NCBI RefSeq assembly: GCF_004114915.1
Contig: NZ_CP022219.1
Location: forward strand, 1,952,501-2,016,500
Origin: Bradyrhizobium guangxiense
Lineage (GTDB): Bacteria; Pseudomonadota; Alphaproteobacteria; Rhizobiales; Xanthobacteraceae
DNA length: 64,000 nt
Direction: 5' to 3'
Part shown: positions 1 to 64,000 of the stretch, one piece after another
Layout: each line of letters starts with the position of its first letter
Position numbering within the stretch: position 1 is the stretch's first letter
The notes under the pieces: generated by a model
The model's database searches: none
Told to the model about the DNA's origin: nothing
The model's input: the letters and a program-made list of their open reading frames with translations, nothing else
Made by a program: the position numbers and the translations under genes

Positions 1-138
1 CTCCGGCAGGGCTTCAGCCCATGCGGCGGAGGGGAGGGCGCACGACAGCGCCAGCGTGCTCCATGTCGCAAGCACAGGAGCCACGCCCGATCGATGCCGC
101 TTCACCGCGCGACCAGCTCTGGCGGTACGCCCAATCAT
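1..138 (-). CDS. Exported protein, N-terminal fragment (truncated by window edge)
   Basis: Reading the minus strand from an ATG at 138 gives 46 uninterrupted codons that run off the left edge. The peptide has an Arg/Lys-rich N-terminus, a hydrophobic core (VAPVLATWSTLALSCALPSA) and an AWA-EA junction typical of signal peptidase I cleavage, so the product is probably exported. The mature protein lies outside the window and its function cannot be judged. The codon pattern is GC-rich at third positions like the neighbours. It points the same way as the enoyl-CoA hydratase gene upstream of it, with about 190 bp between them, so co-transcription is possible but not shown. Confidence 0.5.
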   Translation of the reverse strand, partial: MIGRTARAGRAVKRHRSGVAPVLATWSTLALSCALPSAAWAEALPE

Positions 139-325
139 GTAATCCTGCTAAACCCCGGCTGTCCGCCCCCGCCGACGATGGCCTCTTAACTGTTTAGCCA
201 GCCGAGGTCCCGCAGGCAAACTGCCGCGGGGGAAACTCCCATGAAATCCGTGCTTGTTGCAGCTTCGTCACAGGATCTTACAGGAGCGCGGCAGAGCCTT
301 ACACCAGCCTGACCGTTCGCCGACG

Positions 326-1105
326 TTACCGGTTCTTGTTCACCGGCTTGCGCTTCTCGATGAACGCCGCCATGCCCTCGGAGCGGTCCTCCAGCGCGAA
401 GGTCGCGTGGAACAGGTTGCGCTCGACGCTCATGCCCTCGGCAAGCGTGGTCTCGAAGGCGCGGTTCACCGCTTCCTTGGCCATCGCGGCCGCGGGCCGC
501 GACATCGCGGCGATCTTCTCCGCCGCCGCCATCACTTCGTCCATCAGCTTGTCGGCGGGCACGATGCGGCTGACGAGGCCTGAGCGCTCGGCCTCTGCCG
601 CATCCATCATGCGCCCGGTGAGGCACAGGTCCATCGCCTTCGATTTGCCGATGGCGCGCGTCAGGCGCTGGGTACCGCCGATGCCGGGAATGGTGCCGAG
701 CGTGATCTCGGGCTGGCCGAACTTTGCGGTGTCGGCCGCGATGATGATGTCGCACATCATGGCGAGCTCGCAGCCGCCGCCGAGCGCATAGCCGGCAACC
801 GCCGCAATCGTCGGCTTGCGGCAACGTGCGATGCGGTCGCCGCCGATCGCGGCAAAATCCTCGGAGAACATGTCGATGAAGCCCTTCGGCTGCATCTCCT
901 TGATGTCGGCGCCGGCGGCAAAAGCCTTTTCGCTGCCGGTCACGACGATGCAGCCGATGGCGTCATCGGCCTCGAGATCCTCGACCGCCGCGGCGATCTC
1001 GCGGAAGACGCCGAAGGAGAGCGCGTTGAGCATCTTCGGTCGGTTCAGCTTGATAATGCCGACCGCACCGATGCTTTCGACGATGATGTGTTCGAACGTG
1101 CTCAT
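326..1105 (-). CDS. Enoyl-CoA hydratase (crotonase family)
   Basis: 259 residues, the normal length for a short-chain enoyl-CoA hydratase. These enzymes hydrate trans-2-enoyl-CoA to 3-hydroxyacyl-CoA in the cytoplasmic beta-oxidation and amino-acid degradation pathways. The oxyanion-hole and CoA-binding region [10 protein letters not shown] is at about residues 61-70. The GGGCELA and GQPE motifs carry the two catalytic glutamates, E113 and E133, with the 20-residue spacing of the rat enzyme (E144/E164). Both acids are present, so a true hydratase is likelier than another crotonase-fold enzyme. The start ATG at 1105 follows a GGGTGGAG ribosome site. No other beta-oxidation gene is adjacent, so the substrate is open (short-chain fatty, aromatic or branched-chain acyl-CoA). 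Confidence 0.92.
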
Positions 1106-1264
1106 GCTCCACCCACGCTTTTGATTGGGCGGGCAATGTGCCTGCTGGCGCGGATGCCTTCAAGGGGGCTGAAGGCCGCCGGAACACGCCGCGAGAGGCA
1201 CATTCCGGCGGACGGCTTTCAAAGCCAAGCAAGCCAGGAATTCAAGCCCGGATCGAACCCGCAA

Positions 1265-1918
1265 TCACGCCATGAACATGCGCGCGGCGGACGCCAGCGT
1301 CAGCAGCGTGCCGACGCCGATGAAGATCTTGCCGATCAGGGAGCTCTGGTCCCAGGCCGAGCTCTGCTGGCTGCTTGCCATGACCGGCGCCGGCCGGGGC
1401 TGGGCCTCGGTTGCGGCAATCACCGCCTTCTGTGCCGGTGGGCTATCCTGTTGCGCGGCGCGATCGATCTCGTTGGGCTGATCGGGTGCGACGACCTGGC
1501 TCTCGGCGCCGGTATTATCGGCCGCTGCCTGGACATTGTCGTTGGCGCGGTCCGTCATCGCGGAGGCTGCAGCCGCGGTTGGCGTATCGGTGGCGGCGAG
1601 CTGCGCATTGGCGTTGGCAACTGCCGGCGGCATCTGGCTCGAGGCCGGCGCGTTGTTGTCGGCCTTTTTGTCGGCCACAGCCTCGTCGGCCTTTGCCGGC
1701 GCGTCGGTCTTGTCGTCCGATTTCTGTGCCGTCTTGCTGCTGCCGGTGCGGCGTGACTCGTGGCGCCGATGCTTGCCCGGCTTGGCCGTGTCGGCCTGCT
1801 TGCCCGCGCTGTCCGAATTGCTCGTGGCTGAGGTTGGGGCCGCCTGAGCAGGACCTCCGAACAGCAACAATAGCCCGGCCAGAACAATCAGGGCCGCGCG
1901 CCCGCTGGCTTTCATCAT
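1265..1918 (-). CDS. Ala/Asp-rich exported protein with C-terminal membrane anchor
   Basis: 217 residues from the ATG at 1918, which has a GGGGAGA ribosome site 8 nt upstream; longer in-frame starts lack one. An N-terminal signal sequence (GRAALIVLAGLLLLFGGPAQA) ends at an AQA-A type cleavage site. The middle, about residues 30-180, is low-complexity: Ala, Asp, Thr, Lys and Gln, with a basic patch near KPGKHRRHESRRTGS. The last 25 residues form a hydrophobic segment (KIFIGVGTLLTLASAARMF). This suggests an envelope protein with a disordered periplasmic spacer held by a C-terminal helix. I do not recognise a family. It is divergent from the EcfF-OsrA module, with its start about 290 bp from the sigma-factor start. 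Confidence 0.7.
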   Translation of the reverse strand: MMKASGRAALIVLAGLLLLFGGPAQAAPTSATSNSDSAGKQADTAKPGKHRRHESRRTGSSKTAQKSDDKTDAPAKADEAVADKKADNNAPASSQMPPAVANANAQLAATDTPTAAAASAMTDRANDNVQAAADNTGAESQVVAPDQPNEIDRAAQQDSPPAQKAVIAATEAQPRPAPVMASSQQSSAWDQSSLIGKIFIGVGTLLTLASAARMFMA

Positions 1919-2163
1919 GGTGATGATCTCCCCAATTCCGCCCGTCCCGGACCGAACAGAGACCCTGGGGCGTGACGACAGCGGGGCAGAAAATGGGAAT
2001 CTTCGGGCTACACCGGGCAAAAACGGGGCAAACCGGCCCTCTGCCGCCGGCCGCCGGGTGCGGGGAGCGCGGATCGGTGTTATGAGCCGTCGCAGTCGTT
2101 GACGGCCGTATCGGTTGCGAGATCAGGCGTTGATCACGAATTCGTGATGTCCTGCCGGTCCGC

Positions 2164-2188
2164 GTAACAAATTGAACGAACGGCCGAA
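2164..2188 (+). promoter_or_regulatory. Probable EcfF (SigF-type) autoregulatory promoter
   Basis: GTAAC at 2164-2168, a 16-nt spacer, then CGAA at 2185-2188. This matches the GTAAC(C)-N16-CGAA motif I recall for Caulobacter SigF and related EcfF sigma factors. The -10 end lies 20 nt before the GTG start at 2209, leaving a very short leader with GAGGGG at 2198-2203 as the ribosome site. Autoregulation is usual for this module, which supports the call. The motif match is direct; its use by this sigma factor is inferred. Confidence 0.65.
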
Positions 2189-2208
2189 TTGCATGGTGAG
2201 GGGCGCGC

Positions 2209-2757
2209 GTGCGCGGACGTGAGGACGAATGGACCGGCCTGATGCGGTCGGCCATGGCAGGCGATGATGCGGCGTATCATCGCCTGTTGAAGGCGGTCAC
2301 GCCGGTGCTGCGCGCCGCGGCGAGGCGTGGCCTGGCGCGCGCCGGGCAACCTCCCGACCAGGCCGAGGATATCGTGCAGGAGATACTGTTGGCGGTGCAC
2401 CTGAAGCGGCACACCTGGGACAGCGAGGCCCCCTTCGCGCCGTGGCTGTTCGCGATCGCCCGCAACAAGCTGATCGACGCGCTCAGGCGCCGCGGCAAGC
2501 GCGTCTTCGTCAACATTGACGATTTCGCCGAGACGCTGCCGGGCGAGGCACCGCAGGAGACGGCCTCCGCGGGCGAGGTCGCCGCGCAATTGGGCACGCT
2601 GCCGCAGCGCCAGCGCGACGTGCTGCAGTCGATCGCGGTCGAGAGCGCCTCGATCAAGGACACGGCGGCGAAGTTCTCGATGAGCGAAGGCGCGGTGCGG
2701 GTCGCATTGCATCGCGGACTTGCGGCGCTGACTGCCAAACTGCGGGACCACTCGTGA
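2209..2757 (+). CDS. ecfF: ECF sigma factor, EcfF/SigF type
   Basis: 182 residues. Region sigma2 holds AEDIVQEILLAVHLKRHTWD and the APWLFAIARNKLIDALRRRG segment (about residues 55-100). Sigma4 is at about 125-178 with LPQRQRDVLQSIAVE and a helix-turn-helix SIKDTAAKFSMSEGAVRVAL. It directs RNA polymerase to oxidative-stress genes in the SigF/EcfF family; in Bradyrhizobium the EcfF-OsrA pair responds to reactive oxygen species. The GTG start at 2209 has GAGGGG 5 nt upstream. The TGA stop overlaps the ATG of the membrane anti-sigma gene (TGATG), which implies translational coupling. The symbol is given by analogy of gene order and partner family. No methionine sulfoxide reductase target is seen nearby. 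Confidence 0.85.
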   Translation: MRGREDEWTGLMRSAMAGDDAAYHRLLKAVTPVLRAAARRGLARAGQPPDQAEDIVQEILLAVHLKRHTWDSEAPFAPWLFAIARNKLIDALRRRGKRVFVNIDDFAETLPGEAPQETASAGEVAAQLGTLPQRQRDVLQSIAVESASIKDTAAKFSMSEGAVRVALHRGLAALTAKLRDHS

Positions 2758-3395
2758 TGGACACCGATCAACTGATCCGCTCGCTCGCAGCCGACAACGC
2801 CCACCGCGTGCCCCGCGTTGGCGCCGTGCTGACCATGGCGCTGCTGGTCGCCGCGCCCTTGTCGATCCTGATTTTCGCGACCTTCCTCGGCGTGCGGCCG
2901 GACGTGATGACGGCCATGCGCAACCCGTTCTTCGACATGAAGTTCGCGGTCACGCTGTCGCTTGCGATCCCCGCGATCATCGTCAGCCTGCATCTGTCGC
3001 GTCCCGAAGCCCTGATGCGCGGCTGGGGCTGGCTGCTGCTGCTGCCGGTCGGGCTGCTCGCGGTTGCGATCGGCAGCGAGGCGATGATGGCGCCGGCGAT
3101 GCCGATGACGATGCGACTGATGGGCAAGAATTCCAGGGTGTGCCTGCTCGCTATCCCTGCGATGTCGCTGCCGCTGCTCGCGGGCGCGCTGTTCGGGCTG
3201 CGCCATGGCGCGCCCTCGCAACCCGCGCTGGCCGGTGCGCTTGCTGGACTTGTGTCGGCCGGTCTTGCCGCGACGCTCTACGCCTCGCATTGCACCGACG
3301 ACTCGCCCCTGTTCGTCGCGACATGGTACACGATCGCGACCGCGCTGGTGACGGCGATCGGCGCGGCGGTGGGATCGAGGGTCCTAAGGTACTAG
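2757..3395 (+). CDS. osrA: NrsF/OsrA (DUF1109) membrane anti-sigma factor
   Basis: 212 residues with six hydrophobic segments (about 20-45, 62-80, 90-108, 127-148, 155-175 and 187-207), the topology of the DUF1109 family. These inner-membrane proteins hold the cognate ECF sigma factor and release it on oxidative stress. Two cysteines, C129 (SRVCLLA) and C179 (YASHCTDD), lie at almost the same positions as the two cysteines I recall being required for signalling in Caulobacter NrsF (C131, C181). The short cytoplasmic N-terminus (MDTDQLIRSLAADN) is the expected sigma-binding region. The start ATG overlaps the sigma-factor stop. A two-hairpin repeat follows immediately and may end the transcript. 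Confidence 0.85.
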   Translation: MDTDQLIRSLAADNAHRVPRVGAVLTMALLVAAPLSILIFATFLGVRPDVMTAMRNPFFDMKFAVTLSLAIPAIIVSLHLSRPEALMRGWGWLLLLPVGLLAVAIGSEAMMAPAMPMTMRLMGKNSRVCLLAIPAMSLPLLAGALFGLRHGAPSQPALAGALAGLVSAGLAATLYASHCTDDSPLFVATWYTIATALVTAIGAAVGSRVLRY

Positions 3396-3497
3396 AGCAT
3401 GATCCGGAAAAGTGCGCAGCGGTTTTCCGAAAAGATCATGCTTAAACAACAACCTAAAGCGCGATGACGATTCGTCCTAATCGCATCGCGCTTTAGA
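3396..3497. repeat. Two-hairpin dispersed intergenic repeat, copy 1
   Basis: The first dyad pairs GCATGATC-CGGAAAA with TTTTCCG...GATCATGC. The second pairs AAAGCGCGATG with CATCGCGCTTT. A close copy lies at 40756-40859. Both copies start within 3 nt after a plus-strand stop codon and lie between convergent genes, so they may act as bidirectional terminators or mRNA 3' ends. I recognise the sequence as a high-copy intergenic element of Bradyrhizobium-like genomes. Confidence 0.85.
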
Positions 3498-3508
3498 GTC
3501 TACGAACC

Positions 3509-4609
3509 TCACGCCGCCGGAATCGTGCTCTGCATGCGGTGGAAGCGCAGCACCTGCTGTGCGGTCGATGAACGCAGCGCCTCGTAACTGTCCCGCAGCG
3601 TCAGCATGTCGGTCTGCGAGCCGCCCGAGAGCTTCTCGCGCATCGCGATGATGGCGCGCACGCTCGGCCACGACATGCCGGCGACCTTGGCGAGGATCAT
3701 CACGCCCTCGGTGCGGCTTTCGATCATCATGGTCTCGGCGGTCTCGACCGCGACGCCGGCGAGGGCGGCGAGCCCCGCATTGGTTTCGTCGAACTTGCCC
3801 TGCTCGGCGAAGGCGGTGACCTGGAATTCGTCGAGGCGGCCGTCCTCGTGCAGCGACTTCACCAGCGCGCGCGCCATCTCGGTCTGCTTCGTCATGGCGG
3901 CGGCGCGGACTCGCTGGGCCGCTTCCTGGACCACGCTCGACACCTCGTCCACGAGCTCCGGATGCGCGGCCGCGAGCTTCCTGCGCACGCTCGATGACGC
4001 CTTTGCGACCAGCTTCAAATAGTAGTGGCGCGGCAGGTCGGGCCGCAGGCCGATGCAGGTGGCGAGGTCGTCGTCGCGTTCGGCGCGCGTGACGAGGTCG
4101 GACAGGCTTCCCTCGGAGAACCGCGCGCCTGGATTCCTGACGGTCGACTGCACCACGTCCTCGTTGCCGCGCGTCACCAGAACGTCAGTCAGCGCCTCCG
4201 ACAGGCCCCGCCGCAGCGAGATCGCCTTGAGATGTGCCTGGCCCCGCGTGCGCGCGATCTCGATCAAGGTCGTCTCGTCCAGCCGCTCCGATCTCGACAG
4301 CACGGGGCCGGAGACCTCGATGACCTCGTCGAGCGCGAGCGTGCGGATGATCTTTGGCGGCGCGGCCGCGATCGGTGCGAGCCGGTCGGCGAGCAGCGCC
4401 CTGGCCGAGGTCTCGATCTGCTCGATCAGGCACTGGAACACGTCGTCGAACACGCGGATGTGGTCGTCGGAATAATCCACCGCGTTGCCCACGAAGAGAT
4501 CGGTGACGCGGCGCAGCGTCTCGACCCGGCGCGCGACGGTGCCGTGCGAGAGCGCGGCCTGCAGTTCCTCGAGCAGGTTCTCGGATGACTTTGCGGATTT
4601 GGATCTCAT
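3509..4609 (-). CDS. DUF2336 domain protein
   Basis: 366 residues, largely helical. It has the DUF2336 pattern: an N-terminal repeat-like helical region with VARRVETLRRVTDLF, a central segment (VLVTRGNEDVVQSTVRNPGA) and a C-terminal part rich in Ala/Glu helices. The family is confined largely to alphaproteobacteria and its function is not settled; HEAT-like helical packing is suggested by the periodicity. No signal peptide or membrane segment is visible, so it is probably cytoplasmic. ATG at 4609 follows GGACAGGG. A second, more diverged DUF2336 gene lies at 40904-41884, and both end next to the same dispersed repeat. It shares orientation with the diguanylate cyclase upstream (60 bp apart), so they may be co-transcribed. 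Confidence 0.8.
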   Translation of the reverse strand: MRSKSAKSSENLLEELQAALSHGTVARRVETLRRVTDLFVGNAVDYSDDHIRVFDDVFQCLIEQIETSARALLADRLAPIAAAPPKIIRTLALDEVIEVSGPVLSRSERLDETTLIEIARTRGQAHLKAISLRRGLSEALTDVLVTRGNEDVVQSTVRNPGARFSEGSLSDLVTRAERDDDLATCIGLRPDLPRHYYLKLVAKASSSVRRKLAAAHPELVDEVSSVVQEAAQRVRAAAMTKQTEMARALVKSLHEDGRLDEFQVTAFAEQGKFDETNAGLAALAGVAVETAETMMIESRTEGVMILAKVAGMSWPSVRAIIAMREKLSGGSQTDMLTLRDSYEALRSSTAQQVLRFHRMQSTIPAA

Positions 4610-4669
4610 TGCCCTGTCCTGGAGCGTTTGGTCCGGCGGTTTCTGCCGAACCGGGAGAAAATGGATTGG

Positions 4670-5824
4670 TCAGCTCGTTGCTATGCGGTTGCGCCCTTGC
4701 GCCTTGGCGGAATAGAGCGCGCTGTCGGCGCGCGCGAGAAATGTGTCGGCAGTATCAGTCTCGCGCAGCGCCACGACGCCGGCAGAAATGGTCACGCTCA
4801 TGCTGAGGGAGAATGCGCCCCAGTCGAGATCGGCGACGATGCTGCGCAAGCGCTCAAGCATGTGCTGCGCGGCTTCGGCCGACGTGTCCGGCAGCAGCAG
4901 CAGGAATTCCTCGCCGCCATAGCGGCCGAAGCTGTCGGACGGGCGGATATTGGCGAAAATGGTGATCGCGAAGGTGCGCAGCACCTCGTCGCCGACGGGA
5001 TGGCCGTGGGCGTCGTTGATGCGCTTGAACCAGTCGAGATCGATCAGGGCGATCGCGCAGGGCGTCGAGGTCTGCCGCGACTTTTCGATCTCGGCATCGA
5101 GCAGCCGCATGATGCAGCGGCGGTTGTAGGAGCCGGTGAGTTCGTCGAGCTCGGCCAGCTCCTCGATGCGCTGATAGGCGGCCTTCAGCTCGATGCTGCG
5201 CCGGTACAGGACCTTGCGCAGGGTGGCGCCGAACAGGCCGAGGAAGGCACACTGGCCGATCACCAGCACGAAGCAGAGCATCGAGGCGGTGCGCTCCAGG
5301 CGGGTCGCGACCGGCAGCCCGATCGGAAGGTCCGAGCCCAGGAAGACGAAGGCCAGCCCACAGGTGGCGAGGCCCCAGGTGAGCATCGCCTGGCTCGAGG
5401 TCATGCGCAGCGTGCCAAACGCGAAGATCAGAAACAGCACCGCGATGAAGGCGACCCCGACCGTCGGCACGGCGAGCAGGAACACCAGTTGCAGCCCCAT
5501 GTGCGCCGAGATCTGGAAGACGGTGAGGTAATGATCCTCGAAGCGGTCACCGATGCCGGCTTCCGACAGGACGGTGAAGGTTCCGATGATCAGGAGGCCG
5601 CCGAGCCAGAACAGCGATGGGACGGCCATGGAGACCGTTCCGCCATAGGCGTAAAGCAACAGGACCGAGGCGCCCAGCGAATAGCTCGCGATCTGGCCGA
5701 CATACATCTGGCGGCGCTGCCGGACCCGGCGCGCCAGGACTGCCGGAGCCGCCGCCTCGGGCGCGAGGACGGTGTCCGCGACCTCAGCGGCATTCCTCTC
5801 GGGAAAGGTCGCGGCCGTGCTCAT
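4670..5824 (-). CDS. Membrane-bound diguanylate cyclase with I-site
   Basis: 384 residues. About five to six hydrophobic helices fill residues 40-200 as a sensory membrane domain of unnamed type. A short linker helix follows, then a GGDEF domain from about 222 (AELDELTGSYNRR). It synthesises c-di-GMP from two GTP. The active site is GGEEF at 303-307, with metal ligand DLDWFKRIND at about 262-271. The RxxD product-inhibition site (R294, D297) stands exactly five residues before it, so feedback control is expected. No EAL domain is present, so it should be a cyclase only. ATG at 5824 follows GGCGGGA. The gene lies just upstream of the DUF2336 gene in the same direction. Confidence 0.9.
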   Translation of the reverse strand: MSTAATFPERNAAEVADTVLAPEAAAPAVLARRVRQRRQMYVGQIASYSLGASVLLLYAYGGTVSMAVPSLFWLGGLLIIGTFTVLSEAGIGDRFEDHYLTVFQISAHMGLQLVFLLAVPTVGVAFIAVLFLIFAFGTLRMTSSQAMLTWGLATCGLAFVFLGSDLPIGLPVATRLERTASMLCFVLVIGQCAFLGLFGATLRKVLYRRSIELKAAYQRIEELAELDELTGSYNRRCIMRLLDAEIEKSRQTSTPCAIALIDLDWFKRINDAHGHPVGDEVLRTFAITIFANIRPSDSFGRYGGEEFLLLLPDTSAEAAQHMLERLRSIVADLDWGAFSLSMSVTISAGVVALRETDTADTFLARADSALYSAKAQGRNRIATS

Positions 5825-6264
5825 GGTCCCGCCAATGGTGGATGTCAGCGGAAAAATCTACGTGGCAAGCCTTTAGGTTTGGTATCCTTTTGAAGCCGAA
5901 TCCGAACCGTGCAGCACGGAGCAGGATGATGGGCCGGCGGAAGGAATTTTGCCGGCGATGAGGCGTCAGTTTGCGATGCGATCGAGCCTAAGCCGGGCTT
6001 GGCGAGACATATGTCGTGCAACGCTGCTATGGAACCGGACGAGGCCGGGCCGCCTGTGCCGGACAGGCATTCCGCAGGGAAGTATCTCAGTATTATGTTA
6101 CCGATCTGGATCGTGGCGGCCGATGGCCGCAGGTGGGACAAGAAAAATGCGGGTATGTGGGGGGGATCACACAGACGCCCGTATGACTGCGGTAGCTTGA
6201 ACAATTTTGCACCCCCCGTCGAACCGTCAGCCGCGCCGACCCGACCAACTTTGCGAGACGGCCT
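5825..6264. other. 440-bp divergent intergenic region
   Basis: It separates the diguanylate cyclase from the second ECF sigma operon and should hold both promoters. The only motif I can point to is TGAAC at 6198-6202 followed 14 nt later by CGTC at 6217-6220, about 45 nt before the sigma-factor start. It resembles ECF promoters, but the spacer is shorter than the usual 16-17 nt. G-runs are present (GGGGGGG near 6160). Short open frames here show no family features. Confidence 0.35.
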
Positions 6265-6834
6265 TTGAGCGTGACCCAGGCGGCTTCGGACGAGATCCTG
6301 ATCGCCAGGATCGCTCAAGGTGACCGGCTCGCCATGCAGGTGCTGTACGGGCGGCACCATGTCAGGGTGTACAGGTTCGGGCTCAGGCTCGTGCGGGACG
6401 AGCAGGCGGCAGAAGACCTCATCAGCGAGGTGTTTCTCGACGTCTGGCGTCAGGCCGGCAAGTTCGAGGGCCGATCCGCCGTCTCCACTTGGCTGCTGGC
6501 AATCACCCGATTCAAGGCCCTGTCTGCGCTTCGGCGCAGAAAGGATTTTGAGCTGGACGAAGAGGCCGCCAACGCGATCGAGGATGCGTCCGACGATCCG
6601 GAAACGGTGGTGCAGAAGAAGGATACCAGTGAAGTGTTGCGGGGGTGTCTGACGGGCCTCTCGCCGGAACACCGGGAAATCGTCGATCTCGTCTACTACC
6701 ACGAGAAGTCCGTGGAAGAGGTGGCCGAAATCGTCGGGATACCGGAGAACACTGTGAAGACGCGCTTGTTCTATGCGCGCAAGAAACTGGCCGAACTGCT
6801 GAAGGCAGCCGGCGTTGAGCGAGGCTGGCCATGA
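6265..6834 (+). CDS. ECF-type sigma factor paired with anti-sigma and S8 peptidase
   Basis: 189 residues. Sigma2 includes EQAAEDLISEVFLDVWRQAG and STWLLAITRFKALSALRRRK (about residues 45-95). Sigma4 includes LSPEHREIVDLVYYHEKS and the recognition region VEEVAEIVGIPENTVKTRLF (about 130-170). It should direct transcription of an envelope-related regulon. The start is uncertain: TTG at 6265 or GTG at 6271, with GAGACGG upstream. The stop overlaps the next start (ATGA), so sigma and anti-sigma are coupled. It differs clearly from the EcfF-type sigma at 2209 and belongs to the group whose partner is a single-pass anti-sigma with a cytoplasmic helical domain. Confidence 0.88.
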   Translation: MSVTQAASDEILIARIAQGDRLAMQVLYGRHHVRVYRFGLRLVRDEQAAEDLISEVFLDVWRQAGKFEGRSAVSTWLLAITRFKALSALRRRKDFELDEEAANAIEDASDDPETVVQKKDTSEVLRGCLTGLSPEHREIVDLVYYHEKSVEEVAEIVGIPENTVKTRLFYARKKLAELLKAAGVERGWP

Positions 6835-7526
6835 TGGCTTTGAGCAAGAAGATGCTGGAGCAAGAGCCCGGTGACATTGAACTGCTGCTGCCCTGGCACG
6901 CGGCCGGCACGCTGAACGCGCGCGATGCGCGTCGGGTCGAAGAAGCGCTGGCGCGCGATCCCGAGCTTGCCAAGCAATATGCCGCGATCCGCGGCGAATA
7001 CGAAGAGACCATCCATCTGAACGAGAGCCTGGGTGCTCCGTCGGCGCGCGCGATGCAGAAGCTGTTCGCTGCGATCGACGCCGAGCCGGCGCGGACGAGC
7101 GGCCCGCTGCCGCTGTCGGCGCGCATCTCGACCTTCTTCGCGAGCCTGTCGCCGCGCACGCTGGCGTGGTCGGCGACCCTCGGCGCCGTCGCGCTGGTGC
7201 TGCAAGCCGGTGTCATCGGTGCCGTGCTGATGAAGAACCAGCCTGCGACCTTCCAGACCGCCTCGCTCTCGACCGGCGCGCCGATCACGCGCGAGCTTGG
7301 CGGCGCCGCCGCGCCGGCACGCGCGCTGGTGCGCTTCACGCCTGAGGCGCGCATTGCCGACATCACCGCGCTGCTGGACAGCTACCACGCCTCGATCATC
7401 GACGGGGCCAAGGGTGGCTTGTTCCGCCTCCAGTTCGACAAGGCGATGAGCCAGGACGAGCTCGCTTCGCTGCTAGGCAAGATGCAGCGCGAGAAGTTCG
7501 TGAACCTCGCCGTCGCGGCGCCCTAG
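6831..7526 (+). CDS. Single-pass anti-sigma factor with propeptide-like periplasmic domain
   Basis: 231 residues. The cytoplasmic part, 1-108, has the anti-sigma domain pattern (LLLPWHAAGTLNARDARRVEEAL, residues 18-40) but lacks the HxxxCxxC zinc motif. One transmembrane helix spans about 111-134 (LAWSATLGAVALVLQAGVIG). The periplasmic domain, about 160-231, begins PARALVRFTPEARIADITAL and ends in a short beta/alpha unit. Its pattern of [VR]-RF-P, ALL-x-Y-x-A and GLFRL resembles the propeptide/inhibitor domains of subtilases. It probably tethers the sigma factor at the inner membrane. The secreted S8 peptidase encoded 16 bp downstream is a plausible ligand or processing enzyme; this is inference. 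ATG overlaps the sigma stop. Confidence 0.8.
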   Translation: MMALSKKMLEQEPGDIELLLPWHAAGTLNARDARRVEEALARDPELAKQYAAIRGEYEETIHLNESLGAPSARAMQKLFAAIDAEPARTSGPLPLSARISTFFASLSPRTLAWSATLGAVALVLQAGVIGAVLMKNQPATFQTASLSTGAPITRELGGAAAPARALVRFTPEARIADITALLDSYHASIIDGAKGGLFRLQFDKAMSQDELASLLGKMQREKFVNLAVAAP

Positions 7527-7542
7527 GCGCGCCGCTGAATCG

Positions 7543-9258
7543 ATGACGGGCAAATCCGAGAGCAGGATGCGCGCCGGGGCCCACGCTTCATCGGTCGGTG
7601 CCGCGCTTCTGATCGCCGCCTGTCTCGGCATCGAGGTTGCGCAGGCGCAGGCGATCATGCGCACGCCCACGATCAGCGTCCCCTCGCGAACGCCGACCAT
7701 CTCGTCCAGCATGACCCCGCGCGTCGCACCGACCGTGTCGGCCAGGGCCGTGTCCGTCGATCGCGGCCCGCGAACGATAGCGACCCTTCCCCACATCACG
7801 ACGTCGCGTATCCCGCCGACGACGACGGTGCTGCCATATGCGCGCTACTCGCCGAACCTCTATCCGGCCTGCAGCGCGCCCTATCGCGACGCCGATGGCG
7901 AATGCCTGGCGCAGCCGAACGCAGGCGGTGGCGGCTCAGCCAAATCCGGCCAGAAGAGTGCCGGCAAGGGCCGCGGCAACGCCACACCGGCCGCTGCCAG
8001 TCTGCGCAGCTTCGCCAACGAATTCGTGGCGGAGATCGACGGCACGCTGTCGCCCGGCGATGCCGACGAGCTTGCCCGCCGGCACGGCCTGAGGCGCATC
8101 TCCTCGGAGAATTTCCCGCTGATCGGGGCCACGTTCGGTCTGTTCCGCATCGCGGATGGCCGGCCGTACGAGACGGTGCGGCGCGAATTCGCGGCGGACG
8201 GCAGCGTGCGCTCGGTCCAGCCGAACTTCCGCTATGTGCTCCAGGACCAGAAATCGGTGGCCCCGAGCGAGGGCGATCCAGCGCAATACGCCCTGGCCAA
8301 GCTCCGCCTGCCGCAGGCGCACACGCTGGTGCACGGCGCCAACGTCACGATTGCCGTGATCGACTCCGGCATCGATGCCAGGCATCCCGAGCTCACCGAT
8401 TCCGTCGCCGACAATTTCGATGCCCTCGGCAGCGCCGAGGGGCCGCACATTCATGGCACCGGCATCGCCGGCGCGATCGTGGCGCATGCCCGGCTGATGG
8501 GCAGCGCCCCACAGGCGCGCCTCATCGCGATCCGCGCCTTTGGTGGTGCCAATGGCGGCGCCGAAAGCTCGTCCTACATCATCCTGCGTTCGCTGAACTA
8601 CGCCGCCGAGCACGGCGCGCAGATCGTCAATATGAGCTTTGCCGGTCCGAAGGACGCGGTGATCGAGCGCGCCATCGCGGCGACCGCCGCGCGCGGGCTC
8701 GTGCTGATTGCGGCCGCCGGCAATGCCGGCGCCAAGTCGCCGCCGCTCTATCCGGCCGCCAATCCCAACGTGATCGCAGTCAGCGCGACCGACCAGCAGG
8801 ACAGGCTGTTCACCGCGTCCAACCGCGGCAATTACATCGCGGTCGCAGCGCCCGGGGTCGATATCTTCCTGCCGGCGCCGGACGGCAAATACCAGATGAC
8901 GTCGGGAACCTCATTTTCGGCCGCCTATGTTTCCGGCGTCGCGGCGCTGCTGCTCGAGCGCAACTACGCCCTGAAGCCGGAAGCGCTGCGCGTGACGCTG
9001 ACGAAGACGGCGCGCGACCTCGGCTCTCCCGGGCGTGACGAGCTTTTCGGCGATGGCCAGCCCGACGCGTTTGCCGCAGTCATGGCTGTTCCCGCCACCA
9101 GCGCGACGCCGGTTGCGGCTGCGTCCGGTACAACAAAACGTGAAGACGCCGGGAAGCGTGGCGACGAGCCCAGTAGCCGCGCGATCGAACAACCCTCGCT
9201 GTCGAGCTCGGATGATAAATCCACGGTTTCTCAGGCGGATAGGCCAGCGACGCGCTAG
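7543..9258 (+). CDS. Secreted S8 (subtilisin-like) serine peptidase
   Basis: 571 residues from 7543. A second in-frame ATG at 7567, after GAGAGCAGG, gives a cleaner signal peptide (MRAGAHASSVGAALLIAACL, cleavage near AQAQA). A Pro/Thr-rich linker with four cysteines or fewer follows. A propeptide-like region is at about 155-235 (FVAEIDGTLSPGDADELARR), and the subtilase domain runs from 245 to 515. Catalytic residues are all visible: D274 (VIDSGID), H304 (HIHGTG), oxyanion N394 (AAGNAG) and S457 (SGTSFSA). The last 50 residues are polar and disordered. It should be an exported protease of the periplasm or medium. It is third in the sigma/anti-sigma operon, and a strong terminator lies 160 bp downstream. 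Mature substrate unknown. Confidence 0.9.
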   Translation: MTGKSESRMRAGAHASSVGAALLIAACLGIEVAQAQAIMRTPTISVPSRTPTISSSMTPRVAPTVSARAVSVDRGPRTIATLPHITTSRIPPTTTVLPYARYSPNLYPACSAPYRDADGECLAQPNAGGGGSAKSGQKSAGKGRGNATPAAASLRSFANEFVAEIDGTLSPGDADELARRHGLRRISSENFPLIGATFGLFRIADGRPYETVRREFAADGSVRSVQPNFRYVLQDQKSVAPSEGDPAQYALAKLRLPQAHTLVHGANVTIAVIDSGIDARHPELTDSVADNFDALGSAEGPHIHGTGIAGAIVAHARLMGSAPQARLIAIRAFGGANGGAESSSYIILRSLNYAAEHGAQIVNMSFAGPKDAVIERAIAATAARGLVLIAAAGNAGAKSPPLYPAANPNVIAVSATDQQDRLFTASNRGNYIAVAAPGVDIFLPAPDGKYQMTSGTSFSAAYVSGVAALLLERNYALKPEALRVTLTKTARDLGSPGRDELFGDGQPDAFAAVMAVPATSATPVAAASGTTKREDAGKRGDEPSSRAIEQPSLSSSDDKSTVSQADRPATR

Positions 9259-9741
9259 CGACTGCGGCGAAGACGCGCGCGAGATCGAAGCTCAAAAAAG
9301 CGAACCCCACGTTGAACGTTCAGCCCGCTGCCACGACCAAATTATGTGGGAGCGGTCATCCCTCCCCATCAGTCATATCAGGCGCGAGCGCCCATCCACC
9401 CCAAGCGCCCATATGGCTCGACCCGTCCGGTTGTCCCCCCGGACGGGTCTTTTCTTTTGGGCGTCCGATTCTTCGAAACGTCGGGTGGATTCAGCTTTCG
9501 GTTGAAAGGTCGGGCCGACGTCCATGGTGTCACTCGGGCAGCACGCCGCAAGTCCGCTATGCTTGTGCGAAGCTTGACTCGAAAACACAGCAAATCTCCG
9601 CACAACTACGGTCATTGACGACGAGCGTTGCGTCGTTGCTGGACAAGTCAAATCTTTTCCACAAAATATTCATGTCGCGTCTAAATTGATTCGTGTGCGT
9701 TGCGTCCCCCGCGTCCGTGTTTTCTCCTGACGGGCTGGTTC
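9259..9741. other. 483-bp intergenic region with possible small RNA
   Basis: Apart from the terminator at 9420-9458, I see no gene. The stretch before it contains CATCCCTCCCCATC near 9358-9372, a CU-rich run that could act as an anti-Shine-Dalgarno loop as in several alphaproteobacterial small RNAs. An independent small RNA ending at the terminator is therefore possible. The rest, 9460-9741, is moderately AT-rich around CAAATCTTTTCCACAAAATATTC and should hold the promoter of the next gene. Confidence 0.35.
9420..9458 (+). terminator. Strong Rho-independent terminator
   Basis: An 11-bp perfect stem, GACCCGTCCGG (9420-9430) pairing with CCGGACGGGTC (9439-9449), has an 8-nt loop and is followed by TTTTCTTTT (9450-9458). 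The U tract is on the plus strand only. It ends either the sigma/anti-sigma/S8 transcript, whose last stop is 160 bp upstream, or a separate small RNA. Confidence 0.85.
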
Positions 9742-10398
9742 ATGACACATCGCCAAGGATCTGACTTCGCGTCTGATCGTGCCGTGGCCGTTGGCCGCGA
9801 CGTCGCAGCGCGCTGGTGTGCTCTCGCCGAGCAGCGGCTTCAGCATCTCTCCGAAATGTTCGAGACCGGCCGCTGGCGCCGCTATCACTCCGAGATCGCT
9901 TTCCTCGAAAACATCCAGGAAGCCAAGCGCGCCGTTCAGACCTGGCGCGCGCTAGCGACCGGTGGGGATGTCGCCGAGGCGGCTGCGAGCGTGACGCCCG
10001 CGTTCGGTTGGTCACCGGCGACCATGCCCCGCCTGTTCCCACGCGACCAGCAGGCGCAGACCGTGCAGCCGAAGGCCGTCCACATCGCTCCCGAGACCGC
10101 CGTGCCGGTCAGGCTCGATCCGAAGCCGGACATCCTGGCGGAGATGGCCGAAGCTCCGCTTGCCGCGCCCCTGGCGCCCGCAGCGTGGCCGTCGTTCCCC
10201 GCGCCTGCCGAGATGCCGCCGCTAGCAACAGCTGCCGCCAAGCCGCCGAAGACTGCGCCTGCAGCGATGGCGGCGCTCCTGCCGCAGTTCACCCCGCCGG
10301 CCGAGGAGATCGTCGCAGCCCCCGAGCGCGTCGTCGAATTCACCTTCAGTCTCGACGGTCTCGAAGCCAAATACCCGCTGCTCAGGAACGCGTTCTAG
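9742..10398 (+). CDS. TIGR03809 family protein
   Basis: 218 residues from ATG 9742 (MTHRQGSDFASDRAVAVGRD). The N-terminal 85 residues are the conserved part, with a helical core ARWCALAEQRLQHLSEMFET and RRYHSEIAFLENIQEAKRAV. The remainder is Ala/Pro-rich and probably disordered, ending in a conserved FTFSLDGLEAKYPLLRNAF tail. I recognise it as TIGR03809, a conserved hypothetical family of Bradyrhizobium and relatives that commonly sits beside the TIGR03808 gene, as here. No signal peptide or membrane segment. Function unknown. An upstream in-frame GTG at 9700 is less likely because it adds a poorly conserved leader. Confidence 0.8.
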   Translation: MTHRQGSDFASDRAVAVGRDVAARWCALAEQRLQHLSEMFETGRWRRYHSEIAFLENIQEAKRAVQTWRALATGGDVAEAAASVTPAFGWSPATMPRLFPRDQQAQTVQPKAVHIAPETAVPVRLDPKPDILAEMAEAPLAAPLAPAAWPSFPAPAEMPPLATAAAKPPKTAPAAMAALLPQFTPPAEEIVAAPERVVEFTFSLDGLEAKYPLLRNAF

Positions 10399-10427
10399 CG
10401 TCCAATAGCCAGAGGTGAGCGGTGGCC

Positions 10428-11798
10428 TTAACGCCGCACCGCATTCCCGCCGAGCACCACCTGGGCAAATCGCTGCGCGCCGTCCGCTGACAGATCCGAG
10501 GTCACGGCACGCGCGTGATCGAGGCCCACCACGGCGCCGCGCGAGGTTTCCGAGATCATGTTGTTGTTGACCAGCGCCATGCCGGCGCCCGGCACGACGG
10601 AGACGCCGACGCCGGCCAGCGCCTTGCGGATCACGTTGCCCGTGATCGCGACGTCGCGCAGATATTTGCCCCAGCCGGCGACGATGCCGTAGGACGGTGC
10701 GTTCTCGATCACGTTGCCGGTCACTGACGTGTCGGCCTCGATGTAGATGCCGACGCCGGCGTCGTCATCCGGCGCGGTGCCGATCGGCCGTTTCGGGATC
10801 AGATTGCGGATGATGTTGCCCTGGACCACCGCGATGCGTCCGCCCTCGTTGAAATTGCAGACGGAGACGCCGACGGCGGCGCCATCGACAGTGTTGTTGG
10901 CGATCACGGCGGCCTCGAACGCGAACTCCGAATAGAGCGCGACCTCGCGCACGTCGCTGACGCTGTTGCCTGATATCTGGATGTTCGAGGCGGAATTGCC
11001 GCGCACCGCCGAGTAGTCACAGTTCTTGATGCGGTTGCCGCGCACGATCACGTTGCCGGCCCGGAAGGCGTTGATCGCATTGCCGTACTGGCCGGAGCCG
11101 CCAGGACCTGCCTTGATGTTCTCGATGCGGTTGTCGGCGACCAGCGTGCCGTCGTCGCCGATCGCAGTGCGCAGGATCTCGATGCCGTTGTCGTTGGTGC
11201 CGAGAATCGTGTTGCGGCAGACACTGAGGCCTTTGGCATCGAACGAGACCACCGCCGTCACCGCGATGTTGGTCAAGATGTTGCCGGCGATGTCGCCGGT
11301 GACCTGCTCGAGCCAGATTCCGCTGCCGCCCGAGTTCGTGATCTCGCAATCGGCGATGCGGACGTCACGCCCGCCGAGCACATGGATCAGCCCGCGCCGC
11401 GCCGGCAGTGGAATGCTGCCGCCGTCGAGGGTGATGCCGGTGAGTCCGATGCAATCCGAACCGTCGCTCTGGATCGTCGAGGCCCCGCCGGTGAAGACGA
11501 GTCTCGTTGCGCCGCGCACGCCGATCAGCTGCGCGCCGTTCGGCAGCCGCAACGGCCCGCTGCGGTAAACGCCGGGCGGCAACGCCAGCGGCATCTGCGC
11601 CCGCGCCGCCTCGTCGATCGCACGTTGCAGCGCGCGGGTCTGGTCTTCGCTGCTGCCGGGGCGCACGCCGTATTGCGTCGCATCGCGGCCGAGCAGGGAC
11701 GTCAGCGGCGCAGCGCGTGCGGCGTCGGTCGGCATGGCCAGCGCACCCGCGAGGCCTGCGGTCGAAGCTCCGATGAGGTGACGGCGATTGACGTCCAT
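10428..11798 (-). CDS. TIGR03808 family Tat-exported parallel beta-helix protein
   Basis: 456 residues. The N-terminus NRRHLIGASTAGLAGALAMP is a twin-arginine signal ending near ARA-A. The body is a series of about 20-25-residue repeats rich in N, G, I and V (for example GNVIVRGNRIKNCDYSAV and GNIIRNL), typical of a right-handed parallel beta-helix of the pectate-lyase fold. Export through Tat suggests it folds before secretion. Such helices usually bind or cleave polysaccharide, but I cannot point to a catalytic triad of Asp residues with confidence. It converges on the TIGR03809 gene with 29 bp between stops; the two families recur together. Start ATG at 11798. Confidence 0.88.
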   Translation of the reverse strand: MDVNRRHLIGASTAGLAGALAMPTDAARAAPLTSLLGRDATQYGVRPGSSEDQTRALQRAIDEAARAQMPLALPPGVYRSGPLRLPNGAQLIGVRGATRLVFTGGASTIQSDGSDCIGLTGITLDGGSIPLPARRGLIHVLGGRDVRIADCEITNSGGSGIWLEQVTGDIAGNILTNIAVTAVVSFDAKGLSVCRNTILGTNDNGIEILRTAIGDDGTLVADNRIENIKAGPGGSGQYGNAINAFRAGNVIVRGNRIKNCDYSAVRGNSASNIQISGNSVSDVREVALYSEFAFEAAVIANNTVDGAAVGVSVCNFNEGGRIAVVQGNIIRNLIPKRPIGTAPDDDAGVGIYIEADTSVTGNVIENAPSYGIVAGWGKYLRDVAITGNVIRKALAGVGVSVVPGAGMALVNNNMISETSRGAVVGLDHARAVTSDLSADGAQRFAQVVLGGNAVRR

Positions 11799-11910
11799 GA
11801 TGCGTCCTCCGGCGGACGCGGGGGGTCCGCGCCGATTAGGTAGCGCAGGGCGGCCGGGCTCGTGGGGATTGTTTGGGGTAGGGTTAAATGTTTACGCAAG
11901 ACGCGGTGCC

Positions 11911-11998
11911 GTGGGGTGGGCAAAGCGCAAGCGTGCCCACCATCGTCACCATGGATGCGGAGACATGGTGGCCACAGCGCAAGTGCGCCTTTGCCCAC
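11911..11998. repeat. Dispersed repeat with GTGGGCA...TGCCCAC inverted arms
   Basis: Two tandem dyads: GGTGGGCAAAGCGCAAGCG with TGCCCACC, then GTGGCCACAGCGCAAGTGC with TTTGCCCAC. I recognise this GTGGGCA-AAGCGC type as a recurrent intergenic element of Bradyrhizobium-like genomes. It lies between the starts of the TIGR03808 gene and the stop of the pyroglutamyl peptidase gene. Confidence 0.65.
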
Positions 11999-12006
11999 TC
12001 ACAAAG

Positions 12007-12663
12007 CTACGAGGCCGGCGTGTTCCGCCGCTTTCTTGCCAGCCCCACCATCTCCATCAGCATCGCTTCCCCCGCGTCCACCAGCTCCTCCAGCGTGATC
12101 CGGGCTGCACCCTTGCGGCGCACCGCGCCGCTGCGCGCCAGCAGGGGGATGTGGATGAACGCCGCAAGCTGCGGACCGCCAGCCCTGACCTTCTCGATCG
12201 CGCGCCAGCTCAGGTAGTTGCAGAGATAGGCGCCGGCATCGCGCGAGGACCGTGCATCGATGCCGGTGAGGCGCGCGGCGCGCAGCAGTCTTGCGGTGTG
12301 CGGACCGAACGTTATCGCGTCCGCATGACCGGCGATGCCGCGCTTGCTCGAGCGGGTGTTGGCAGCGTCGGGCCAGAGCATGGTGACGGCGTTGCGCGCG
12401 CGGGTTTCGACCCGCAAGTAAGGCGTGCGTGCGGCGAGGCCGAACATCAAAAGCGCATCCGGCTTCACTGTCGCGAGCAGGTCAGGCAATTGCCGGTCGA
12501 CCGCGGCATAGGTGACCGGGAAGATGTGGCTGGAGATGGCGACGTCATCGAGTGCCGGACGGCGCAGTTGTGCGAGCCGCGCCACCAGCGGCTGGGTCGG
12601 ATTATGTGGCGCCCCGGGAAACGGGCCGAAGCCGGTGAGGAGAACGCGGAGCTTGTCGGACAA
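12007..12663 (-). CDS. Pyroglutamyl-peptidase I-like protein (C15 family)
   Basis: 218 residues from a TTG start at 12663; AGAGG lies about 10 nt upstream and homology begins exactly there (LRVLLTGFGPFPG). C15 peptidases remove N-terminal pyroglutamate in the cytoplasm. The catalytic triad is intact: E86 (LRVETRARN), C148 (AYLCNYL) and H171 (FIHIPLL), at positions close to the Bacillus enzyme (E81, C144, H168). The substrate loop GFGPFPGAPHNPT is conserved. Length is typical (215). A longer in-frame extension to 12783 overlaps the CGNR gene and has no homology. It follows the CGNR regulator gene by 82 bp in the same direction. Confidence 0.88.
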   Translation of the reverse strand: MSDKLRVLLTGFGPFPGAPHNPTQPLVARLAQLRRPALDDVAISSHIFPVTYAAVDRQLPDLLATVKPDALLMFGLAARTPYLRVETRARNAVTMLWPDAANTRSSKRGIAGHADAITFGPHTARLLRAARLTGIDARSSRDAGAYLCNYLSWRAIEKVRAGGPQLAAFIHIPLLARSGAVRRKGAARITLEELVDAGEAMLMEMVGLARKRRNTPAS

Positions 12664-12745
12664 TGGATGTGATCCTCTCGATCCTGTCGGGGACGCCGGC
12701 ATCCAGTAAACACCGGGACCAGCCGTCTTCCAAGCTCGCGAGCCG

Positions 12746-13351
12746 TCAGACCTCCGATGCGGGATCGTGCCTGTGGCGCTCACGGTAGGTCCGCGTCTTT
12801 TCCCGGTTGCCGCACAAGGTGGATTGGCACCAGCGCCGCGTGCCGGGCTTCGAGCGATCGAAAAACACCCGCTGGCACTCGTCGGCGGCGCACATCTTCA
12901 GTCGATCGAGCGTGCCGGCCGAGGCCGCGTCGTACAATTCGGCGACAATCGCCGACAGGCCCGCCTGCGCATCGCTCATCACCGGCCTGAGTGCAAAACC
13001 ATTCTTGCCGATGGCGGCGACACGCAGTGCAAACGGCTCCATCGCAGCGTTGAGGGGAGTGGTGACGGCCGGTTTGCGATGGCGCTCCGCCGGCTCGCAT
13101 TTAAGGTAGTCGCGGACCGCGCCGCGCAGCCGCAAGGCTGCCTCGAACGTCTTCTGCGATGGTGTAGCGGCACGTTCGATCAGCCCATGCTGGCGCATCC
13201 ACTCGCCGAGCGCGGCGAGATTGTGCAGCTCGTCCGCCTGCTGATGCTGGACGCCGTGATGGGTGAAGTGCCGCAGATCGAGCGTGTTGGCGAAATCGTA
13301 GAGATTGGCCAGCGCGTCCGGCACATGGAACTTGCGCGATTCCTTCGACAT
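12746..13351 (-). CDS. CGNR zinc-finger / ABATE-domain regulator
   Basis: 201 residues from ATG 13351. The N-terminal ABATE domain, about 10-145, is a helical ligand-sensing or dimerisation domain. The C-terminus carries a zinc finger with C154, C159, C175 and C180, the last in the diagnostic CGNR motif (180-183), followed by basic residues (EKTRTYRERHRH) for DNA contact. The family is predicted to be transcriptional regulators of stress or catabolic genes. It is divergent from the hydrolase gene at 13441 with only 89 bp between starts, so it may regulate that gene; this is inferred from arrangement. An alternative start 12 codons upstream (13387) is possible. Confidence 0.85.
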   Translation of the reverse strand: MSKESRKFHVPDALANLYDFANTLDLRHFTHHGVQHQQADELHNLAALGEWMRQHGLIERAATPSQKTFEAALRLRGAVRDYLKCEPAERHRKPAVTTPLNAAMEPFALRVAAIGKNGFALRPVMSDAQAGLSAIVAELYDAASAGTLDRLKMCAADECQRVFFDRSKPGTRRWCQSTLCGNREKTRTYRERHRHDPASEV

Positions 13352-13440
13352 CGAACACCAGTTAATCTTGTTTACTGGTTGAAACAAGTAGCGGGTAGTG
13401 ATCGTTCACTGGTGTGCAAGACAGAGAACGGAGTTTCATC

Positions 13441-14343
13441 ATGTTGCACGTCAACCATCCCCCGATCTCGACCGAGGAAGTTTCCTACCGGAAATACATC
13501 AAGTCCCTTGATACCCAGATGGCCTACGTTGATGTCGGCACAGGGGATCCCATCGTATTCCTGCACGGAGTTCCGACGCCGTCCTATCTCTGGCGGAACA
13601 TCATTCCGCACCTCCTGCCGTATGGCCGTTGCCTTGCGCCAGACCTCGTCGGCATGGGCAATTCGGGCGCGGCGCCGAACGGCTCCTATCGCTTCGTCGA
13701 TCACCAGCGCTATCTCGATGCCTGGTTCGATGCGCTGGGCCTGACCGGGAATGTCATCCTCGTCGTGCACGACTGGGGCGCGGCGCTCGGCTTTCACTGG
13801 GCCCATCGGCATCCGGAGAGGGTCAAGGCGATCGTCTACATGGAAGGCATCGTCCGGCCGTTCCACTCCTGGGACGAATGGCCCGATGCGACGCGCGCCT
13901 TCTTCCAGGGCCAACGGGGCCCGCAAGGCGAAGACCTGATCCTGCAGAAGAACCTGTTCATCGAATATCTCCTGCCGCTGCGCCATATCGCGCCGGAGGC
14001 GCTCGAGGTCTATCGCCGCTATTTCCGCAATCCCGGTCGGAGCCGTCAGCCGATGCTGACCTGGACGCGCGAATTGCCGATTGAGGGCGAGCCTGCCGAT
14101 GTCGTCGCGGTCGTCGAGGCCTATGCGGATTGGATGTCGAAGAACCGGATCCCGAAACTGTTCATCGATGCCGAGCCGGCAGGCTTCCTGATCGGCGCGC
14201 AACGTGAGTTCTGCAGGGCCTGGCCCAATCAGGAGACTGTCCTGGTGAAGGGGGCGCACTTCCTGCAGGAGGAGGCGCCTCAGGAGGTCGGCGAGGCGAC
14301 CGCCCGTTTCGTCTCGAAGGTGCTGGCCGGGCAGATCAGTTAG
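13441..14343 (+). CDS. Haloalkane dehalogenase-like alpha/beta hydrolase
   Basis: 300 residues from ATG 13441 with CGGAG 7 nt upstream; a GTG at 13414 has no ribosome site. The sequence aligns along its length with haloalkane dehalogenases of the LinB/DbjA group, which hydrolyse haloalkanes through an aspartyl ester. Seen here: HGVPTPSYLWRNIIPHL (42-58), nucleophile D111 followed by halide-binding W112 in HDWG, acid E135 in YMEGI, and base H273 in GAHFLQEEAP. The second halide-stabilising residue, Asn in HGNPT of that group, is Val (V44). It may therefore be a weak dehalogenase or another hydrolase such as an epoxide hydrolase or esterase. Divergently paired with the CGNR regulator. Cytoplasmic, no signal peptide. 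Confidence 0.82.
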   Translation: MLHVNHPPISTEEVSYRKYIKSLDTQMAYVDVGTGDPIVFLHGVPTPSYLWRNIIPHLLPYGRCLAPDLVGMGNSGAAPNGSYRFVDHQRYLDAWFDALGLTGNVILVVHDWGAALGFHWAHRHPERVKAIVYMEGIVRPFHSWDEWPDATRAFFQGQRGPQGEDLILQKNLFIEYLLPLRHIAPEALEVYRRYFRNPGRSRQPMLTWTRELPIEGEPADVVAVVEAYADWMSKNRIPKLFIDAEPAGFLIGAQREFCRAWPNQETVLVKGAHFLQEEAPQEVGEATARFVSKVLAGQIS

Positions 14344-14415
14344 GTCGTCGCGAGACTGAGTTGGATCGCGAACTCGGACTCCGCATCACCTCTCCCACTG
14401 AGGGGTGAAGCGGCC

Positions 14416-15405
14416 TCAATGCAGGAGTTTCATGATCTCCTCGGCGGCGAGTGCCGGCGTGAGGTGGCCGTCGGCGACCTCGGATTCGATCTTCTTCACC
14501 CTGGCGCGGACGGTCGCCTCGCTGCGCAGCCGCGCCAGCATCCGCTGCTCCAGCATCGACCACATCCATTTCACCTGCTGGTCGCGCCGCCGTGCGGCGA
14601 AATCGCCGGATGCGTTCATCGCCTTGCGATGGTCGAGGACCTTTTGCCAGAGCTCCGCGATGCCGGTGCCGGTCAGCGCCGAATAGGTGACGACGGGCGG
14701 ATGCCAGTGCTCGGATCGGGGGCTGAGAATATGCAGCGCACCGCGATAATCGGCAGCGGTGACGTGGGCGCGCTTGAGATTGTCGCCGTCGGCCTTGTTG
14801 ATCGCGATCATGTCGGCGAGCTCGACCAGCCCCTTCTTGATGCCCTGCAACTCGTCGCCGCCGCCCGGCAGCATCAGGGCGAGAAAGAAGTCGGTCATGT
14901 CGCAGACGGCGGTCTCGGACTGGCCGATGCCGACGGTTTCCACCAGCACGACGCCGAAGCCGGCGGCCTCGCAGAGCAGCATCGCCTCGCGCGTCTTCGC
15001 CGCAACGCCGCCGAGCGTACCCGAGGACGGTGAGGGACGGATGAAGGCATGGTCGGACGCCGCGAGCTGCGCCATCCGCGTCTTGTCGCCGAGGATCGAG
15101 CCGCCGCTGCGCGCCGAAGACGGGTCGACCGCGAGCACCGCGACCTTGTGGCCCTGCGCGATGAGGTAAGTGCCGAGCGCGTCAATGGTGGTGGATTTGC
15201 CGACGCCCGGCGAGCCGGTGATGCCGACGCGGAACGCCTTGCCGGTGTCCGGCAGCAGCATCTGCACCAGCTCCCGGGCCAGCGCCTGATGGTCGCCGCG
15301 CCGGCTCTCCACCAGCGTGATGGCCCGCGCCAGCGCCGCGCGGCTGCCGGCGCGCAAGTCGCGCGCGAGGGACTTGATGTCGAGCGAGGCTTTCTTCTCA
15401 GTCAT
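14416..15405 (-). CDS. meaB: MeaB, methylmalonyl-CoA mutase-associated GTPase
   Basis: 329 residues, typical length. A G3E-family P-loop GTPase that protects and helps load the B12 cofactor of methylmalonyl-CoA mutase. Walker A is GITGSPGVGKSTTIDALGTY; the DPSSARSGGSILGDKTRM stretch and the VETVGIGQSE switch are characteristic. The NKAD motif (AINKADGD) gives guanine specificity. Its client enzyme is encoded about 5 kb away (mutB at 20560-22716, mutA at 23202-25073) on the same strand. It lies 51 bp downstream of tctA, so it may be read from the tctCBA transcript. Confidence 0.93.
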   Translation of the reverse strand: MTEKKASLDIKSLARDLRAGSRAALARAITLVESRRGDHQALARELVQMLLPDTGKAFRVGITGSPGVGKSTTIDALGTYLIAQGHKVAVLAVDPSSARSGGSILGDKTRMAQLAASDHAFIRPSPSSGTLGGVAAKTREAMLLCEAAGFGVVLVETVGIGQSETAVCDMTDFFLALMLPGGGDELQGIKKGLVELADMIAINKADGDNLKRAHVTAADYRGALHILSPRSEHWHPPVVTYSALTGTGIAELWQKVLDHRKAMNASGDFAARRRDQQVKWMWSMLEQRMLARLRSEATVRARVKKIESEVADGHLTPALAAEEIMKLLH

Positions 15406-15456
15406 GCCCTGCTTTACAACGCCCCGGCGAAGCAGGCGAGCCCCGCCCGCCCGATA

Positions 15457-16968
15457 TCACCGGCCCGTTGCCGCCGCGGCCTGCGGCGGTTTCACCTTGC
15501 GCCAGACCCAGACCATCACCGGCCACAGCAGCGCGCCGATCGCCATCGCCGCGAGGATGGCGGCAACCGGCCGTTCGAAGAACGGCAAGATGCTGCCGTC
15601 GGACTTAATCAGCGACGTGACAAAGGCCTGCTCGACCATGGTGCCCATGACGATGCCAAGCACCATCGCGGCGACAGGGTAGCCGTTTGCCTCCATCACG
15701 TAGCCGATCACGCCGAAGGCGGCGACGGTGACGACGCCGAACATGTTGTTGCCGATCGCGAACGAGCCGACCGCGCAGCACAGCATGATGATCGGCATCA
15801 CGGTGGAGCGCGGCGCCAGTAGGATGTAGGCGGCGACCCGGATCATGGCGATGCCGAGCGGGATCATCAGGATGTTCGCGATGATGAACATCAGGTAGAT
15901 CGCGTACATGCTCGACGCCTTCTCGGTGAACAGCGTCGGACCCGGATTGAGCCCCTTCATGTAGAGCACGCCGATCGCGATCGCGGCGATAGTGTCGCCG
16001 GGAATGCCGAACAGCAGCGAGGGCACCCAGCCCGAGGCGATGCTGGCATTGTTGCTGGCGCCGGCCTCGACCAGGCCCTCGACATGGCCGGTGCCGAATT
16101 TTTCCGGCTCCTTGGAGAAGCGTTTCGACATCGCATAGGACACCCAGGCGGCCATGTCGGCGCCGGCGCCGGGCAGCACGCCGATGATGATGCCGACGAT
16201 GTTCCCGCGCGTCATCTGCCAGTGATAGAGCTTGGTCAGCTTCCATTGGCCGGCCATGATGCTTCCAAATTTGCGCCGCGGCAGCGGCGGCGGCTCGGGC
16301 GTCAGCATCGCCCGCATCACCTGCGCGACCGCAAACACGCCGACCAGCGCCGGGATCGGCTCGATGCCGCCAAACAGATCCGTAATGCCAAAGGTGAAGC
16401 GCGGGATGCCGCCGGGATTCTCGATGCCGATGCAGGAGACGAGCAGGCCGATGAACATGCCGGCGATCGCCTTCACCGGCGAGGAACGCGCCACCAGCGT
16501 GGCGCACATCAGGCCGAGCAGCGCCAGCCAGAAATATTCGAAGGTCGAGAAGGACAATGCGATCTCGGCGAGCGGCGGCGCCAGGATCATCAGCGACAGC
16601 ACGCCGGCAATGCCGCCGACGGCCGAGAACCAGACGCCGGCACCTAATGCGAGCTCCGCCTGGCCCTTGCGCGTCATGGCATAGGCCTCGTCCGCATAGG
16701 CGGCGGAAGCCGGCGTGCCGGGAATGCGCAGCAGCGCGCCCGGAATGTCGCCGGAGAAGATCGCCATCGAGGATGCCGCGACGATGGTCGCGATCGCCGC
16801 GATCGGCGACAGGTAAAAAGTGACGGGGACGAGCAGGGCGGTCGCCATCGTCGCCGACAGGCCCGGCAGGGAGCCGATCACGAGGCCGTACACGGAGGCC
16901 GCGAACATCGCGATGATGACCTCCCAGGTGGAGATCAGCGCGAAAGCTTCAATCAGGGTCTTGAGCAT
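15457..16968 (-). CDS. tctA: TctA-family permease of a tripartite tricarboxylate transporter
   Basis: 503 residues from ATG 16968, four bases after the tctB stop. The large membrane subunit has about 10-12 hydrophobic helices. Family motifs are GSLPGLSATMATALLVPVTF (about 32-51), the GIIIGVLPGAGADMAAWVSY repeat of the same motif (about 255-275) and ASNNASIASG. Together with TctB and the periplasmic TctC it imports carboxylates such as citrate, using the ion gradient. A longer frame extending upstream to 17160 overlaps tctB out of frame and is not coding. Substrate cannot be inferred from sequence alone. Confidence 0.93.
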   Translation of the reverse strand: MLKTLIEAFALISTWEVIIAMFAASVYGLVIGSLPGLSATMATALLVPVTFYLSPIAAIATIVAASSMAIFSGDIPGALLRIPGTPASAAYADEAYAMTRKGQAELALGAGVWFSAVGGIAGVLSLMILAPPLAEIALSFSTFEYFWLALLGLMCATLVARSSPVKAIAGMFIGLLVSCIGIENPGGIPRFTFGITDLFGGIEPIPALVGVFAVAQVMRAMLTPEPPPLPRRKFGSIMAGQWKLTKLYHWQMTRGNIVGIIIGVLPGAGADMAAWVSYAMSKRFSKEPEKFGTGHVEGLVEAGASNNASIASGWVPSLLFGIPGDTIAAIAIGVLYMKGLNPGPTLFTEKASSMYAIYLMFIIANILMIPLGIAMIRVAAYILLAPRSTVMPIIMLCCAVGSFAIGNNMFGVVTVAAFGVIGYVMEANGYPVAAMVLGIVMGTMVEQAFVTSLIKSDGSILPFFERPVAAILAAMAIGALLWPVMVWVWRKVKPPQAAAATGR

Positions 16969-16972
16969 GGGA

Positions 16973-17464
16973 TTACCAGGGCGTCGGCAACAGGCCGGCG
17001 GGCAGCGGCACGCGGAGCAGCTTGCCGAAGATGAGGTGGATGGCGAAGGGCGAGAGCGCCGCGAGCGGCAGCGCCAGCTTCCATTTGGCCCCGAGCGCGG
17101 TCGAGGTGACGTAGACCATGATCGCGGCAGTGACGATGAATCCGAGCCGGTCGGCCGCAAACACGTAGAACAGCAGCAATGCCGGCGGTAGCAAGGCGCG
17201 CAATCCGTAGAGCTTGCCTTGCGGCGGCGGGGCTGCGGCCTGGCCGTCCTCCAGCGGGACGAGCTCTTCCTCCTCCTCGAAGGAGTGGCCGATCCCGAAC
17301 ACGATCGCGAGCCCGCACAGCGCTAGCCCCGTGCCGATCACGAGCGGAAACACGTTGGGGCCGACCGGTTGCCCGGGTACCGGCGGCAAGATCCAGCCGC
17401 CATAGGCGGCGGCCGCACCGAGTGCGACGAGAAACGATCCCGTGACGGAGTCGGGAAGACGCAT
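16973..17464 (-). CDS. tctB: TctB-family small permease of a tripartite transporter
   Basis: 163 residues with four hydrophobic segments (about 8-25, 40-58, 90-108 and 115-150), as expected for TctB. An acidic loop (FEEEEELVPLEDGQAAAPPP) sits between the second and third helices. It pairs with TctA in the inner membrane. The stop is four bases before the tctA start, so the two are translationally linked. TctC, the binding protein, is 273 bp upstream on the same strand, separated by a dispersed repeat. Confidence 0.88.
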   Translation of the reverse strand: MRLPDSVTGSFLVALGAAAAYGGWILPPVPGQPVGPNVFPLVIGTGLALCGLAIVFGIGHSFEEEEELVPLEDGQAAAPPPQGKLYGLRALLPPALLLFYVFAADRLGFIVTAAIMVYVTSTALGAKWKLALPLAALSPFAIHLIFGKLLRVPLPAGLLPTPW

Positions 17465-17550
17465 GGGAGAAGTCCTGTCAGAATTCCGGGAGGTGGGCTC
17501 CGTCTCCCCGCGTGGGCCGGGCTAGCGCATATGCGGAAGATGCTCGGCCT

Positions 17551-17664
17551 GCATGGTTCGAGACGCCCGATTTCGCGGGCTCCTCACCATGAGGGTCTGA
17601 TATCTCGCCGCAGAACGCGACCTCATCCTGAGGGCCCGCCGCAGGCGGGCGTCTCGAAGGATGG
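17551..17664. repeat. Dispersed palindromic repeat within the tctC-tctB gap
   Basis: Contains GGTTCGAGACGCCC at the left and GGGCGTCTCGAAGGATGG at the right as inverted arms, with CTCACCATGAGGGT and CCTCATCCTGAGGG inside. I recognise this CATCCT(GAGG)/TCGAGACGC element as very common between genes of Bradyrhizobium and Rhodopseudomonas. It is inside a likely operon, so it could reduce tctBA expression relative to tctC or stabilise the tctC mRNA end. Confidence 0.75.
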
Positions 17665-17737
17665 GCTGCAAGCGAGCTATTCGCCGCCTTCTTCTTCATA
17701 TGCGATAGCCTCGCCGCACGCGAGGAGAGGTGAACAA

Positions 17738-18730
17738 TCACGCCTTGCTGAGGCCGGCCGCCTTCATCGCTTCGCCCATCTGGGCGTCGCCCTTGTCCAT
17801 GAAGCCCGCGAACTGGCCGGCATCGCCCCACACGGTGCCGAAGCCACGATTGCTCATGAAGTCTTTGAACTCGGCGGAGTCGTAGACCTTCTTCAGCGCC
17901 GCAGTGAGCTTGGTTGCGATCTCCGGCGGCAGGTTTTTCGGCGCGCCGATGCCGCGCCAGGCACCCGTCGCGTAGTCGATGCCCATCGCCTCCTTCAGCG
18001 TCGGCACGTCCTTGAAGACCGGATTGCGCGCGGGCGCCATGATGGCGAGGCTCCTGGCCTTGCCCGCCTCGATGATGGCACGCGCCTCCGGCACCGAGCA
18101 GGTGGTGAGGTCGAGGCCGCCGGCGGCGAGATCCTGCATCGCAGGTGCCGCGCCGTTTGACGGCACCCAGGCGACCTGGTTGGCGGGCAGGCCCATCGCC
18201 TGCATCCAGCCGACCAGCGCCAGATGCCAGATGCCGCCCTGGCCGGTGCCCGAGGCCTTGAACTTGCCGGGAGGGGCCGCCTTGATCGCTTCAGCGAGCT
18301 CCTTGACGGTCTTGTAGGGCGAGGAGGAGGAGACCTGGATGCCCGGGGGATCCTCGTTCATCAGGGCCAGCGGCGTGTAGCTCTTCGGCGTCAGCTCGGT
18401 GAGGCCCTGCCAGTGCATCATCGAGATTTCGACGGTGAGCATGCCGATGGTGTAGCCATCGGGCTGCGCGGTCGCGATTGCGCTATGGCCGACCACGCCG
18501 GAGCCGCCGGTGCGGTTGACCACGTTGAAGGGCTGGCCGAGGTCTTTTTCGAGGAGCGCCGCGACGATGCGCGCGGTCGCATCGGTGCCGCCGCCCGCGC
18601 CCCAGGGCACGATCACGGTGACCGGACGGGCCGGATAGGCTTGGGCGACTGCGGGTTTGAACCCGAAAGCGGCGGATGCCGCGACGGCGGCCGTCGAAGC
18701 CGCAAAGGTGCGGCGGGAAATCTTGGACAT
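17738..18730 (-). CDS. tctC: TctC-family periplasmic substrate-binding protein
   Basis: 330 residues from ATG 18730 with GGGAGG 6 nt upstream. Twin-arginine-like leader (SRRTFAASTAAVAASAAFGF) ending near AVAQA-YP, so the protein is exported. The Bug/TctC fold signatures are YPARPVTVIVPWGAGGGTDA (about 32-51) and ATAQPDGYTIGM, with a C-terminal WRGIGAPKNLP segment. It captures a carboxylate for the TctAB permease encoded downstream. The Asp/Gly-rich loops that bind the ligand carboxylate are present. This family has many paralogs with varied ligands, so specificity is open. Divergent from the SRPBCC gene at 18947. Confidence 0.92.
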   Translation of the reverse strand: MSKISRRTFAASTAAVAASAAFGFKPAVAQAYPARPVTVIVPWGAGGGTDATARIVAALLEKDLGQPFNVVNRTGGSGVVGHSAIATAQPDGYTIGMLTVEISMMHWQGLTELTPKSYTPLALMNEDPPGIQVSSSSPYKTVKELAEAIKAAPPGKFKASGTGQGGIWHLALVGWMQAMGLPANQVAWVPSNGAAPAMQDLAAGGLDLTTCSVPEARAIIEAGKARSLAIMAPARNPVFKDVPTLKEAMGIDYATGAWRGIGAPKNLPPEIATKLTAALKKVYDSAEFKDFMSNRGFGTVWGDAGQFAGFMDKGDAQMGEAMKAAGLSKA

Positions 18731-18946
18731 TGAATGCCTCCCAGCGGCGCCCGTGACATCGGGCGCTCTTGTCAATGGCGACATTCTAGTCGGCTTTGCA
18801 GCGCTGCCGCAAGGTAGCGCTACCAAGGACATCGACATGTTGTGTGAAAACAGCATGCCCATCGGACCGGCAATCGGAAATCGGGTGGGTTTTGCCGGCG
18901 CAACTCGCCAACCTGAGCGGGTAACGAAAGCCAAGGCAAGCCCTCG

Positions 18947-19425
18947 ATGACCCAAGCCTATTACAGTGCCGTGCTGGACCGCCCGCTGGACGAAGTCTGG
19001 TCGCTGATCCGCGATTTCAACAACTATCCCGCCTATATCGACGGCGTGAGCGAGAGCGTGATCGAAGACGACAAGCGCGGCGATGAAGTCGGCGCCATCA
19101 GACGCTTCTGCTATCTCGGAAACTGGATCCGCCAGCGCCTGGTCGATCACTCGGACCGGCAGCACACCCTGACTTATGCCGGTCTCGAAGCGTTGCCGTA
19201 TCCGCAAGACGATGGAAGCCGGACTCCGGCGCCGACGCGCTATCAAGGCACCATGCATCTGCGTCCGATCACCGAGAGCAACCGTACGCTTATCGAGTGG
19301 TCGGTCGCCTCGATACCGAACCTGCAGACGCCGATCGCTGGCGAGCCCTGTTTGAGGCCTGGATTCCGGATTGGACGGATTCATTGGCGCGGACACTGGC
19401 GCGGGCTCGTCCGCGATCGGGTTAG
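18947..19425 (+). pseudogene. SRPBCC-family protein, frameshifted
   Basis: The frame from ATG 18947 encodes a START/SRPBCC-type sequence (YYSAVLDRPLDEVWSLIRDF, then NNYPAYIDGVSESVIEDD) up to LIEWSV at about 19306. The natural continuation, LDTEPADADRWRALFEAWIP and a tail ending at TAG 19423-19425, is in another frame. One base appears to be missing around 19307-19309. Restored, the protein would be about 159 residues, normal for the family, and would end 8 bp before the convergent gene. Unrepaired, the frame runs on for 415 codons antisense to the DUF3298 gene, which is implausible. It is either a recent pseudogene or a sequencing error. SRPBCC proteins bind hydrophobic ligands. Confidence 0.8.
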
Positions 19426-19432
19426 CGATCGC

Positions 19433-20212
19433 TCACGGCTCGTCCGCGTCGCCCTTCGGCCGCGCGCCGCCGAAAATGCGGGTGCCTTCTGTGGTGAGAT
19501 ACGGCTTCAGCGCGTCCCACGGGACGAAGGCGACGTATTCGCCCTCGGCATAGGGGCCGACCGCATAGGGCGGGTAATGGAAGGTGAGCCCGGAGCTCTT
19601 GCCCGCTTCAGTCGAGGGTGTGAGCGTCACCGCGCCAATCTTGAGCAGGCTCGGCTCCACGCTCTTGAACCATTCGTCGGTCGCGGTCTCGCCCGCATCG
19701 CGCTTCTTCTTCTCGGCCTTGAGCGAGGCGATGATGGCTTTCACCATCGCCTTCAGGGTCGGGCCCTTGTCGGCGGTCTCGGTGAAGAACGGGCGAATCG
19801 AGATGCGCTTGTTCTCGGCCTTGTCCCACAGGATCGTGTTCACATCCGAGTTGGGATGCGCGCCGTTTGTATTCATGTAGTCGTTGCGCAGGATGCTGAC
19901 ATAGCGATCGGCGACGACCGAGCGGATCTCATATTTGCGCTCGAAGTCCCAGCCGCCGTTCTTGAAGAACTGCGGGTCAGCTTTGCGCGAGGCGGCAGCT
20001 TCCGAGGCATTTTTGTCGAGCCATTTCTTGCCTTCCGCGAAGCAATCCGCCGCCAGCGCGGCATCCGCCTTGATCTTGTCGTCGAGCAGGACGCGCGCCT
20101 GGATGCTCTTGGTCTTAGCCACGGCGTCGGGCTTGGGATCGGCGGCGAGGGCGGAAAACGCGCATGTTGCGCTCAGCGCCAGGGCGACGCTTAGAGCGGC
20201 GATGAATTTCAA
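19433..20212 (-). CDS. Exported DUF3298 / RsiV-like C-terminal domain protein
   Basis: 259 residues from a TTG start at 20212; AGGAG lies 9 nt upstream. Signal peptide FIAALSVALALSATCAFSAL with cleavage after ALA. The mature part carries the DUF4163/DUF3298 pattern also found in RsiV and PdaC: YVSILRNDYMNTNGAHPN, then FFTE, and a C-terminal YAVGPYAEGEYVAFVPWDAL. It is soluble and periplasmic, with no anchor. In RsiV this domain binds lysozyme, but no sigma factor is adjacent here, so an anti-sigma role is not supported. Function unknown. It overlaps nothing and converges with the frameshifted SRPBCC gene. Confidence 0.85.
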   Translation of the reverse strand: MKFIAALSVALALSATCAFSALAADPKPDAVAKTKSIQARVLLDDKIKADAALAADCFAEGKKWLDKNASEAAASRKADPQFFKNGGWDFERKYEIRSVVADRYVSILRNDYMNTNGAHPNSDVNTILWDKAENKRISIRPFFTETADKGPTLKAMVKAIIASLKAEKKKRDAGETATDEWFKSVEPSLLKIGAVTLTPSTEAGKSSGLTFHYPPYAVGPYAEGEYVAFVPWDALKPYLTTEGTRIFGGARPKGDADEP

Positions 20213-20234
20213 GGATGGTGCTCCTGCGTGAGCG

Positions 20235-20525
20235 TCAGAATATTTCGACAATGTCGTCTGCGCTGTGCGGCGCAAAGCGGGGAGACGTCGAGCGGCGAAC
20301 GGTTGCCTGCGTTTGCAAGCCGGTCGCACCTTCGATGATATTCTCGACATCGATCAGCTTGAGTAGTGAAAAAGAGGTGTCCGGTTCGATCTCGAGCAGA
20401 ATGTCGATGTCGCTGCCGTAATTTTCGCCGGCCCGCGAGCCAAGAATGGCAAGCTTCGAAACGCCCTTGCCTTTGATGGCGTCCGCATTCTCGCGTATCG
20501 CAGCGATGATCTCGTCACGTGTCAT
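20235..20525 (-). CDS. MNT-type minimal nucleotidyltransferase, no HEPN partner
   Basis: 96 residues from ATG 20525, with AGGTG 6 nt upstream. The MNT signature is complete: LAILGSRAGENYGSDIDILL gives GSRA-x7-DxD. Such proteins usually pair with a HEPN RNase toxin and silence it by AMPylation. No HEPN gene lies on either side: the gene is followed after 22 bp by a DUF3298 gene and preceded by mutB. It is therefore a solitary antitoxin relic or a nucleotidyltransferase acting elsewhere. The C-terminal 25 residues (RRSTSPRFAPHSADDIVEIF) are ordinary for the family. Confidence 0.8.
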   Translation of the reverse strand: MTRDEIIAAIRENADAIKGKGVSKLAILGSRAGENYGSDIDILLEIEPDTSFSLLKLIDVENIIEGATGLQTQATVRRSTSPRFAPHSADDIVEIF

Positions 20526-20559
20526 GGACACACCTGGCCGGTTAAGGCCAGTCTATCAT

Positions 20560-22716
<2,157 letters not shown>

Positions 22717-22740
22717 GGCTTCAACCATATCATCGGCGCT

Positions 22741-23205
22741 CTAATCATGATCCGGATGCTGATGGCTGACGATGGTCGCCATCTTCTCCGGTCCGTAATT
22801 CTGCTGCGTGGTCTGGCTCGGCAAATTGGCGATGCCGACCACCCAGCCGAGGCGGGATTCGGTGCCGAACTGGCGCGTCGGGATCACCCGGTCGGGGTGG
22901 TCGAAGGCGCCGGTCATGATCTCGATCCGGTCGCCGTCAATGCGGCCGAAGCTCAGCGGCGTGCCACAGGCGGAGCAAAAGCCGCGCTCGGCGATGGTGG
23001 AGGAGCGGAAGAACGACGGCTGCCCCTTGGTCCAGGCGAAATCGGTCTTGTTGATATCGGCAAAGGAGGCGAACGGCGCACCGGCTGCCTTCTGGCACAT
23101 GCGGCAGTGGCAGATCGAGACCCTGTTCGGCGCCGTCGTGACGCCGAAGCGCACCGCTCCGCATTGGCAGCCGCCGGTGAGGATGGGTTTGCTGGTGTCG
23201 GTCAT
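22741..23205 (-). CDS. GFA family (CENP-V/GFA) zinc protein
   Basis: 154 residues with the GFA pattern of paired cysteines: GGCQCGAV (12-19), CHCRMC (about 33-38) and CSACG (about 78-82). These bind zinc. The family is named for glutathione-dependent formaldehyde-activating enzyme, but most members have no proven activity. The start overlaps the mutA stop (ATGA), and mutB begins 24 bp after its stop, so it is embedded in the mutase operon. That tight coupling suggests a role linked to propionyl/methylmalonyl metabolism, perhaps handling a reactive aldehyde or thiol adduct; this is inference. A second GFA protein is encoded at 61518-61937. Confidence 0.88.
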   Translation of the reverse strand: MTDTSKPILTGGCQCGAVRFGVTTAPNRVSICHCRMCQKAAGAPFASFADINKTDFAWTKGQPSFFRSSTIAERGFCSACGTPLSFGRIDGDRIEIMTGAFDHPDRVIPTRQFGTESRLGWVVGIANLPSQTTQQNYGPEKMATIVSHQHPDHD

Positions 23206-25073
23206 GGCTGCTCCATCCGTCGGTAGGCGTCTTGCAGCGTGGCAAGCGCATCGCCCCCGGCGAAGACAAAAGCCGTGACGCCGGCGGCCCGCAGCGCCGC
23301 CTCGGCATCCGTCGGGCGGCCCGCCAGATAGATATGTCGGCCGCCTGCGCTTTGCAGGGCCTTGGCCGCAGCTTCAGCGTGTTCCGCATAGACCTTGTCG
23401 CTGGAACAAAGGCAGGCGAGCTCGGCGCCGGAGGCCTTGAAGGCGGCGGCGAGCTTAGCCGAATCGGCAAAGCCCTCGCTGTCGACGGCCTGGATGCCGC
23501 CGGCCTCGAAGAAGCTCTTGGCGAAGGTCGCACGTGCCGTGAAATCGGCGGGCGTGCCGAGATTGGCCAGGAACACTTTGGGCCGCGCGCCGCATGCCTT
23601 CAGCACGGCATCCGACTTGTCACGCAGCGCCTCGAACGGTTCCGCGAGTCGGATCGGGGGCAGCGCATCGAACTTGTATTTTTGCTCGCCGTACGGTGCC
23701 AGCGCGACCGGCGTTGCTTTCAGGACGGTGGCTTCGCTCTCATGCAGGTTCGGAAACTCGCTGGCGCCGGTCAATACGTCGCGGCGCTTGGCGATGTTGG
23801 CGTCGCGCGCCTTGCGCGCCGCCGCGACCCTGTTCTGGAACAGGCCTTGCTGAAGCGCGGCAAAGGCGCCGCCGGCGCTCTCGCTCTCCTGGAACAGGGT
23901 CCAGGCGGCCTCGCAGAGCTGCGCCGTCAGCGTCTCGATGCCGCCGGCACCTGCGGCGGGATCGCTGACCTTGGCAACGTTGCTTTCCTCGAGCAGCAGC
24001 AGCTGCGTGTTGCGTGCCACGCGCCGCGCGAACGGATCGGGCAGGCCGAGCGCCAGCGTGTGCGGCAGCACCGTGATCGCACTGGCGCCGGCAAGGCCAG
24101 CCGCGAATGTCGCGATGGTCGCGCGCAGCATGTTCACGTAAGGATCGCGCTGCGTCAGCATGCGCCAGGCCGTGTCGGCGGCGATGAACAGCGGCTTGGG
24201 CGTCAGCCCGCACGCCGTTTCGATGCGCGCCCACAACAGCCGCAGCGCGCGGAATTTGGCCATGGTCAGGAACTGGTCGGCATCGGCGGCAAGCCGCGCA
24301 TAGACCATGCCCTGCGCGATCTCCAGCGGAATGCCGGCACCTTCGATTGCACGGAGGTAAGCGACGCCGCAGGCGAGCACGAAGGCGAGCTCCTGCACCT
24401 CGGAACCGCCGGCATCGTGGATCACGCGTCCGTCGGCCGATGCGAACGGCCCCTTGAAGCCGAGCCCGGCGAGGCCCTTGATGGCGCCGGTGATCGCGGG
24501 AGCGATCTCCTCCCAAGTGTACGGGCTGTGGCCCCACACCGCGCCGGCCGCGAGCGGATCGAGGCCGAAGCGGATGTTGCACGCGGCGGGATCGAGGCCC
24601 TTGCCCTTTACATATTCCGCGACATGGATCGCGGCCATCCGCGATTGCGGTCCAATCTCGAGCTCGATGCCAATGCCGGCGTCGAGGTGAATGTCGTTCA
24701 GGAGCTTTGCGACCGCGTCGGCCGATGGTTCCAGGCCGAAGCCGCGCGCGCCATTGGCGCCGGCGAACACCAGCGCAAGCCCGGTCGCACCGTTTTCAAG
24801 ATCGGTCAGCGCCTGAGCATTCGCCAGGGTGGCATCGGGATGGTCGATCCGCTGCATGATCTGCCACGGTGCCGCCGCAGACCGTCCCACCACGGGCGCA
24901 ACGCCCTTGGCGCGCGGATAGAGCGGTTCGATCTTGATTCCATCATAGGTCTTGCCGACCAGCTTCTCGAACGGCGCGCCCTTGAGCACGCCGTCGACCA
25001 GCTTGCGCCAGTCCTCAGCGGTCGCCTTGGGAAAATCGGCCGCCAGCTTCAGGTCGTCAGTCACGGAGGTCAT
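23202..25073 (-). CDS. mutA: Methylmalonyl-CoA mutase, small (beta) subunit
   Basis: 623 residues. The N-terminal barrel resembles the large subunit (WRKLVDGVLKGAPFEKLVGK, GIKIEPLYPRA). The C-terminal domain keeps the fold (PKVFLANLGTPADFTARATF) but lacks the DxHxxG cobalamin motif, as expected for the non-catalytic partner of a heterodimeric mutase. ATG at 25073. The stop overlaps the GFA gene start, and mutB follows. The order mutA-GFA-mutB on one strand implies a single transcript. The fol genes lie 81 bp upstream on the same strand. Confidence 0.93.
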   Translation of the reverse strand: MTSVTDDLKLAADFPKATAEDWRKLVDGVLKGAPFEKLVGKTYDGIKIEPLYPRAKGVAPVVGRSAAAPWQIMQRIDHPDATLANAQALTDLENGATGLALVFAGANGARGFGLEPSADAVAKLLNDIHLDAGIGIELEIGPQSRMAAIHVAEYVKGKGLDPAACNIRFGLDPLAAGAVWGHSPYTWEEIAPAITGAIKGLAGLGFKGPFASADGRVIHDAGGSEVQELAFVLACGVAYLRAIEGAGIPLEIAQGMVYARLAADADQFLTMAKFRALRLLWARIETACGLTPKPLFIAADTAWRMLTQRDPYVNMLRATIATFAAGLAGASAITVLPHTLALGLPDPFARRVARNTQLLLLEESNVAKVSDPAAGAGGIETLTAQLCEAAWTLFQESESAGGAFAALQQGLFQNRVAAARKARDANIAKRRDVLTGASEFPNLHESEATVLKATPVALAPYGEQKYKFDALPPIRLAEPFEALRDKSDAVLKACGARPKVFLANLGTPADFTARATFAKSFFEAGGIQAVDSEGFADSAKLAAAFKASGAELACLCSSDKVYAEHAEAAAKALQSAGGRHIYLAGRPTDAEAALRAAGVTAFVFAGGDALATLQDAYRRMEQP

Positions 25074-25154
25074 ACGGCCAAGGGCTCCCGAACGTCTCGT
25101 TATTCGCAGGCGAATTTGCCACGGCGGACCGTCCCTGCAAACGGTCGTTTTTGG

Positions 25155-25646
25155 TTAACCGGTATCCGGAAGCCGCTCAATGCCTTGCGTCGAGACGCTG
25201 GCGAGGCCATCGCGCACGCGAATACCCGAGATCTCGCGGTCGGGCGCGATTTCGGCCAGCGGCACCAGCACGAAGGCGCGCTCGAACAGGCGCGGATGCG
25301 GCAGCGTCAGGTCCGGCTTGTGTAAGGAGACATCGTCATAGGCGATCATGTCGAGATCGAGCGTGCGCGGACCCCAGCGCCGGTCCTTGTCCCGCATGCG
25401 GCCGAACTTCTGCTCGACCTTTTGCAGCACGAATAACAGCGCGTGCGGATCGAGGCCGGTCTCGATCTCGATGCAGGCGTTGATGAAAGGATCCTGATCC
25501 TCGTCGCCCCAAGGTGGCGTGGTGTAGTCCGAGGAACGTGCGATCAATGCGGCTTGCGCCATGCCGCAGATATGGGCGATCGCCTTCGTGAACGTCGTGC
25601 GGACATCGCCGACATTGCCGCCGAGAGCGATCAGCACGCTCGCCAT
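25155..25646 (-). CDS. folK: FolK, hydroxymethyldihydropterin pyrophosphokinase
   Basis: 163 residues, normal length. Transfers pyrophosphate from ATP to 6-hydroxymethyl-7,8-dihydropterin in folate synthesis. Signatures: IALGGNVGDVRTTF at the N-terminus, SSDYTTPPWGDEDQDPFINA (about 38-57) and the HPPK motif RRWGPRTLDLDMIAYDD (about 88-105), whose two Asp bind magnesium. Last gene of folP-folB-folK, with one base between the folB stop and its start. Cytoplasmic. Confidence 0.95.
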   Translation of the reverse strand: MASVLIALGGNVGDVRTTFTKAIAHICGMAQAALIARSSDYTTPPWGDEDQDPFINACIEIETGLDPHALLFVLQKVEQKFGRMRDKDRRWGPRTLDLDMIAYDDVSLHKPDLTLPHPRLFERAFVLVPLAEIAPDREISGIRVRDGLASVSTQGIERLPDTG

Positions 25647-25647
25647 G

Positions 25648-26016
25648 TTATGGGTGCCGCGAGCGCGTCAGCACGATGCCGACGTCGTCGAAGATCGCGG
25701 CGATCGGCGCGTGCGGCTTGTGCACTGTGATCTTCACGGCGCGGATGCGCGGGAAGTGCGACAGGATGGCGTCGGCCACCGCGCCGGCCGCGCGCTCCAA
25801 GAGCTTGTAATTGGTATTCTTGAACGCCGCCGTCGTCGTCGCCACGACGTCGGCGTAGGACACGGTATCGGCGAGCCGGTCGCTGCGCGAGGGCTCCGAC
25901 AGGTCGGTATAGAGTTCGAGATCGATGACGAAGCGCTGGCCGACCTCGGTCTCGTGGTCCATCACGCCGTGACGGGCATGGATCGACAGGCCGGTGACGA
26001 AGATCGTATCGGTCAT
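25648..26016 (-). CDS. folB: FolB, dihydroneopterin aldolase
   Basis: 122 residues. Cleaves dihydroneopterin to 6-hydroxymethyl-dihydropterin and glycolaldehyde. Family features: IFVTGLSIHARHGVMDHETE at the N-terminus with active-site E in VGQRFVIDLELYTD, and a Lys near the C-terminus (AVKITVHKPHAPI) that serves as catalytic base. ATG overlaps the folP stop by four bases. Folds as an octameric T-fold enzyme in the family. No unusual insertions. Confidence 0.93.
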   Translation of the reverse strand: MTDTIFVTGLSIHARHGVMDHETEVGQRFVIDLELYTDLSEPSRSDRLADTVSYADVVATTTAAFKNTNYKLLERAAGAVADAILSHFPRIRAVKITVHKPHAPIAAIFDDVGIVLTRSRHP

Positions 26017-26873
26017 TGCTTGCCCTCGATTGCATTCGCCACCCGCAGCGCCTGCAAGGTCTCGGCGACGTCATGGGTCCGGATGATCTTTGCACCGCGC
26101 TGCGCGGCGATCAGATGTGCGGCGATCGAGCCGGCGAGCCGCTCTTTCGGCTCCGACGGCGACACCGAGGCGATGAAGCGCTTGCGCGAGGCGCCGACCA
26201 GGATCGGCAGGCCGAACATCTCGAATTCGCGCAAGCGCGCCAGCGCCGTCATGCTCTGCTCGGCGGTCTTGCCGAAGCCGATACCGGGATCGAGCACGAT
26301 CTTGTCGCGCGCGATGCCGGCCTTTGCCGCGATGTCCAGCGAGCGCAGGAAGAACGTCTTCATGTCCGTGATGATGTCGATGGCGGGATCGGCATCGTCG
26401 CGGTTGTGCATGACGATGACGGGGACGCTTCTTTCGGCCACCAGCGGCGCCATGGCGGGGTCGCGTTGCAGGCCCCAGACATCGTTGACGATCGCCACGC
26501 CCTGGTCGAGCGCGAAGGCCACCACTTCGGCCTTCATGCTGTCGATCGAGACGGGCACGCCGAGCGCGACGACGCCAGCCAGCACCGGCTTCAGCCGCAC
26601 GAGCTCGTCGTCCGCCGTGACCGGCCGGGCGCCCTTGTAGGGCCGGGTGGATTCCGCGCCGATATCGATGATGTCGACGCCGGCCTCGATCATCGCCCGT
26701 GCACGCGCCAGCGCCAGCTCGGGCGCGATGAACTCGCCGCCGTCGGAGAAGGAATCCGGCGTCACATTGAGCACGCCCATCACCGCCGGGATCGGTCGCT
26801 CCAGCAGCGTCCGCAGCAGATCAATCCCGGCCGAGCCGGCCGGCGGGACCGTTTTGGAGGGCGAGGCATTCAT
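26013..26873 (-). CDS. folP: FolP, dihydropteroate synthase
   Basis: 286 residues, typical length. Condenses hydroxymethyl-dihydropterin pyrophosphate with p-aminobenzoate; the sulfonamide target. Motifs: MGVLNVTPDSFSDGGEF (about 35-51), DIGAESTRPYKGARPV (about 74-89), VSIDSMKAEV, and LDPGIGFGKTAEQS, then GASRKRFIA near the C-terminus. First gene of the fol operon. ATG at 26873; the preceding 240 bp hold a dispersed repeat and the start of the region upstream. Confidence 0.95.
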   Translation of the reverse strand: MNASPSKTVPPAGSAGIDLLRTLLERPIPAVMGVLNVTPDSFSDGGEFIAPELALARARAMIEAGVDIIDIGAESTRPYKGARPVTADDELVRLKPVLAGVVALGVPVSIDSMKAEVVAFALDQGVAIVNDVWGLQRDPAMAPLVAERSVPVIVMHNRDDADPAIDIITDMKTFFLRSLDIAAKAGIARDKIVLDPGIGFGKTAEQSMTALARLREFEMFGLPILVGASRKRFIASVSPSEPKERLAGSIAAHLIAAQRGAKIIRTHDVAETLQALRVANAIEGKQ

Positions 26874-26950
26874 GGCGCCCGCTTTAGCGGGCGGGGAGGG
26901 GGAGTCAAGCCGGGATAGGGGGCACCAATGGCTACGGGCGTCGCTCTCTC

Positions 26951-27100
26951 GCCGTCACCCTGAGGCGGCCGCTTTTTCAGCGGCCCTCGAAGGGCGACGG
27001 CCCCGCTCCCTTCGCGTGGCGGCAGCATGGCCGCCCATCCTTCGAGGCTCTCCATGAGACGCTTCGCGTCTCATGCCTCGCACCTCAAGATGACGGGGAG
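26951..27100. repeat. Dispersed palindromic repeat between folP and the DUF4332 gene
   Basis: GTCACCCTGAGG and CACCTCAAGATGACGG form the outer arms. Inside are CGGCCGC/GCGGCC, CATCCTTCGAGG and GAGACGCTTCGCGTCTC, the last a 17-nt perfect hairpin. It is of the same CATCCTTCGAG/GACGC kind as the element at 17551, but a different arrangement. Lies upstream of folP in reverse and downstream of the DUF4332 stop, so no promoter role is obvious. Confidence 0.65.
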
Positions 27101-27110
27101 AGTAAGTGGG

Positions 27111-27518
27111 CTAATACGTGATCTTCGGCGGCAGCTTCTTTGCCTTGGCGATGATGTCGCCGACCGACTTCTCCGAGGGCAGGATGCGGAGCAGCTTCTT
27201 TTTCTCGTTGGCGTCGCGCATGCTCTGGGCGAGCCTTGCCGGATTTCGATAGGCGAGCTCGCGCACGGTGGTGACGCCGGCGGCGCGGACCAGGCCGACC
27301 TTGGCGCGGCCCATGCCGGGGATGCGCATGTAGTCGGAGACGTTGGCCCATTCCAGCAGCAGCTGCTCGCTGATACCGGTCTTGGCGGAAAGCGCCTTGC
27401 GGCCCTTCACCGTGCCGGCCGCCTCGAGCAGCGCGTCGGTGGTGCGGATACCCTCCGCCTTCAATTTGTTGGCGGCAAAGACCGACAGGCCCTCAATCTC
27501 GGAGATGGGATATGTCAT
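27111..27518 (-). CDS. DUF4332 helix-hairpin-helix protein
   Basis: 135 residues. Two helix-hairpin-helix-like units: ISEIEGLSVFAANKLKAEGI (6-25) and YMRIPGMGRAKVGLVRAAGV (about 63-82), the DUF4332 arrangement. Such units bind nucleic acid backbones non-specifically. No other catalytic domain is attached. ATG at 27518 gives MTYPISEIEGL. The function of the family is unknown; a DNA-associated structural role is possible. It lies in the same direction as the 121-residue protein upstream, 26 bp apart, so the two may share a transcript. Confidence 0.8.
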   Translation of the reverse strand: MTYPISEIEGLSVFAANKLKAEGIRTTDALLEAAGTVKGRKALSAKTGISEQLLLEWANVSDYMRIPGMGRAKVGLVRAAGVTTVRELAYRNPARLAQSMRDANEKKKLLRILPSEKSVGDIIAKAKKLPPKITY

Positions 27519-27544
27519 GGTGCTCGATATGAATTGCCAAGGCT

Positions 27545-27910
27545 TCAGGCGAACTGGCTGAGACCCGGCGTCCCCGCAACGATCTTGCCCATCTGATCTG
27601 CTCCGATTTTGTCTCGGCCGTAGCGGAAAAGTTCACGAGCGACGTTCTGAATCTCGGACATGCCGAGCCCGAGGCCCATCAGGCGCGTGCCGACCGCCAT
27701 CAGGCCGCCGCCCATCAGCCGAGACAGTCCGCCGCCGCTCCTGGACGCCTCGATTGCCGCTTCCGCTCCGGGAATCTGATCGATCAGGGCCTGTACGCTG
27801 TCGGAAGGACCCTCGCTGCGGAGGAAGCCCAGGATGATGCCGACGCTCTTTTCAGCGACAGCACTATCTATGCTGGCGTTTGTCGCCAGCCGCCCGATCA
27901 GTTCGTCCAT
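27545..27910 (-). CDS. Small Gly/Met-rich hypothetical protein (DUF2267/DUF2780-like)
   Basis: 121 residues. The N-terminal half is a helical segment (MDELIGRLATNASIDSAVAE, KSVGIILGFLRSEGP, VQALIDQIPGAEAAI) that recalls DUF2267/DUF2780 proteins. The second half has a Gly/Leu/Met stretch (LSRLMGGGLMAVGTRLMGLG) then FRYGRDKIGADQMGKIVAGT. No signal peptide. I do not assign a function. Translation appears to start at the ATG at 27910. It is divergent from the HerA-like ATPase gene, 347 bp away, and probably co-transcribed with the DUF4332 gene. Confidence 0.65.
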   Translation of the reverse strand: MDELIGRLATNASIDSAVAEKSVGIILGFLRSEGPSDSVQALIDQIPGAEAAIEASRSGGGLSRLMGGGLMAVGTRLMGLGLGMSEIQNVARELFRYGRDKIGADQMGKIVAGTPGLSQFA

Positions 27911-28257
27911 AAGGCCCGCCCCTCAGCCGGTTTGCATGCCGGAGTATTTCTTTCGAAAATGATCTTGGGCCGGTGTGATGTGAAATTCAAGCGATGAACG
28001 CAGGCGTCGTCGCGATTCATCCTCGAACGCGCGAAAAGTGTTGCAGCGGTGCAAGAGCGGAGATGGAATCGGCGAAAAATTGCCGCGTTGCGAACTGCTC
28101 GTTCCTACTTTCGGCTGATCTCGTCCGTCCGTTTCCGACAATGTCGCATGCTTGGGGCGCGTTGAATGGTTTTAATCGGTGCGCGACATGCATTAAACTA
28201 CGGAACTGGTACTTTGGGTTTCGATACGCGAAACCGGCAGGAAGATCAGAGAGAAGA
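27911..28257. other. 347-bp divergent intergenic region
   Basis: Holds the promoters of the 121-residue protein gene and the HerA-like ATPase gene. An open frame continues upstream of the ATPase ATG across most of this stretch, but its codons (Cys- and Arg-rich) do not look coding. No convincing motif found; GGAACTGG at 28202 is not followed by a CGTT at EcfG spacing. Confidence 0.4.
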
Positions 28258-29880
28258 ATGACCGCACAGGACAGCAAGCTCGGCGATACCGACGACAAGA
28301 TCTTCGTCGGCAAGGGAGACGAGCAGGCATGGCTGACGCTGGCGCTCGCCAATCGCCATGGCCTCGTCACCGGTGCAACCGGAACCGGCAAGACCGTGAC
28401 GCTGCAAGTGATGGCGGAAGGATTTGCGCGCGCCGGTGTTCCGGTCTTCGCGGCGGACATCAAAGGCGACCTCTCCGGCATCTCCGAGGTCGGTGAAGCG
28501 AAGGACTTCATCGTCAAACGTGCAACCGAGATGGGACTGAATTTCCAGCCCGACCAGTTCTCGACGGTGTTCTGGGACGTGTTCGGCGAGCAGGGCCACC
28601 CGGTGCGCGCGACCGTCACGGAAATGGGGCCGCTGCTGCTCGCGCGCATGCTCGACCTCAACGACGTGCAGGAAGGCGTGCTCAACGTCGCCTTCCGCGT
28701 CGCCGACGACGCCGGCCTGACCCTGATCGACATGAAGGATCTGCGCGCGCTGCTCGATGCCATCGTGCCCGAGAGCGGGAAGAAGGCAGCGGACGCGGAG
28801 GAGGATCCGCTCGCAGCCATCCGCAAGGCCGCGCAAGGGTTCGGCAACGTCACCAAGGCCACCGTCGGCACCATCCAGCGCCAGCTTCTGGTGCTGGAGA
28901 ACCAGGGCGGCACCAAGTTCTTCGGCGAGCCGGCGCTGGCGCTGAAGGACTTCATGAAGACCGACCGCGACGGTCGCGGCATGATCAACATCCTGGTCGC
29001 GGACAAGCTGCTCCAGAATCCCAGGCTTTACGCGACATTCCTGCTGTGGATGTTGTCGGAGCTGTTCGAGGAGCTGCCCGAGGCCGGCGATCTGCCTAAG
29101 CCGAAGCTGGTGTTCTTCTTCGACGAGGCGCATCTGTTGTTCAACGACGCGCCCAAGGCGCTGATGGACAAGATCGAGCAGGTGGTCCGCCTGATCCGCT
29201 CCAAGGGCGTCGGCGTCTATTTCGTGACGCAGAACCCGATCGACGTGCCCGATCGCGTTCTCGGACAGTTGGGTAACCGGGTGCAGCATGCACTGCGCGC
29301 CTTCACCCCGCGCGACCAGAAGGCGGTCGCGGCCGCAGCCCAGACCTTCCGGCCCAACCCGAAGCTCGACACGGCCAAGGTGATCATGGAGCTCGGCAAG
29401 GGTGAGGCGCTGGTGTCCTTCCTCGAAGGCAACGGCACGCCGGCGATGGTCGAGCGGGTGATGATCCGGCCGCCGTCGGCCCGCATCGGACCGATCACGC
29501 CGGACGAGCGCAAGGCGATCATGGCTGCGAGCCCGGTGAAGGGCAAATATGACACCGCGGTGGATGAAGAGTCCGCCTACGAGATGATCCAGAAGCGCAT
29601 CGCCGGCACGGCGGCCACAGCGGACGGGCCGGCTGACGGAAGCGGCGGCGGCATCCTGGGCCAGATCGGCTCGATCGTCGGAACCATCTTCGGCACCAAC
29701 GTCAAGCGGGGCCGCCTGTCGACCGGCCAGGTCATTGCGCGGGACGTGACGCGATCGGTCACCAACCAGGTGATCGGCGGGATGGCGGCCAATATCGGCA
29801 AGTCGGTCGGCGGCCAGCTCGGCGGCTCGATCGGCCGCACACTGGTCCGCGGCGCGCTCGGCGGATTGCTGCGGAGGTAA
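28258..29880 (+). CDS. HerA/YjgR-like (DUF853) ATPase
   Basis: 540 residues from ATG 28258, with GAGAGAAG upstream. Walker A GATGTGKT at 39-46; DIKGDLSG follows at about 67-74; Walker B is [13 protein letters not shown] at about 285-297; an arginine-finger region lies near [20 protein letters not shown]. The C-terminus (about 460-540) is Gly-rich ([20 protein letters not shown], then [20 protein letters not shown]) and may be membrane-active. This is the DUF853/YjgR branch of HerA-FtsK ATPases, predicted DNA- or protein-translocating hexamers of unknown task. No NurA-like nuclease lies nearby, so a HerA-NurA repair pair is not supported. Confidence 0.9.
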
Positions 29881-30014
29881 GCTGCTCCCTTGTGGCCATC
29901 TTTCGAGCCGCTCGCCTTGGGCAGGCTTGGTGTGTCGTGTCGTGGCTGGCACCGGCGCGGTGACGGCGTTAAAAGCCGAGGACTACCGAGATCCAGCAAT
30001 CAGGACCCACGACC

Positions 30015-31409
30015 ATGGCCAATGCGCAGCTTCAATCCGTGCTCGATCACATCGACAAGGACTTCGACAACAGCCTGGAGCGCCTGTTCGCGCTGTTGCG
30101 GATCAAGTCGATTTCCGCGGATCCGGCCTTTGCCGGGGATTGCAAGGCGGCGGCGGACCATCTCGCCAAGGACATCGCGAGCCTCGGCGTCGCCACCGCG
30201 GTGAGGCCGACCGCGGGCCATCCCGCGATCGTCGGCAAGACCGGAGCCGGCGGGCGGCCGCATGTGATCTTTTACGGCCATTACGATGTGCAGCCGGTCG
30301 ATCCGCTCGATCTCTGGCACCGTCCGCCGTTCGAGCCCGTCGTGACCGATCACGCGGACGGCCGCAAGATCATCGTCGCGCGTGGTGCCGAGGACGACAA
30401 GGGGCAGGTCATGACCTTCGTCGAGGCCTGCCGTGCCTGGAAGAAGGTGACAGGCTCGCTGCCGATCGACATCACCTTCCTGATCGAAGGCGAGGAGGAG
30501 GTCGGCTCGAAGAATTTCGTGCCGTTCATCGAGGCCAACAAGGACGAGTTCAAGGCCGACTATGTGCTGGTCTGCGACACCGGCATGTGGGACCGCAACA
30601 CGCCGGCGATCACGACGTCGCTGCGCGGCCTGCTCTATGAAGAGCTGAAGATCACCGCCGCCAATCGCGACCTGCACTCCGGCGTGTTCGGCGGCAGCGC
30701 GATGAATCCGATCCGGGTGCTGACGAAAATTCTCGGCGGTCTGTTCGACGACGACAACCGCATCACCATTCCCGGCTTCTATGACGGCGTGAAGGACCTG
30801 CCGCCCGACATCCTGGAGCAATGGAAGAAGCTCAACCTCCCCCCTGAGATGTTCCTCAAGCCGATCGGCCTGTCGATTCCGGCCGGCGAGAAGGGGCGCC
30901 TCCTGATCGAGCAGGCCTCATCCCGCCCGACCTGCGACGTCAACGGCATCTGGGGCGGCTATATCGGCGAGGGCTCCAAGACCGTGATCCCCTCGCACGC
31001 CTCGGCCAAGGTCTCGTTCCGGCTGGTCGAAGGACAGGATCCGCAAAAGATCCGGAAGGCCTTCCGCGACTACGTCACGGCACGGCTTCCAGGCGACTGC
31101 AAGGTCGAGTTCGGCGACCATTCCGCCGCGCCCGCGGTCGCACTCGACTGGAACATGAAGCCGCTCGCCGCCGCTAGCAAGGCGCTCAGCGAGGAATGGG
31201 GCAAGGAGACCGTGCTGATGGGCTCGGGCGCATCGATCCCGATCGTCGCCGACTTCAAGCGCACGCTCGGCCTCGACTCGCTGCTGGTCGGCTTCGGCCT
31301 CGACGACGACAACATCCACTCGCCGAACGAGAAATACGACCTGCGGAGCTTCCAGAAGGGCATCCGCTCCTGGGCAAGGATTCTCGCGGCGCTGGCTGAG
31401 GTGAAGTGA
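30015..31409 (+). CDS. M20-family metallopeptidase (dipeptidase)
   Basis: 464 residues. A di-zinc exopeptidase of the M20/carnosinase type. H89 and D91 are in FYGHYDVQP; the bridging Asp is in RGAEDDKGQ (about 123-131); the catalytic and ligand glutamates are in IEGEEEVGS (about 157-165); another ligand is in CDTGMWD; the last His is in DNIHSPNEKYD near the C-terminus. The lid/dimerisation domain lies between (LRGLLYEELKITAANRDLHS). Cytoplasmic, no signal peptide. It probably hydrolyses dipeptides or related amides. ATG at 30015; 134 bp separate it from the HerA-like gene. A dispersed repeat and a hairpin terminator follow. Confidence 0.9.
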   Translation: MANAQLQSVLDHIDKDFDNSLERLFALLRIKSISADPAFAGDCKAAADHLAKDIASLGVATAVRPTAGHPAIVGKTGAGGRPHVIFYGHYDVQPVDPLDLWHRPPFEPVVTDHADGRKIIVARGAEDDKGQVMTFVEACRAWKKVTGSLPIDITFLIEGEEEVGSKNFVPFIEANKDEFKADYVLVCDTGMWDRNTPAITTSLRGLLYEELKITAANRDLHSGVFGGSAMNPIRVLTKILGGLFDDDNRITIPGFYDGVKDLPPDILEQWKKLNLPPEMFLKPIGLSIPAGEKGRLLIEQASSRPTCDVNGIWGGYIGEGSKTVIPSHASAKVSFRLVEGQDPQKIRKAFRDYVTARLPGDCKVEFGDHSAAPAVALDWNMKPLAAASKALSEEWGKETVLMGSGASIPIVADFKRTLGLDSLLVGFGLDDDNIHSPNEKYDLRSFQKGIRSWARILAALAEVK

Positions 31410-31428
31410 GACCCCCAAAGCTCTATCC

Positions 31429-31554
31429 TCGTCATTGCGAGCCACTGGGTCCGCGCGTCGCGCGCCTCGATGACAGGCTCCGCGAAGCAATCCAGAAATC
31501 CCTCCGCGGAAACAGTCTGGATTGCTTCGTCGCAAGGGCTCCTCGCAATGACGG
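31429..31554. repeat. Dispersed repeat with 12-bp terminal inverted arms
   Basis: Ends CGTCATTGCGAG and CTCGCAATGACG are perfect inverted repeats. Inside, GAAGCAATCCAGA pairs with TCTGGATTGCTTC, and CCGCGGA is near the centre. I recognise the CGTCATTGCGAG...GAAGCAATCCAGA type as a widespread alphaproteobacterial intergenic element. It lies between convergent genes (M20 peptidase and class II aldolase). Nested palindromes suggest a non-autonomous miniature element or an mRNA 3' structure. Confidence 0.75.
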
Positions 31555-31582
31555 GTGCGGCGACCGCTACCTCCCAGAACAA

Positions 31583-31610
31583 AAACGCCGCCCGGAATTG
31601 GGCGGCGTTT
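31583..31610. terminator. Bidirectional hairpin terminator
   Basis: AAACGCCGCCC (31583-31593), loop GGAATT, and GGGCGGCGTTT (31600-31610): an 11-bp perfect stem with A/T ends on both sides. It sits between convergent genes, 58 bp before the aldolase stop. The T run after the stem is short, so efficiency is uncertain. Confidence 0.7.
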
Positions 31611-31668
31611 CATTCCAGAACGTGCAGAGGTAGTTCGACGAAGACGCTACCTCAAATCAGCGAAAATC

Positions 31669-32448
31669 TCAAGACCGGTAGCCGGGATTGACGCGGTCGA
31701 GCTTGCGCAGCAGCGGCGGCCACACGAGGTTGGTGGCGCGCAGCTCGGCGCGGTCGCGGTTGGCGAGCAGCTCGGTGTTCTTCTCGATCGCAATCTCCTC
31801 GACTGGATAGACCGGCGTGCCGAGTGCGCGCGTGCGCACCTGCATCGAGCAGGCGCGCTCGAGGTGGTACATGCGCTCGAAGGCGGAGGCGACCGAGCGG
31901 CCGACCGTCAGCGTGCCGTGATTGCGCAGCAGCATGTGATTGTGGTCGCCGAGATCCTTCTGCAGCCGCGGCCGTTCGTCGTGGTCGAGCGCGATGCCTT
32001 CATAATCGTGATAGGCGAGGTCGTGGGTGACGAGCTGGGCGGTCTGGTTCAGCGGCAACAGGCCTTCGGCGCTGCTCGACACCGCGGTGCCGTCGAGCGT
32101 GTGGAGATGCAGCACGCAGATCGCATCCTCGCGCACCTCGTGGATCGCCGAATGGATGGTGAAGCCCGCGGGGTTGATGCTGTATTCGCTCTCGGAGAGC
32201 TGGTTGCCGTGCAGGTCAACCTTGACCAGGCTCGAGGCGGTGATCTCGTCGAACATCAGTCCGTAGGGGTTGATGAGGAAATGATGCTCGGGGCCGGGCA
32301 CGCGCGCGGAGATGTGGGTGTCGACCAGATCGTCCCAGCCGTACAGCGCGACCAGGCGATAGCAGGCGGCGAGATTGACCCGTTGCTGCCACTCCGCCTC
32401 CGTCATGTTGGAGGGCACCTCCCTCAGGCGGGCTTCTGCTGGCGACAT
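31669..32448 (-). CDS. Class II aldolase/adducin family protein
   Basis: 259 residues. Zinc aldolase fold: LVDTHISARVPGPEHHFLIN (about 42-61), metal ligands in VLHLHTLDG (about 112-120) and the later His in LLRNHGTLTVG (about 172-182). Family members cleave phosphorylated sugars such as fuculose-1-phosphate, or act on other hydroxy-acids; several bacterial ones are annotated only by fold. The key acid usually preceding the His pair is not certain here. ATG at 32448; the next gene upstream (glycosyltransferase) is 133 bp away in the same direction. Cytoplasmic. Confidence 0.87.
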   Translation of the reverse strand: MSPAEARLREVPSNMTEAEWQQRVNLAACYRLVALYGWDDLVDTHISARVPGPEHHFLINPYGLMFDEITASSLVKVDLHGNQLSESEYSINPAGFTIHSAIHEVREDAICVLHLHTLDGTAVSSSAEGLLPLNQTAQLVTHDLAYHDYEGIALDHDERPRLQKDLGDHNHMLLRNHGTLTVGRSVASAFERMYHLERACSMQVRTRALGTPVYPVEEIAIEKNTELLANRDRAELRATNLVWPPLLRKLDRVNPGYRS

Positions 32449-32581
32449 GGCTGATCTCTCCGAACATCGTTGTTGCGGAGAGGGAGCGTAGTCGTGGGCG
32501 AGACCGGCAGCAAGGCGCTCAAAGCGCGGCAGTCAAGCGCAGCCCGCATAGACCAACGGGCCGCGGATGCGGAGAAGAATC

Positions 32582-34231
32582 CTACGGTGCCGGGATCGAC
32601 AGCAGGCTGGAAATGCTGCGGCCGCGGATGTCGTAGACGCGGGCGAACACCACGTCGTCGCGCTTGATCTCGACCATCACGGGCGCGGTGAGGCCCTTGC
32701 AGTAGAATTCGCCGAGCGTCATGGCGAAATCGGCCGCATTGGAATCCCAGCCGATGGTGAAGTCAGGCCCGAGCGCGACCTGCGCCGGGCGCTGCGGACC
32801 GCACACCGCGACCTTCCATTTGCGATTGGTCGGCGGCACTTCCTGGCGCTCGATCAGCTGCTCGCGCAATCCGTCGGATGCCTGCTTCAAGGCGAGACCC
32901 CAATAGTCCAGCATGAAGCGGTCGTCGGCGCCGCGCACGGTGCCGGCAATGTGGTTGAAGTGCGTGTACTGATAGGGATGCAGCCGGATCATCTCGGCGA
33001 GCGACAGCGCAAGGCCAAAGCAGAACGTGGCGAGCACGACCGGCTGCCAGGTGCGGTGATTGGCGCGCAGGCGCTCCATGGCCCAGGCGAAGGCGACGCC
33101 GCCGAGCACGGCCATCGGCGGAATCACGAACACGAAATGGCGGATGCCGTTGTAGAGCGCCGGCCGTTTCACCATCGCGATCGCAAGCGGCAGGGTCGCG
33201 GCCAGCGTCAGCATCAGAAGGATGGTCTTGCGCCGCGCCGGAACCCCGCGTCGCGGCAGCATGGCGAACGTGCTGAACACGGCGCCCCCCATCAGCACCA
33301 GCATCACCTCAGGCAGCTGCAGCGCGAACAGCGTCGGCAGATAGGACCACGGCATGTCGGGCACCGACACGATCGCGCCGTCGAACATCTCCTTCCACGG
33401 CTTCTCGAAGAAATGCGAGAAGTAGGTCAGCGCCTCGAACGGGTTGCCGGGCTCCATGATCGACCACGGCCAGATCAGGCCCATCACGAGATAGCCGAAC
33501 GCGAGCCCGGGCAGCAGCACATAGACGACATGGACGAAGCGGCGGACGGACTCGCGCAAACCTTCCGTGCGCAGTTCCTCCAGCAACAGCGGGATGAAGC
33601 CGAGCACGGCGTAGACCAGCGCGAGCCCGCCGAGAACGCGGCAGCCGAGCGAAAGGCCGGCACCCAGGCCGACGATCAGGACCGTGCGCGGCGACGGCTG
33701 CGGATATTCCTCGGCGAGGCGGATGAGGCCGAGCATCAGGATGATCATGGCCACCGCGAAGGGCGCATCCTTCGGGTTCATGAACATATGGCCGTAGAAG
33801 ATCGGGCAGAGCGCGAGCAGGAGCAGCGCCGCGAGTCCTGCGAGCGGTCCGCCGATGCGGCGGCCGAGCCGCCAGGTCACGGCGAGCCCGATCACGCCGA
33901 CGATGGCGCCGACCAGACGGCGCGTCTCGAACAATTCGAGCGGGATGACTTTGTGGAGCAGGGCCGCGACCATGTCGAAGCCGCCGCCATACATGTAGAG
34001 ATTGGCGAAGGAGAGCGCCGCGGTGTCCTTGAAGCCGGAACCGAACATGCGCAGCAACAGGTCGGCATATTCAGCGTGGGTGTAGTCGTCCCAGCCGAGG
34101 CCGTAGTCGCGGAAGGTCAAGCCTGCAACGACCGCGACGGCAGCGAGCACCAGCATGGCGAGATCGTCGCAAGTCCGTTCGACCGAGCGCCGTTGAGGCG
34201 TGTCGATCGCCGAAGTCGTGATGGATGTCAT
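32582..34231 (-). CDS. Membrane glycosyltransferase, GT39/PMT-ArnT-like
   Basis: 549 residues with about 11-12 hydrophobic helices over residues 25-440 and a C-terminal soluble part of about 100 residues. The first loop carries GLGWDDYTHAEYA (about 44-56), where the Asp-Asp pair is the usual catalytic or metal position of lipid-linked sugar transferases (GT-C fold). HMFMNPKDAPFAVAMI in a later loop also fits. It should transfer a sugar from a polyprenyl-phosphate donor to an acceptor in the periplasm. No polysaccharide cluster is adjacent, so the acceptor is unknown. ATG at 34231; upstream 309 bp are non-coding. Confidence 0.78.
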   Translation of the reverse strand: MTSITTSAIDTPQRRSVERTCDDLAMLVLAAVAVVAGLTFRDYGLGWDDYTHAEYADLLLRMFGSGFKDTAALSFANLYMYGGGFDMVAALLHKVIPLELFETRRLVGAIVGVIGLAVTWRLGRRIGGPLAGLAALLLLALCPIFYGHMFMNPKDAPFAVAMIILMLGLIRLAEEYPQPSPRTVLIVGLGAGLSLGCRVLGGLALVYAVLGFIPLLLEELRTEGLRESVRRFVHVVYVLLPGLAFGYLVMGLIWPWSIMEPGNPFEALTYFSHFFEKPWKEMFDGAIVSVPDMPWSYLPTLFALQLPEVMLVLMGGAVFSTFAMLPRRGVPARRKTILLMLTLAATLPLAIAMVKRPALYNGIRHFVFVIPPMAVLGGVAFAWAMERLRANHRTWQPVVLATFCFGLALSLAEMIRLHPYQYTHFNHIAGTVRGADDRFMLDYWGLALKQASDGLREQLIERQEVPPTNRKWKVAVCGPQRPAQVALGPDFTIGWDSNAADFAMTLGEFYCKGLTAPVMVEIKRDDVVFARVYDIRGRSISSLLSIPAP

Positions 34232-34540
34232 GGCTATCGGTGCCCCGGAATCCCCTTTAGGCCCTGCTGGTGCGTGCGGGCCTGCTCCCCGGACTCCCTA
34301 TAGCGCAGTTCCATTACCAAGTAATTGGGCATTATGGCTAAATTCCTGATGCGACGCAGCAATTCCGGATTTCGAGCACAACCTAGCAGTAGCGAGCCGT
34401 AGCTGAAGGGAATGTGAATAAGTCCCTGATTTCCTTCCCTTTAGGAACGTTGCCCGCAATTGGCCGTTGGCGCGGAACAGCGTAAGACGGTATCGTGGCG
34501 TGACGGGTCGCGCGCGGATGTGCGGCCGGGGGTGAGTTCG
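34232..34540. other. 309-bp divergent intergenic region
   Basis: Lies between the divergent glycosyltransferase gene and the stress-promoter gene. It contains the EcfG-type promoter at 34444-34468 and an AT-richer block around 34310-34440. No further motif is convincing. Confidence 0.5.
34444..34468 (+). promoter_or_regulatory. EcfG-type general stress response promoter
   Basis: GGAAC at 34444-34448, a 16-nt spacer, then CGTT at 34465-34468: an exact match to the GGAAC-N16/17-CGTT consensus recognised by the PhyR-NepR-EcfG system of alphaproteobacteria. It lies 72 bp before the ATG at 34541. I looked in the other intergenic regions and found no second exact match. Confidence 0.75.
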
Positions 34541-35416
34541 ATGACCTTGGCATTGTTGATCGCGGGGATTTTCGCCGTTCTGGCGGGTCTCCTTGCGATC
34601 CTGTTTGGCTTCTCCGTCAGGGAGTTCAGCCTCGGCAGCCCTCTCATAATCTCCGGCACGATCGCAGTCTGCTCCGGGATGTTACTGGCTGGCCTCTATG
34701 TCGTGGTCGCGGAACTGAAGGGGATCGCGCGCCGGCTGGCCGGCGCGCCGTCCGAGGTCCGGGTCAGGCCCGTGCTGCCGGGCCTCGCCGCATCAGGCAT
34801 TGCTGGGTCCGAGCCGATGCCCGTCTCGGCGGCGAGGACCGAGGCGGCACCGCCTCCGCCACCCGCAGGCCCTCCACCATGGCAGAGCGAAGCCGCCGCG
34901 CGCGAGCGTCCGCGTGCCGAGGCGCCGCCGGTGCTGGAAGCTCCAACGCCGCCCGCAGCCCCCGAAGCGCCGCGCCGGCGCAACCTGTTGTTCGCCTCGA
35001 CCTCGCGCAAGGAGCGCGAGCGCGCGGAGGCGAAGGCCATCGAGGACGCGCCGCCGCAACTCCCCGCTGAGCCCGGTGAGGCCCTGGACAGTCCGCCCGC
35101 AAGCTTTGACGATGCCTGGCCGAAGCCGGACCGCATGCGTCCGCCGGAGCCGCCGGCTGCTTTGCGCCGCCCGCCGCCGCGCTCGCCATCGGCTTTTGCA
35201 GAGCCCGCGGCGCCGCCTGCACCCGAGCCGCCGCCGCCACCACCACCTTCGCCAGCTGTCGAACAGCCGCCCGTCACCGTGCTCAAGTCCGGCGTCGTCG
35301 ACGGCATGGCCTATTCGCTCTATTCGGACGGGTCGATCGAAGCCCAGATGCCGGAGGGCATGATGCGCTTTGCCTCCATCGACGAGCTCCGCTCCCATCT
35401 CGACCAGCGCGGCTGA
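34541..35416 (+). CDS. Membrane protein with Pro/Ala-rich linker, likely stress-induced
   Basis: 291 residues from ATG 34541 after a GGGGGTGAG site. Two transmembrane helices at about 3-22 and 33-55. Then comes a long Pro/Ala/Glu-rich region (about 85-250) with up to eight prolines in a row, and a compact C-terminal motif of 45 residues (SGVVDGMAYSLYSDGSIEAQ, then RFASIDELRSHLDQ). The C-terminal motif looks like a small folded domain displayed in the cytoplasm. I do not recognise a family with a known role. An exact EcfG promoter lies upstream, suggesting general-stress induction. Confidence 0.8.
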   Translation: MTLALLIAGIFAVLAGLLAILFGFSVREFSLGSPLIISGTIAVCSGMLLAGLYVVVAELKGIARRLAGAPSEVRVRPVLPGLAASGIAGSEPMPVSAARTEAAPPPPPAGPPPWQSEAAARERPRAEAPPVLEAPTPPAAPEAPRRRNLLFASTSRKERERAEAKAIEDAPPQLPAEPGEALDSPPASFDDAWPKPDRMRPPEPPAALRRPPPRSPSAFAEPAAPPAPEPPPPPPPSPAVEQPPVTVLKSGVVDGMAYSLYSDGSIEAQMPEGMMRFASIDELRSHLDQRG

Positions 35417-35584
35417 GGCGGCCCGCGCCCGAGTCCGGTTGCGAAGTGCCCAAGTAAAGCGCCGCCGTTCAGCAGTAATCAGCCCGTCATCGTCAGTCGT
35501 CGTGTTCAGCCGAACGTATTCTTGACAGGGTATACTCCGACGTCGTCAATCCCGTGAGAGACGAGGCGGAGAAGGGTCGGGCGC

Positions 35585-36001
35585 ATGTCGGATGCGGGGG
35601 CGAAGAATTTCATCGAGCTGACGGCGAGCATCGTGTCGGCCTATCTCAGCAACAATGCGACGCCGGCGGCCGAGATCCCGAACCTGATCAGCCAGGTGCA
35701 TGGCGCCCTGGTGCGGGTGTCGTCGGGCCGCACCGAGACCGCGCCGCTCGAACCGGCCAAGCCGGCGGTCTCGCTGAAGAAGTCGATCGCGCCCGATTAT
35801 CTGGTGTGCCTGGAAGACGGCAAGCGCTTCAAGTCGCTGAAGCGCCATCTGCGCACGCAGTACAACATGACGCCGGAGCAATACCGCGAGAAATGGGGCC
35901 TGCCGGCCGACTATCCCATGGTGGCGCCGAACTACGCCGTGGCGCGCTCGCAGCTCGCAAAGCAGATGGGCCTCGGGCAGCAGCAGCGGAAGCGGAAATA
36001 G
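35585..36001 (+). CDS. mucR: MucR/Ros-family zinc-finger transcription regulator
   Basis: 138 residues, typical. N-terminal dimerisation/oligomerisation region (FIELTASIVSAYLSNNATPA, IPNLISQVHGAL). The DNA-binding part has YLVCLEDGKRFKSLKRHLRT (about 73-92), MTPEQYREKWGLPADYPMVA, then ARSQLAKQMGLG. Only C76 of the usual zinc cysteine pair is seen in this stretch; MucR proteins vary here. MucR regulators control exopolysaccharide, motility and symbiosis genes and often repress themselves by binding AT-rich sites. A TTGACA hexamer at 35522-35527 may be its -35 element. ATG at 35585. Monocistronic by appearance. Confidence 0.9.
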   Translation: MSDAGAKNFIELTASIVSAYLSNNATPAAEIPNLISQVHGALVRVSSGRTETAPLEPAKPAVSLKKSIAPDYLVCLEDGKRFKSLKRHLRTQYNMTPEQYREKWGLPADYPMVAPNYAVARSQLAKQMGLGQQQRKRK

Positions 36002-36049
36002 TCGGGCCTTGCGATCTTGTAGAGTGGACAAAGGCGCGAAGCGCCGCGC

Positions 36050-36478
36050 TCACGTCGCTTCGGCGAGCGCCTCTTTCGCATCGGTCTTGATGCGCTCGAC
36101 CATCGAGCGCAGGCCGTTGGACCGCTGCGGTGTCAGATGGTCGCGAAAGCCGAACTCGTTGAACACGGCGATCGCGTCGGTATCGAGGATCTGCTGCGGC
36201 GTGCGGCCCGAATAGAGCGCGAGCACGATCGCGACCAGGCCGCGCACGATATGCGCGTCGCTGTCGCCGCGATATTTCAGGATCGGTGCGCCATTGCTGC
36301 GGTCGACCAGCTTCTGCAGCCAGACCTGGCTGACGCAGCCGTTCACCTTGTTCGCGGCGGAGTGTTCCGCCTCCGGCATCGGTTCCAGGGTACGGCCGAG
36401 CTCGATGACATACCGGTAGCGGTCGTCCCACTCGTCCAGAAGCTCGAAATTGTCCCTGATTTCGTCGATCGTCGTCAT
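36050..36478 (-). CDS. sufE: SufE family protein
   Basis: 142 residues from ATG 36478. SufE accepts sulfur from the cysteine desulfurase SufS for Fe-S cluster assembly. The acceptor cysteine is C48 in NKVNGCVSQVWL, and the family pattern continues with SDAHIVRGLVAIVLALYSGR and FRDHLTPQRSNGLRSMVERI. The rest of the suf operon is not in the window, so the gene is detached. An in-frame extension upstream to 36574 overlaps the DUF5330 stop and lacks conservation. Confidence 0.92.
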   Translation of the reverse strand: MTTIDEIRDNFELLDEWDDRYRYVIELGRTLEPMPEAEHSAANKVNGCVSQVWLQKLVDRSNGAPILKYRGDSDAHIVRGLVAIVLALYSGRTPQQILDTDAIAVFNEFGFRDHLTPQRSNGLRSMVERIKTDAKEALAEAT

Positions 36479-36546
36479 GCTGGCCCACGGTTCCGCTTCC
36501 CGCCAATATAGGGATGCGAAGCGGTGAAATCGATAGGGTTTGGGGC

Positions 36547-36990
36547 CTAATTCGCCGGCTGCGGGCCGCGCCATTCCAGCGCGAGGTCGTCCTGGCTCAG
36601 GGTGTCGCGCGGCGCTTCGCTCGAGATGGCGTCGCCTTCGCCGACCATCGCGATCGAGCCGGTGTGGTCGGGCGCCTTCTTGTCGCTCTTCTCGTTCCTC
36701 TCGTTCTTGTCGTTGGTGATCTGCTCCTTCTTGTCGTTGATGATCTGGTAGAGCTTCTTCGCGCCGTCCTGGGCGCGCTGGCCGATGATGGTCGCGGCCT
36801 GTCCGCCGACCTCGCAGGCCGCCGGCTGACGCTTGCAGAACTGGGTCATGTCGGAGACGGCCGCCGTCGCAGCCTGAACCGCATCGGCAGCGCCGATCTG
36901 CGGCAGCTTGTCCGATTCGGGTGTCTTGTCCCGTGGCAGGAGCACCAGCACCAGCCCGAGCCAGAATGTGATGCGGAGCAGAAAGCGCAT
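36547..36990 (-). CDS. DUF5330 protein
   Basis: 147 residues. A signal-anchor or signal peptide (FLLRITFWLGLVLVLLPRD) leads into a helical region (ADAVQAATAAVSDMTQFCKR, CEVGGQAATIIGQRAQDGAK) with two cysteines that may form a disulfide. A Lys/Asp/Asn-rich tract (NDKKEQITNDKNERNEKSDK) precedes a short tail. This fits DUF5330, a small exported family of alphaproteobacteria with no known function. Located upstream of sufE in the same direction with 68 bp between. Confidence 0.8.
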   Translation of the reverse strand: MRFLLRITFWLGLVLVLLPRDKTPESDKLPQIGAADAVQAATAAVSDMTQFCKRQPAACEVGGQAATIIGQRAQDGAKKLYQIINDKKEQITNDKNERNEKSDKKAPDHTGSIAMVGEGDAISSEAPRDTLSQDDLALEWRGPQPAN

Positions 36991-37379
36991 CTTGTCGACC
37001 TGTATGTAGATCCCGTCCGCGGCGATGGTCCGCGCGCGTTTCGACCTAGCAACTCTCGATAAATCGCAACTGATTGCCTTGAGCTTAATTTGCCGGAAAT
37101 TGACGCAAAATTCTTCGGGATCGACGATGTCGTAAATTTTCGATTGACGCCGAGACCCGTGATTCTGCTGGCGGACAAATCCACCAAATCGAAACCATGA
37201 GCGGGAAGGTGAAACCCTGTGTTCACCATCCTCGCCGAAGACGTCGCCAAATCGTCTAAAAAGCCCGGCGATGTCCCGGCGCCCGGCCGCACGCCGCGCC
37301 GCCTTAGCACTCGTTTAAGGTCGCTCTGACACGGTGGCTCAACGACAAGGAGGCGTTCCGGCGCGTCTTCTCAGGACGA
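36991..37379. other. 389-bp divergent intergenic region
   Basis: Between the DUF5330 gene and the histidine kinase. AT-rich around 37060-37145. I looked for CtrA-type TTAA-N7-TTAA sites because the kinase is DivJ-like and found none. Several short frames are not coding by composition. Confidence 0.4.
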
Positions 37380-39296
37380 TTGAGCCGAAGCGCGAGACCC
37401 GTGACAGTTTTGAGTATCATCCGCGATTGTCTCGATGCGCTGCTGCATCCCTCCGCGCGTTACGATGCGCTGATGCGAGCGCGCCATCGTGCCTTCATGG
37501 CGCCGCGGCTGCTGGGCAGCCTGGCTGCCTTTGCCGCATTTCCGGTCTATCTCGCCATGCGTGGCGCGCCGAGCGCGCTCGAGGTCGCCGCCTTCGCCTG
37601 GCTGATCGCACCCATCCTGCTGTCCTGGTTCCTGTCGCGCACCGGCCGCTATGAAGGCGCGCATGTGTTGTCGTCGCTGGCGCTCGCCGGCCTGATCATG
37701 GCGGTCGCGGGCACCACGGGCGGCATCGAATCCTTCGCCGCGGTCTGGCTCGTCGTGGTTCCGCTCGAAGCCGCGCTGTCGGCCTCGCGCCGCGTCGCCG
37801 CCTTCGCGTCATTGCTCGCACTGTCCTGTGCGGGACTCCTGATCCTCGGCAGCCAGCTCGGCTGGCTGCCGTCGGCAGACATCAGTGCCGCAGAACGCGG
37901 CGTGCTGATGGCCTGCGGCGTCGCCTCGGCGACGCTCTATGCTGCGGCTCTCGCCTTCGGCGCCGAATCGCTCGCGCGCACCAGCGTCGCGCTGCTCTCG
38001 CGCGAGGAGGAGCGCTACCGTCTGCTGGCCCGCAACATGAGCGACGTGATCTCGCGGCATCAGCGCAACGGTGCGGTGCAGTTCATCTCGCCGGCGGCCG
38101 AGGCCATGCTCGGCACGTCAGTGGCGCAACTGCTCGGTCATGGCCTGTTCGACCGCGTCCATGTCGCCGATCGCCCGGCCTATCTCACGGCACTTTCCGA
38201 TGCCGCGCGCGGCGATGTGCGCAGCGTCGAGATCCGGCTGCGGCGTGAACCCGATGGTTCGGAGCGCGGCCAGGTCGATTTTCTCTGGGTCGAGATGCGT
38301 TGCCGCCCCCTCGAGCGGGACATGGGCCAGAATCCTCACAGCGAGGCCACGCGCGAGGCCGAGGTCGTCGCCGTGATGCGCGACGTCACCGACCACAAGC
38401 TGTCCGAGCAGGCGCTGGATCAGGCGCGCAGCGCCGCGGAAGCGGCCGATGCCGCCAAGACGCGCTTCCTCGCCACCATGAGCCACGAGTTGCGGACGCC
38501 GCTGAACGCCATCATCGGCTTCTCCGAGATGATTGCGCAGGAGCAGACCCTGATGCTGGGTGCGGCCCAGCGCCGGGAATATGCCCAGCTCATCAACGAT
38601 TCCGGCCAGCATCTCTTGTCGGTCGTCAACGGCATTCTGGACATGTCGAAGATGGAGTCGGGCAATTTCGAGATCGCGTCCGAGCCGTTCGCGCCTCGCG
38701 CCTCGCTCTTGCATTGCTGCAATCTGCTGGCGCTGAAGGCGCGGGAGAACGGCATCGACCTCATCACCGACGCGCCGCAGGACCTGCCGGTCATGACCGG
38801 CGATCCCAGGGCCTTCAAGCAGATCGTGCTCAATCTCGTCGCCAACGCCATCAAGTTCACCGAACGCGGCGGTCAAGTTTCCGTTTCCGCTGCGGTGACC
38901 GGCTCCCAGCTGATGCTGCGCATCGGCGACACCGGCGTCGGCATCGCGCCCGACGATCTCAAGCGCATCGGCGCGCCGTTCTTTCAGGCGGGCAGGACCT
39001 ATCAGCGTCGTCACGAAGGCACCGGCCTCGGACTTTCGATCGTGAAGAGCCTCGTGGCGTTGCATCTCGGCGAATTGACGGTACAAAGCAGGCTGGGGGA
39101 GGGCACCGCCGTCACCGTCAAGCTGCCGCTCCTCTACACCCCGCCGCAAGCCAAGCCGGCCGAGAGCAAGATCGCGACGCTGGCGCCGGTGCTGCGCCAA
39201 GACCTTCACGGTCAAGAACTTCAAGGTCAGGAGCTTCAAGACCGCGCTCACGACCAGACTCAGGACCAACCCGCTCTGGTGAAGAAAAGTGCCTAA
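37380..39296 (+). CDS. PAS-containing membrane sensor histidine kinase (DivJ-like)
   Basis: 638 residues from TTG 37380, with AGGA just upstream; GTG at 37401 is an alternative. Six or so hydrophobic segments fill residues 42-195 as a membrane sensor; a PAS domain lies at about 209-340 (YRLLARNMSDVISRHQRNGA). The HisKA domain has H369 in FLATMSHELRTPLNAIIGFS. The ATPase domain has an N box (LNLVANAIKF), DTGVGIA and GTGLGLSIVKSL. The architecture and length match DivJ/PleC-type cell-cycle kinases, which phosphorylate DivK/PleD, but no response regulator is adjacent. The C-terminal 25 residues are Gln/His/Asp-rich repeats. It overlaps the next start by 8 bases. Confidence 0.87.
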   Translation: MSRSARPVTVLSIIRDCLDALLHPSARYDALMRARHRAFMAPRLLGSLAAFAAFPVYLAMRGAPSALEVAAFAWLIAPILLSWFLSRTGRYEGAHVLSSLALAGLIMAVAGTTGGIESFAAVWLVVVPLEAALSASRRVAAFASLLALSCAGLLILGSQLGWLPSADISAAERGVLMACGVASATLYAAALAFGAESLARTSVALLSREEERYRLLARNMSDVISRHQRNGAVQFISPAAEAMLGTSVAQLLGHGLFDRVHVADRPAYLTALSDAARGDVRSVEIRLRREPDGSERGQVDFLWVEMRCRPLERDMGQNPHSEATREAEVVAVMRDVTDHKLSEQALDQARSAAEAADAAKTRFLATMSHELRTPLNAIIGFSEMIAQEQTLMLGAAQRREYAQLINDSGQHLLSVVNGILDMSKMESGNFEIASEPFAPRASLLHCCNLLALKARENGIDLITDAPQDLPVMTGDPRAFKQIVLNLVANAIKFTERGGQVSVSAAVTGSQLMLRIGDTGVGIAPDDLKRIGAPFFQAGRTYQRRHEGTGLGLSIVKSLVALHLGELTVQSRLGEGTAVTVKLPLLYTPPQAKPAESKIATLAPVLRQDLHGQELQGQELQDRAHDQTQDQPALVKKSA

Positions 39297-39993
39297 GAAG
39301 TCTGCCAAGGACGAAACTGCTCGGCGCCGCCGTGGCGCCAAGGCTGCGGTTGTCGACGTCGAGACCGAGCGCAACCTCGTGATGCGCGTGCTGTTGCACA
39401 GCCCCAAGGACACGCTGGCAGGTCTCGTCGCCGTCGCTGCGATCAGCGCGATCGTTGCCAATGCGCTGTTCCTGCAGACCGGCCGGCATCCGGCGCCGAT
39501 GTTCGGCACCGTGATCAATCTGCCCGCGCCGTCATCCGTGCCGCTGTCCAATCCCCTGCCGCGTCCGCGCCCCGTCGGCGCCGATCCCTCGCCGCTGGAG
39601 CCGCGCGCGACGGAGTTCCGCGCCGAGCCAAAGCCTGCCGAGCGGACTGCCGAGAAGCCGGTGGAAAAACCTGTCGAGGCGACCGCATCGACGCGCGCAA
39701 ACGATCCGATGGCTAATCTGGTCCGGCAGACGACCTCGACGCCGCCCTCCGCGATGCGTCCGCCGGCGCCGATTCCCTCGCCGCAGAGCCCGGCCGCACG
39801 GCGTATCGCCGGCGTGCAGCGCGCGCTGTCCGAATATGGCTACGGCAATCTGAAGATCACGGGCGCGATGAACGGCGAGACCCAGTCCGCGATCCAGAAG
39901 TTCGAGCGCGAGCACAAGATGCAGGTCACCGGCCAGCTGTCCGATCGGCTGCTGCGCGAGCTCGGCGCCGCGATCGGCCATTCCGTCGAATAA
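39289..39993 (+). CDS. Peptidoglycan-binding domain protein
   Basis: 234 residues from a GTG start that overlaps the kinase stop by 8 bases, so the two are translationally coupled. A basic cytoplasmic leader (PKKSAKDETARRRRGAKA), one transmembrane helix (about 43-62), then a Pro/Glu-rich spacer and a C-terminal PG_binding_1 domain (about 170-230: AGVQRALSEYGYGNLKITGA, SAIQKFEREHKMQVTGQLSD). The bitopic layout suggests the domain contacts peptidoglycan. Coupling to a DivJ-like kinase hints that it serves as a wall-sensing or localisation partner; inferred from overlap only. Confidence 0.85.
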   Translation: MPKKSAKDETARRRRGAKAAVVDVETERNLVMRVLLHSPKDTLAGLVAVAAISAIVANALFLQTGRHPAPMFGTVINLPAPSSVPLSNPLPRPRPVGADPSPLEPRATEFRAEPKPAERTAEKPVEKPVEATASTRANDPMANLVRQTTSTPPSAMRPPAPIPSPQSPAARRIAGVQRALSEYGYGNLKITGAMNGETQSAIQKFEREHKMQVTGQLSDRLLRELGAAIGHSVE

Positions 39994-40145
39994 CGCGCAT
40001 CCCGCTGTCATTGAGGCGGATCAATTCCGGGCATCCCGCACCGGCAGACCATGCGCGTCCCGGAGGCGCGATTTGCTTGGGATCAATGACGCCGACAGCT
40101 GCGGGGAACATGATTGCGCATCTTCAAGGAAGAAGAGAGGGTGTC

Positions 40146-40355
40146 ATGTTCAAGGTCTCCGTTCTGGTCTGGATCATGCTCGGCACGACGCTGGCGGGCG
40201 TCAGCCTGATCGTGGTGCTGATGGTGCCGGGTTTCGCCGCCAACGCCATCAGGAACATCCCTTACGCGGTCGCAACGGGCTTTGCACTTGCAATGCCGCT
40301 GTCATACCTCGTCGCGCGCCAGATCAGCGGCGGGCAAGGCGTCGGCAAGGCGTGA
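40146..40355 (+). CDS. Small two-helix membrane protein
   Basis: 69 residues from ATG 40146, with GAGAGGG upstream. Two hydrophobic helices (about 4-28, VSVLVWIMLGTTLAGVSLIV, and 38-58) connected by a short loop (PGFAANAIRNIP). A short polar C-terminal tail follows. Function unknown. A longer in-frame start at 40011 is not supported by composition. Spacing to the DUF1491 gene is 53 bp in the same direction, so co-transcription is possible. Confidence 0.65.
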   Translation: MFKVSVLVWIMLGTTLAGVSLIVVLMVPGFAANAIRNIPYAVATGFALAMPLSYLVARQISGGQGVGKA

Positions 40356-40408
40356 CAATCGGACACTGACACTGGCGGCGGGCGCCACGCTGGCCTATCG
40401 TTCGACTC

Positions 40409-40753
40409 ATGCGTTTGAAATCCAACATATGGGTTGCCGCCTACCTGCGCCGGTGCCAGACCGAGGGCGTGTTCGGCGCGGTCCGCCGTCGCGGCGCCGA
40501 GGAGGCCGGGGCGGTGTTCGTGAAGGTGTCGCTACTCGACGGCCATGCGATGCTCTACGTGCCGGCGCCGCAGACCTCTTACGACGACGGCCGCCCCGTC
40601 GATCGCTTCTTCGTGCCGGTCGCGCCGCAACCCTTGCCGGAGCACACCGTCGAGGAACGGCTGACCCGAGAAATCCGCTTCGACCCGGATGCCTGGATCG
40701 TCGAGACTGAAGACCGCGCGGGCCGGCATTTCCTGGAACTGGCGAAGGCCTGA
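40409..40753 (+). CDS. DUF1491 family protein
   Basis: 114 residues. The DUF1491 pattern is clear: MRLKSNIWVAAYLRRCQTEG, then VRRRGAEEAGAVFVKVSLLD and FDPDAWIVETEDRAGRHFLE. The family is small, soluble and alphaproteobacterial, with no known function. Start ATG 40409. A dispersed two-hairpin repeat begins just after the stop codon. Confidence 0.88.
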   Translation: MRLKSNIWVAAYLRRCQTEGVFGAVRRRGAEEAGAVFVKVSLLDGHAMLYVPAPQTSYDDGRPVDRFFVPVAPQPLPEHTVEERLTREIRFDPDAWIVETEDRAGRHFLELAKA

Positions 40754-40755
40754 TC

Positions 40756-40859
40756 AAAGCATGATCCGGAAAAGTGCGAAGCGGTTTTCCGTAACGATCA
40801 TGCGCAAACAACAACCTAAAGCGCGATGACGATTCACCTGGATTTCATCGCGCTTTAGA
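40756..40859. repeat. Two-hairpin dispersed intergenic repeat, copy 2
   Basis: Nearly identical to 3396-3497, with the same first dyad (GCATGATC-CGGAAAA ... TTTTCCG ... GATCATGC) and second dyad (AAAGCGCGATG / CATCGCGCTTT). It sits 2 bp after the DUF1491 stop and before the convergent DUF2336 stop at 40904. Confidence 0.85.
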
Positions 40860-40903
40860 CCACGCATGACGAGTTCGTGGCGCGAGCGACCGTATCGGAT
40901 GCG

Positions 40904-41884
40904 TTACCGTTCCGACGATCCGCCAGTGCTCGTCCGCACCGCCGCGCTGGAGCCCGGCTGCACGCCCGGCCGCGTCTGGCTCGCGCCGGCGCGGGCGCGC
41001 TGGCGTTCACCGTCATGCAGTGACGACTGGTATTTTGCGCGCGTCACGGCGAGCGTCGAGCCGCGCCAGGCTGCCAGCATCACCAGCGCCGAGCGGTCGC
41101 TGAGGCGGTCGTAGAGCCGCGACAGCCGGTACACCTCGTTCACGGAGGTGCCGATCGCCGGCTTGAAGAACAGCAGGATGCGCTGGAAGTTCGGGCTCGG
41201 CATATCGAGCGCGCGCGCGGCGACAGCGAGCGCTTCACCGCCGGCGTCGTCGACGATCTGGGCTGCGACGCGCGAGGGCAGGATCAGGCTGTCGCCGAGC
41301 TCCAGGGTGAAGTTCTCGACGTCGCCCGCGATCGCCGCCATCTCCAAAATCTGGATCGCGCGCTTGGCACGGACGGTCGGGATTCTCGGCGCGGCCTTCA
41401 GCGGGGTCTGCGCCAGATTGTGCAGGATCAGCGTGCGCTCGGAGGCGCCGGCGCCGAAGAACATGTCGTGGATCTCGGCGGCGTCCTTCGGCTGCATCGC
41501 CATGTTGGTGGCGGCCATGCGCAGCTCGGTATCCGAGGGTGTGCGGACCGGCGCGGGGGTGGGAACGGGCGCGGGAGTCTCGCGCGCCAGGGGAACCCTG
41601 CGACCTTCCTGGGCTGCGACCAGCCCGAGCTTCTGCAGCACCGGGACGGGCGTCTGCGGATAGATCGCGAGCTTGGCCTTGATGGCCGCGCGCGTCGCAT
41701 CGTCGACCTGGTCGATCAGCCGTGTCGCCAGCTCGGTGAACTGACGCTGCTCGTCGTCGCTGTGGATGCGGGTCTGGACATAGAGGTCGGTCAGCACGCG
41801 CAGCAGCGTCGGGCGAACATCGACGCCTTCGCGACGGGAGAGGGACATCAGCCCGTCGAATCCGGGAAACAGCGACTTGGTCAT
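40904..41884 (-). CDS. DUF2336 domain protein, second paralog
   Basis: 326 residues from ATG 41884; a TTG seven codons upstream (41905) has a better GAGG site and is a real alternative. Helical throughout with the family pattern TDLYVQTRIHSDDEQRQFTE, LIDQVDDATRAAIKAKL and ASERTLILHNLAQTPLKAAP. Shares family but only modest sequence with the gene at 3509-4609. No signal peptide. Function unknown. An inverted TTAA pair that fits the CtrA consensus lies 55 bp upstream of the ATG, suggesting cell-cycle or motility-linked expression. Confidence 0.78.
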   Translation of the reverse strand: MTKSLFPGFDGLMSLSRREGVDVRPTLLRVLTDLYVQTRIHSDDEQRQFTELATRLIDQVDDATRAAIKAKLAIYPQTPVPVLQKLGLVAAQEGRRVPLARETPAPVPTPAPVRTPSDTELRMAATNMAMQPKDAAEIHDMFFGAGASERTLILHNLAQTPLKAAPRIPTVRAKRAIQILEMAAIAGDVENFTLELGDSLILPSRVAAQIVDDAGGEALAVAARALDMPSPNFQRILLFFKPAIGTSVNEVYRLSRLYDRLSDRSALVMLAAWRGSTLAVTRAKYQSSLHDGERQRARAGASQTRPGVQPGSSAAVRTSTGGSSER

Positions 41885-41938
41885 GGAGAGATACGCGACC
41901 TGCAAAACATCCTCGCCGCCAGCCTATCGCAGGCTCCT

Positions 41939-41953
41939 TTAAAGCCTCGTTAA
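41939..41953 (-). promoter_or_regulatory. Candidate CtrA-binding site
   Basis: TTAA at 41939-41942 and TTAA at 41950-41953 with a 7-nt spacer match TTAA-N7-TTAA; on the minus strand the first half reads TTAAC, as in the consensus. It lies 55 bp upstream of the ATG of the DUF2336 gene (34 bp from the alternative TTG). A looser pair, TTAA-N13-TTAA, is at about 42063-42083 before the divergent small gene. Confidence 0.5.
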
Positions 41954-42138
41954 GAAAAACGAGCCGTGAAGCCGAACGCTCGATTTGAAGCGGTCTCGTG
42001 CCGCAACGGGACGTCGCGGCCGGTCCGTGCGGATACGGTCCGAACGCGGCGTTTACATCCCGTTAACCATGAGCTGATCTTAATGACTGCCATGTTGCAG
42101 GGGCGCGTTCGGTCGCGCGGCAATTGAAGAGAGCTGAC

Positions 42139-42327
42139 ATGGGGACCATCATTGAATTTCCGGCCGGTCGCCGGGTGGGCTCGTCGGGGGATGTCGCTCC
42201 GCGCGCGGACATGGGAACGGTCCTGATCCTTCCCGTCATCCGTATCGAGCGCGAGGCAGATGAAACCAGCGGCGACCGCGGCCCTGAGCAGGGCACAGCG
42301 CCGGGGCGTCGTCGCCGCCGTCGCTGA
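42139..42327 (+). CDS. Small hypothetical protein
   Basis: 62 residues from ATG 42139, preceded by GAAGAGAG. Begins MGTIIEFPAGRRVGSSGDVA, then ADMGTVLILPVIRIEREADE, and ends in a run of six arginines. The MGTIIEFPAGRR opening recurs, to my memory, at the start of small proteins in Bradyrhizobium. No membrane segment. Function unknown. Lies just upstream of a lipoprotein gene, 16 bp apart, same strand. Confidence is moderate because it is short. Confidence 0.6.
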   Translation: MGTIIEFPAGRRVGSSGDVAPRADMGTVLILPVIRIEREADETSGDRGPEQGTAPGRRRRRR

Positions 42328-42343
42328 CATCCGGCTTCATGCC

Positions 42344-43105
42344 ATGCCGGACACCATCCGCCAGCTCCGGCCCGTCCTGTCGGCCGTTCTGCTCGCGTTG
42401 CTTGCTGCGACCTTGGGTGCGTGCAGCGGCGGCGATTTCGGCCGCACCCGCGCCGACATGCGCAGCGACGACATGCATCGCTGGCTGGGCGCGGAGGTCA
42501 CCTCCAGCGTCGGCCTGAAGCCTTCGCAATTTCAGCTCACCGACGAGGAGCGCCAGCTGCGCGACCTCGCCTATCCCATGATCGAGCCGCCGCTGTCGCG
42601 CCCCGCATGGAAGAGCGTGTTTGGCGACTACAAGGCGATGCCTTCGCCCTGGCGCCAGAAGGTCGTGTTCGACCGCACCATGTACGGGCGCACGCTGATC
42701 GACGAGCCGCACCGCTCGCATTCCTCGCGCTATGCGCAGCTGATCGAGGACGTACGCAACGACATCCCCCGCTTCGAGCCGTTCTTCGCTAGCGCGATCC
42801 GCGTCATCGACCTCGACAGGAAGCGCGACGCCAGCATGGCGCGCGTCTCCGCGCTCTCGCCGAGGGAGAAGGAGGACGCGGTCGCGCGCATGCAGGAGAA
42901 CTCGCTGATCGTGCAGTGGGTGCAGCAGTGCCTCGAGCAGCGCATCTCGTCCTATCGCTGGGCGCTGGAGCGCCTGGTGATCCAGGCGCCCGACGGCATG
43001 GCCGCCGACGCCGACCGCCTGATCGGCGAGCTCGCGGCCCAGACCGCCAACCCGCCGGTCGCAGGCCAGCCGCCCTACGGCCGCGCGGTCATCTCCAAGG
43101 GTTGA
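42344..43105 (+). CDS. Conserved lipoprotein
   Basis: 253 residues from ATG 42344; an upstream in-frame ATG (42260) would overlap the preceding small gene. Lipobox LAATLGAC places the lipidated cysteine at about residue 27, so the mature protein is anchored to a membrane. The mature part is helical and polar (SSVGLKPSQFQLTDEERQLR, MARVSALSPREKEDAVARMQ) with conserved Trp and Cys (VQWVQQCLEQRISSYRWALE). I do not know the family; it appears as a conserved hypothetical in relatives. Position before the porin is not clearly an operon (203 bp apart). Confidence 0.8.
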   Translation: MPDTIRQLRPVLSAVLLALLAATLGACSGGDFGRTRADMRSDDMHRWLGAEVTSSVGLKPSQFQLTDEERQLRDLAYPMIEPPLSRPAWKSVFGDYKAMPSPWRQKVVFDRTMYGRTLIDEPHRSHSSRYAQLIEDVRNDIPRFEPFFASAIRVIDLDRKRDASMARVSALSPREKEDAVARMQENSLIVQWVQQCLEQRISSYRWALERLVIQAPDGMAADADRLIGELAAQTANPPVAGQPPYGRAVISKG

Positions 43106-43308
43106 GCGCTTTACGAGCGCTCGGTTCGATCCGGCCCGCCAGCCGCCGCGCGGGATGACCGCCTCCAATGTGCAAAAGTGAACATAACGGCTGTCCTCGC
43201 CTGCGGTAGTGCAGAGCCTAGGGGATCGATCGGCCGCCGGGATTTCGTTCGATGACCGGCTTGCCTGCCGGGCGGCGCTGTGCGTCATTGATCGCCCGGG
43301 AGGAGAGC

Positions 43309-44715
43309 ATGGCCGCCAGAGCAATCAGCCATATCGCGCGGGTGCTGGTAGTCGGGGCCTGTCTGAGCGTGGCAGCGCAGTCCGCCGCTCAAGAGGACAA
43401 AAAGACGGACGACGACAAGCCTGCCGATCCTGATACGGGAGAGAGCACGGTCGAGGAAAAGACGCTCGGGTTGTTGCCGAACCCCTGGCAGCAGATCGGG
43501 GTGAAGTTTGCGGCGACCTATATCGGCGAGGTGCTCGGCAATCCCACCGGCGGGCTGAAGACGGGCGCGGTCTATGAAGGCCGGCTCAACCTTGCCGTCG
43601 ATCTTGACCTCGAAAAGCTGGTTGGTCTCGACAAGCTGACCTTCCACGCCAACATGTTTCAGATCCACGGCGAGGGGCTGTCGCGCTCGAACCTGCAGAA
43701 CTTCTTCGTCGTCAGCGGCATCGAGGCGTTGCCCTCGACGCGGCTTTACGAAGCCTATTTCGAGAAGCAGTGGGGCGACAAGAAAGTGTCCCTCAAGCTT
43801 GGGCAGCTCGCGGCCGACAGCGAATTCTTCAATACCAAATACACCGATGTGTTCACCAACGCCTCGATGGGCTGGCCGGCGATCACCTCGCTGGCGCTGC
43901 CGAGCGGTGGGCCATCGCCGCCTCTGGCCGCGGTCGGCGCGCGCTTGCTCATCAACGTCACCGACCAGTTGTCCGCTCTCGGCGCGATTTACGATGGCGA
44001 TCAGGCCGGTCCCGGTCCCGGCGATCCGCAGGAGCGCAACCGGTACGGCGTGAATTTCCGCGTCAACGATCCGCCACTGCTGCTGGGCCAGATCCAATAT
44101 GCCTGGAACAACAAGAAGGGCGATCCCAACCTGACCGGCCAGTTCAAGGTCGGCGGCTGGCGACATTTCGGATCGTTCGGCGATCTGCGCTTTGCCTCCA
44201 ACGGCGTTTCGCTCGCGGCGCCTGCGAGCAGCGGCGAGCCGCTGCTGCTCTCGGGCGACATCGGAGCCTGGGCGGTTTTCGAGCAGCAGATCTACCGGGT
44301 GCCGAACAGCGACGACCGCGGCATCGGCATCTTCGCGCGGGTGTCCGGCGCGCCGGCCGATCGCAATCTGGTGGATCTGTATGCAGATGGCGGCGTCGAG
44401 TTCATCGGGCTCAGCGATGCCCGGCCGGACGACAAGTTCGGCATCGCCGCCGGCTATGCGCATGTCTCGAAACGTGCGCAGGTGCTGGACACCGATTACA
44501 GGACCTATGTCGATCCCCGCTGGCCGCTGCGGAGCTTCGAGGGGCTGTTCACCGCGGTCTATCAATATCAGGTCAGGGATGGTTGGACCGTTCAGCCGAA
44601 CTTTCAATACATCGTCCATCCCGGCGGCGGTGCGACCGCTCCAGCCGGACCACGGCCGGGGAGACCCTTGCGGGACGCTTCCGTGTTTGGATTGCGAACG
44701 ACGCTGAAGTTTTAG
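43309..44715 (+). CDS. OprB-type carbohydrate-selective porin
   Basis: 468 residues from ATG 43309 with GGGAGGAGAG upstream. Signal peptide ISHIARVLVVGACLSVAAQS, cleaved near AAQ. A 16- or 18-strand barrel is implied by alternating hydrophobic stretches; recognisable OprB parts are GVKFAATYIGEVLGNPTGG, LTFHANMFQIHGEGL, LGQLAADSEFFN and the terminal FGLRTTLKF with its final Phe. These porins admit sugars and other small solutes. It ends 108 bp before the metal-efflux genes, with a FixK-type box between, so probably a separate transcript. Confidence 0.88.
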   Translation: MAARAISHIARVLVVGACLSVAAQSAAQEDKKTDDDKPADPDTGESTVEEKTLGLLPNPWQQIGVKFAATYIGEVLGNPTGGLKTGAVYEGRLNLAVDLDLEKLVGLDKLTFHANMFQIHGEGLSRSNLQNFFVVSGIEALPSTRLYEAYFEKQWGDKKVSLKLGQLAADSEFFNTKYTDVFTNASMGWPAITSLALPSGGPSPPLAAVGARLLINVTDQLSALGAIYDGDQAGPGPGDPQERNRYGVNFRVNDPPLLLGQIQYAWNNKKGDPNLTGQFKVGGWRHFGSFGDLRFASNGVSLAAPASSGEPLLLSGDIGAWAVFEQQIYRVPNSDDRGIGIFARVSGAPADRNLVDLYADGGVEFIGLSDARPDDKFGIAAGYAHVSKRAQVLDTDYRTYVDPRWPLRSFEGLFTAVYQYQVRDGWTVQPNFQYIVHPGGGATAPAGPRPGRPLRDASVFGLRTTLKF

Positions 44716-44743
44716 CGACTGCGCCCGCTTCGGTCACGGATGC

Positions 44744-44757
44744 TTGACCGGGATCAA
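44744..44757 (+). promoter_or_regulatory. Probable FixK/FNR-family box
   Basis: TTGAC-CGGG-ATCAA at 44744-44757: one mismatch from the TTGAT-N4-ATCAA palindrome of FNR/FixK regulators. A TATGGT -10-like hexamer lies about 22 nt after the box, so the dyad centre would be near -41, as in class II promoters. The ATG of the next gene follows 66 bp later. Implies low-oxygen control of the metal-efflux operon. Confidence 0.6.
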
Positions 44758-44823
44758 GGACTGCTTTCGCTTCCGGGATATGGTATTGAGGCCTTGTTCC
44801 GGCCCGAAGGGTAAGTTTTATCG

Positions 44824-45186
44824 ATGCGGTTCGTCCGTACCATCGTGGCATTTGCCATCGCCATATCCTTGGCGATGCTGCCGGTTGGCGCGTCCGCATC
44901 TACTCCTGCCATGTCCTCGGACGACATGCAGGCGGCGATGCAGATGAGCCCCACCGAGATGTCGATGGACGATTGCTGTCCCGACATGAAGGGGACCGGT
45001 TCCGATACTGCCAGCTACAAATGCGGGATGGGCTTCTGTTGCGTCGGCGGGCTTGTTGCGCTCGATGATGTCAGGCCTGTCGCCTTTCGGCATTTCGCCG
45101 TCATGGCAAGCCCGCTTCCCATTCCCGCCGATCAGGTCGTCTCCGTCCGCTGCGGCAGTCCTCCCTTCCGACCTCCTCGAGTCTGA
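44824..45186 (+). CDS. Exported Met/Cys-rich small protein
   Basis: 120 residues. Signal peptide (RTIVAFAIAISLAMLPVGAS) cleaved around ASA. The next 45 residues hold seven or more Met and paired Cys (MSSDDMQAAMQMSPTEMSMD, DCCPDM, CGMGFCC), a composition found in copper-binding periplasmic proteins. A second half has no recognisable domain. First gene of the Cus unit, so a copper/silver chaperone or buffer is a plausible role; no family match is asserted. Downstream is a YtkA/FixH-like gene 103 bp away. Confidence 0.7.
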   Translation: MRFVRTIVAFAIAISLAMLPVGASASTPAMSSDDMQAAMQMSPTEMSMDDCCPDMKGTGSDTASYKCGMGFCCVGGLVALDDVRPVAFRHFAVMASPLPIPADQVVSVRCGSPPFRPPRV

Positions 45187-45289
45187 CTTCGCCAAGCCTT
45201 TGGACGCGTGCAGCACGCCTGTGCGCGACGACGACTGACGTGCGCGCATCATGCGCCACGGCGAGAGATCAGATCATGAGGACAGAACA

Positions 45290-45682
45290 ATGCTTTCCAA
45301 ATTCAGCACCGCGGCGCTCGCCGCCACCCTTTCGCTTGCCGCTTCCGCTGCGATGGCGGGCGCCGGCGACTACGCCTTCGAGCCCGTCAATGCCCAGATG
45401 AAGAAGGGCGACGACGTCACGCTTTCGGTTCGCCTGACCAACAAGCAGACCGGCAAGCCGGTGGCGAACGCCGTCATCTTCAAGACCCGCGTCGACATGG
45501 CCCCGGATGGCATGGCCGAGATGGAATCGGCGGTGGCGCCGCTGCCGTCGAAGGAGCCGGGCGTCTACGCCTTAAAGACGGCCCTGCCGATGGCCGGCCG
45601 CTACCAGGTCACGCTGTCGGCAAAGGTGCAGGGCGAATCTGAGACCGTCACCGGCAAGGTGATCGTCACGGCGACCAAGTGA
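45290..45682 (+). CDS. YtkA/FixH-like exported beta protein
   Basis: 130 residues from ATG 45290, GAGGAC upstream. Signal peptide FSTAALAATLSLAASAAMAG. The mature part is beta-rich with LSVRLTNKQTGKPVANAVIF and a PGVYALKTALPMAGRYQVTL segment, the YtkA/FixH-type pattern. Members are found with copper-handling and cytochrome oxidase genes. It contains several Met (MAPDGMAEME) that may bind Cu(I). Between the Met/Cys-rich gene and cusB, in the same direction. Periplasmic. Confidence 0.78.
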   Translation: MLSKFSTAALAATLSLAASAAMAGAGDYAFEPVNAQMKKGDDVTLSVRLTNKQTGKPVANAVIFKTRVDMAPDGMAEMESAVAPLPSKEPGVYALKTALPMAGRYQVTLSAKVQGESETVTGKVIVTATK

Positions 45683-45763
45683 GCGTGCGGACGCCGCAAG
45701 CGGCGTCCGAGCTTCTCTCCGTCCCATTCACATGGACGCGCGCACGCCGCGCGAAGACACACC

Positions 45764-47188
45764 ATGAAGACGCTGCGTCTCCTGACTATTCTCGCTCTCG
45801 GCGGTGGCCTCGCCCTGGGCGGTGCGTACTGGGCCTCGAATGGCGGACGCTGGTCCGCTCATGCCGAGGTGACCCCGGCTGCGGCCCAGGCCGACCGAAC
45901 TCCGCTCTATTACCGCGATCCCAGCGGCGCGCCGCTCTGGTCCGCCGGCCCGAAGAAGGACGATCGCGGCCGTGACTATCTGCCGGTCTATGAGGACGGT
46001 CAGGTCGACGCGGCATCACCGAAGCCGGTGCAGGCAGCGTCATCGCGAAAGATCCTCTATTACCGCAACCCCATGGGCCTGCCCGACACCTCGCCGGTGC
46101 CGAAGAAGGATCCGATGGGGATGAACTACGTTCCCGTCTATGAAGGCGATGAGGTCGACGACGGCACGGTCAAGCTCTCGCCGGGCAAGATCCAGCGCAC
46201 CGGCGTGAGATCCGAGCCCGTGGAGCGGCGCGCGATCCGCGTCACGGTCAAGGCGCCCGGCACGATCCAGCTCGACGAGCGCCGCGTCTCGGTAATCGCG
46301 ATGCGGGCGGAAAGCTTCGTGCGAGAGATCGCCGACGTCACCACCGGTACGCGCGTCAAGGCGGGCCAGCCCCTGATGGAGATCTACAGTTCGGCGGTCG
46401 CCTCCGCAGCGGCGGAATATCTCGCGACCATCACCTCGAAGACAGTGGGCGGCGTCGAGATGTACGGCCGCGGCTCGCGGCAGCGGCTGGGCAATCTTGA
46501 CGTCCCCGAGCCTGTCATCGCTGAGATGGAGCGGACGCGTGTTGCGCCCGTCACTATCCATTGGTCGGCGCCGCGCGACGGCATCGTGCTCGAGCGCAAC
46601 GCGATCGAAGGCATGCGCGCCAATCCCGGCGACGTGCTGTTCAGGATCGCGGATATCTCGCTGGTCTGGGCGCTTGTCGACGTCGCCGAGCGCGATCTCG
46701 GCAACATCGCGGTGGGCCAGCCGGTGACGGTGCGCGCGCGCAGCTTTCCCGGCCGTGTCTTCAGCGGCAAGATCGCCGTCGTCTATCCGCAGGTGAACCG
46801 CGACACGCGGACGGTGCGGGTCCGGATCGAGCTCGCCAATCCCGACGCGGCGCTGCTGCCGGACATGTATGTCGATGCCGACATCGACACCGCCGACGCC
46901 GCGCCCGTCCTGGCGATCCAGGACAGCTCCGTGCTCGACACCGGCACGCGCCAGGCCGTCCTCGTCGACAGGGGGCAGGGGCGCTTCGAGCCGCGTGAGG
47001 TGAAGCTCGGCCGGCGCGGCGGCGGCTATATCGAGGTGCGCGACGGACTTACGGACGGCGAGGCGGTGGTCACGTCGGCCAATTTCCTGATCGACGCGGA
47101 AAGCAACCTGAAGGCTGCGCTCAAGGGCTTTGCGGAAGGAGCGCCGCAAGCTCCCGAACTTGGCCATGCGGGGGGAGAGCACAAATGA
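45764..47188 (+). CDS. cusB: CusB-family RND periplasmic adaptor with two heavy-metal-binding domains
   Basis: 474 residues. Signal-anchor at 3-22. Two tandem heavy-metal-binding domains at about 47-78 and 97-128. The second is canonical (YYRNPMGLPD, PMGMNYVPVYEG); the first has the same frame but lost the methionines (YYRDPSGAPL, DRGRDYLPVYED). Then the membrane-fusion barrel, lipoyl and hairpin regions (VKAPGTIQLDERRVSVIAMR, YSSAVASAAAEYLAT, WSAPRDGIVLERN). It links the CusA pump to an outer-membrane channel and delivers Cu/Ag. Its stop overlaps cusA (ATGA). No channel gene is adjacent. Confidence 0.9.
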   Translation: MKTLRLLTILALGGGLALGGAYWASNGGRWSAHAEVTPAAAQADRTPLYYRDPSGAPLWSAGPKKDDRGRDYLPVYEDGQVDAASPKPVQAASSRKILYYRNPMGLPDTSPVPKKDPMGMNYVPVYEGDEVDDGTVKLSPGKIQRTGVRSEPVERRAIRVTVKAPGTIQLDERRVSVIAMRAESFVREIADVTTGTRVKAGQPLMEIYSSAVASAAAEYLATITSKTVGGVEMYGRGSRQRLGNLDVPEPVIAEMERTRVAPVTIHWSAPRDGIVLERNAIEGMRANPGDVLFRIADISLVWALVDVAERDLGNIAVGQPVTVRARSFPGRVFSGKIAVVYPQVNRDTRTVRVRIELANPDAALLPDMYVDADIDTADAAPVLAIQDSSVLDTGTRQAVLVDRGQGRFEPREVKLGRRGGGYIEVRDGLTDGEAVVTSANFLIDAESNLKAALKGFAEGAPQAPELGHAGGEHK

Positions 47189-50100
47189 TCGCCCGCATCA
47201 TAGCCTGGTCGGCGCGCAACCTGCTGCTGGTGCTGTTCGGCACCGCGTTTGCAGCCGCCGCCGGCCTTTATGCGCTGATCCATCTGCCGCTGGATGCGAT
47301 CCCGGACCTCTCGGACACGCAGGTCATCGTCTACACCGAATATCCCGGCCAGGCGCCGCAGGTGATCGAGGACCAGGTCACCTATCCCCTGACCACGGCG
47401 ATGCTGACCGTGCCGAAATCGAAGGTCGTGCGCGGCTTCTCGTTCTTCGGCGTGTCGTTCGTCTACGTGATCTTCGAGGACGGCACCGACATCTACTGGG
47501 CGCGCTCGCGCGTCCTGGAGTTCTTGAACGGCGCTGCGTCGCGGCTTCCCGCCGGCGTCAGCCCGACCATTGGGCCCGACGCGACCGGCGTCGGCTGGGT
47601 CTATCAGTACGCGGTGATGTCGAAAGAGCTGAACCTCGCCGATGTCAGGACCATCCAGGACTGGAATCTGAAATTCGCGCTGGCCAAGGCCGAGGGCGTT
47701 GCCGAGGTCGCCGGCATCGGCGGCTTCGTCAAGCAGTACAATGTGGTGCTCGATCCGCAGCGGATGCGGGACCGCGGCATCAGCATGCAGAAGATCCGGG
47801 AAGCGATCCGCGCCAGCAACGCCGATGTCGGCGGGCGCACCGTCGAGCTCGCCGAGTTCGAATACGTCATCCGTGGCAAGGGCTACCTCAAGAGCATCAA
47901 CGATCTCGGCAACATCGTCCTGAAGACGAGCAATGGCACGCCGGTGCTGCTCCGCGACGTCGCCAATGTCGAGCTCGGACCGGACGAGCGCCGGGGCATC
48001 GCCGAGCTGAATGGCGAGGGCGAGGTCGCAAGCGGCATCGTGCTGCAGCGCTTCGGCGTCAACGCGCTCGACGTCATCGAGAACGTCAAGAAGCGCTTCA
48101 AGGAGATCGCGAGCAGCCTGCCGACATCGCTCGAGATCGTCCCGGTCTACGACCGCTCCAGCCTGATCTACGCGGCCATCGACACGCTCAAGCATACGCT
48201 GTTCGAGGAGAGCATCGTCGTCGCGCTGGTCTGCATCGTGTTCCTGCTGCACGTCCGCAGCGCGCTGGTCGCGATCCTGATGCTGCCGGTCGGCGTGCTG
48301 ATGGCGTTCGGCGCCATGAAGCTGCTCGGCCTCGGCTCGAACATCATGAGCCTCGGGGGCATCGCGATCGCGATCGGCGCCATGGTGGACGCCGCCATCG
48401 TCATGATCGAGAACGCCCACAAGCATCTCGAGCGCGCCGAGCCCGGCCAATCGCGCGTGCAGGTTTTGATCGATGCCGCCGCGGAGGTCGGGCCGGCACT
48501 GTTCTTCAGCCTGCTGATCATCACTGTGTCGTTCATGCCGATCTTCACGCTGGAGTCGCAGGAAGGGCGGCTGTTCAGCCCGCTCGCCTTCACCAAGACG
48601 TTCGCGATGGCCGCAGCCGCGCTGCTGTCCGTCACGCTGGTGCCGGCGCTGATGGTGATCTTCGTCCGCGGCCGGATCGTGCCGGAGAGCAGGAACGTCA
48701 TCAATCGTTTCTTGATCTGGATCTACCGGCCGGTGATCAAGCGCGTGCTCCGCGCCAAAACGCTTGTGATCCTGGCATCGGTCGCCATTCTCGCCGTCAC
48801 GACATGGCCGGCGCTCCAGCTCGGCACCGAGTTCATGCCGACGCTGAACGAGGGGACGCTGCTGTACATGCCGACGACGCTGCCCGGCATCTCGGTCACC
48901 AAGGCGGCCGAGCTGATGCAGACCCAGGATCGCATCATCAAGTCGTTCCCGGAGGTTGAGTCCGTCTACGGCAAGGCTGGGCGGGCGGCGACCGCGACCG
49001 ATCCGGCGCCGACCGAGATGTTCGAGACGGTGGTCAACCTGAAGCCGAAGGAGCTTTGGCGCCCCGGCGTCACCGTCGACAGTCTGATCGCGGAGATGGA
49101 CAAGGCGCTGCAGTTTCCCGGCGTCTCCAACGCCTGGACCATGCCGATCAAGGCGCGCATCGACATGCTCTCCACCGGCATCCGCACGCCTGTCGGCGTC
49201 AAGGTCATGGGCACCGATCTCGTCGAGATCGACCGGCTGGCGAAGCAGGGCGAACGCGTGATCAAGACCGTTCCGGGCACGTCCTCTGCCTACGCCGAGC
49301 GCGGCATCGGCGGCTACTATCTCGAGATCGTGCCGGACCGCGAGGCGCTCGCCCGCTACGGCATCCTGATCCAGGACGTTCAGGACACCATCGCGGCCGC
49401 GCTCGGCGGCCAGACGGTGACGACGACGGTGGAGGGACGACAGCGGTTCACGGTGAACATGCGCTATCCGCGTGACCTGCGCGACAATCCCAAGGCGATC
49501 GCCAGCGACATCCTGGTGCCGATGCCGGCGGGCGGCGCCGTGCCGCTCGGCGAGGTGGCGAAGGTCGAGCCGGCGCGTGGGCCGACGTCGATCCGGACCG
49601 AGAATGGACAGCTGGCGACCTACATTTATGTCGACATCCGCGATCGCGACATCGGCAGCTACGTCGCCGATGCGCAGCGCGCGGTGACGGAGAGCATTCA
49701 GTTTCCCGCCGGCACCTACGTGGTCTGGAGCGGCCAGTACGAATATCTGCAGCGCGCCGCCGCGCGCCTCAAGATCGTCGTGCCCGTGACGCTCACGATC
49801 ATCTTCCTGCTGCTGTACCTCAACTTCAAGGCGCTGACGGAGACGCTGATCGTGATGCTGTCGCTGCCCTTCGCGCTGGTCGGCGGCATCTGGATGATGT
49901 GGTGGTTCGGTTTCAACCTGTCCGTCGCGGTCGCAGTCGGCTTCATTGCGCTGGCGGGCGTCGCCGCCGAGACCGGCGTCGTGATGCTGATCTACCTCGA
50001 TCACGCGCTGGTCGAGATGAAGGTGAGGCGCGGCGCCGCGGGCGGGGTCTTCACCCGGCGCGATCTCCACGAGGCCATCATGGTGGGCGCGGTCGAGCGG

Positions 50101-50373
50101 GTCCGGCCCAAGATGATGACCGTGGTCGCCATCATGGCGGGCCTGCTGCCGATCATGTGGAGCACCGGGACGGGATCGGAGATCATGCAGCGCATCGCGG
50201 TGCCCATGATCGGCGGAATGATCTCGTCGACGCTGCTGACGCTGGTCGTTATCCCGGCGATCTTCGGCCTGGTGAAAGGGCGGGGACTGCCCGATGGCGA
50301 GCAGCCGGCGCTTGCCGACGATCACGCCGCCGAGATGGCGCACGGCGTGCGCGCTTCGCAGGCAGCCGAATAG
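47185..50373 (+). CDS. cusA: CusA-type heavy-metal RND permease (Cu/Ag class)
   Basis: 1062 residues, normal for HME-RND pumps. TM4 holds MSLGGIAIAIGAMVDAAIVM followed by IENAHK (D402, E409), the pattern of CusA-class Cu(I)/Ag(I) exporters rather than CzcA (DFG..VDGAV). Two large periplasmic loops and twelve helices are evident. It exports metal from periplasm and cytoplasm using proton flow. ATG at 47185 overlaps the cusB stop. The gene ends 55 bp from the convergent CzcA-like gene. Methionine relay residues were not checked one by one. Confidence 0.93.
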   Translation: MIARIIAWSARNLLLVLFGTAFAAAAGLYALIHLPLDAIPDLSDTQVIVYTEYPGQAPQVIEDQVTYPLTTAMLTVPKSKVVRGFSFFGVSFVYVIFEDGTDIYWARSRVLEFLNGAASRLPAGVSPTIGPDATGVGWVYQYAVMSKELNLADVRTIQDWNLKFALAKAEGVAEVAGIGGFVKQYNVVLDPQRMRDRGISMQKIREAIRASNADVGGRTVELAEFEYVIRGKGYLKSINDLGNIVLKTSNGTPVLLRDVANVELGPDERRGIAELNGEGEVASGIVLQRFGVNALDVIENVKKRFKEIASSLPTSLEIVPVYDRSSLIYAAIDTLKHTLFEESIVVALVCIVFLLHVRSALVAILMLPVGVLMAFGAMKLLGLGSNIMSLGGIAIAIGAMVDAAIVMIENAHKHLERAEPGQSRVQVLIDAAAEVGPALFFSLLIITVSFMPIFTLESQEGRLFSPLAFTKTFAMAAAALLSVTLVPALMVIFVRGRIVPESRNVINRFLIWIYRPVIKRVLRAKTLVILASVAILAVTTWPALQLGTEFMPTLNEGTLLYMPTTLPGISVTKAAELMQTQDRIIKSFPEVESVYGKAGRAATATDPAPTEMFETVVNLKPKELWRPGVTVDSLIAEMDKALQFPGVSNAWTMPIKARIDMLSTGIRTPVGVKVMGTDLVEIDRLAKQGERVIKTVPGTSSAYAERGIGGYYLEIVPDREALARYGILIQDVQDTIAAALGGQTVTTTVEGRQRFTVNMRYPRDLRDNPKAIASDILVPMPAGGAVPLGEVAKVEPARGPTSIRTENGQLATYIYVDIRDRDIGSYVADAQRAVTESIQFPAGTYVVWSGQYEYLQRAAARLKIVVPVTLTIIFLLLYLNFKALTETLIVMLSLPFALVGGIWMMWWFGFNLSVAVAVGFIALAGVAAETGVVMLIYLDHALVEMKVRRGAAGGVFTRRDLHEAIMVGAVERVRPKMMTVVAIMAGLLPIMWSTGTGSEIMQRIAVPMIGGMISSTLLTLVVIPAIFGLVKGRGLPDGEQPALADDHAAEMAHGVRASQAAE

Positions 50374-50427
50374 GATCGGTTGGTCGCGGAGAGGCGCTGC
50401 GCACGGCTGCGATGCGTGGCCTCGCTG

Positions 50428-53400
50428 CTACTCCGCGGCGTGGTCGTGAACGATCGGCGGAAACGGGTGGCGACGTGGGATGCCCCGGACTGGAGCAGCG
50501 AACCGCGCATACAGCGCCGGCAGCACGACCAGCGTCAGCAAGGTTGCCGTGAGCAGGCCGCCGATCACCACGGTCGCGAGCGGCTTCTGCACTTCCGCAC
50601 CCGTGCCGGTCGCAAGCGCCATCGGCACGAAGCCGAGCGAGGCGACGAGCGCGGTCATGGCGACGGGACGGAAGCGTGTCAGCGCGCCGTCGCCGATGGC
50701 GCGCTGGGGTTCGACGCCGTCGGCGATCAGCTTGCGGATTTGCGTCAGCATGACGAGTCCGTTCAGGACGGCGACGCCCGAGAGCGCGATGAAGCCGACG
50801 GCGGCGGAAATCGAGAAGGGCATGCCGCGGAGCCACAGGGCTGCGATCCCGCCCGTGAGTGCGAGCGGCACGGCGCTGAAAACCAGCAGGGCATCGCGTG
50901 GCGAGCCCAACGCGCCGAACAACAACAGATAGATCAGGACGAAGACACCGGGGACCACGAACATCAGCCGCTGCCGCGCCACCGCGAAGTTCTCGAACTG
51001 GCCACCCCAGGCGAGATAGCTGCCGGATGGCAGCTTGACCTCATTGCCGACCTTGGCTTGCGCCTCATCGACCAGTGATCCGATGTCCCGGCCGCGCACT
51101 TCGGCGGTGGCGACGACGCGCCGCTTGCCGTTCTCGCGACTGATCTGGTTGTAGCCGGTGGTCTGCTCGAACGAGGCGATGGTGCGCAGCGGGATCGAGG
51201 CGGCCGGAGTCTCGGGGTTCGCGCGGGGGAGGGGAACGGGAAGCTCCTCCAGGGTCGGGATGTCGTTCCGCAGCGCGTCGGCCAGGCGCACCACGATCTT
51301 GAAGCGGCGGTCCCCCTCGAAGACGAGACCGGCGTCCGTCCCGCCGATCGCAGTCTGCACGAGGTCCTCGACGGCCGCGAGGCTGAGCCCGCGCCGCGCG
51401 ATCTCGGCCTTGTCGATCTTGATCTCAAGGAAGGGCAGACCGGAGGTCTCCTCCACCTTCACGCTCTCGGCGCCGTCGATCCTGCGGATCACGCCCGCGA
51501 TCTGGTCCGCGGTCCGCTGCATTTGCGCGAAGTCGTCGCCGAATACCTTGATCGCCAGATCCTCACGGACGCCGGCAATCAGCTCGTTGAAGCGCATCTC
51601 GATCGGTTGGGAGAACCCCACCTTGTTGCCCGGCAGTTTCGCCGCCTCAGCCTCGATCGTCTTGATGAGATCGTCCTTGGTCATGGCGGGGTCGGGCCAT
51701 TCGTCCTGCGCCTTGACGATGATGTACGTATCGGAAGCGTTGGGCGGCATCGGATCGGCCGCCAGATCGGGCGTGCCGGTGCGCGAGAACACGAAGGCGA
51801 CTTCGGGAAGCTTGCTGATCTGCCGTTCGATCAGGAGCTGCATGGCCTGTGACTGCGCGAGCGCGGTGCTGGGCACGCGCTTCACCTCCATGACGATGTT
51901 CTTCTCGTCCAGGGTCGGCGTGAATTCCTGTCCGAGGCGCATGAACAGCAGTGCGGCGCCACCGAACAGCAGCCCTGCAGCAAGAACGACGGGCAAGGGT
52001 CTTGCGATCGCACCGGACAGCAGCGGAGCGTACCAGCGCTTGAGCGTCCTTACGATGATATTCTCGCGCTCCTTGACCGCGCCGCTGATCGAAATCGCGA
52101 CCGCCGCGGGCACGAAAGTCAGCGAGACGATGAAGGCGACCCCGAGCGCAATCATCACGGTCAGGGCCATGGGCTCGAAGGTCTTGCCTTCGACGCCGGT
52201 GAAGGCGAGTAGCGGCGTGTAAACCAGGATGATGATGATCTGGCCATAGACCGAAGGCCGGATCATTTCCGACGTCGAGACCTTCACGGTGTCGAGGCGT
52301 TCGTCCAGTGACAATGTCCGGCCGAGCTCTCTCTGCCGCTCGGCGAGATGCCGCAGGCTGTTCTCGGCGATGATGACGGCGCCGTCGACGATCAGGCCGA
52401 AGTCGAGTGCACCGAGGCTCATCAGATTGGCGCTGATGCGTCCCTGCAGCATTCCCGTCGCAGTGATGAGCATGGTGATGGGAATGACGCAGGCCGTGAC
52501 AAGAGCGGCTCGGAAGTTGCCGAGCATCAGGAAGAGCACGGCGATGACGAGCAATGCGCCCTCGGCCAGGTTCTTGGTCACGGTGGTGATCGTGGCGTCG
52601 ACCAGCTGGGTCCTGTTCAGGACGGTGTGGGCGTAGATGCCCGGCGGCAGCGTCTTGCTGACCTCCTTGATCTTGGCATCGGCCGCCGCGGCCACGGTGC
52701 GGCTGTTGCCACCGATCAGCATCAAGGCGGTCCCGAGCACCACTTCGCGGCCATTGACGCTGGCGCTGCCGGTCCGCAGCTCCTTTCCGATCGAGACGTC
52801 GGCGATGTCCCTGATACGAACCGGAACGGCGCCACGCGTCGTCACGACGATCTGCTCGATGTCTTGCAGGTTCTCGACGCGGCCGGCGGCCCGCACCACG
52901 AAACCTTCGCCGTTCTGCTCGATGTAATTTGCGCCGCGGCTGACATTGTTGGCCTCGATGGCGTCGACGACCTGCTTGAAAGTCAGCCCGTAGCCGACCA
53001 GCCTTGCGGGGTCCGGCTGCACCTGGAACTGCTTGACGAAGCCGCCGATGGCGTCGGCGCCGGCGACGCCGGGAACGGTCCTCATCTGCGGCCGGACGAT
53101 CCAGTCCTGCACGGTGCGCAAGTAGACCGTGCGCTGGAAATCGTCGGTCAGCCGCTCGCCTTCCGGCGTCAGATAGCTGCCGTCGGTCTGCCAACCTGGT
53201 CGACCGTCGCGGACCGGTGCCGACGCTCCCGGCTTCTCGTATTCGACGGCCCACCAGTAGATTTCGCCGAGCCCGGTCGAGATCGGCCCCATTCGCACGT
53301 CGACGCCGGGAGGCAGACCCGCCTTCGCTTCGTTGAGGCGTTCCGCAACCAGCTGCCGCGCGAAGTAGATGTTGGTGCGATCGGCGAATACCGCGGTGAT

Positions 53401-53676
53401 CTGCGCAAAGCCGTTGCGCGAGAAAGACCGCGTCGCCTCCAGGCCCGGCATGCCGGCCAGTGCCGTCTCGAGCGCGACGGTGACCTGCTTCTCGATCTCG
53501 ACCGGGGTGAGCGCAGGCGCGGTCGCGTTGATCTGAACTTGGACGTTGGTGACGTCGGGTACCGCGTCGATCGGAAGCCTGGTCAGCGACCAGAAGCCGG
53601 ACGCGGCCGCGACGAGCGTCGCCAGCAGGACCAGCCAACGCCGCCGGACGGAGAATTCGACGATCCGTTCGATCAT
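50428..53676 (-). CDS. CzcA-type heavy-metal RND permease (Zn/Co/Cd/Ni class)
   Basis: 1082 residues. TM4 reads SLGALDFGLIVDGAVIIAEN, the DFG-x-VDGAVV-x-EN signature of CzcA/CnrA/NccA-type pumps that export divalent ions. N-terminus MIERIVEFSVRRRWLVLLAT is standard. It is therefore a different metal class from the convergent CusA. Start ATG 53676, three bases after the adaptor stop. The C-terminal HPFPPIVHDHAAE tail has four His and may sample metal. No outer-membrane partner gene is present here. Confidence 0.9.
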   Translation of the reverse strand: MIERIVEFSVRRRWLVLLATLVAAASGFWSLTRLPIDAVPDVTNVQVQINATAPALTPVEIEKQVTVALETALAGMPGLEATRSFSRNGFAQITAVFADRTNIYFARQLVAERLNEAKAGLPPGVDVRMGPISTGLGEIYWWAVEYEKPGASAPVRDGRPGWQTDGSYLTPEGERLTDDFQRTVYLRTVQDWIVRPQMRTVPGVAGADAIGGFVKQFQVQPDPARLVGYGLTFKQVVDAIEANNVSRGANYIEQNGEGFVVRAAGRVENLQDIEQIVVTTRGAVPVRIRDIADVSIGKELRTGSASVNGREVVLGTALMLIGGNSRTVAAAADAKIKEVSKTLPPGIYAHTVLNRTQLVDATITTVTKNLAEGALLVIAVLFLMLGNFRAALVTACVIPITMLITATGMLQGRISANLMSLGALDFGLIVDGAVIIAENSLRHLAERQRELGRTLSLDERLDTVKVSTSEMIRPSVYGQIIIILVYTPLLAFTGVEGKTFEPMALTVMIALGVAFIVSLTFVPAAVAISISGAVKERENIIVRTLKRWYAPLLSGAIARPLPVVLAAGLLFGGAALLFMRLGQEFTPTLDEKNIVMEVKRVPSTALAQSQAMQLLIERQISKLPEVAFVFSRTGTPDLAADPMPPNASDTYIIVKAQDEWPDPAMTKDDLIKTIEAEAAKLPGNKVGFSQPIEMRFNELIAGVREDLAIKVFGDDFAQMQRTADQIAGVIRRIDGAESVKVEETSGLPFLEIKIDKAEIARRGLSLAAVEDLVQTAIGGTDAGLVFEGDRRFKIVVRLADALRNDIPTLEELPVPLPRANPETPAASIPLRTIASFEQTTGYNQISRENGKRRVVATAEVRGRDIGSLVDEAQAKVGNEVKLPSGSYLAWGGQFENFAVARQRLMFVVPGVFVLIYLLLFGALGSPRDALLVFSAVPLALTGGIAALWLRGMPFSISAAVGFIALSGVAVLNGLVMLTQIRKLIADGVEPQRAIGDGALTRFRPVAMTALVASLGFVPMALATGTGAEVQKPLATVVIGGLLTATLLTLVVLPALYARFAAPVRGIPRRHPFPPIVHDHAAE

Positions 53677-53679
53677 CGC

Positions 53680-54840
53680 TCAGTCCTCGTCGCCGGGTTT
53701 CGACAGCTCGGCCTTGAGCGAGAAGGTGTTCGAGGCGGCGACCGTCTCGCCGGCGGAAAGTCCCGAGACGATCTCGACCACCGTGCCGTCGCGTCGTCCG
53801 ACGGCGACGTTGCGCTTTTCGAACCCTTCCTTGATCCGGACGAACACGACCTTGCCGCCCTCGATGGTCTGGATCGCGGCGAACGGGACGGTGACGGCGA
53901 CGTCGCGGCGTTCGATGGTAATGCCCGCGGTCACGAATGATCCGGGCCGCCAACGCCCGTCCGGATTGGGCAACGAGGCCACCACGCGGGCGGCCCGAGT
54001 CTCCTTGTCGAGCAGGGGGCTGACGAACACGATTCTGCCGGCGCCTGTCTCGGGGACGCCCCGGACGGTGACATCGACCGGCTGGCCTTCCCTGACCAGC
54101 GGCAGATCCGTCGATGCGACGGCCAGCTCGACCCACACCTGGCTCAGGTCGACGATGACGAAGAGTTCGGTCTCGAGATTGTCCCGCCCGACCGCGGTTC
54201 CCTGTTCGACCTTTCGTTCGGCAATGCGTCCGGAAATCGGCGCGCGGATGTTCTGGCTTCGCAACGTGCCGGCCGCCGCCTCGGGCAGGCTTGTGATCTC
54301 GGCCTCGGTGACGCCGAGAGCCATGAGCTTCTGGCGCGCGATGCCGAGCCGCATCTGGCTCTGCGCTGCTGCGTTGCGCGACTTGACGTATTGCTGCTCG
54401 GGCACCGCACGGCCTTCCGACAGTGACTTGTCGCGTGCTGCAAGGTCCTGTTGCAGTTCGTTGGAAAGCCGTGCTGCGAGATATTCGCTCTTGGCATCGG
54501 CAACTTCGCGGCTTTCCAGAACGGCCAGAAGCTCGTCCTTGACGACATCGTCGCCGATGTTCTTGCGCAGCTCGGCGACCGTGCCGGAGAGTTTCACCGA
54601 GACATGGGCAATTCGCCCGGCATCCGGCACGATGGTGCCGGGCACCATCAGGCGCCTTCCGATCGGCGCGGGACCTGCATCGCGCAGCTCGATCTCGGCG
54701 AGCTTGATGCGCTCGTCGTCCATGACGATCACGGCGGGCTTGCCGTCCGGCTTCGACTCCGCCAACACCGGCGAAGTTGCGCCGCCGAGCGCGAGGACGG
54801 CCGACACGATGGCAGCAGCCGCACGATGGGCCAAGAACAT
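53680..54840 (-). CDS. CzcB-type RND periplasmic adaptor
   Basis: 386 residues from ATG 54840, GGGGAG 6 nt upstream. Signal peptide (AHRAAAAIVSAVLALGGATS) cleaved near VLAES. Membrane-fusion features: GTIVPDAGRIAHVSVKLSGT (lipoyl/barrel), a long coiled-coil hairpin with EYLAARLSNELQQDLAARDK, and a beta-barrel with SQVWVELAVASTDLPLVREG. Lacks the heavy-metal-binding domains seen in the CusB copy. An in-frame extension to 54951 overlaps the repressor gene and is not coding. It is 3 bp from the CzcA-type pump and 13 bp downstream of the metal-sensing repressor. Confidence 0.88.
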   Translation of the reverse strand: MFLAHRAAAAIVSAVLALGGATSPVLAESKPDGKPAVIVMDDERIKLAEIELRDAGPAPIGRRLMVPGTIVPDAGRIAHVSVKLSGTVAELRKNIGDDVVKDELLAVLESREVADAKSEYLAARLSNELQQDLAARDKSLSEGRAVPEQQYVKSRNAAAQSQMRLGIARQKLMALGVTEAEITSLPEAAAGTLRSQNIRAPISGRIAERKVEQGTAVGRDNLETELFVIVDLSQVWVELAVASTDLPLVREGQPVDVTVRGVPETGAGRIVFVSPLLDKETRAARVVASLPNPDGRWRPGSFVTAGITIERRDVAVTVPFAAIQTIEGGKVVFVRIKEGFEKRNVAVGRRDGTVVEIVSGLSAGETVAASNTFSLKAELSKPGDED

Positions 54841-54853
54841 CGACAGCTCCCCG

Positions 54854-55132
54854 CTAAAGGTATCGCGAGATCGCCTTGAACTCGGCGAGAACGTTCTTGC
54901 TTGCCTTGCCGGCGCCGCCGTTGGCGGCCGCGTCCAGGCAGTGGTCGACATGATCGTGGATCAGCGCTTTCTTGGCCTCGGAAATCGCCTTCTCGACCGC
55001 GTGCAGCTGCTGGGCGAGATCCAGGCAGGACCGTCCGTCGTCGAACATGCCGATGACCCGGCGCAAATGCCCTTCGGCGCGCTTCAGCCTCTTGACGATC
55101 TCCGGATGACTCTCGTGGATGTGCTGTGCCAT
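54854..55132 (-). CDS. CsoR/RcnR-family metal-sensing repressor
   Basis: 92 residues, all-helical, with EIVKRLKRAEGHLRRVIGMF and CLDLAQQLHAVEKAISEAKK. Potential ligands: C36, H61 and C65, the positions of the Cu(I) ligands of M. tuberculosis CsoR. In addition H64 and N-terminal H4/H6 recall the RcnR Ni/Co set. So copper, nickel/cobalt or formaldehyde sensing are all possible; operon context (CzcA-type pump) favours a divalent metal. It leads the repressor-adaptor-pump transcript. A probable operator lies 7 bp upstream of the ATG, so autoregulation is expected. Confidence 0.88.
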   Translation of the reverse strand: MAQHIHESHPEIVKRLKRAEGHLRRVIGMFDDGRSCLDLAQQLHAVEKAISEAKKALIHDHVDHCLDAAANGGAGKASKNVLAEFKAISRYL

Positions 55133-55139
55133 GGTGACC

Positions 55140-55158
55140 TATCCTCTAGGAGGGGATA
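55140..55158 (-). promoter_or_regulatory. Probable CsoR/RcnR-family operator
   Basis: TATCCTCTAGGAGGGGATA (19 bp): TATCC/GGATA arms around a G/C tract, the A/T-flanked G-tract form known for CsoR/RcnR/FrmR operators. Starts 8 bp upstream of the repressor start codon, overlapping the ribosome-binding region, so binding should block the transcript of repressor, adaptor and pump. Confidence 0.6.
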
Positions 55159-55763
55159 GACCATGGGAAGCCCGCGGCCAAGCCCTCGTGCCAGGCGGGA
55201 TTGCCGCACCGCGGCAGCGGCTGTTTTGCGGTGTTGCCGCCGCCCGCGCAGTGGCGTCTCCGCGTGAAAGGATGGCTATCGTCTGGGGGGGAAGGGTATC
55301 GTTCGGTGTCCATGCGCAAGCTCCACGAATGGCGTGATGCGCAGAGCTTGGACCGGAGTCTCACGGGGAGCCTGCTTCGTCCCCACACTGACGATCTATG
55401 TGAGATCGTCCCGTCGTTCCAAGCTGCGGGTGGCCTGGTTCCGCCACGAGTGAACTCTTCGTGACACGCCTCGGCCATCCCTGGGTTGACAGCTGGCTCA
55501 CCCGGGGTTCTAGTCGATGTGACGGGGATATGCGATCTCCCCGCGAGGCGACATGCCCAAGCATCGCGTCCTGATCACCAAGGGCGCAGCATGTCATTCT
55601 TCAACTCCTCATCTTTCACCTCCGCTTCATCCCACGAACGCCTTGCCGACACGCCATCGGCGCGCCTCCGCGTCGTGGCCCCCTCGCGCGTCATGGGAGT
55701 GATCCGGAGCAGCCTCACCAAGCGGCTTCACCTGGGGCAGGGGGCACGACCAGGAGAACGATC
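55159..55763. other. 605-bp intergenic region
   Basis: Between the metal-sensing repressor (read leftwards) and the PepSY gene (read rightwards). TTGACA at 55486-55491 with TTCTAG 16 nt later is a weak sigma-70-like promoter for the rightward operon. A short frame from ATG 55591 (MSFFNSSSFTSASSHERLAD) runs out of frame into the PepSY gene and is not convincing. I see no RNA gene or further repeat. Confidence 0.4.
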
Positions 55764-55997
55764 ATGCGGTCACCAGCAATCTTTCACCCAGTTCTGCTTC
55801 TGGCGATCGCAGCCGGGCTGTCGAGCGCACACGCGCTGACACAGGAGGAGCTCGTGGCCAGGCTGCAGGCGGCCGGCTATTCGCAGGTCAGTGACATCAA
55901 GTCGACCGCGGAGGGCACCACCGCAAAGGCCATGAAGAACGGCAAGCCGGCGCGGCTCGTCGTCGACAGCGGCGGCCAGATCAAGGAGCAGAAGTGA
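55764..55997 (+). CDS. Small exported PepSY-domain protein
   Basis: 77 residues from ATG 55764, AGGAG upstream. Signal peptide (IFHPVLLLAIAAGLSSAHAL). The mature protein is one PepSY-like unit: TQEELVARLQAAGYSQVSDI, then KNGKPARLVVDSGGQIKEQK. PepSY domains are periplasmic and often occur near membrane proteases or stress-response genes. First of four exported-protein genes with gaps of 41, 12 and 29 bp, so probably an operon. Confidence 0.83.
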   Translation: MRSPAIFHPVLLLAIAAGLSSAHALTQEELVARLQAAGYSQVSDIKSTAEGTTAKAMKNGKPARLVVDSGGQIKEQK

Positions 55998-56038
55998 ACC
56001 CTAGGGGAATCTGAAATCCAAGCTCAAGGAGCAGATCA

Positions 56039-56926
56039 ATGCGAAGGACGATTTCGGCGCTGATCGGCGCCAGTGCCTGCCTCATCGCGAGCGCCCACGC
56101 GCAGGAACTGGACTGGAAGAAGGTGGACGAGACACTGGGCCGCAAGCCCGCCGTTGCGGATGATGTCCACCGCTACGGCTTTCCCCGCACCGATCTCTCC
56201 GTGACCCTGGACGGGGTGACGATCAAGCCGTCGCTGGCGCTCGGCGGCTGGGTCGCGTTCAAGCCTGTGCATGGCGGTGCCATGGTAATGGGCGACCTCG
56301 TGCTCCTCGAGACCGAGATCAATCCCGTCATGGCCAGGATGATCGCGAACGGGCTCGAGATCACCGCCGTGCACAATCATCTGCTGCGCGCGAGCCCGGC
56401 CACGTTCTACATGCACGTCGCCGGGCATGGTGATCCCGTCAAGCTGGCCTCGGCGATTCATGATGCGCTCGCCGAAAGCAAAACCCCGCTGACCGCCGCG
56501 GCACCGGCGAATCCGGCGCTGGCGATCGACCTCGATACGTCGAAGCTCGATCAGATCATCGGCGTCAAGGGGCAGGCCAATGGCGGCGTCTACCAGTTCA
56601 ACGTCAAGCGGCGGGATCCGATCACCGAAGGCGGCATGCCGCTGACGCCGGTCGGTGCGATGGGCGTTGCGACCGCCGTCAATTTCCAGCCGACCGGGGA
56701 AGGCAAGGCCGCCATCACCGGCGATTTCGTGCTGACCAGCGATGAAGTGAATCCGGTCATCGTGGCGCTGCGGACGCACGGCATCGAGGTGACGGCGCTG
56801 CACAGCCATATGCTCGACGAACAGCCGCGGCTCTTCTTCATGCACTTCTGGGCTAATGACGATGCGGTCAAGCTCGCTGAGGGCTTGCGGACTGCGCTCG
56901 ACAAGACCGCGAGTTTGAAGAACTAG
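56039..56926 (+). CDS. Exported DUF1259 (LppY/LpqO-like) protein with internal duplication
   Basis: 295 residues. Signal peptide (ISALIGASACLIASAHA). Two homologous halves: about 65-145 and 209-288. Each ends in the same motif, VHNHLLRASPATFYMHVAGH (H112, H114, H126) and LHSHMLDEQPRLFFMHFWAN (H255, H257, H269). The repeated HxH...MH pattern suggests two equivalent metal sites. DUF1259 proteins are exported and of unknown role. Second gene of the exported-protein operon; the next start is 12 bp after its stop. The neighbouring metal-efflux genes make metal binding attractive but not proven. Confidence 0.88.
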   Translation: MRRTISALIGASACLIASAHAQELDWKKVDETLGRKPAVADDVHRYGFPRTDLSVTLDGVTIKPSLALGGWVAFKPVHGGAMVMGDLVLLETEINPVMARMIANGLEITAVHNHLLRASPATFYMHVAGHGDPVKLASAIHDALAESKTPLTAAAPANPALAIDLDTSKLDQIIGVKGQANGGVYQFNVKRRDPITEGGMPLTPVGAMGVATAVNFQPTGEGKAAITGDFVLTSDEVNPVIVALRTHGIEVTALHSHMLDEQPRLFFMHFWANDDAVKLAEGLRTALDKTASLKN

Positions 56927-56938
56927 AGCGAAGTGTTC

Positions 56939-57649
56939 ATGACCACAAAACACCAGCCGACGACCTGCACCGCCGCAGGCTGTCCGTCCCGCCCTTCTAC
57001 GCGGGCAGGGCTTGCCTTGGTGTCTGTGTTGGCCCTGCTAGCAGGAGGGAACGCCGTGGCCGAGACCGTGAACTTTGACAACACTCCTGCCGGAATGCCG
57101 CCCGAAGGCTGGACTTTAACGATGACCGGAAAGGGGGAACCGAAATGGACCGTCGAGGCCGACGCCACGGCGCCGAGCAAGCCGAACGTTCTCAAGCAAT
57201 CCGGACGGGCGACGTTTCCGGTGGCCATCAAGAGCGACACCTCCATCCGTGACGGCTTCGTGGAGGTCAAATTCAAGGCGGTGACCGGCTCCGAGGATCG
57301 CGCCGCGGGAGTTATCTGGCGCGCGAGGGATGCTGACAATTATTACGTCGTCCGGGCCAACGCGCTGGAGGATAACGTCGTGCTCTACAAGATGATCAAG
57401 GGCGTTCGAACCTCGCTGGAGATCGTCGGTCGCAAGGGCGGTTACGGAGTCGGCGCGCCGGTGCCATCCAGTCAATGGCACGCGCTGCGCTGTGATTTCG
57501 CGGGACGTCGATTCAAGGTGACCTATGACCGACAGCTCTTGTTCGAGGTGGAGGACGCGACCTTGACGGACGCCGGCATGATCGGCCTGTGGACCAAGGC
57601 AGATAGCGTCACTCTGTTCGATGATCTGGCATATGGTGAGGCTAAATAG
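56939..57649 (+). CDS. Exported concanavalin-like (DUF1080/LamG-type) protein
   Basis: 236 residues from ATG 56939; a GTG two codons upstream is possible. A hydrophilic leader and hydrophobic stretch (LALVSVLALLAGGNAVAE) make a signal peptide. The mature part is a beta-sandwich: FVEVKFKAVTGSEDRAAGVI, then WRARDADNYYVVRANALEDN, QWHALRCDFAGRRFKVTYDR and a final VTLFDDLAYG. The order and motifs resemble DUF1080/LamG-type domains that bind or cleave sugars. Third gene in the exported-protein operon. The same kind of fold is fused to the GMC enzyme 1.3 kb downstream. Confidence 0.75.
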   Translation: MTTKHQPTTCTAAGCPSRPSTRAGLALVSVLALLAGGNAVAETVNFDNTPAGMPPEGWTLTMTGKGEPKWTVEADATAPSKPNVLKQSGRATFPVAIKSDTSIRDGFVEVKFKAVTGSEDRAAGVIWRARDADNYYVVRANALEDNVVLYKMIKGVRTSLEIVGRKGGYGVGAPVPSSQWHALRCDFAGRRFKVTYDRQLLFEVEDATLTDAGMIGLWTKADSVTLFDDLAYGEAK

Positions 57650-57678
57650 GCGCTTGCCAACCTTCGCCGGAGATTGTG

Positions 57679-58179
57679 ATGAATGTTCGATGTCTGTCGG
57701 TCGCGACCGCCATGCTGATCGCGTCCATCAGTCCAATGCGGGCGGAAGAAGCCCTCGTCACCTACAAATCGCTTGGCCCGGAACTGGCGCTTGATCTTGC
57801 GCGCGCCGCGTTGGACAGCTGTCGAAGCCGTGGATATCAGGTCGCCGTCGCTGTCGTCGACCGCTTCGGCGTCACGCAAGTGATGCTGCGCGACCGCTTT
57901 GCGGGGCCCCACACGCCATTGACGGCATCCGGCAAAGCGTGGACCGCCGTGTCGTTCAAGACCAGTACGACCGATCTGAATGCGATTAGCCAGCCCGGCA
58001 TGATGCAGGCCGGCATTCGCAATCTTCCTGGAGCAGTCATCATAGGAGGAGGACTGATTGTCGAAGCAGGCGGCTCTCTGGTTGGAGCGGTCGGCGTATC
58101 CGGCGCGCCCAGCGGCGACGCGGACGAATCGTGCGCCAAAGCCGGGATCGATGCCGTCCGCGACAAGCTGGAGTTCTGA
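57679..58179 (+). CDS. GlcG/HbpS-family heme-binding protein, exported
   Basis: 166 residues from ATG 57679. Signal peptide (VRCLSVATAMLIASISPMRA). Family pattern: ALDLARAALDSCRSRGYQVA, VAVVDRFGVTQVMLRDRFAG, TASGKAWTAVSFK, and PGAVIIGGGLIVEAGGSLVG then VGVSGAPSGDADESCAKAGI. Members such as HbpS bind heme and sense redox stress outside the membrane; others have no known ligand. Last gene of the four-gene exported-protein unit. Periplasmic by its signal peptide. Confidence 0.88.
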   Translation: MNVRCLSVATAMLIASISPMRAEEALVTYKSLGPELALDLARAALDSCRSRGYQVAVAVVDRFGVTQVMLRDRFAGPHTPLTASGKAWTAVSFKTSTTDLNAISQPGMMQAGIRNLPGAVIIGGGLIVEAGGSLVGAVGVSGAPSGDADESCAKAGIDAVRDKLEF

Positions 58180-58240
58180 AAGCGGATGCCAAGCTCGCGG
58201 CTCGACCGTCGCCGAATGTTGGCGCGAGCTTGGCAGGCGG

Positions 58241-58555
58241 TTATCTGCGGAGACGAGCAGACGCGCCGCTCTCCCAAGGCGAGGTGCGACGTGCTTGGTC
58301 CAGGGAAATTGAACAATCGACCAGCATTGCCCAGTCGGCGAAGGAAGACCTTCGAGCTTGGGCAACGATTGGTCTCGATAGACCAACGTCCGCGAGCAGC
58401 CGGTCATCGAGTTCGAGAAGCTCGTCATATTCACGGCGCCGCGTTATTGCGTCCAAGAGCGCGAGCGGCAATCTCCAGAACCATCCAAGATTTGGAGAGG
58501 GGTCGAAGGTTGAGCGGGATGTATCGGTTGAGACAGTAGTGCTGTCGCAAGACAT
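58241..58555 (-). CDS. DUF1127 family small protein
   Basis: 104 residues. Central DUF1127 motif: YDELLELDDRLLADVGLSRP (about 43-62), preceded by WRLPLALLDAITRRRE. The flanking regions are unconserved. The family is small, basic and rhizobial; members bind RNA or affect phosphate and nitrogen responses in Agrobacterium and Rhodobacter. Here it is convergent with the heme-binding protein gene and about 410 bp from the GMC gene. ATG at 58555. Confidence is moderate because the tails look ill-defined. Confidence 0.72.
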   Translation of the reverse strand: MSCDSTTVSTDTSRSTFDPSPNLGWFWRLPLALLDAITRRREYDELLELDDRLLADVGLSRPIVAQARRSSFADWAMLVDCSISLDQARRTSPWESGASARLRR

Positions 58556-58968
58556 GTTTCACGTCCGAAATGGAGCGAAACAACGCTTGGCTCGAAAGCT
58601 GGTCGGGCGGTTGTATGTGGCCCGACGCCAACCGCTATCATGCTCCTCCTCGGTGCACAAGCGATCCCTGGCAGTGCGTGACCCGCGACCTGATCCACTC
58701 TCCTTCTGATGCCTTGCAGCTCAAAACACGATCGAGCCACGCCCGCGCGGCAACCGCGCTGATAATCGCATCGGCGTGTGAACCGGCTCATACAATCGAA
58801 CAGAGGTTGCTCCTATCCTTTCGGCCGCACCCACGGAGCAGATCTCTTTAGCGCCTCTCCGTTTGCCCCCCGTGAATGCCCTCTGGCGCCGCCCTCACAG
58901 CGGAGCGTGACGTGGCCGGACGAACGTCCGGTTTGCTGCGGCATTAACGCCTTGAAAGGAGCTCTCCC
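58556..58968. other. 413-bp divergent intergenic region
   Basis: Between the DUF1127 gene and the GMC-DUF1080 gene. The only notable motif is the dyad at 58916-58931. A GGAG ribosome site precedes ATG 58969. No gene is recognised. Confidence 0.4.
58916..58931. promoter_or_regulatory. Perfect dyad upstream of the GMC-DUF1080 gene
   Basis: CCGGACG-AA-CGTCCGG: 7-bp arms around two bases. It lies 37 bp before ATG 58969, where it could be an operator for a dimeric regulator (LacI/TetR-like spacing) or a leader hairpin. No T tract follows, so it is not a terminator. Confidence 0.45.
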
Positions 58969-61377
58969 ATGCTGACCTTTCTTCAACACGACCCTTCCAC
59001 CCCCGTCGATATCCAGGATACGGATTTCACGCGCGATCTGCTCGGCCGGTATGTGTGCAGTACATTCGACGAAGTGATGAACAACGGCGGGAGGCCATTC
59101 GATGTCGTGGGGATCGGCGCCGGCATGTTCGGCGCTTATGCGGCGAACAAGATCTATCGCAGAGGTGCCGACCAGAACCTCCGGGTGCTCCTGCTCGACG
59201 CGGGAGGCTATCTTGCTCCGACGCATGTGCAGAACATGCCGCATCTGGGCCTGAATGCGCCGGATACCGTGTTGGTGACCCGCAATGATCAAGATCGGGG
59301 TGCGCGCAACGGCGTCTGGGGCATTCCTTGGCACAGCAACGAGCCGTTCACCGGCCTCGCTTACTGCCCCGGAGGACGCTCTCTATTCTGGGGCGGCTGG
59401 GCGCCGCGGCTCATGCCGGCCGACCTCGCGACGTGGCCCAAAGACGTGCGCGCTTTTCTGATGGCGGCCTATGCTGACGTGGAGCGCGAGATCGGCGTGC
59501 AGGACAAAGTGGACTATCTATCGGGTCCGCTCAACGCGGCGCTCAATGCGCAGTTGCAGGCCGTAGCGTCAGGCACGAGTGCGATCATTCCTGACGTCAC
59601 GCTGGACGTTGTCGAAGAAGCACCGATCGCGGTGCAGGCGAGCTCCCCGGGCCCCGGGCTCTTTTCGTTCGACAAGTTCAGCAGCGGACCCATGCTCCTC
59701 GAAAGTATTCGGGACGATATCGCCAGGCGCTGGACCTTGAACGATAACTCGCGGCGGCGCTTCTTCCTCGTTCCACGGTGTCACGTGATCCGGCTGCGCA
59801 ATAGCGGAGGCAGGGTCACCGGGATCGATCTCACCTACAATGGCCAATTTCGATCGCTTTCCGCTCCGTCCAACCTCAGTCCCGATTGCCAGATCGTGGT
59901 CGCGGCGGGAACGATTGAATCGACACGACTGGCCATCGAGTCGTTTCCGGTGACGCGTGGCGCGTACGGCATGGGCGCCAATTTCATGGCGCATCTGCGC
60001 ACCAATCTCACAGTGCGCGTTAAACGCAGCGCGCTCGGGCTTGCCGTAGCGACAACCCTTGAGCAGGGCGGCGCGATCGTGCGTGGTGAGATCACGAATC
60101 CGGACGGAAGCAAACGGCGCTATCATGTACAGGTCCTGGCATCGGCCGAGAAGGGGCAGAATCCGGAAGCGACGATGTGGACGATGGTGCCCGACGTCGA
60201 CCTCTTGCGAAACCTGCTTTCCAACGAGGACCCGGACTGGGTGGCCATCGTCTTCCGCGGCCTTGGCGAGATGGACGGCGATAGGACGGCCGGCCCCGGC
60301 GGCGCCACGAGTTTCATCAATCTTACCAATGCGGCCGATCCGCTTCAAAATGATGGCATGAGCGCGCGTGCATGGGTTAATTTCACGCCGACGCCGCATG
60401 ACTATGCGGCTTGGGCCAAACTCGCCGCCGCAGCTGTCAAGTTGGCCGAACGCCTCGGCAAGACCGCCGGTGATGTCGAGTACCTCTACAATGGCGGCTG
60501 GCAAAGCGCTCCGCCACCCGACCCGTTTGCTGCCACCAAGGACCAACTCGGCAACACTCATCATGAAGCGGGCACGCTGTGGATGGGCGACGATCCAACC
60601 ACGTCGATTACAGATCCCACCGGGCGATTTCATCATGTCTCGAATGCCTACGTTGCGGGCCCTGCCTTGTTCCCCACGGTCGGCTCAGCGAACCCGTCAT
60701 TGACGGGCCTTGCGCTCGCGCGTCTGACGAGCGCGGCGGTCGTTTCGGCATTGACGCCGGCGCCTTCGGCACGTTCCAAGCCACTATACGCCGGGAGTCT
60801 GGCGGATTGGCAGATGTCGGGAGGCGGAAGCTTCCTGCAGGTGTACGACATTCTCGAGTCTGTCGGGGGGCCCGGCTTGCTGTGGTATACGCGCGAGAGC
60901 TTCTCCGACTTCGTGCTCGAGCTCGAATGGCAATACGCGAATCGCACCGACAATTCCGGTGTATTCATCCGCGTGCCCAACTTGAACAGCTCGAATCAAA
61001 ACGATTGGGCCGCCGCAATCGATCAGGGCTACGAAATCCAGATCGACCCGCGTGGGTACAACTCCGAAAAAAACAAGGAGAACGATCCTTTGCGCAGCAC
61101 CGGCGCGATCTACAACATCAGTGCGCCGACCCGCACCGATGTTGCGAAAGGCCCATGGCAGTGGAATACGTTCGTCATCGAGGCGGTCGGCAGCCGCATC
61201 AAGGTGACGCTGAACGATGTCGTCGTGAACGATTTTATTGATCCAAAACCCAGATCACTGCGGGGTCATATCGCGCTGCAAAACCATCACGATGGTTCGA
61301 AGGTGCAATTCCGCAACATTCGCATCAAAGCGGTGTTGCCGGGGGTCACCGAGTTGCCTGTCGCGAGGGTGGCTTGA
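58969..61377 (+). CDS. GMC oxidoreductase fused to DUF1080 (3-keto-disaccharide hydrolase) domain
   Basis: 802 residues. The GMC part, 40-600, has the dinucleotide site VVGIGAGMFG (46-55), ARNGVWGIPWHSNEPFTGLA, CPGGRSLFWGG at 133-143, and the C-terminal catalytic region GNTHHEAGTLWMG (528-540, His pair H531/H532) with SANPSLTGLALARL near 573. The DUF1080 domain, 605-787, has FVLELEWQYANRTDNSGVFI, YEIQIDPRGYN, GAIYNI, WNTFVIEAVGSRIKVTLNDV, and HIALQNHHDGSKVQFRNIRI. GMC enzymes related to glycoside 3-dehydrogenases make 3-keto sugars; DUF1080 enzymes cleave them. The fusion suggests both steps in one chain. No signal peptide is seen. Standalone gene, strong GGAG site. Confidence 0.9.
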   Translation: MLTFLQHDPSTPVDIQDTDFTRDLLGRYVCSTFDEVMNNGGRPFDVVGIGAGMFGAYAANKIYRRGADQNLRVLLLDAGGYLAPTHVQNMPHLGLNAPDTVLVTRNDQDRGARNGVWGIPWHSNEPFTGLAYCPGGRSLFWGGWAPRLMPADLATWPKDVRAFLMAAYADVEREIGVQDKVDYLSGPLNAALNAQLQAVASGTSAIIPDVTLDVVEEAPIAVQASSPGPGLFSFDKFSSGPMLLESIRDDIARRWTLNDNSRRRFFLVPRCHVIRLRNSGGRVTGIDLTYNGQFRSLSAPSNLSPDCQIVVAAGTIESTRLAIESFPVTRGAYGMGANFMAHLRTNLTVRVKRSALGLAVATTLEQGGAIVRGEITNPDGSKRRYHVQVLASAEKGQNPEATMWTMVPDVDLLRNLLSNEDPDWVAIVFRGLGEMDGDRTAGPGGATSFINLTNAADPLQNDGMSARAWVNFTPTPHDYAAWAKLAAAAVKLAERLGKTAGDVEYLYNGGWQSAPPPDPFAATKDQLGNTHHEAGTLWMGDDPTTSITDPTGRFHHVSNAYVAGPALFPTVGSANPSLTGLALARLTSAAVVSALTPAPSARSKPLYAGSLADWQMSGGGSFLQVYDILESVGGPGLLWYTRESFSDFVLELEWQYANRTDNSGVFIRVPNLNSSNQNDWAAAIDQGYEIQIDPRGYNSEKNKENDPLRSTGAIYNISAPTRTDVAKGPWQWNTFVIEAVGSRIKVTLNDVVVNDFIDPKPRSLRGHIALQNHHDGSKVQFRNIRIKAVLPGVTELPVARVA

Positions 61378-61517
61378 TCTTTTCGAGCCCCGCGCAATTG
61401 TAGGGCGCTCATGGCGCCCCGCGCCGCGTCGCCGCCGGGACTCGCGACCGGACGACGTCGGTTCCGGTCGCGGCTAAGGAAAAGATAAAGATCGTCCTTG
61501 TCTGCCCGAGCCGGTGA

Positions 61518-61937
61518 TCACGTCTCGCCGCTAGGCTGCGGCGGGAAGCGCTCGAACGTCGGCAACTGGTGCGCATGCTCCATCCAGCGCAGGCGCTCGG
61601 CGACCTGGACCTGCATCGTCGGCGGCACGGCCTCGGGATCGTCAAAGGTCGCGCTCTGAACGTCGATGAGCCCGCGCATAAGGTCGGCATTGTCGTAGAA
61701 CAGGCCGGTTCCGCAGTTGCCGCAAAAATACCGCCGGACATGTTCCGAGGAACGGTACACCTTCGGTTTGCCCCTGGTCACCTTGACGGCACTCTCCGCG
61801 TACATCGTCCAGCCCACCACCGGCGCCCCGGCATGGAGTCGGCAATCGCGGCAGTGGCACAGCGCGTGCACGATCGCCTCGCCCTCGACCTCGTAGCGGA
61901 TTGCGCCGCAGTGACAGCCGCCGGTGATGGTGCTCAT
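61518..61937 (-). CDS. GFA family zinc protein, second copy
   Basis: 139 residues from ATG 61937, with GGAGGAACGC as ribosome site. GFA cysteine pattern: GGCHCGAI (7-14), CHCRDC (about 27-32), CGNCGTGLFYD (about 72-82). All zinc ligands are kept. Differs from the GFA protein at 22741 in length and in the region after the second pair. Standalone gene between the GMC fusion and the ars unit. Substrate unknown; glutathione-adduct chemistry is the family hypothesis. Confidence 0.87.
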   Translation of the reverse strand: MSTITGGCHCGAIRYEVEGEAIVHALCHCRDCRLHAGAPVVGWTMYAESAVKVTRGKPKVYRSSEHVRRYFCGNCGTGLFYDNADLMRGLIDVQSATFDDPEAVPPTMQVQVAERLRWMEHAHQLPTFERFPPQPSGET

Positions 61938-62142
61938 GCGTTCCTCCGACCGAAGATTGGTTCGCCGATCGATAGCTCTCGAAAGATGCCGGTTCAACGA
62001 CTCAATCGATGAGCGATTTGCGTCCTACTGTCGCGTGACACCTGCTGCCATCATCCGCTGATGCTCTATCGAACGCAGAGGGCGGAGCACGCGTGCAGAG
62101 AGGGCCCAGCCGCGCCGCCCCTTCGACGCGAGGATCATTATT

Positions 62143-62162
62143 CCAATATTCTAGAAATATGG
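62143..62162 (+). promoter_or_regulatory. Probable ArsR operator 1
   Basis: CCAATATTCTAGAAATATGG, an imperfect palindrome around CTAG, 37 bp before the arsR ATG. The right part, TTCTAGAAATATGG, recurs as TTCTAGAAAGATGG at 62542-62555. Confidence 0.55.
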
Positions 62163-62199
62163 TTTGACATCCGGCGTGCGAAGGCGCATCTTGCAAGCC

Positions 62200-62517
62200 A
62201 TGAAGATCGACGACGCAGCTCAACGTCTGGAGGCCCTGGGTAACCGGACGCGGCTCCAAATCTACCGCGCCCTGGTCCGGGCAGGACATTCGGGCATGCC
62301 CGTCGGTCGGCTGCAGGAGAAGCTGAAAATTCCGGCGTCCACGCTCTCGCATCACATCAAGACCCTGGTCGCTGTTGGGCTCGTCAGTCAGGTCAGGGAA
62401 TCGACGACGTTGATCTGCCACGCGAACTTCGACGCGATGCGGGGCCTGGTCGACTTCCTGGCAGCGGAATGCTGCGCCGACGAAGCCGGCTGCAAGGGCG
62501 CGCAAACGGCCGCGTGA
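62200..62517 (+). CDS. arsR: ArsR/SmtB-family metalloregulator
   Basis: 105 residues from ATG 62200. Winged-helix pattern: QRLEALGNRTRLQIYRALVR, LQEKLKIPASTLSHHIKTLV (recognition helix), VGLVSQVRESTTLIC. The usual CVC site in the recognition helix is absent; cysteines are near the C-terminus instead (AAECCADEAGC), as in some arsenic-sensing variants. It probably represses itself and the flavoprotein gene 49 bp downstream. Arsenic is inferred from context; another soft metal is possible. Confidence 0.85.
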   Translation: MKIDDAAQRLEALGNRTRLQIYRALVRAGHSGMPVGRLQEKLKIPASTLSHHIKTLVAVGLVSQVRESTTLICHANFDAMRGLVDFLAAECCADEAGCKGAQTAA

Positions 62518-62541
62518 TCTATTTGCTCAATTATTCGATGG

Positions 62542-62555
62542 TTCTAGAAAGATGG
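62542..62555 (+). promoter_or_regulatory. Probable ArsR operator 2
   Basis: TTCTAGAAAGATGG, one base different from the site before arsR, lies between arsR and the flavoprotein gene. It overlaps the ribosome-binding region of the latter (GGGAGAAG). Confidence 0.45.
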
Positions 62556-62566
62556 GAGAAGTTGGA

Positions 62567-63928
62567 ATGAACAGCAAGACGGTCGCCATCATCGGAGCCG
62601 GGCCGGTTGGCCTCGCTGCAGCTGCTCACGTGCTCGAACGCGGCATGTCTCCCATCGTGCTCGAAGCCGGGCCCGAAGCCGCCCATGCGGTGCGTCAATG
62701 GCAGCATGTCCAGCTGTTCTCGCCGTGGGAGTACAATGTCGACAAGGCGGCGGCCAGGCTGCTCGCGCCGACGGGGTGGAATTCGCCGGAGCCTCACGCC
62801 TATCCGACCGGCGGCGAGCTGATCGAGCGATATCTCGCCCCGCTCGCAACACGCACGCTGCTGCGCGAGATGATCCGGACCTCGAGCCGGGTCACGGCGA
62901 TCAGCCGCGCCGGCTTCGACAAGGCGAAAACGAAGGGCAGAGAGCGGGCGCCGTTCGAAATCCGGTATCAGAACGGCAAGGGGCCCGAGGTGCTGCGCGC
63001 CGATGCCGTCATCGACATCTCAGGCACGTGGTTCTCTCCCAATCCGGCCGGCAGCAACGGTTTGCCTGCGATCGGCGAACGCGAGCAGGCCAAGCGCATC
63101 GCCTATGGCATGCCGGATGTGCGGGGCACTGAGCGTGCCAGATACGCCGGCAAGACCGTTGCCGTGCTCGGTGCCGGCCATTCTGCCTTGGGCACGCTCA
63201 TCGATGTCGTGCAGCTCGCGGGCGAGGCGCCAGGCACGCAGGCGATCTGGCTGTTGCGCGGCACCGATCCCGCAAAGGCGTTCGGTGGCGGCAGCAATGA
63301 CAAGCTGGCGGCGCGCGGCCAGCTGGGCTCCACCTTCGCCGCGCTCGTGGCCGCCGGCAAGATCAAGGTCGAGACCGGATTCGGTGTTACGCATCTCTCG
63401 GACTCCGAAGGCCGCCTCAGGATTTCGGCAGGCAGCTGTTGTGGCGCGCAGAGTGTGGTGGCGGGCGAACTGATCGTCTCGACCGGGTTCCGTCCCGATC
63501 TGTCATTCCTGTCCGAGCTGCGGCTGCGGCTCGATCCGGCGATCGAGGCCCCGGTCGCGCTCGCGCCGCTGATCGATCCCAACGAGCATAGCTGCGGCAC
63601 GGTCCGGCCTCACGGCGCGCGTGAGCTCGCGCATGACGAGCCGGGTTTCTATCTCGCCGGCATGAAGTCCTACGGTCGTGCGCCGACCTTCCTGATGATG
63701 ACCGGATACGAACAGGTCCGCTCGATCGCGGCCGACATCGCCGGCGACAAGAAGGCTGCTGCACGGGTCGAACTCGTGCTGCCGGAGACCGGCGTCTGCA
63801 CGCGCGCCGGTGTCGAGGCGGCGGGTGCGGGATGCTGCGGCGGTCCGGCAAAGGATGAATCCTTGCCCTCCCGCGCCGCCGATGAAACCGTCAAGACCGC
63901 AGGTCGTGCGGGGTGCGGCTGCTCATGA
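62567..63928 (+). CDS. FAD/NAD(P)-dependent flavoprotein of an ars operon
   Basis: 453 residues from ATG 62567; an upstream ATG at 62552 is possible. Two Rossmann sites: VAIIGAGPVGLAAAAHVLER (5-24) and KTVAVLGAGHSALGTLID (about 200-217). The SGTWFSPNPAGSNGLPAIGE stretch links them. The C-terminal 55 residues are Cys-rich (AGAGCCGGPAKDE, then GRAGCGCS). It resembles the flavin monooxygenase-like proteins (ArsO-type) found beside arsR in rhizobial operons. The Cys tail may bind arsenite. The stop overlaps the next gene (ATGA). Exact reaction unknown. Confidence 0.82.
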   Translation: MNSKTVAIIGAGPVGLAAAAHVLERGMSPIVLEAGPEAAHAVRQWQHVQLFSPWEYNVDKAAARLLAPTGWNSPEPHAYPTGGELIERYLAPLATRTLLREMIRTSSRVTAISRAGFDKAKTKGRERAPFEIRYQNGKGPEVLRADAVIDISGTWFSPNPAGSNGLPAIGEREQAKRIAYGMPDVRGTERARYAGKTVAVLGAGHSALGTLIDVVQLAGEAPGTQAIWLLRGTDPAKAFGGGSNDKLAARGQLGSTFAALVAAGKIKVETGFGVTHLSDSEGRLRISAGSCCGAQSVVAGELIVSTGFRPDLSFLSELRLRLDPAIEAPVALAPLIDPNEHSCGTVRPHGARELAHDEPGFYLAGMKSYGRAPTFLMMTGYEQVRSIAADIAGDKKAAARVELVLPETGVCTRAGVEAAGAGCCGGPAKDESLPSRAADETVKTAGRAGCGCS

Positions 63929-64000
63929 CGCAGGTCCCAGCGGGCCGGGTAGCAGGTCCGCTCGCAATTGTCTTTGCACTCGGAACCGCGCAGACCATTG
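63925..64000 (+). CDS. MFS-type transporter, N-terminal fragment (truncated by window edge)
   Basis: ATG 63925 overlaps the flavoprotein stop (ATGA). The 25 visible codons give a polar leader followed by GPLAIVFALGTAQTI, the beginning of the first helix of a major facilitator protein as found in rhizobial ars operons. The gene runs off the right edge, so family and substrate (arsenite or organoarsenical export) cannot be confirmed. Confidence 0.6.
   Translation, partial: MTQVPAGRVAGPLAIVFALGTAQTI

Follow-up and report, generated by a model that had tools for sequence, protein, structure and literature searches.

In the RseA/DegS/RseP system of E. coli sigma-E, as set out in the relevant part of PMC8103513, an ECF sigma factor is paired with a one-pass anti-sigma factor that has a cytoplasmic anti-sigma domain and a periplasmic domain. 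The locus described here shares this layout; unlike RseA/DegS/RseP, it encodes a subtilase beside the anti-sigma factor, the anti-sigma factor carries a domain resembling a subtilase prodomain, and proteolysis is here a proposal. In S. meliloti, the sigma and anti-sigma genes of ECF26 rpoE6 lie beside the divergent, sigma-dependent serine protease gene SMa0142, an arrangement called widely conserved (PMC6180224). Both loci thus have an ECF sigma and anti-sigma pair adjoining a protease gene, but the promoter is GGAATA/GT there and TGAAC...CGA here; the sections of PMC6180224 concerned do not give the protease family of SMa0142. The ECF54 group, whose neighbourhoods include genes for a subtilase, a carboxypeptidase and CHAT and for which proteolytic control is proposed, likewise has a subtilase near an ECF sigma, but the proposal, as presented in that part of PMC8999054, concerns sigma factors without an anti-sigma factor.

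The locus also resembles subtilase prodomains and I9-type inhibitors (PF22148, subtilisin BPN'/E prosegment, POIA1) in fold order, profile match and the presence of a subtilase neighbour, but here the domain is joined to an anti-sigma factor instead of a protease and stops ahead of the stretch that occupies the active site in prodomains. Prodomain relatives such as subtilisin prosegments and POIA1 bind and inhibit subtilases. The eukaryotic site-1 protease SKI-1/S1P is a subtilase that cuts SREBP and ATF6, and it resembles the present proposal in that a transcription regulator held at the membrane receives its site-1 cut from a subtilase; its substrates are unrelated to ours, and we know of no prodomain common to that protease and its substrates.

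A sigma, anti-sigma and subtilase operon

The window, by which we mean the whole 64,000-nucleotide stretch of Bradyrhizobium guangxiense DNA analysed, contains an operon whose order, by ORF check, is ECF sigma factor (6265-6834), one-pass anti-sigma factor (6831-7526) and secreted S8 subtilase (7543-9258). The first two genes overlap by ATGA, and the gap before the third is 16 bp with the subtilase ATG at 7543. These frames and coordinates agree with the sequence-only reading of this DNA, which had described the same three genes, overlap and 16 bp gap and had treated them as a unit; the arrangement indeed exceeds chance, the identical order being found in 30/30 Bradyrhizobium loci (L001-L030, the window's own included). 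All features are on the + strand:

6198..6223, +, predicted sigma-dependent promoter, TGAAC-N17-CGAA (conserved upstream box, sequence patterns)
6265..6834, +, ECF sigma factor, 189 aa, TTG start (PF04542, PF08281, NF009168/PRK12515)
6831..7526, +, one-pass anti-sigma factor, 231 aa, ATG start (ORF, family-level zf-HC2 matches)
6864..7142, +, cytoplasmic anti-sigma domain, residues 12-104 (conserved LLPWH..GTL..RD..RVE; helical in model)
7152..7238, +, transmembrane helix, residues about 108-136 (hydrophobic stretch; model helix 108-136, low confidence)
7251..7265, +, juxtamembrane motif F-Q-T-A-S, residues 141-145, candidate site-1 cleavage motif (conservation in linkers)
7308..7523, +, periplasmic subtilase-prodomain-like domain, residues 160-231 (hhalign, family-level PF22148, predicted topology)
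7543..9258, +, secreted S8 subtilase precursor, 571 aa, or 563 aa if started at 7567 (PF00082)
7543..7650, +, signal peptide, residues about 1-36 (by inspection: hydrophobic stretch, AQA end)
8008..8247, +, S8 prodomain, residues about 156-235, tail N228-F-R-Y231-V-L-Q
8284..9057, +, S8 catalytic domain, residues 248-505 (Pfam, alignment of partner subtilases)
8362-8364, 8452-8454, 8722-8724 and 8911-8913, +, S8 catalytic residues D274, H304, N394 and S457, respectively (PF00082 alignment)

The sigma factor has regions 2 and 4 only (PF04542, 61.8 bits; PF08281, 51.3 bits, Pfam profile search), as expected of an ECF sigma, and scores 348 bits against NF009168 (PRK12515; cut-off 236). The anti-sigma factor gave only matches below threshold, to zf-HC2 (15.6 bits, cut-off 22.2), TetR_C_31 (18.4) and NF052375 antisigma (31.2). 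We aligned 90 anti-sigma sequences, chosen from 112 listed plus the window's, and 69 partner subtilases, chosen from 96 listed plus the window's; 42/90 anti-sigma family members match zf-HC2 at E<=0.1, and Q125 in the membrane helix is conserved in 64/90.

The subtilase matches PF00082 with 152.7 bits and has its complete D-H-S triad and oxyanion asparagine. The intact D274, H304 and S457 of the earlier reading were thus recovered together with N394, and all four residues are invariant across the 69 aligned partners. P0240, a protein of 563 aa, is eight residues shorter and matches with 100% identity across the residues searched (145-510); its length fits a start at 7567, which would leave a 40 bp gap after the anti-sigma gene. 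Against the T7SS mycosin profile (TIGR03921) it scores 173.8 bits, below the curated cut-off of 278.75.

The box at 6198-6223 is the sole copy of the strict promoter pattern in the genome. TGAA-N18-CGAA is present upstream in 34/40 genus-type regions (shuffle mean 0.06) and TGAAC-N14..17-CGWC in 80/108 regions belonging to loci numbered L031 or higher (shuffle mean 0.44), nine regions being common to both sets. Judged by these sequence patterns, the promoter may be autoregulated. The ECF26 promoter GGAATA/GT, as quoted in PMC6180224, was not matched by the TGAAC-N17-CGA[AC] observed here.

Prodomain likeness and gene linkage in relatives

The periplasmic part of the anti-sigma factor, about residues 160-231, had been suspected from the window's letters to be propeptide-like, and this is supported by profile comparison, family-level Pfam matches and predicted topology. 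The anti-sigma periplasmic profile aligned with the prodomain of its own subtilase at an hhalign probability of 90.8% (P 1.2e-6), with a score of 35.9 compared with at most 16.0 in 100 column shuffles. PF22148 (Fervidolysin prodomain, Fervidolysin_NPro-like) was matched at E<=0.1 by 16/90 anti-sigma factors and 34/69 partner subtilases, and exceeded Pfam's curated cut-off in three (L052, L053, L055) of 10 anti-sigma factors scanned; the window's anti-sigma alone gave no PF22148 match at E<=1 in the Pfam search. Both the anti-sigma domain (block pLDDT 80-90 across residues 161-230) and the S8 prodomain are predicted to fold as beta-alpha-beta-beta-alpha-beta, and the unrelated fold that would have spoken against a propeptide did not appear. 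Structural matches of the S8 prodomain model include subtilisin prosegments and POIA1; the catalytic part of the S8 model was unusable. In the structural search with the anti-sigma model, prodomain matches did not stand above unrelated ferredoxin-like folds. By the profile comparisons, the likeness is at the sequence level, beyond fold. A domain profile built from these anti-sigma factors gave 37 matches in 150 genomes of the order, with up to 38 candidates scored per genome; 36 lay at known anti-sigma places, so that among the candidates scored it finds anti-sigma factors of this kind only, with one weak exception.

An S8 gene lies near the anti-sigma gene in 36/38 fetched same-genus loci and in 100/107 fetched loci outside the genus, with 426-1394 bases between the anti-sigma and S8 matches in all 106 loci counted. 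Its position varies: it may be downstream, upstream of the sigma gene in eight loci (L037, L105, L112, L115, L122, L127, L128, L132) and on the opposite strand in three (L062, L143, L145). Across the sequences compared, the linkage persists through rearrangement and large sequence distance. The neighbourhood survey that the sequence-only reading had called for thus found the linkage kept, often in rearranged order, and not the loss of conserved order that would have counted against the idea. In further loci, S8 was found in the fetched stretch in 7/9 with the domain (all nine full-length rows outside the order, unfetched before) versus 1/11 without it (11 of 18 cytoplasmic-domain-only rows; Fisher P 0.0045; counting L165 and L166 once, as they share a genome, gives 0.0063).

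No S8 was found nearby in 9/115 loci (L031-L145). In five of these (L038, L041, L071, L094, L135) the contig ends near the anti-sigma gene; the L042 match is weak and confined to the cytoplasmic domain, L065 is an additional copy within its genome, and L045 and L049 are S8 losses. In a distance-correlation test the periplasmic domain did not stand out: its partial r with the S8 catalytic domain was 0.477, and that of the cytoplasmic domain 0.464.

These data bear on one alternative, in which the subtilase is a mere exported target of the sigma factor, the periplasmic domain senses something else, and the likeness comes from remote common ancestry, or from a ferredoxin-like fold present in both, the two never touching. 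The promoter motif recurs nearby ahead of other genes for exported proteins, among them the BA14K protein of L120 and the DUF7929 protein of L133 (no shuffle control); this would fit such a reading, as would L049, which keeps sigma and anti-sigma genes while its S8 gene is gone and only a 34% identical S8 is encoded elsewhere in the genome, and L065, L168 and L170, which have the prodomain-like domain with no S8 found in the fetched stretch. We nevertheless consider it unlikely, given that the linkage outlasts rearrangement and sequence divergence, that the domain profile is, one weak match apart, specific to this anti-sigma and that the likeness lies in sequence and not in fold alone.

A shortened end and a juxtamembrane motif

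Structural alignment pairs anti-sigma residue 231 with prosegment residue 72 in 3whi, 1scj and 1spb. A subtilisin-type prosegment has 77 residues; the anti-sigma domain breaks off some five residues ahead of the scissile position and so has no active-site plug. The window's anti-sigma has 7 residues after V224, where 12 or more are needed to reach the active site; a tail of at least 12 residues after this position occurs in only 10/90 anti-sigma factors, the plug being absent in the window and 80/90 members. The C-terminal tail reaching the active site (P4-P1) that marks a prodomain-type inhibitor is therefore lacking, and simple titration as a tight inhibitor is disfavoured. Under titration, the anti-sigma domain would be a membrane-tethered decoy or inhibitor of the mature subtilase, whose level or activity would be sensed by occupancy or restrained, with sigma freed by a different enzyme, for instance a site-1 protease of the DegS/HtrA type. 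A prodomain-like domain encoded beside a protease, and the existence of inhibitory relatives that both match the S8 prodomain model (subtilisin prosegments, POIA1), lend this some appeal; the domain's end at prosegment residue 72 and a conserved juxtamembrane motif, which titration leaves unexplained unless another protease uses it, make it rather improbable.

This motif, [YF]xT[AV][STG], occurs in 58/90 linkers (shuffle mean 0.76), its strict form being missing from 32/90. The A144 column has A in 82/90 anti-sigma factors and ranks 8th among the columns counted. Across 68 locus pairs, Y/F fills the first motif position in 63 and, in the S8 prodomain, the position that aligns with P4 of subtilisin in 66. 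On this conservation, [YF]-x-T-A-[ST] just outside the membrane, with an aromatic residue like the prodomain's P4, is a candidate cut site. In some anti-sigma factors the stretch from motif to domain is down to 5 residues, a spacing that may be too tight for a single subtilase both to dock and to cut on one anti-sigma chain.

Proposed circuit

The gene linkage, prodomain relationship, shortened end, motif and promoter conservation are established by sequence comparison. We propose, with a probability of roughly 0.45, a dedicated sigma, anti-sigma and protease circuit in which the subtilase docks on the prodomain-like domain, makes a site-1 cut at the motif and so frees sigma. The N-terminal domain of the anti-sigma would keep the ECF sigma at the membrane, while the periplasmic domain, a plug-less relative of the subtilase's prodomain, would be where the mature subtilase docks. 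Once bound, the subtilase would cut within the juxtamembrane [YF]-x-T-A-[ST], after the A, whereupon a site-2 protease and cytoplasmic proteases would free sigma. Acting at the TGAAC...CGA promoter, sigma would drive transcription of its own operon with the protease gene, a positive feedback. We infer docking, cutting, the cut site and that cutting switches sigma on. The description 'self-contained' given earlier is too strong, because sigma release would still need further proteases. Negative feedback, with another protease making site 1 and the sigma-induced subtilase removing an upstream signal (misfolded or foreign periplasmic protein) or clearing cut ectodomains to end the response, is very unlikely: an S8 gene behind a seemingly autoregulated promoter is expected of an output as well as an input, but an additional site-1 protease would be required and the prodomain-like ectodomain would be left without a clear role.

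More tentatively, the proposed circuit may be one case of a widespread proteobacterial module whose protease would find its regulatory target by way of the copy of its own prodomain that the target carries. In such a module, we propose, the prodomain minus its plug would serve for docking, and a plug-like peptide with an aromatic P4 would have been relocated to the membrane edge as cut site. Its protease may be exchangeable, because in L170 the place of the subtilase is taken by an exported caspase-like frame.

For many ECF anti-sigma factors, the site-1 protease and the signal are, to our knowledge, unknown. Here one locus, conserved across many families, encodes a protease together with a likely docking domain and a candidate cut site, and the site-1 question is therefore directly testable in laboratory strains of Bradyrhizobium or Methylobacterium. 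If the proposed circuit is true, subtilases would join the bacterial site-1 proteases, this one being dedicated to site-1 cleavage in a sigma circuit, and the occurrence of one domain family in both protease and substrate would constitute a specificity code.

The gene trio and its spread

The operon proposed by the sequence-only reading, an ECF sigma factor, a one-pass anti-sigma overlapping it by ATGA and a secreted S8 subtilase with an intact catalytic triad, was confirmed.

6198-6223: predicted promoter of the sigma gene, with near-constant spacing
6265-6834 (+): ECF sigma factor, Pfam regions 2 and 4, NCBIfam NF009168 at 348 bits
6831-7526 (+): anti-sigma factor, ATGA overlap with the sigma gene
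7543-9258 (alternative 7567-9258) (+): secreted S8 subtilase

The triad (D274, H304, S457) and the oxyanion residue N394 are invariant across 69 aligned partner subtilases. If the subtilase starts as in the protein P0240 (563 aa), translation begins at 7567 instead of 7543 and the protein is eight residues shorter; its top NCBIfam match is the mycosin model, far under that model's cut-off. The opposite-strand upstream neighbour at 4670-5824 (-), in which a GGEEF string was read by eye, resembles a membrane-bound GGDEF protein.

All 60 Bradyrhizobium genomes searched, among them that of the window, carry the anti-sigma, as do 10 of 40 other Rhizobiales genomes. Profile searches found it in 126/397 genomes of the order and in 16/385 of Alphaproteobacteria, two of these 16 being Bradyrhizobium. 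In the survey of gene neighbourhoods the linkage to an S8 gene was kept while gene order varied: all three genes occur together in 36 of 38 fetched Bradyrhizobium loci, and S8 lies near the anti-sigma in 100 of 107 loci from outside the genus. The two Bradyrhizobium exceptions have lost the S8 gene, L049 (5038-6600) keeping sigma and anti-sigma and L045 (5294-6187) only a sigma fragment. Of the 115 loci L031-L145, eight of them from Bradyrhizobium, 106 have an S8 match at a distance of 426-1394 bases from that of the anti-sigma; of the nine with no S8 nearby, five adjoin contig ends. S8 is mostly downstream, but it precedes sigma in L037, L105, L112, L115, L122, L127, L128 and L132, and in L062, L143 and L145 it is encoded on the other strand. 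A query built on loci of the S8-upstream arrangement found ten loci, all so arranged, with carriers including Methylobacterium gnaphalii, M. brachythecii, M. haplocladii, Methylorubrum rhodinum, Chelatococcus sambhunathii and Hansschlegelia plantiphila. That the linkage survives rearrangement argues for a working connection between subtilase and anti-sigma. Matches split over two frames, for S8 (L036:1552-2621), anti-sigma (L063:2583-3071) and sigma (L109:5849-6378), may be frameshifts or assembly errors.

A prodomain-like domain with a shortened end

A profile of the periplasmic domain (residues 160-231), built from these same anti-sigmas, gave 37 matches in 150 Rhizobiales genomes, 36 at anti-sigma positions already found and one weak. 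The Fervidolysin prodomain model PF22148 matched nine times in 8 of 120 Pseudomonadota genomes: five matches sit in frames that contain the active-site string of S8, a sixth in the anti-sigma of genome G136 and two more in frames lacking the string. The ninth, at L150:1003-1701 (+) in genome G1043, occupies a separate 233-residue frame right after one with an S8-like string; this frame may encode a prodomain-like protein that stands on its own.

The association of domain and S8 is strong, not absolute. Among 20 further loci, S8 lay in the stretch for 7 of 9 anti-sigmas with the domain versus 1 of 11 matched by the cytoplasmic part only (Fisher P 0.0045; 0.0063 counting two same-genome loci once). 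The domain occurs without S8 in L168 and L170 and, as a third instance, in L065. L168 carries two anti-sigma relatives on opposite strands (4008-4346, -; 5181-5738, +) with no S8 match, and reading by eye noticed no protease in the fetched stretch. In L170 the anti-sigma is full-length and has the domain (5256-5891), but the subtilase's usual place after it is taken by an exported caspase-like frame (4453-5256, -), recognised by eye from LALVIGNSAYR...YYAGHGA.

The propeptide-like character first assigned to the domain held up. In structural alignments with 3whi, 1scj and 1spb, the last anti-sigma residue, 231, pairs with residue 72 of a prosegment of 77 residues (1spb title), whose last residue is the one cut. 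Twelve residues are needed after V224; the window's anti-sigma has seven, and 80 of 90 members fall short of that number. The domain ends before the region of the scissile residue and so resembles a prodomain without its plug, able in principle to dock and unlikely to inhibit tightly.

Membrane-edge motif and predicted promoter

The linker between membrane and domain is 17 to 54 residues long, and 58 of 90 linkers contain [YF]-x-T-[AV]-[STG] (shuffled linkers: average 0.76, maximum 4). A144 ranks eighth in conservation among the columns counted. In the 68 loci with both proteins, the motif opens with Y or F in 63, and one of these two residues occupies the P4-aligned site of the S8 prodomain in 66. 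When the S8 profile was aligned with HMMER to pro-subtilisin E, Y231 of the subtilase fell on the P4 residue of that protein; structural alignments shift this low-confidence tail by one or two residues. Because substrate choice by subtilases depends in large part on the S4 pocket, an aromatic P4 in both places would suit a single protease, and we infer from these sequences that one enzyme may act on the anti-sigma motif and the S8 prodomain alike.

Of 108 loci from L031 on, 80 have TGAAC-N14..17-CGWC upstream of sigma, against a mean of 0.44 after shuffling, and in 69 of these it reads TGAACC...CGAC. The Bradyrhizobium form TGAA-N18-CGAA occurs in 34 of 40 upstream regions; nine regions are common to both sets. 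The near-constant box spacing points to a promoter probably recognised by the sigma factor itself. The genome containing the window has a single copy of the strict pattern. In relatives, candidate further copies precede neighbouring exported-protein genes. The large ones (L040, L090, L104, L113, L116, L121, L130, L133, L135, L136) belong to one similarity cluster of 13, and three scanned gave one DUF7929 and two without a Pfam match. The small ones (L097, L099, L100, L120, L123, L125, L126) include a BA14K protein in L120 and tandem identical 91-residue proteins in L099 and L100.

Proposed mechanism and known systems

In our preferred reading, the mature subtilase would dock on the prodomain-like ectodomain and cut the anti-sigma at the membrane-edge motif; the usual later steps would release sigma, and the operon promoter would give positive feedback. 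This retains part of the original interpretation and sharpens it with the plug-less end and the membrane-edge motif. Against docking and cutting stand a motif-to-domain stretch that can be only 5 residues, the 32 of 90 linkers lacking the strict motif, the loss of S8 alone in L049, the three S8-less loci with the domain (L065, L168, L170), and a distance-correlation test that failed to discriminate. The rivals are titration of the subtilase by the anti-sigma, a subtilase that is simply an output, and negative feedback.

Protease genes adjoining ECF sigmas are already on record. PMC6180224 describes the serine protease gene SMa0142 as lying divergently to rpoE6 and calls such an arrangement widely conserved within ECF26; PMC8999054 places subtilases near ECF54 sigmas, which lack an anti-sigma. 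The ECF26 promoter is unlike that of the trio. In the open-access literature we found no anti-sigma with a prodomain-like domain or a subtilase partner, which is weak evidence. The trio would work like the RseA-type proteolysis described in PMC8103513, with two differences: its protease would be a subtilase, and the ectodomain of its anti-sigma is prodomain-like.
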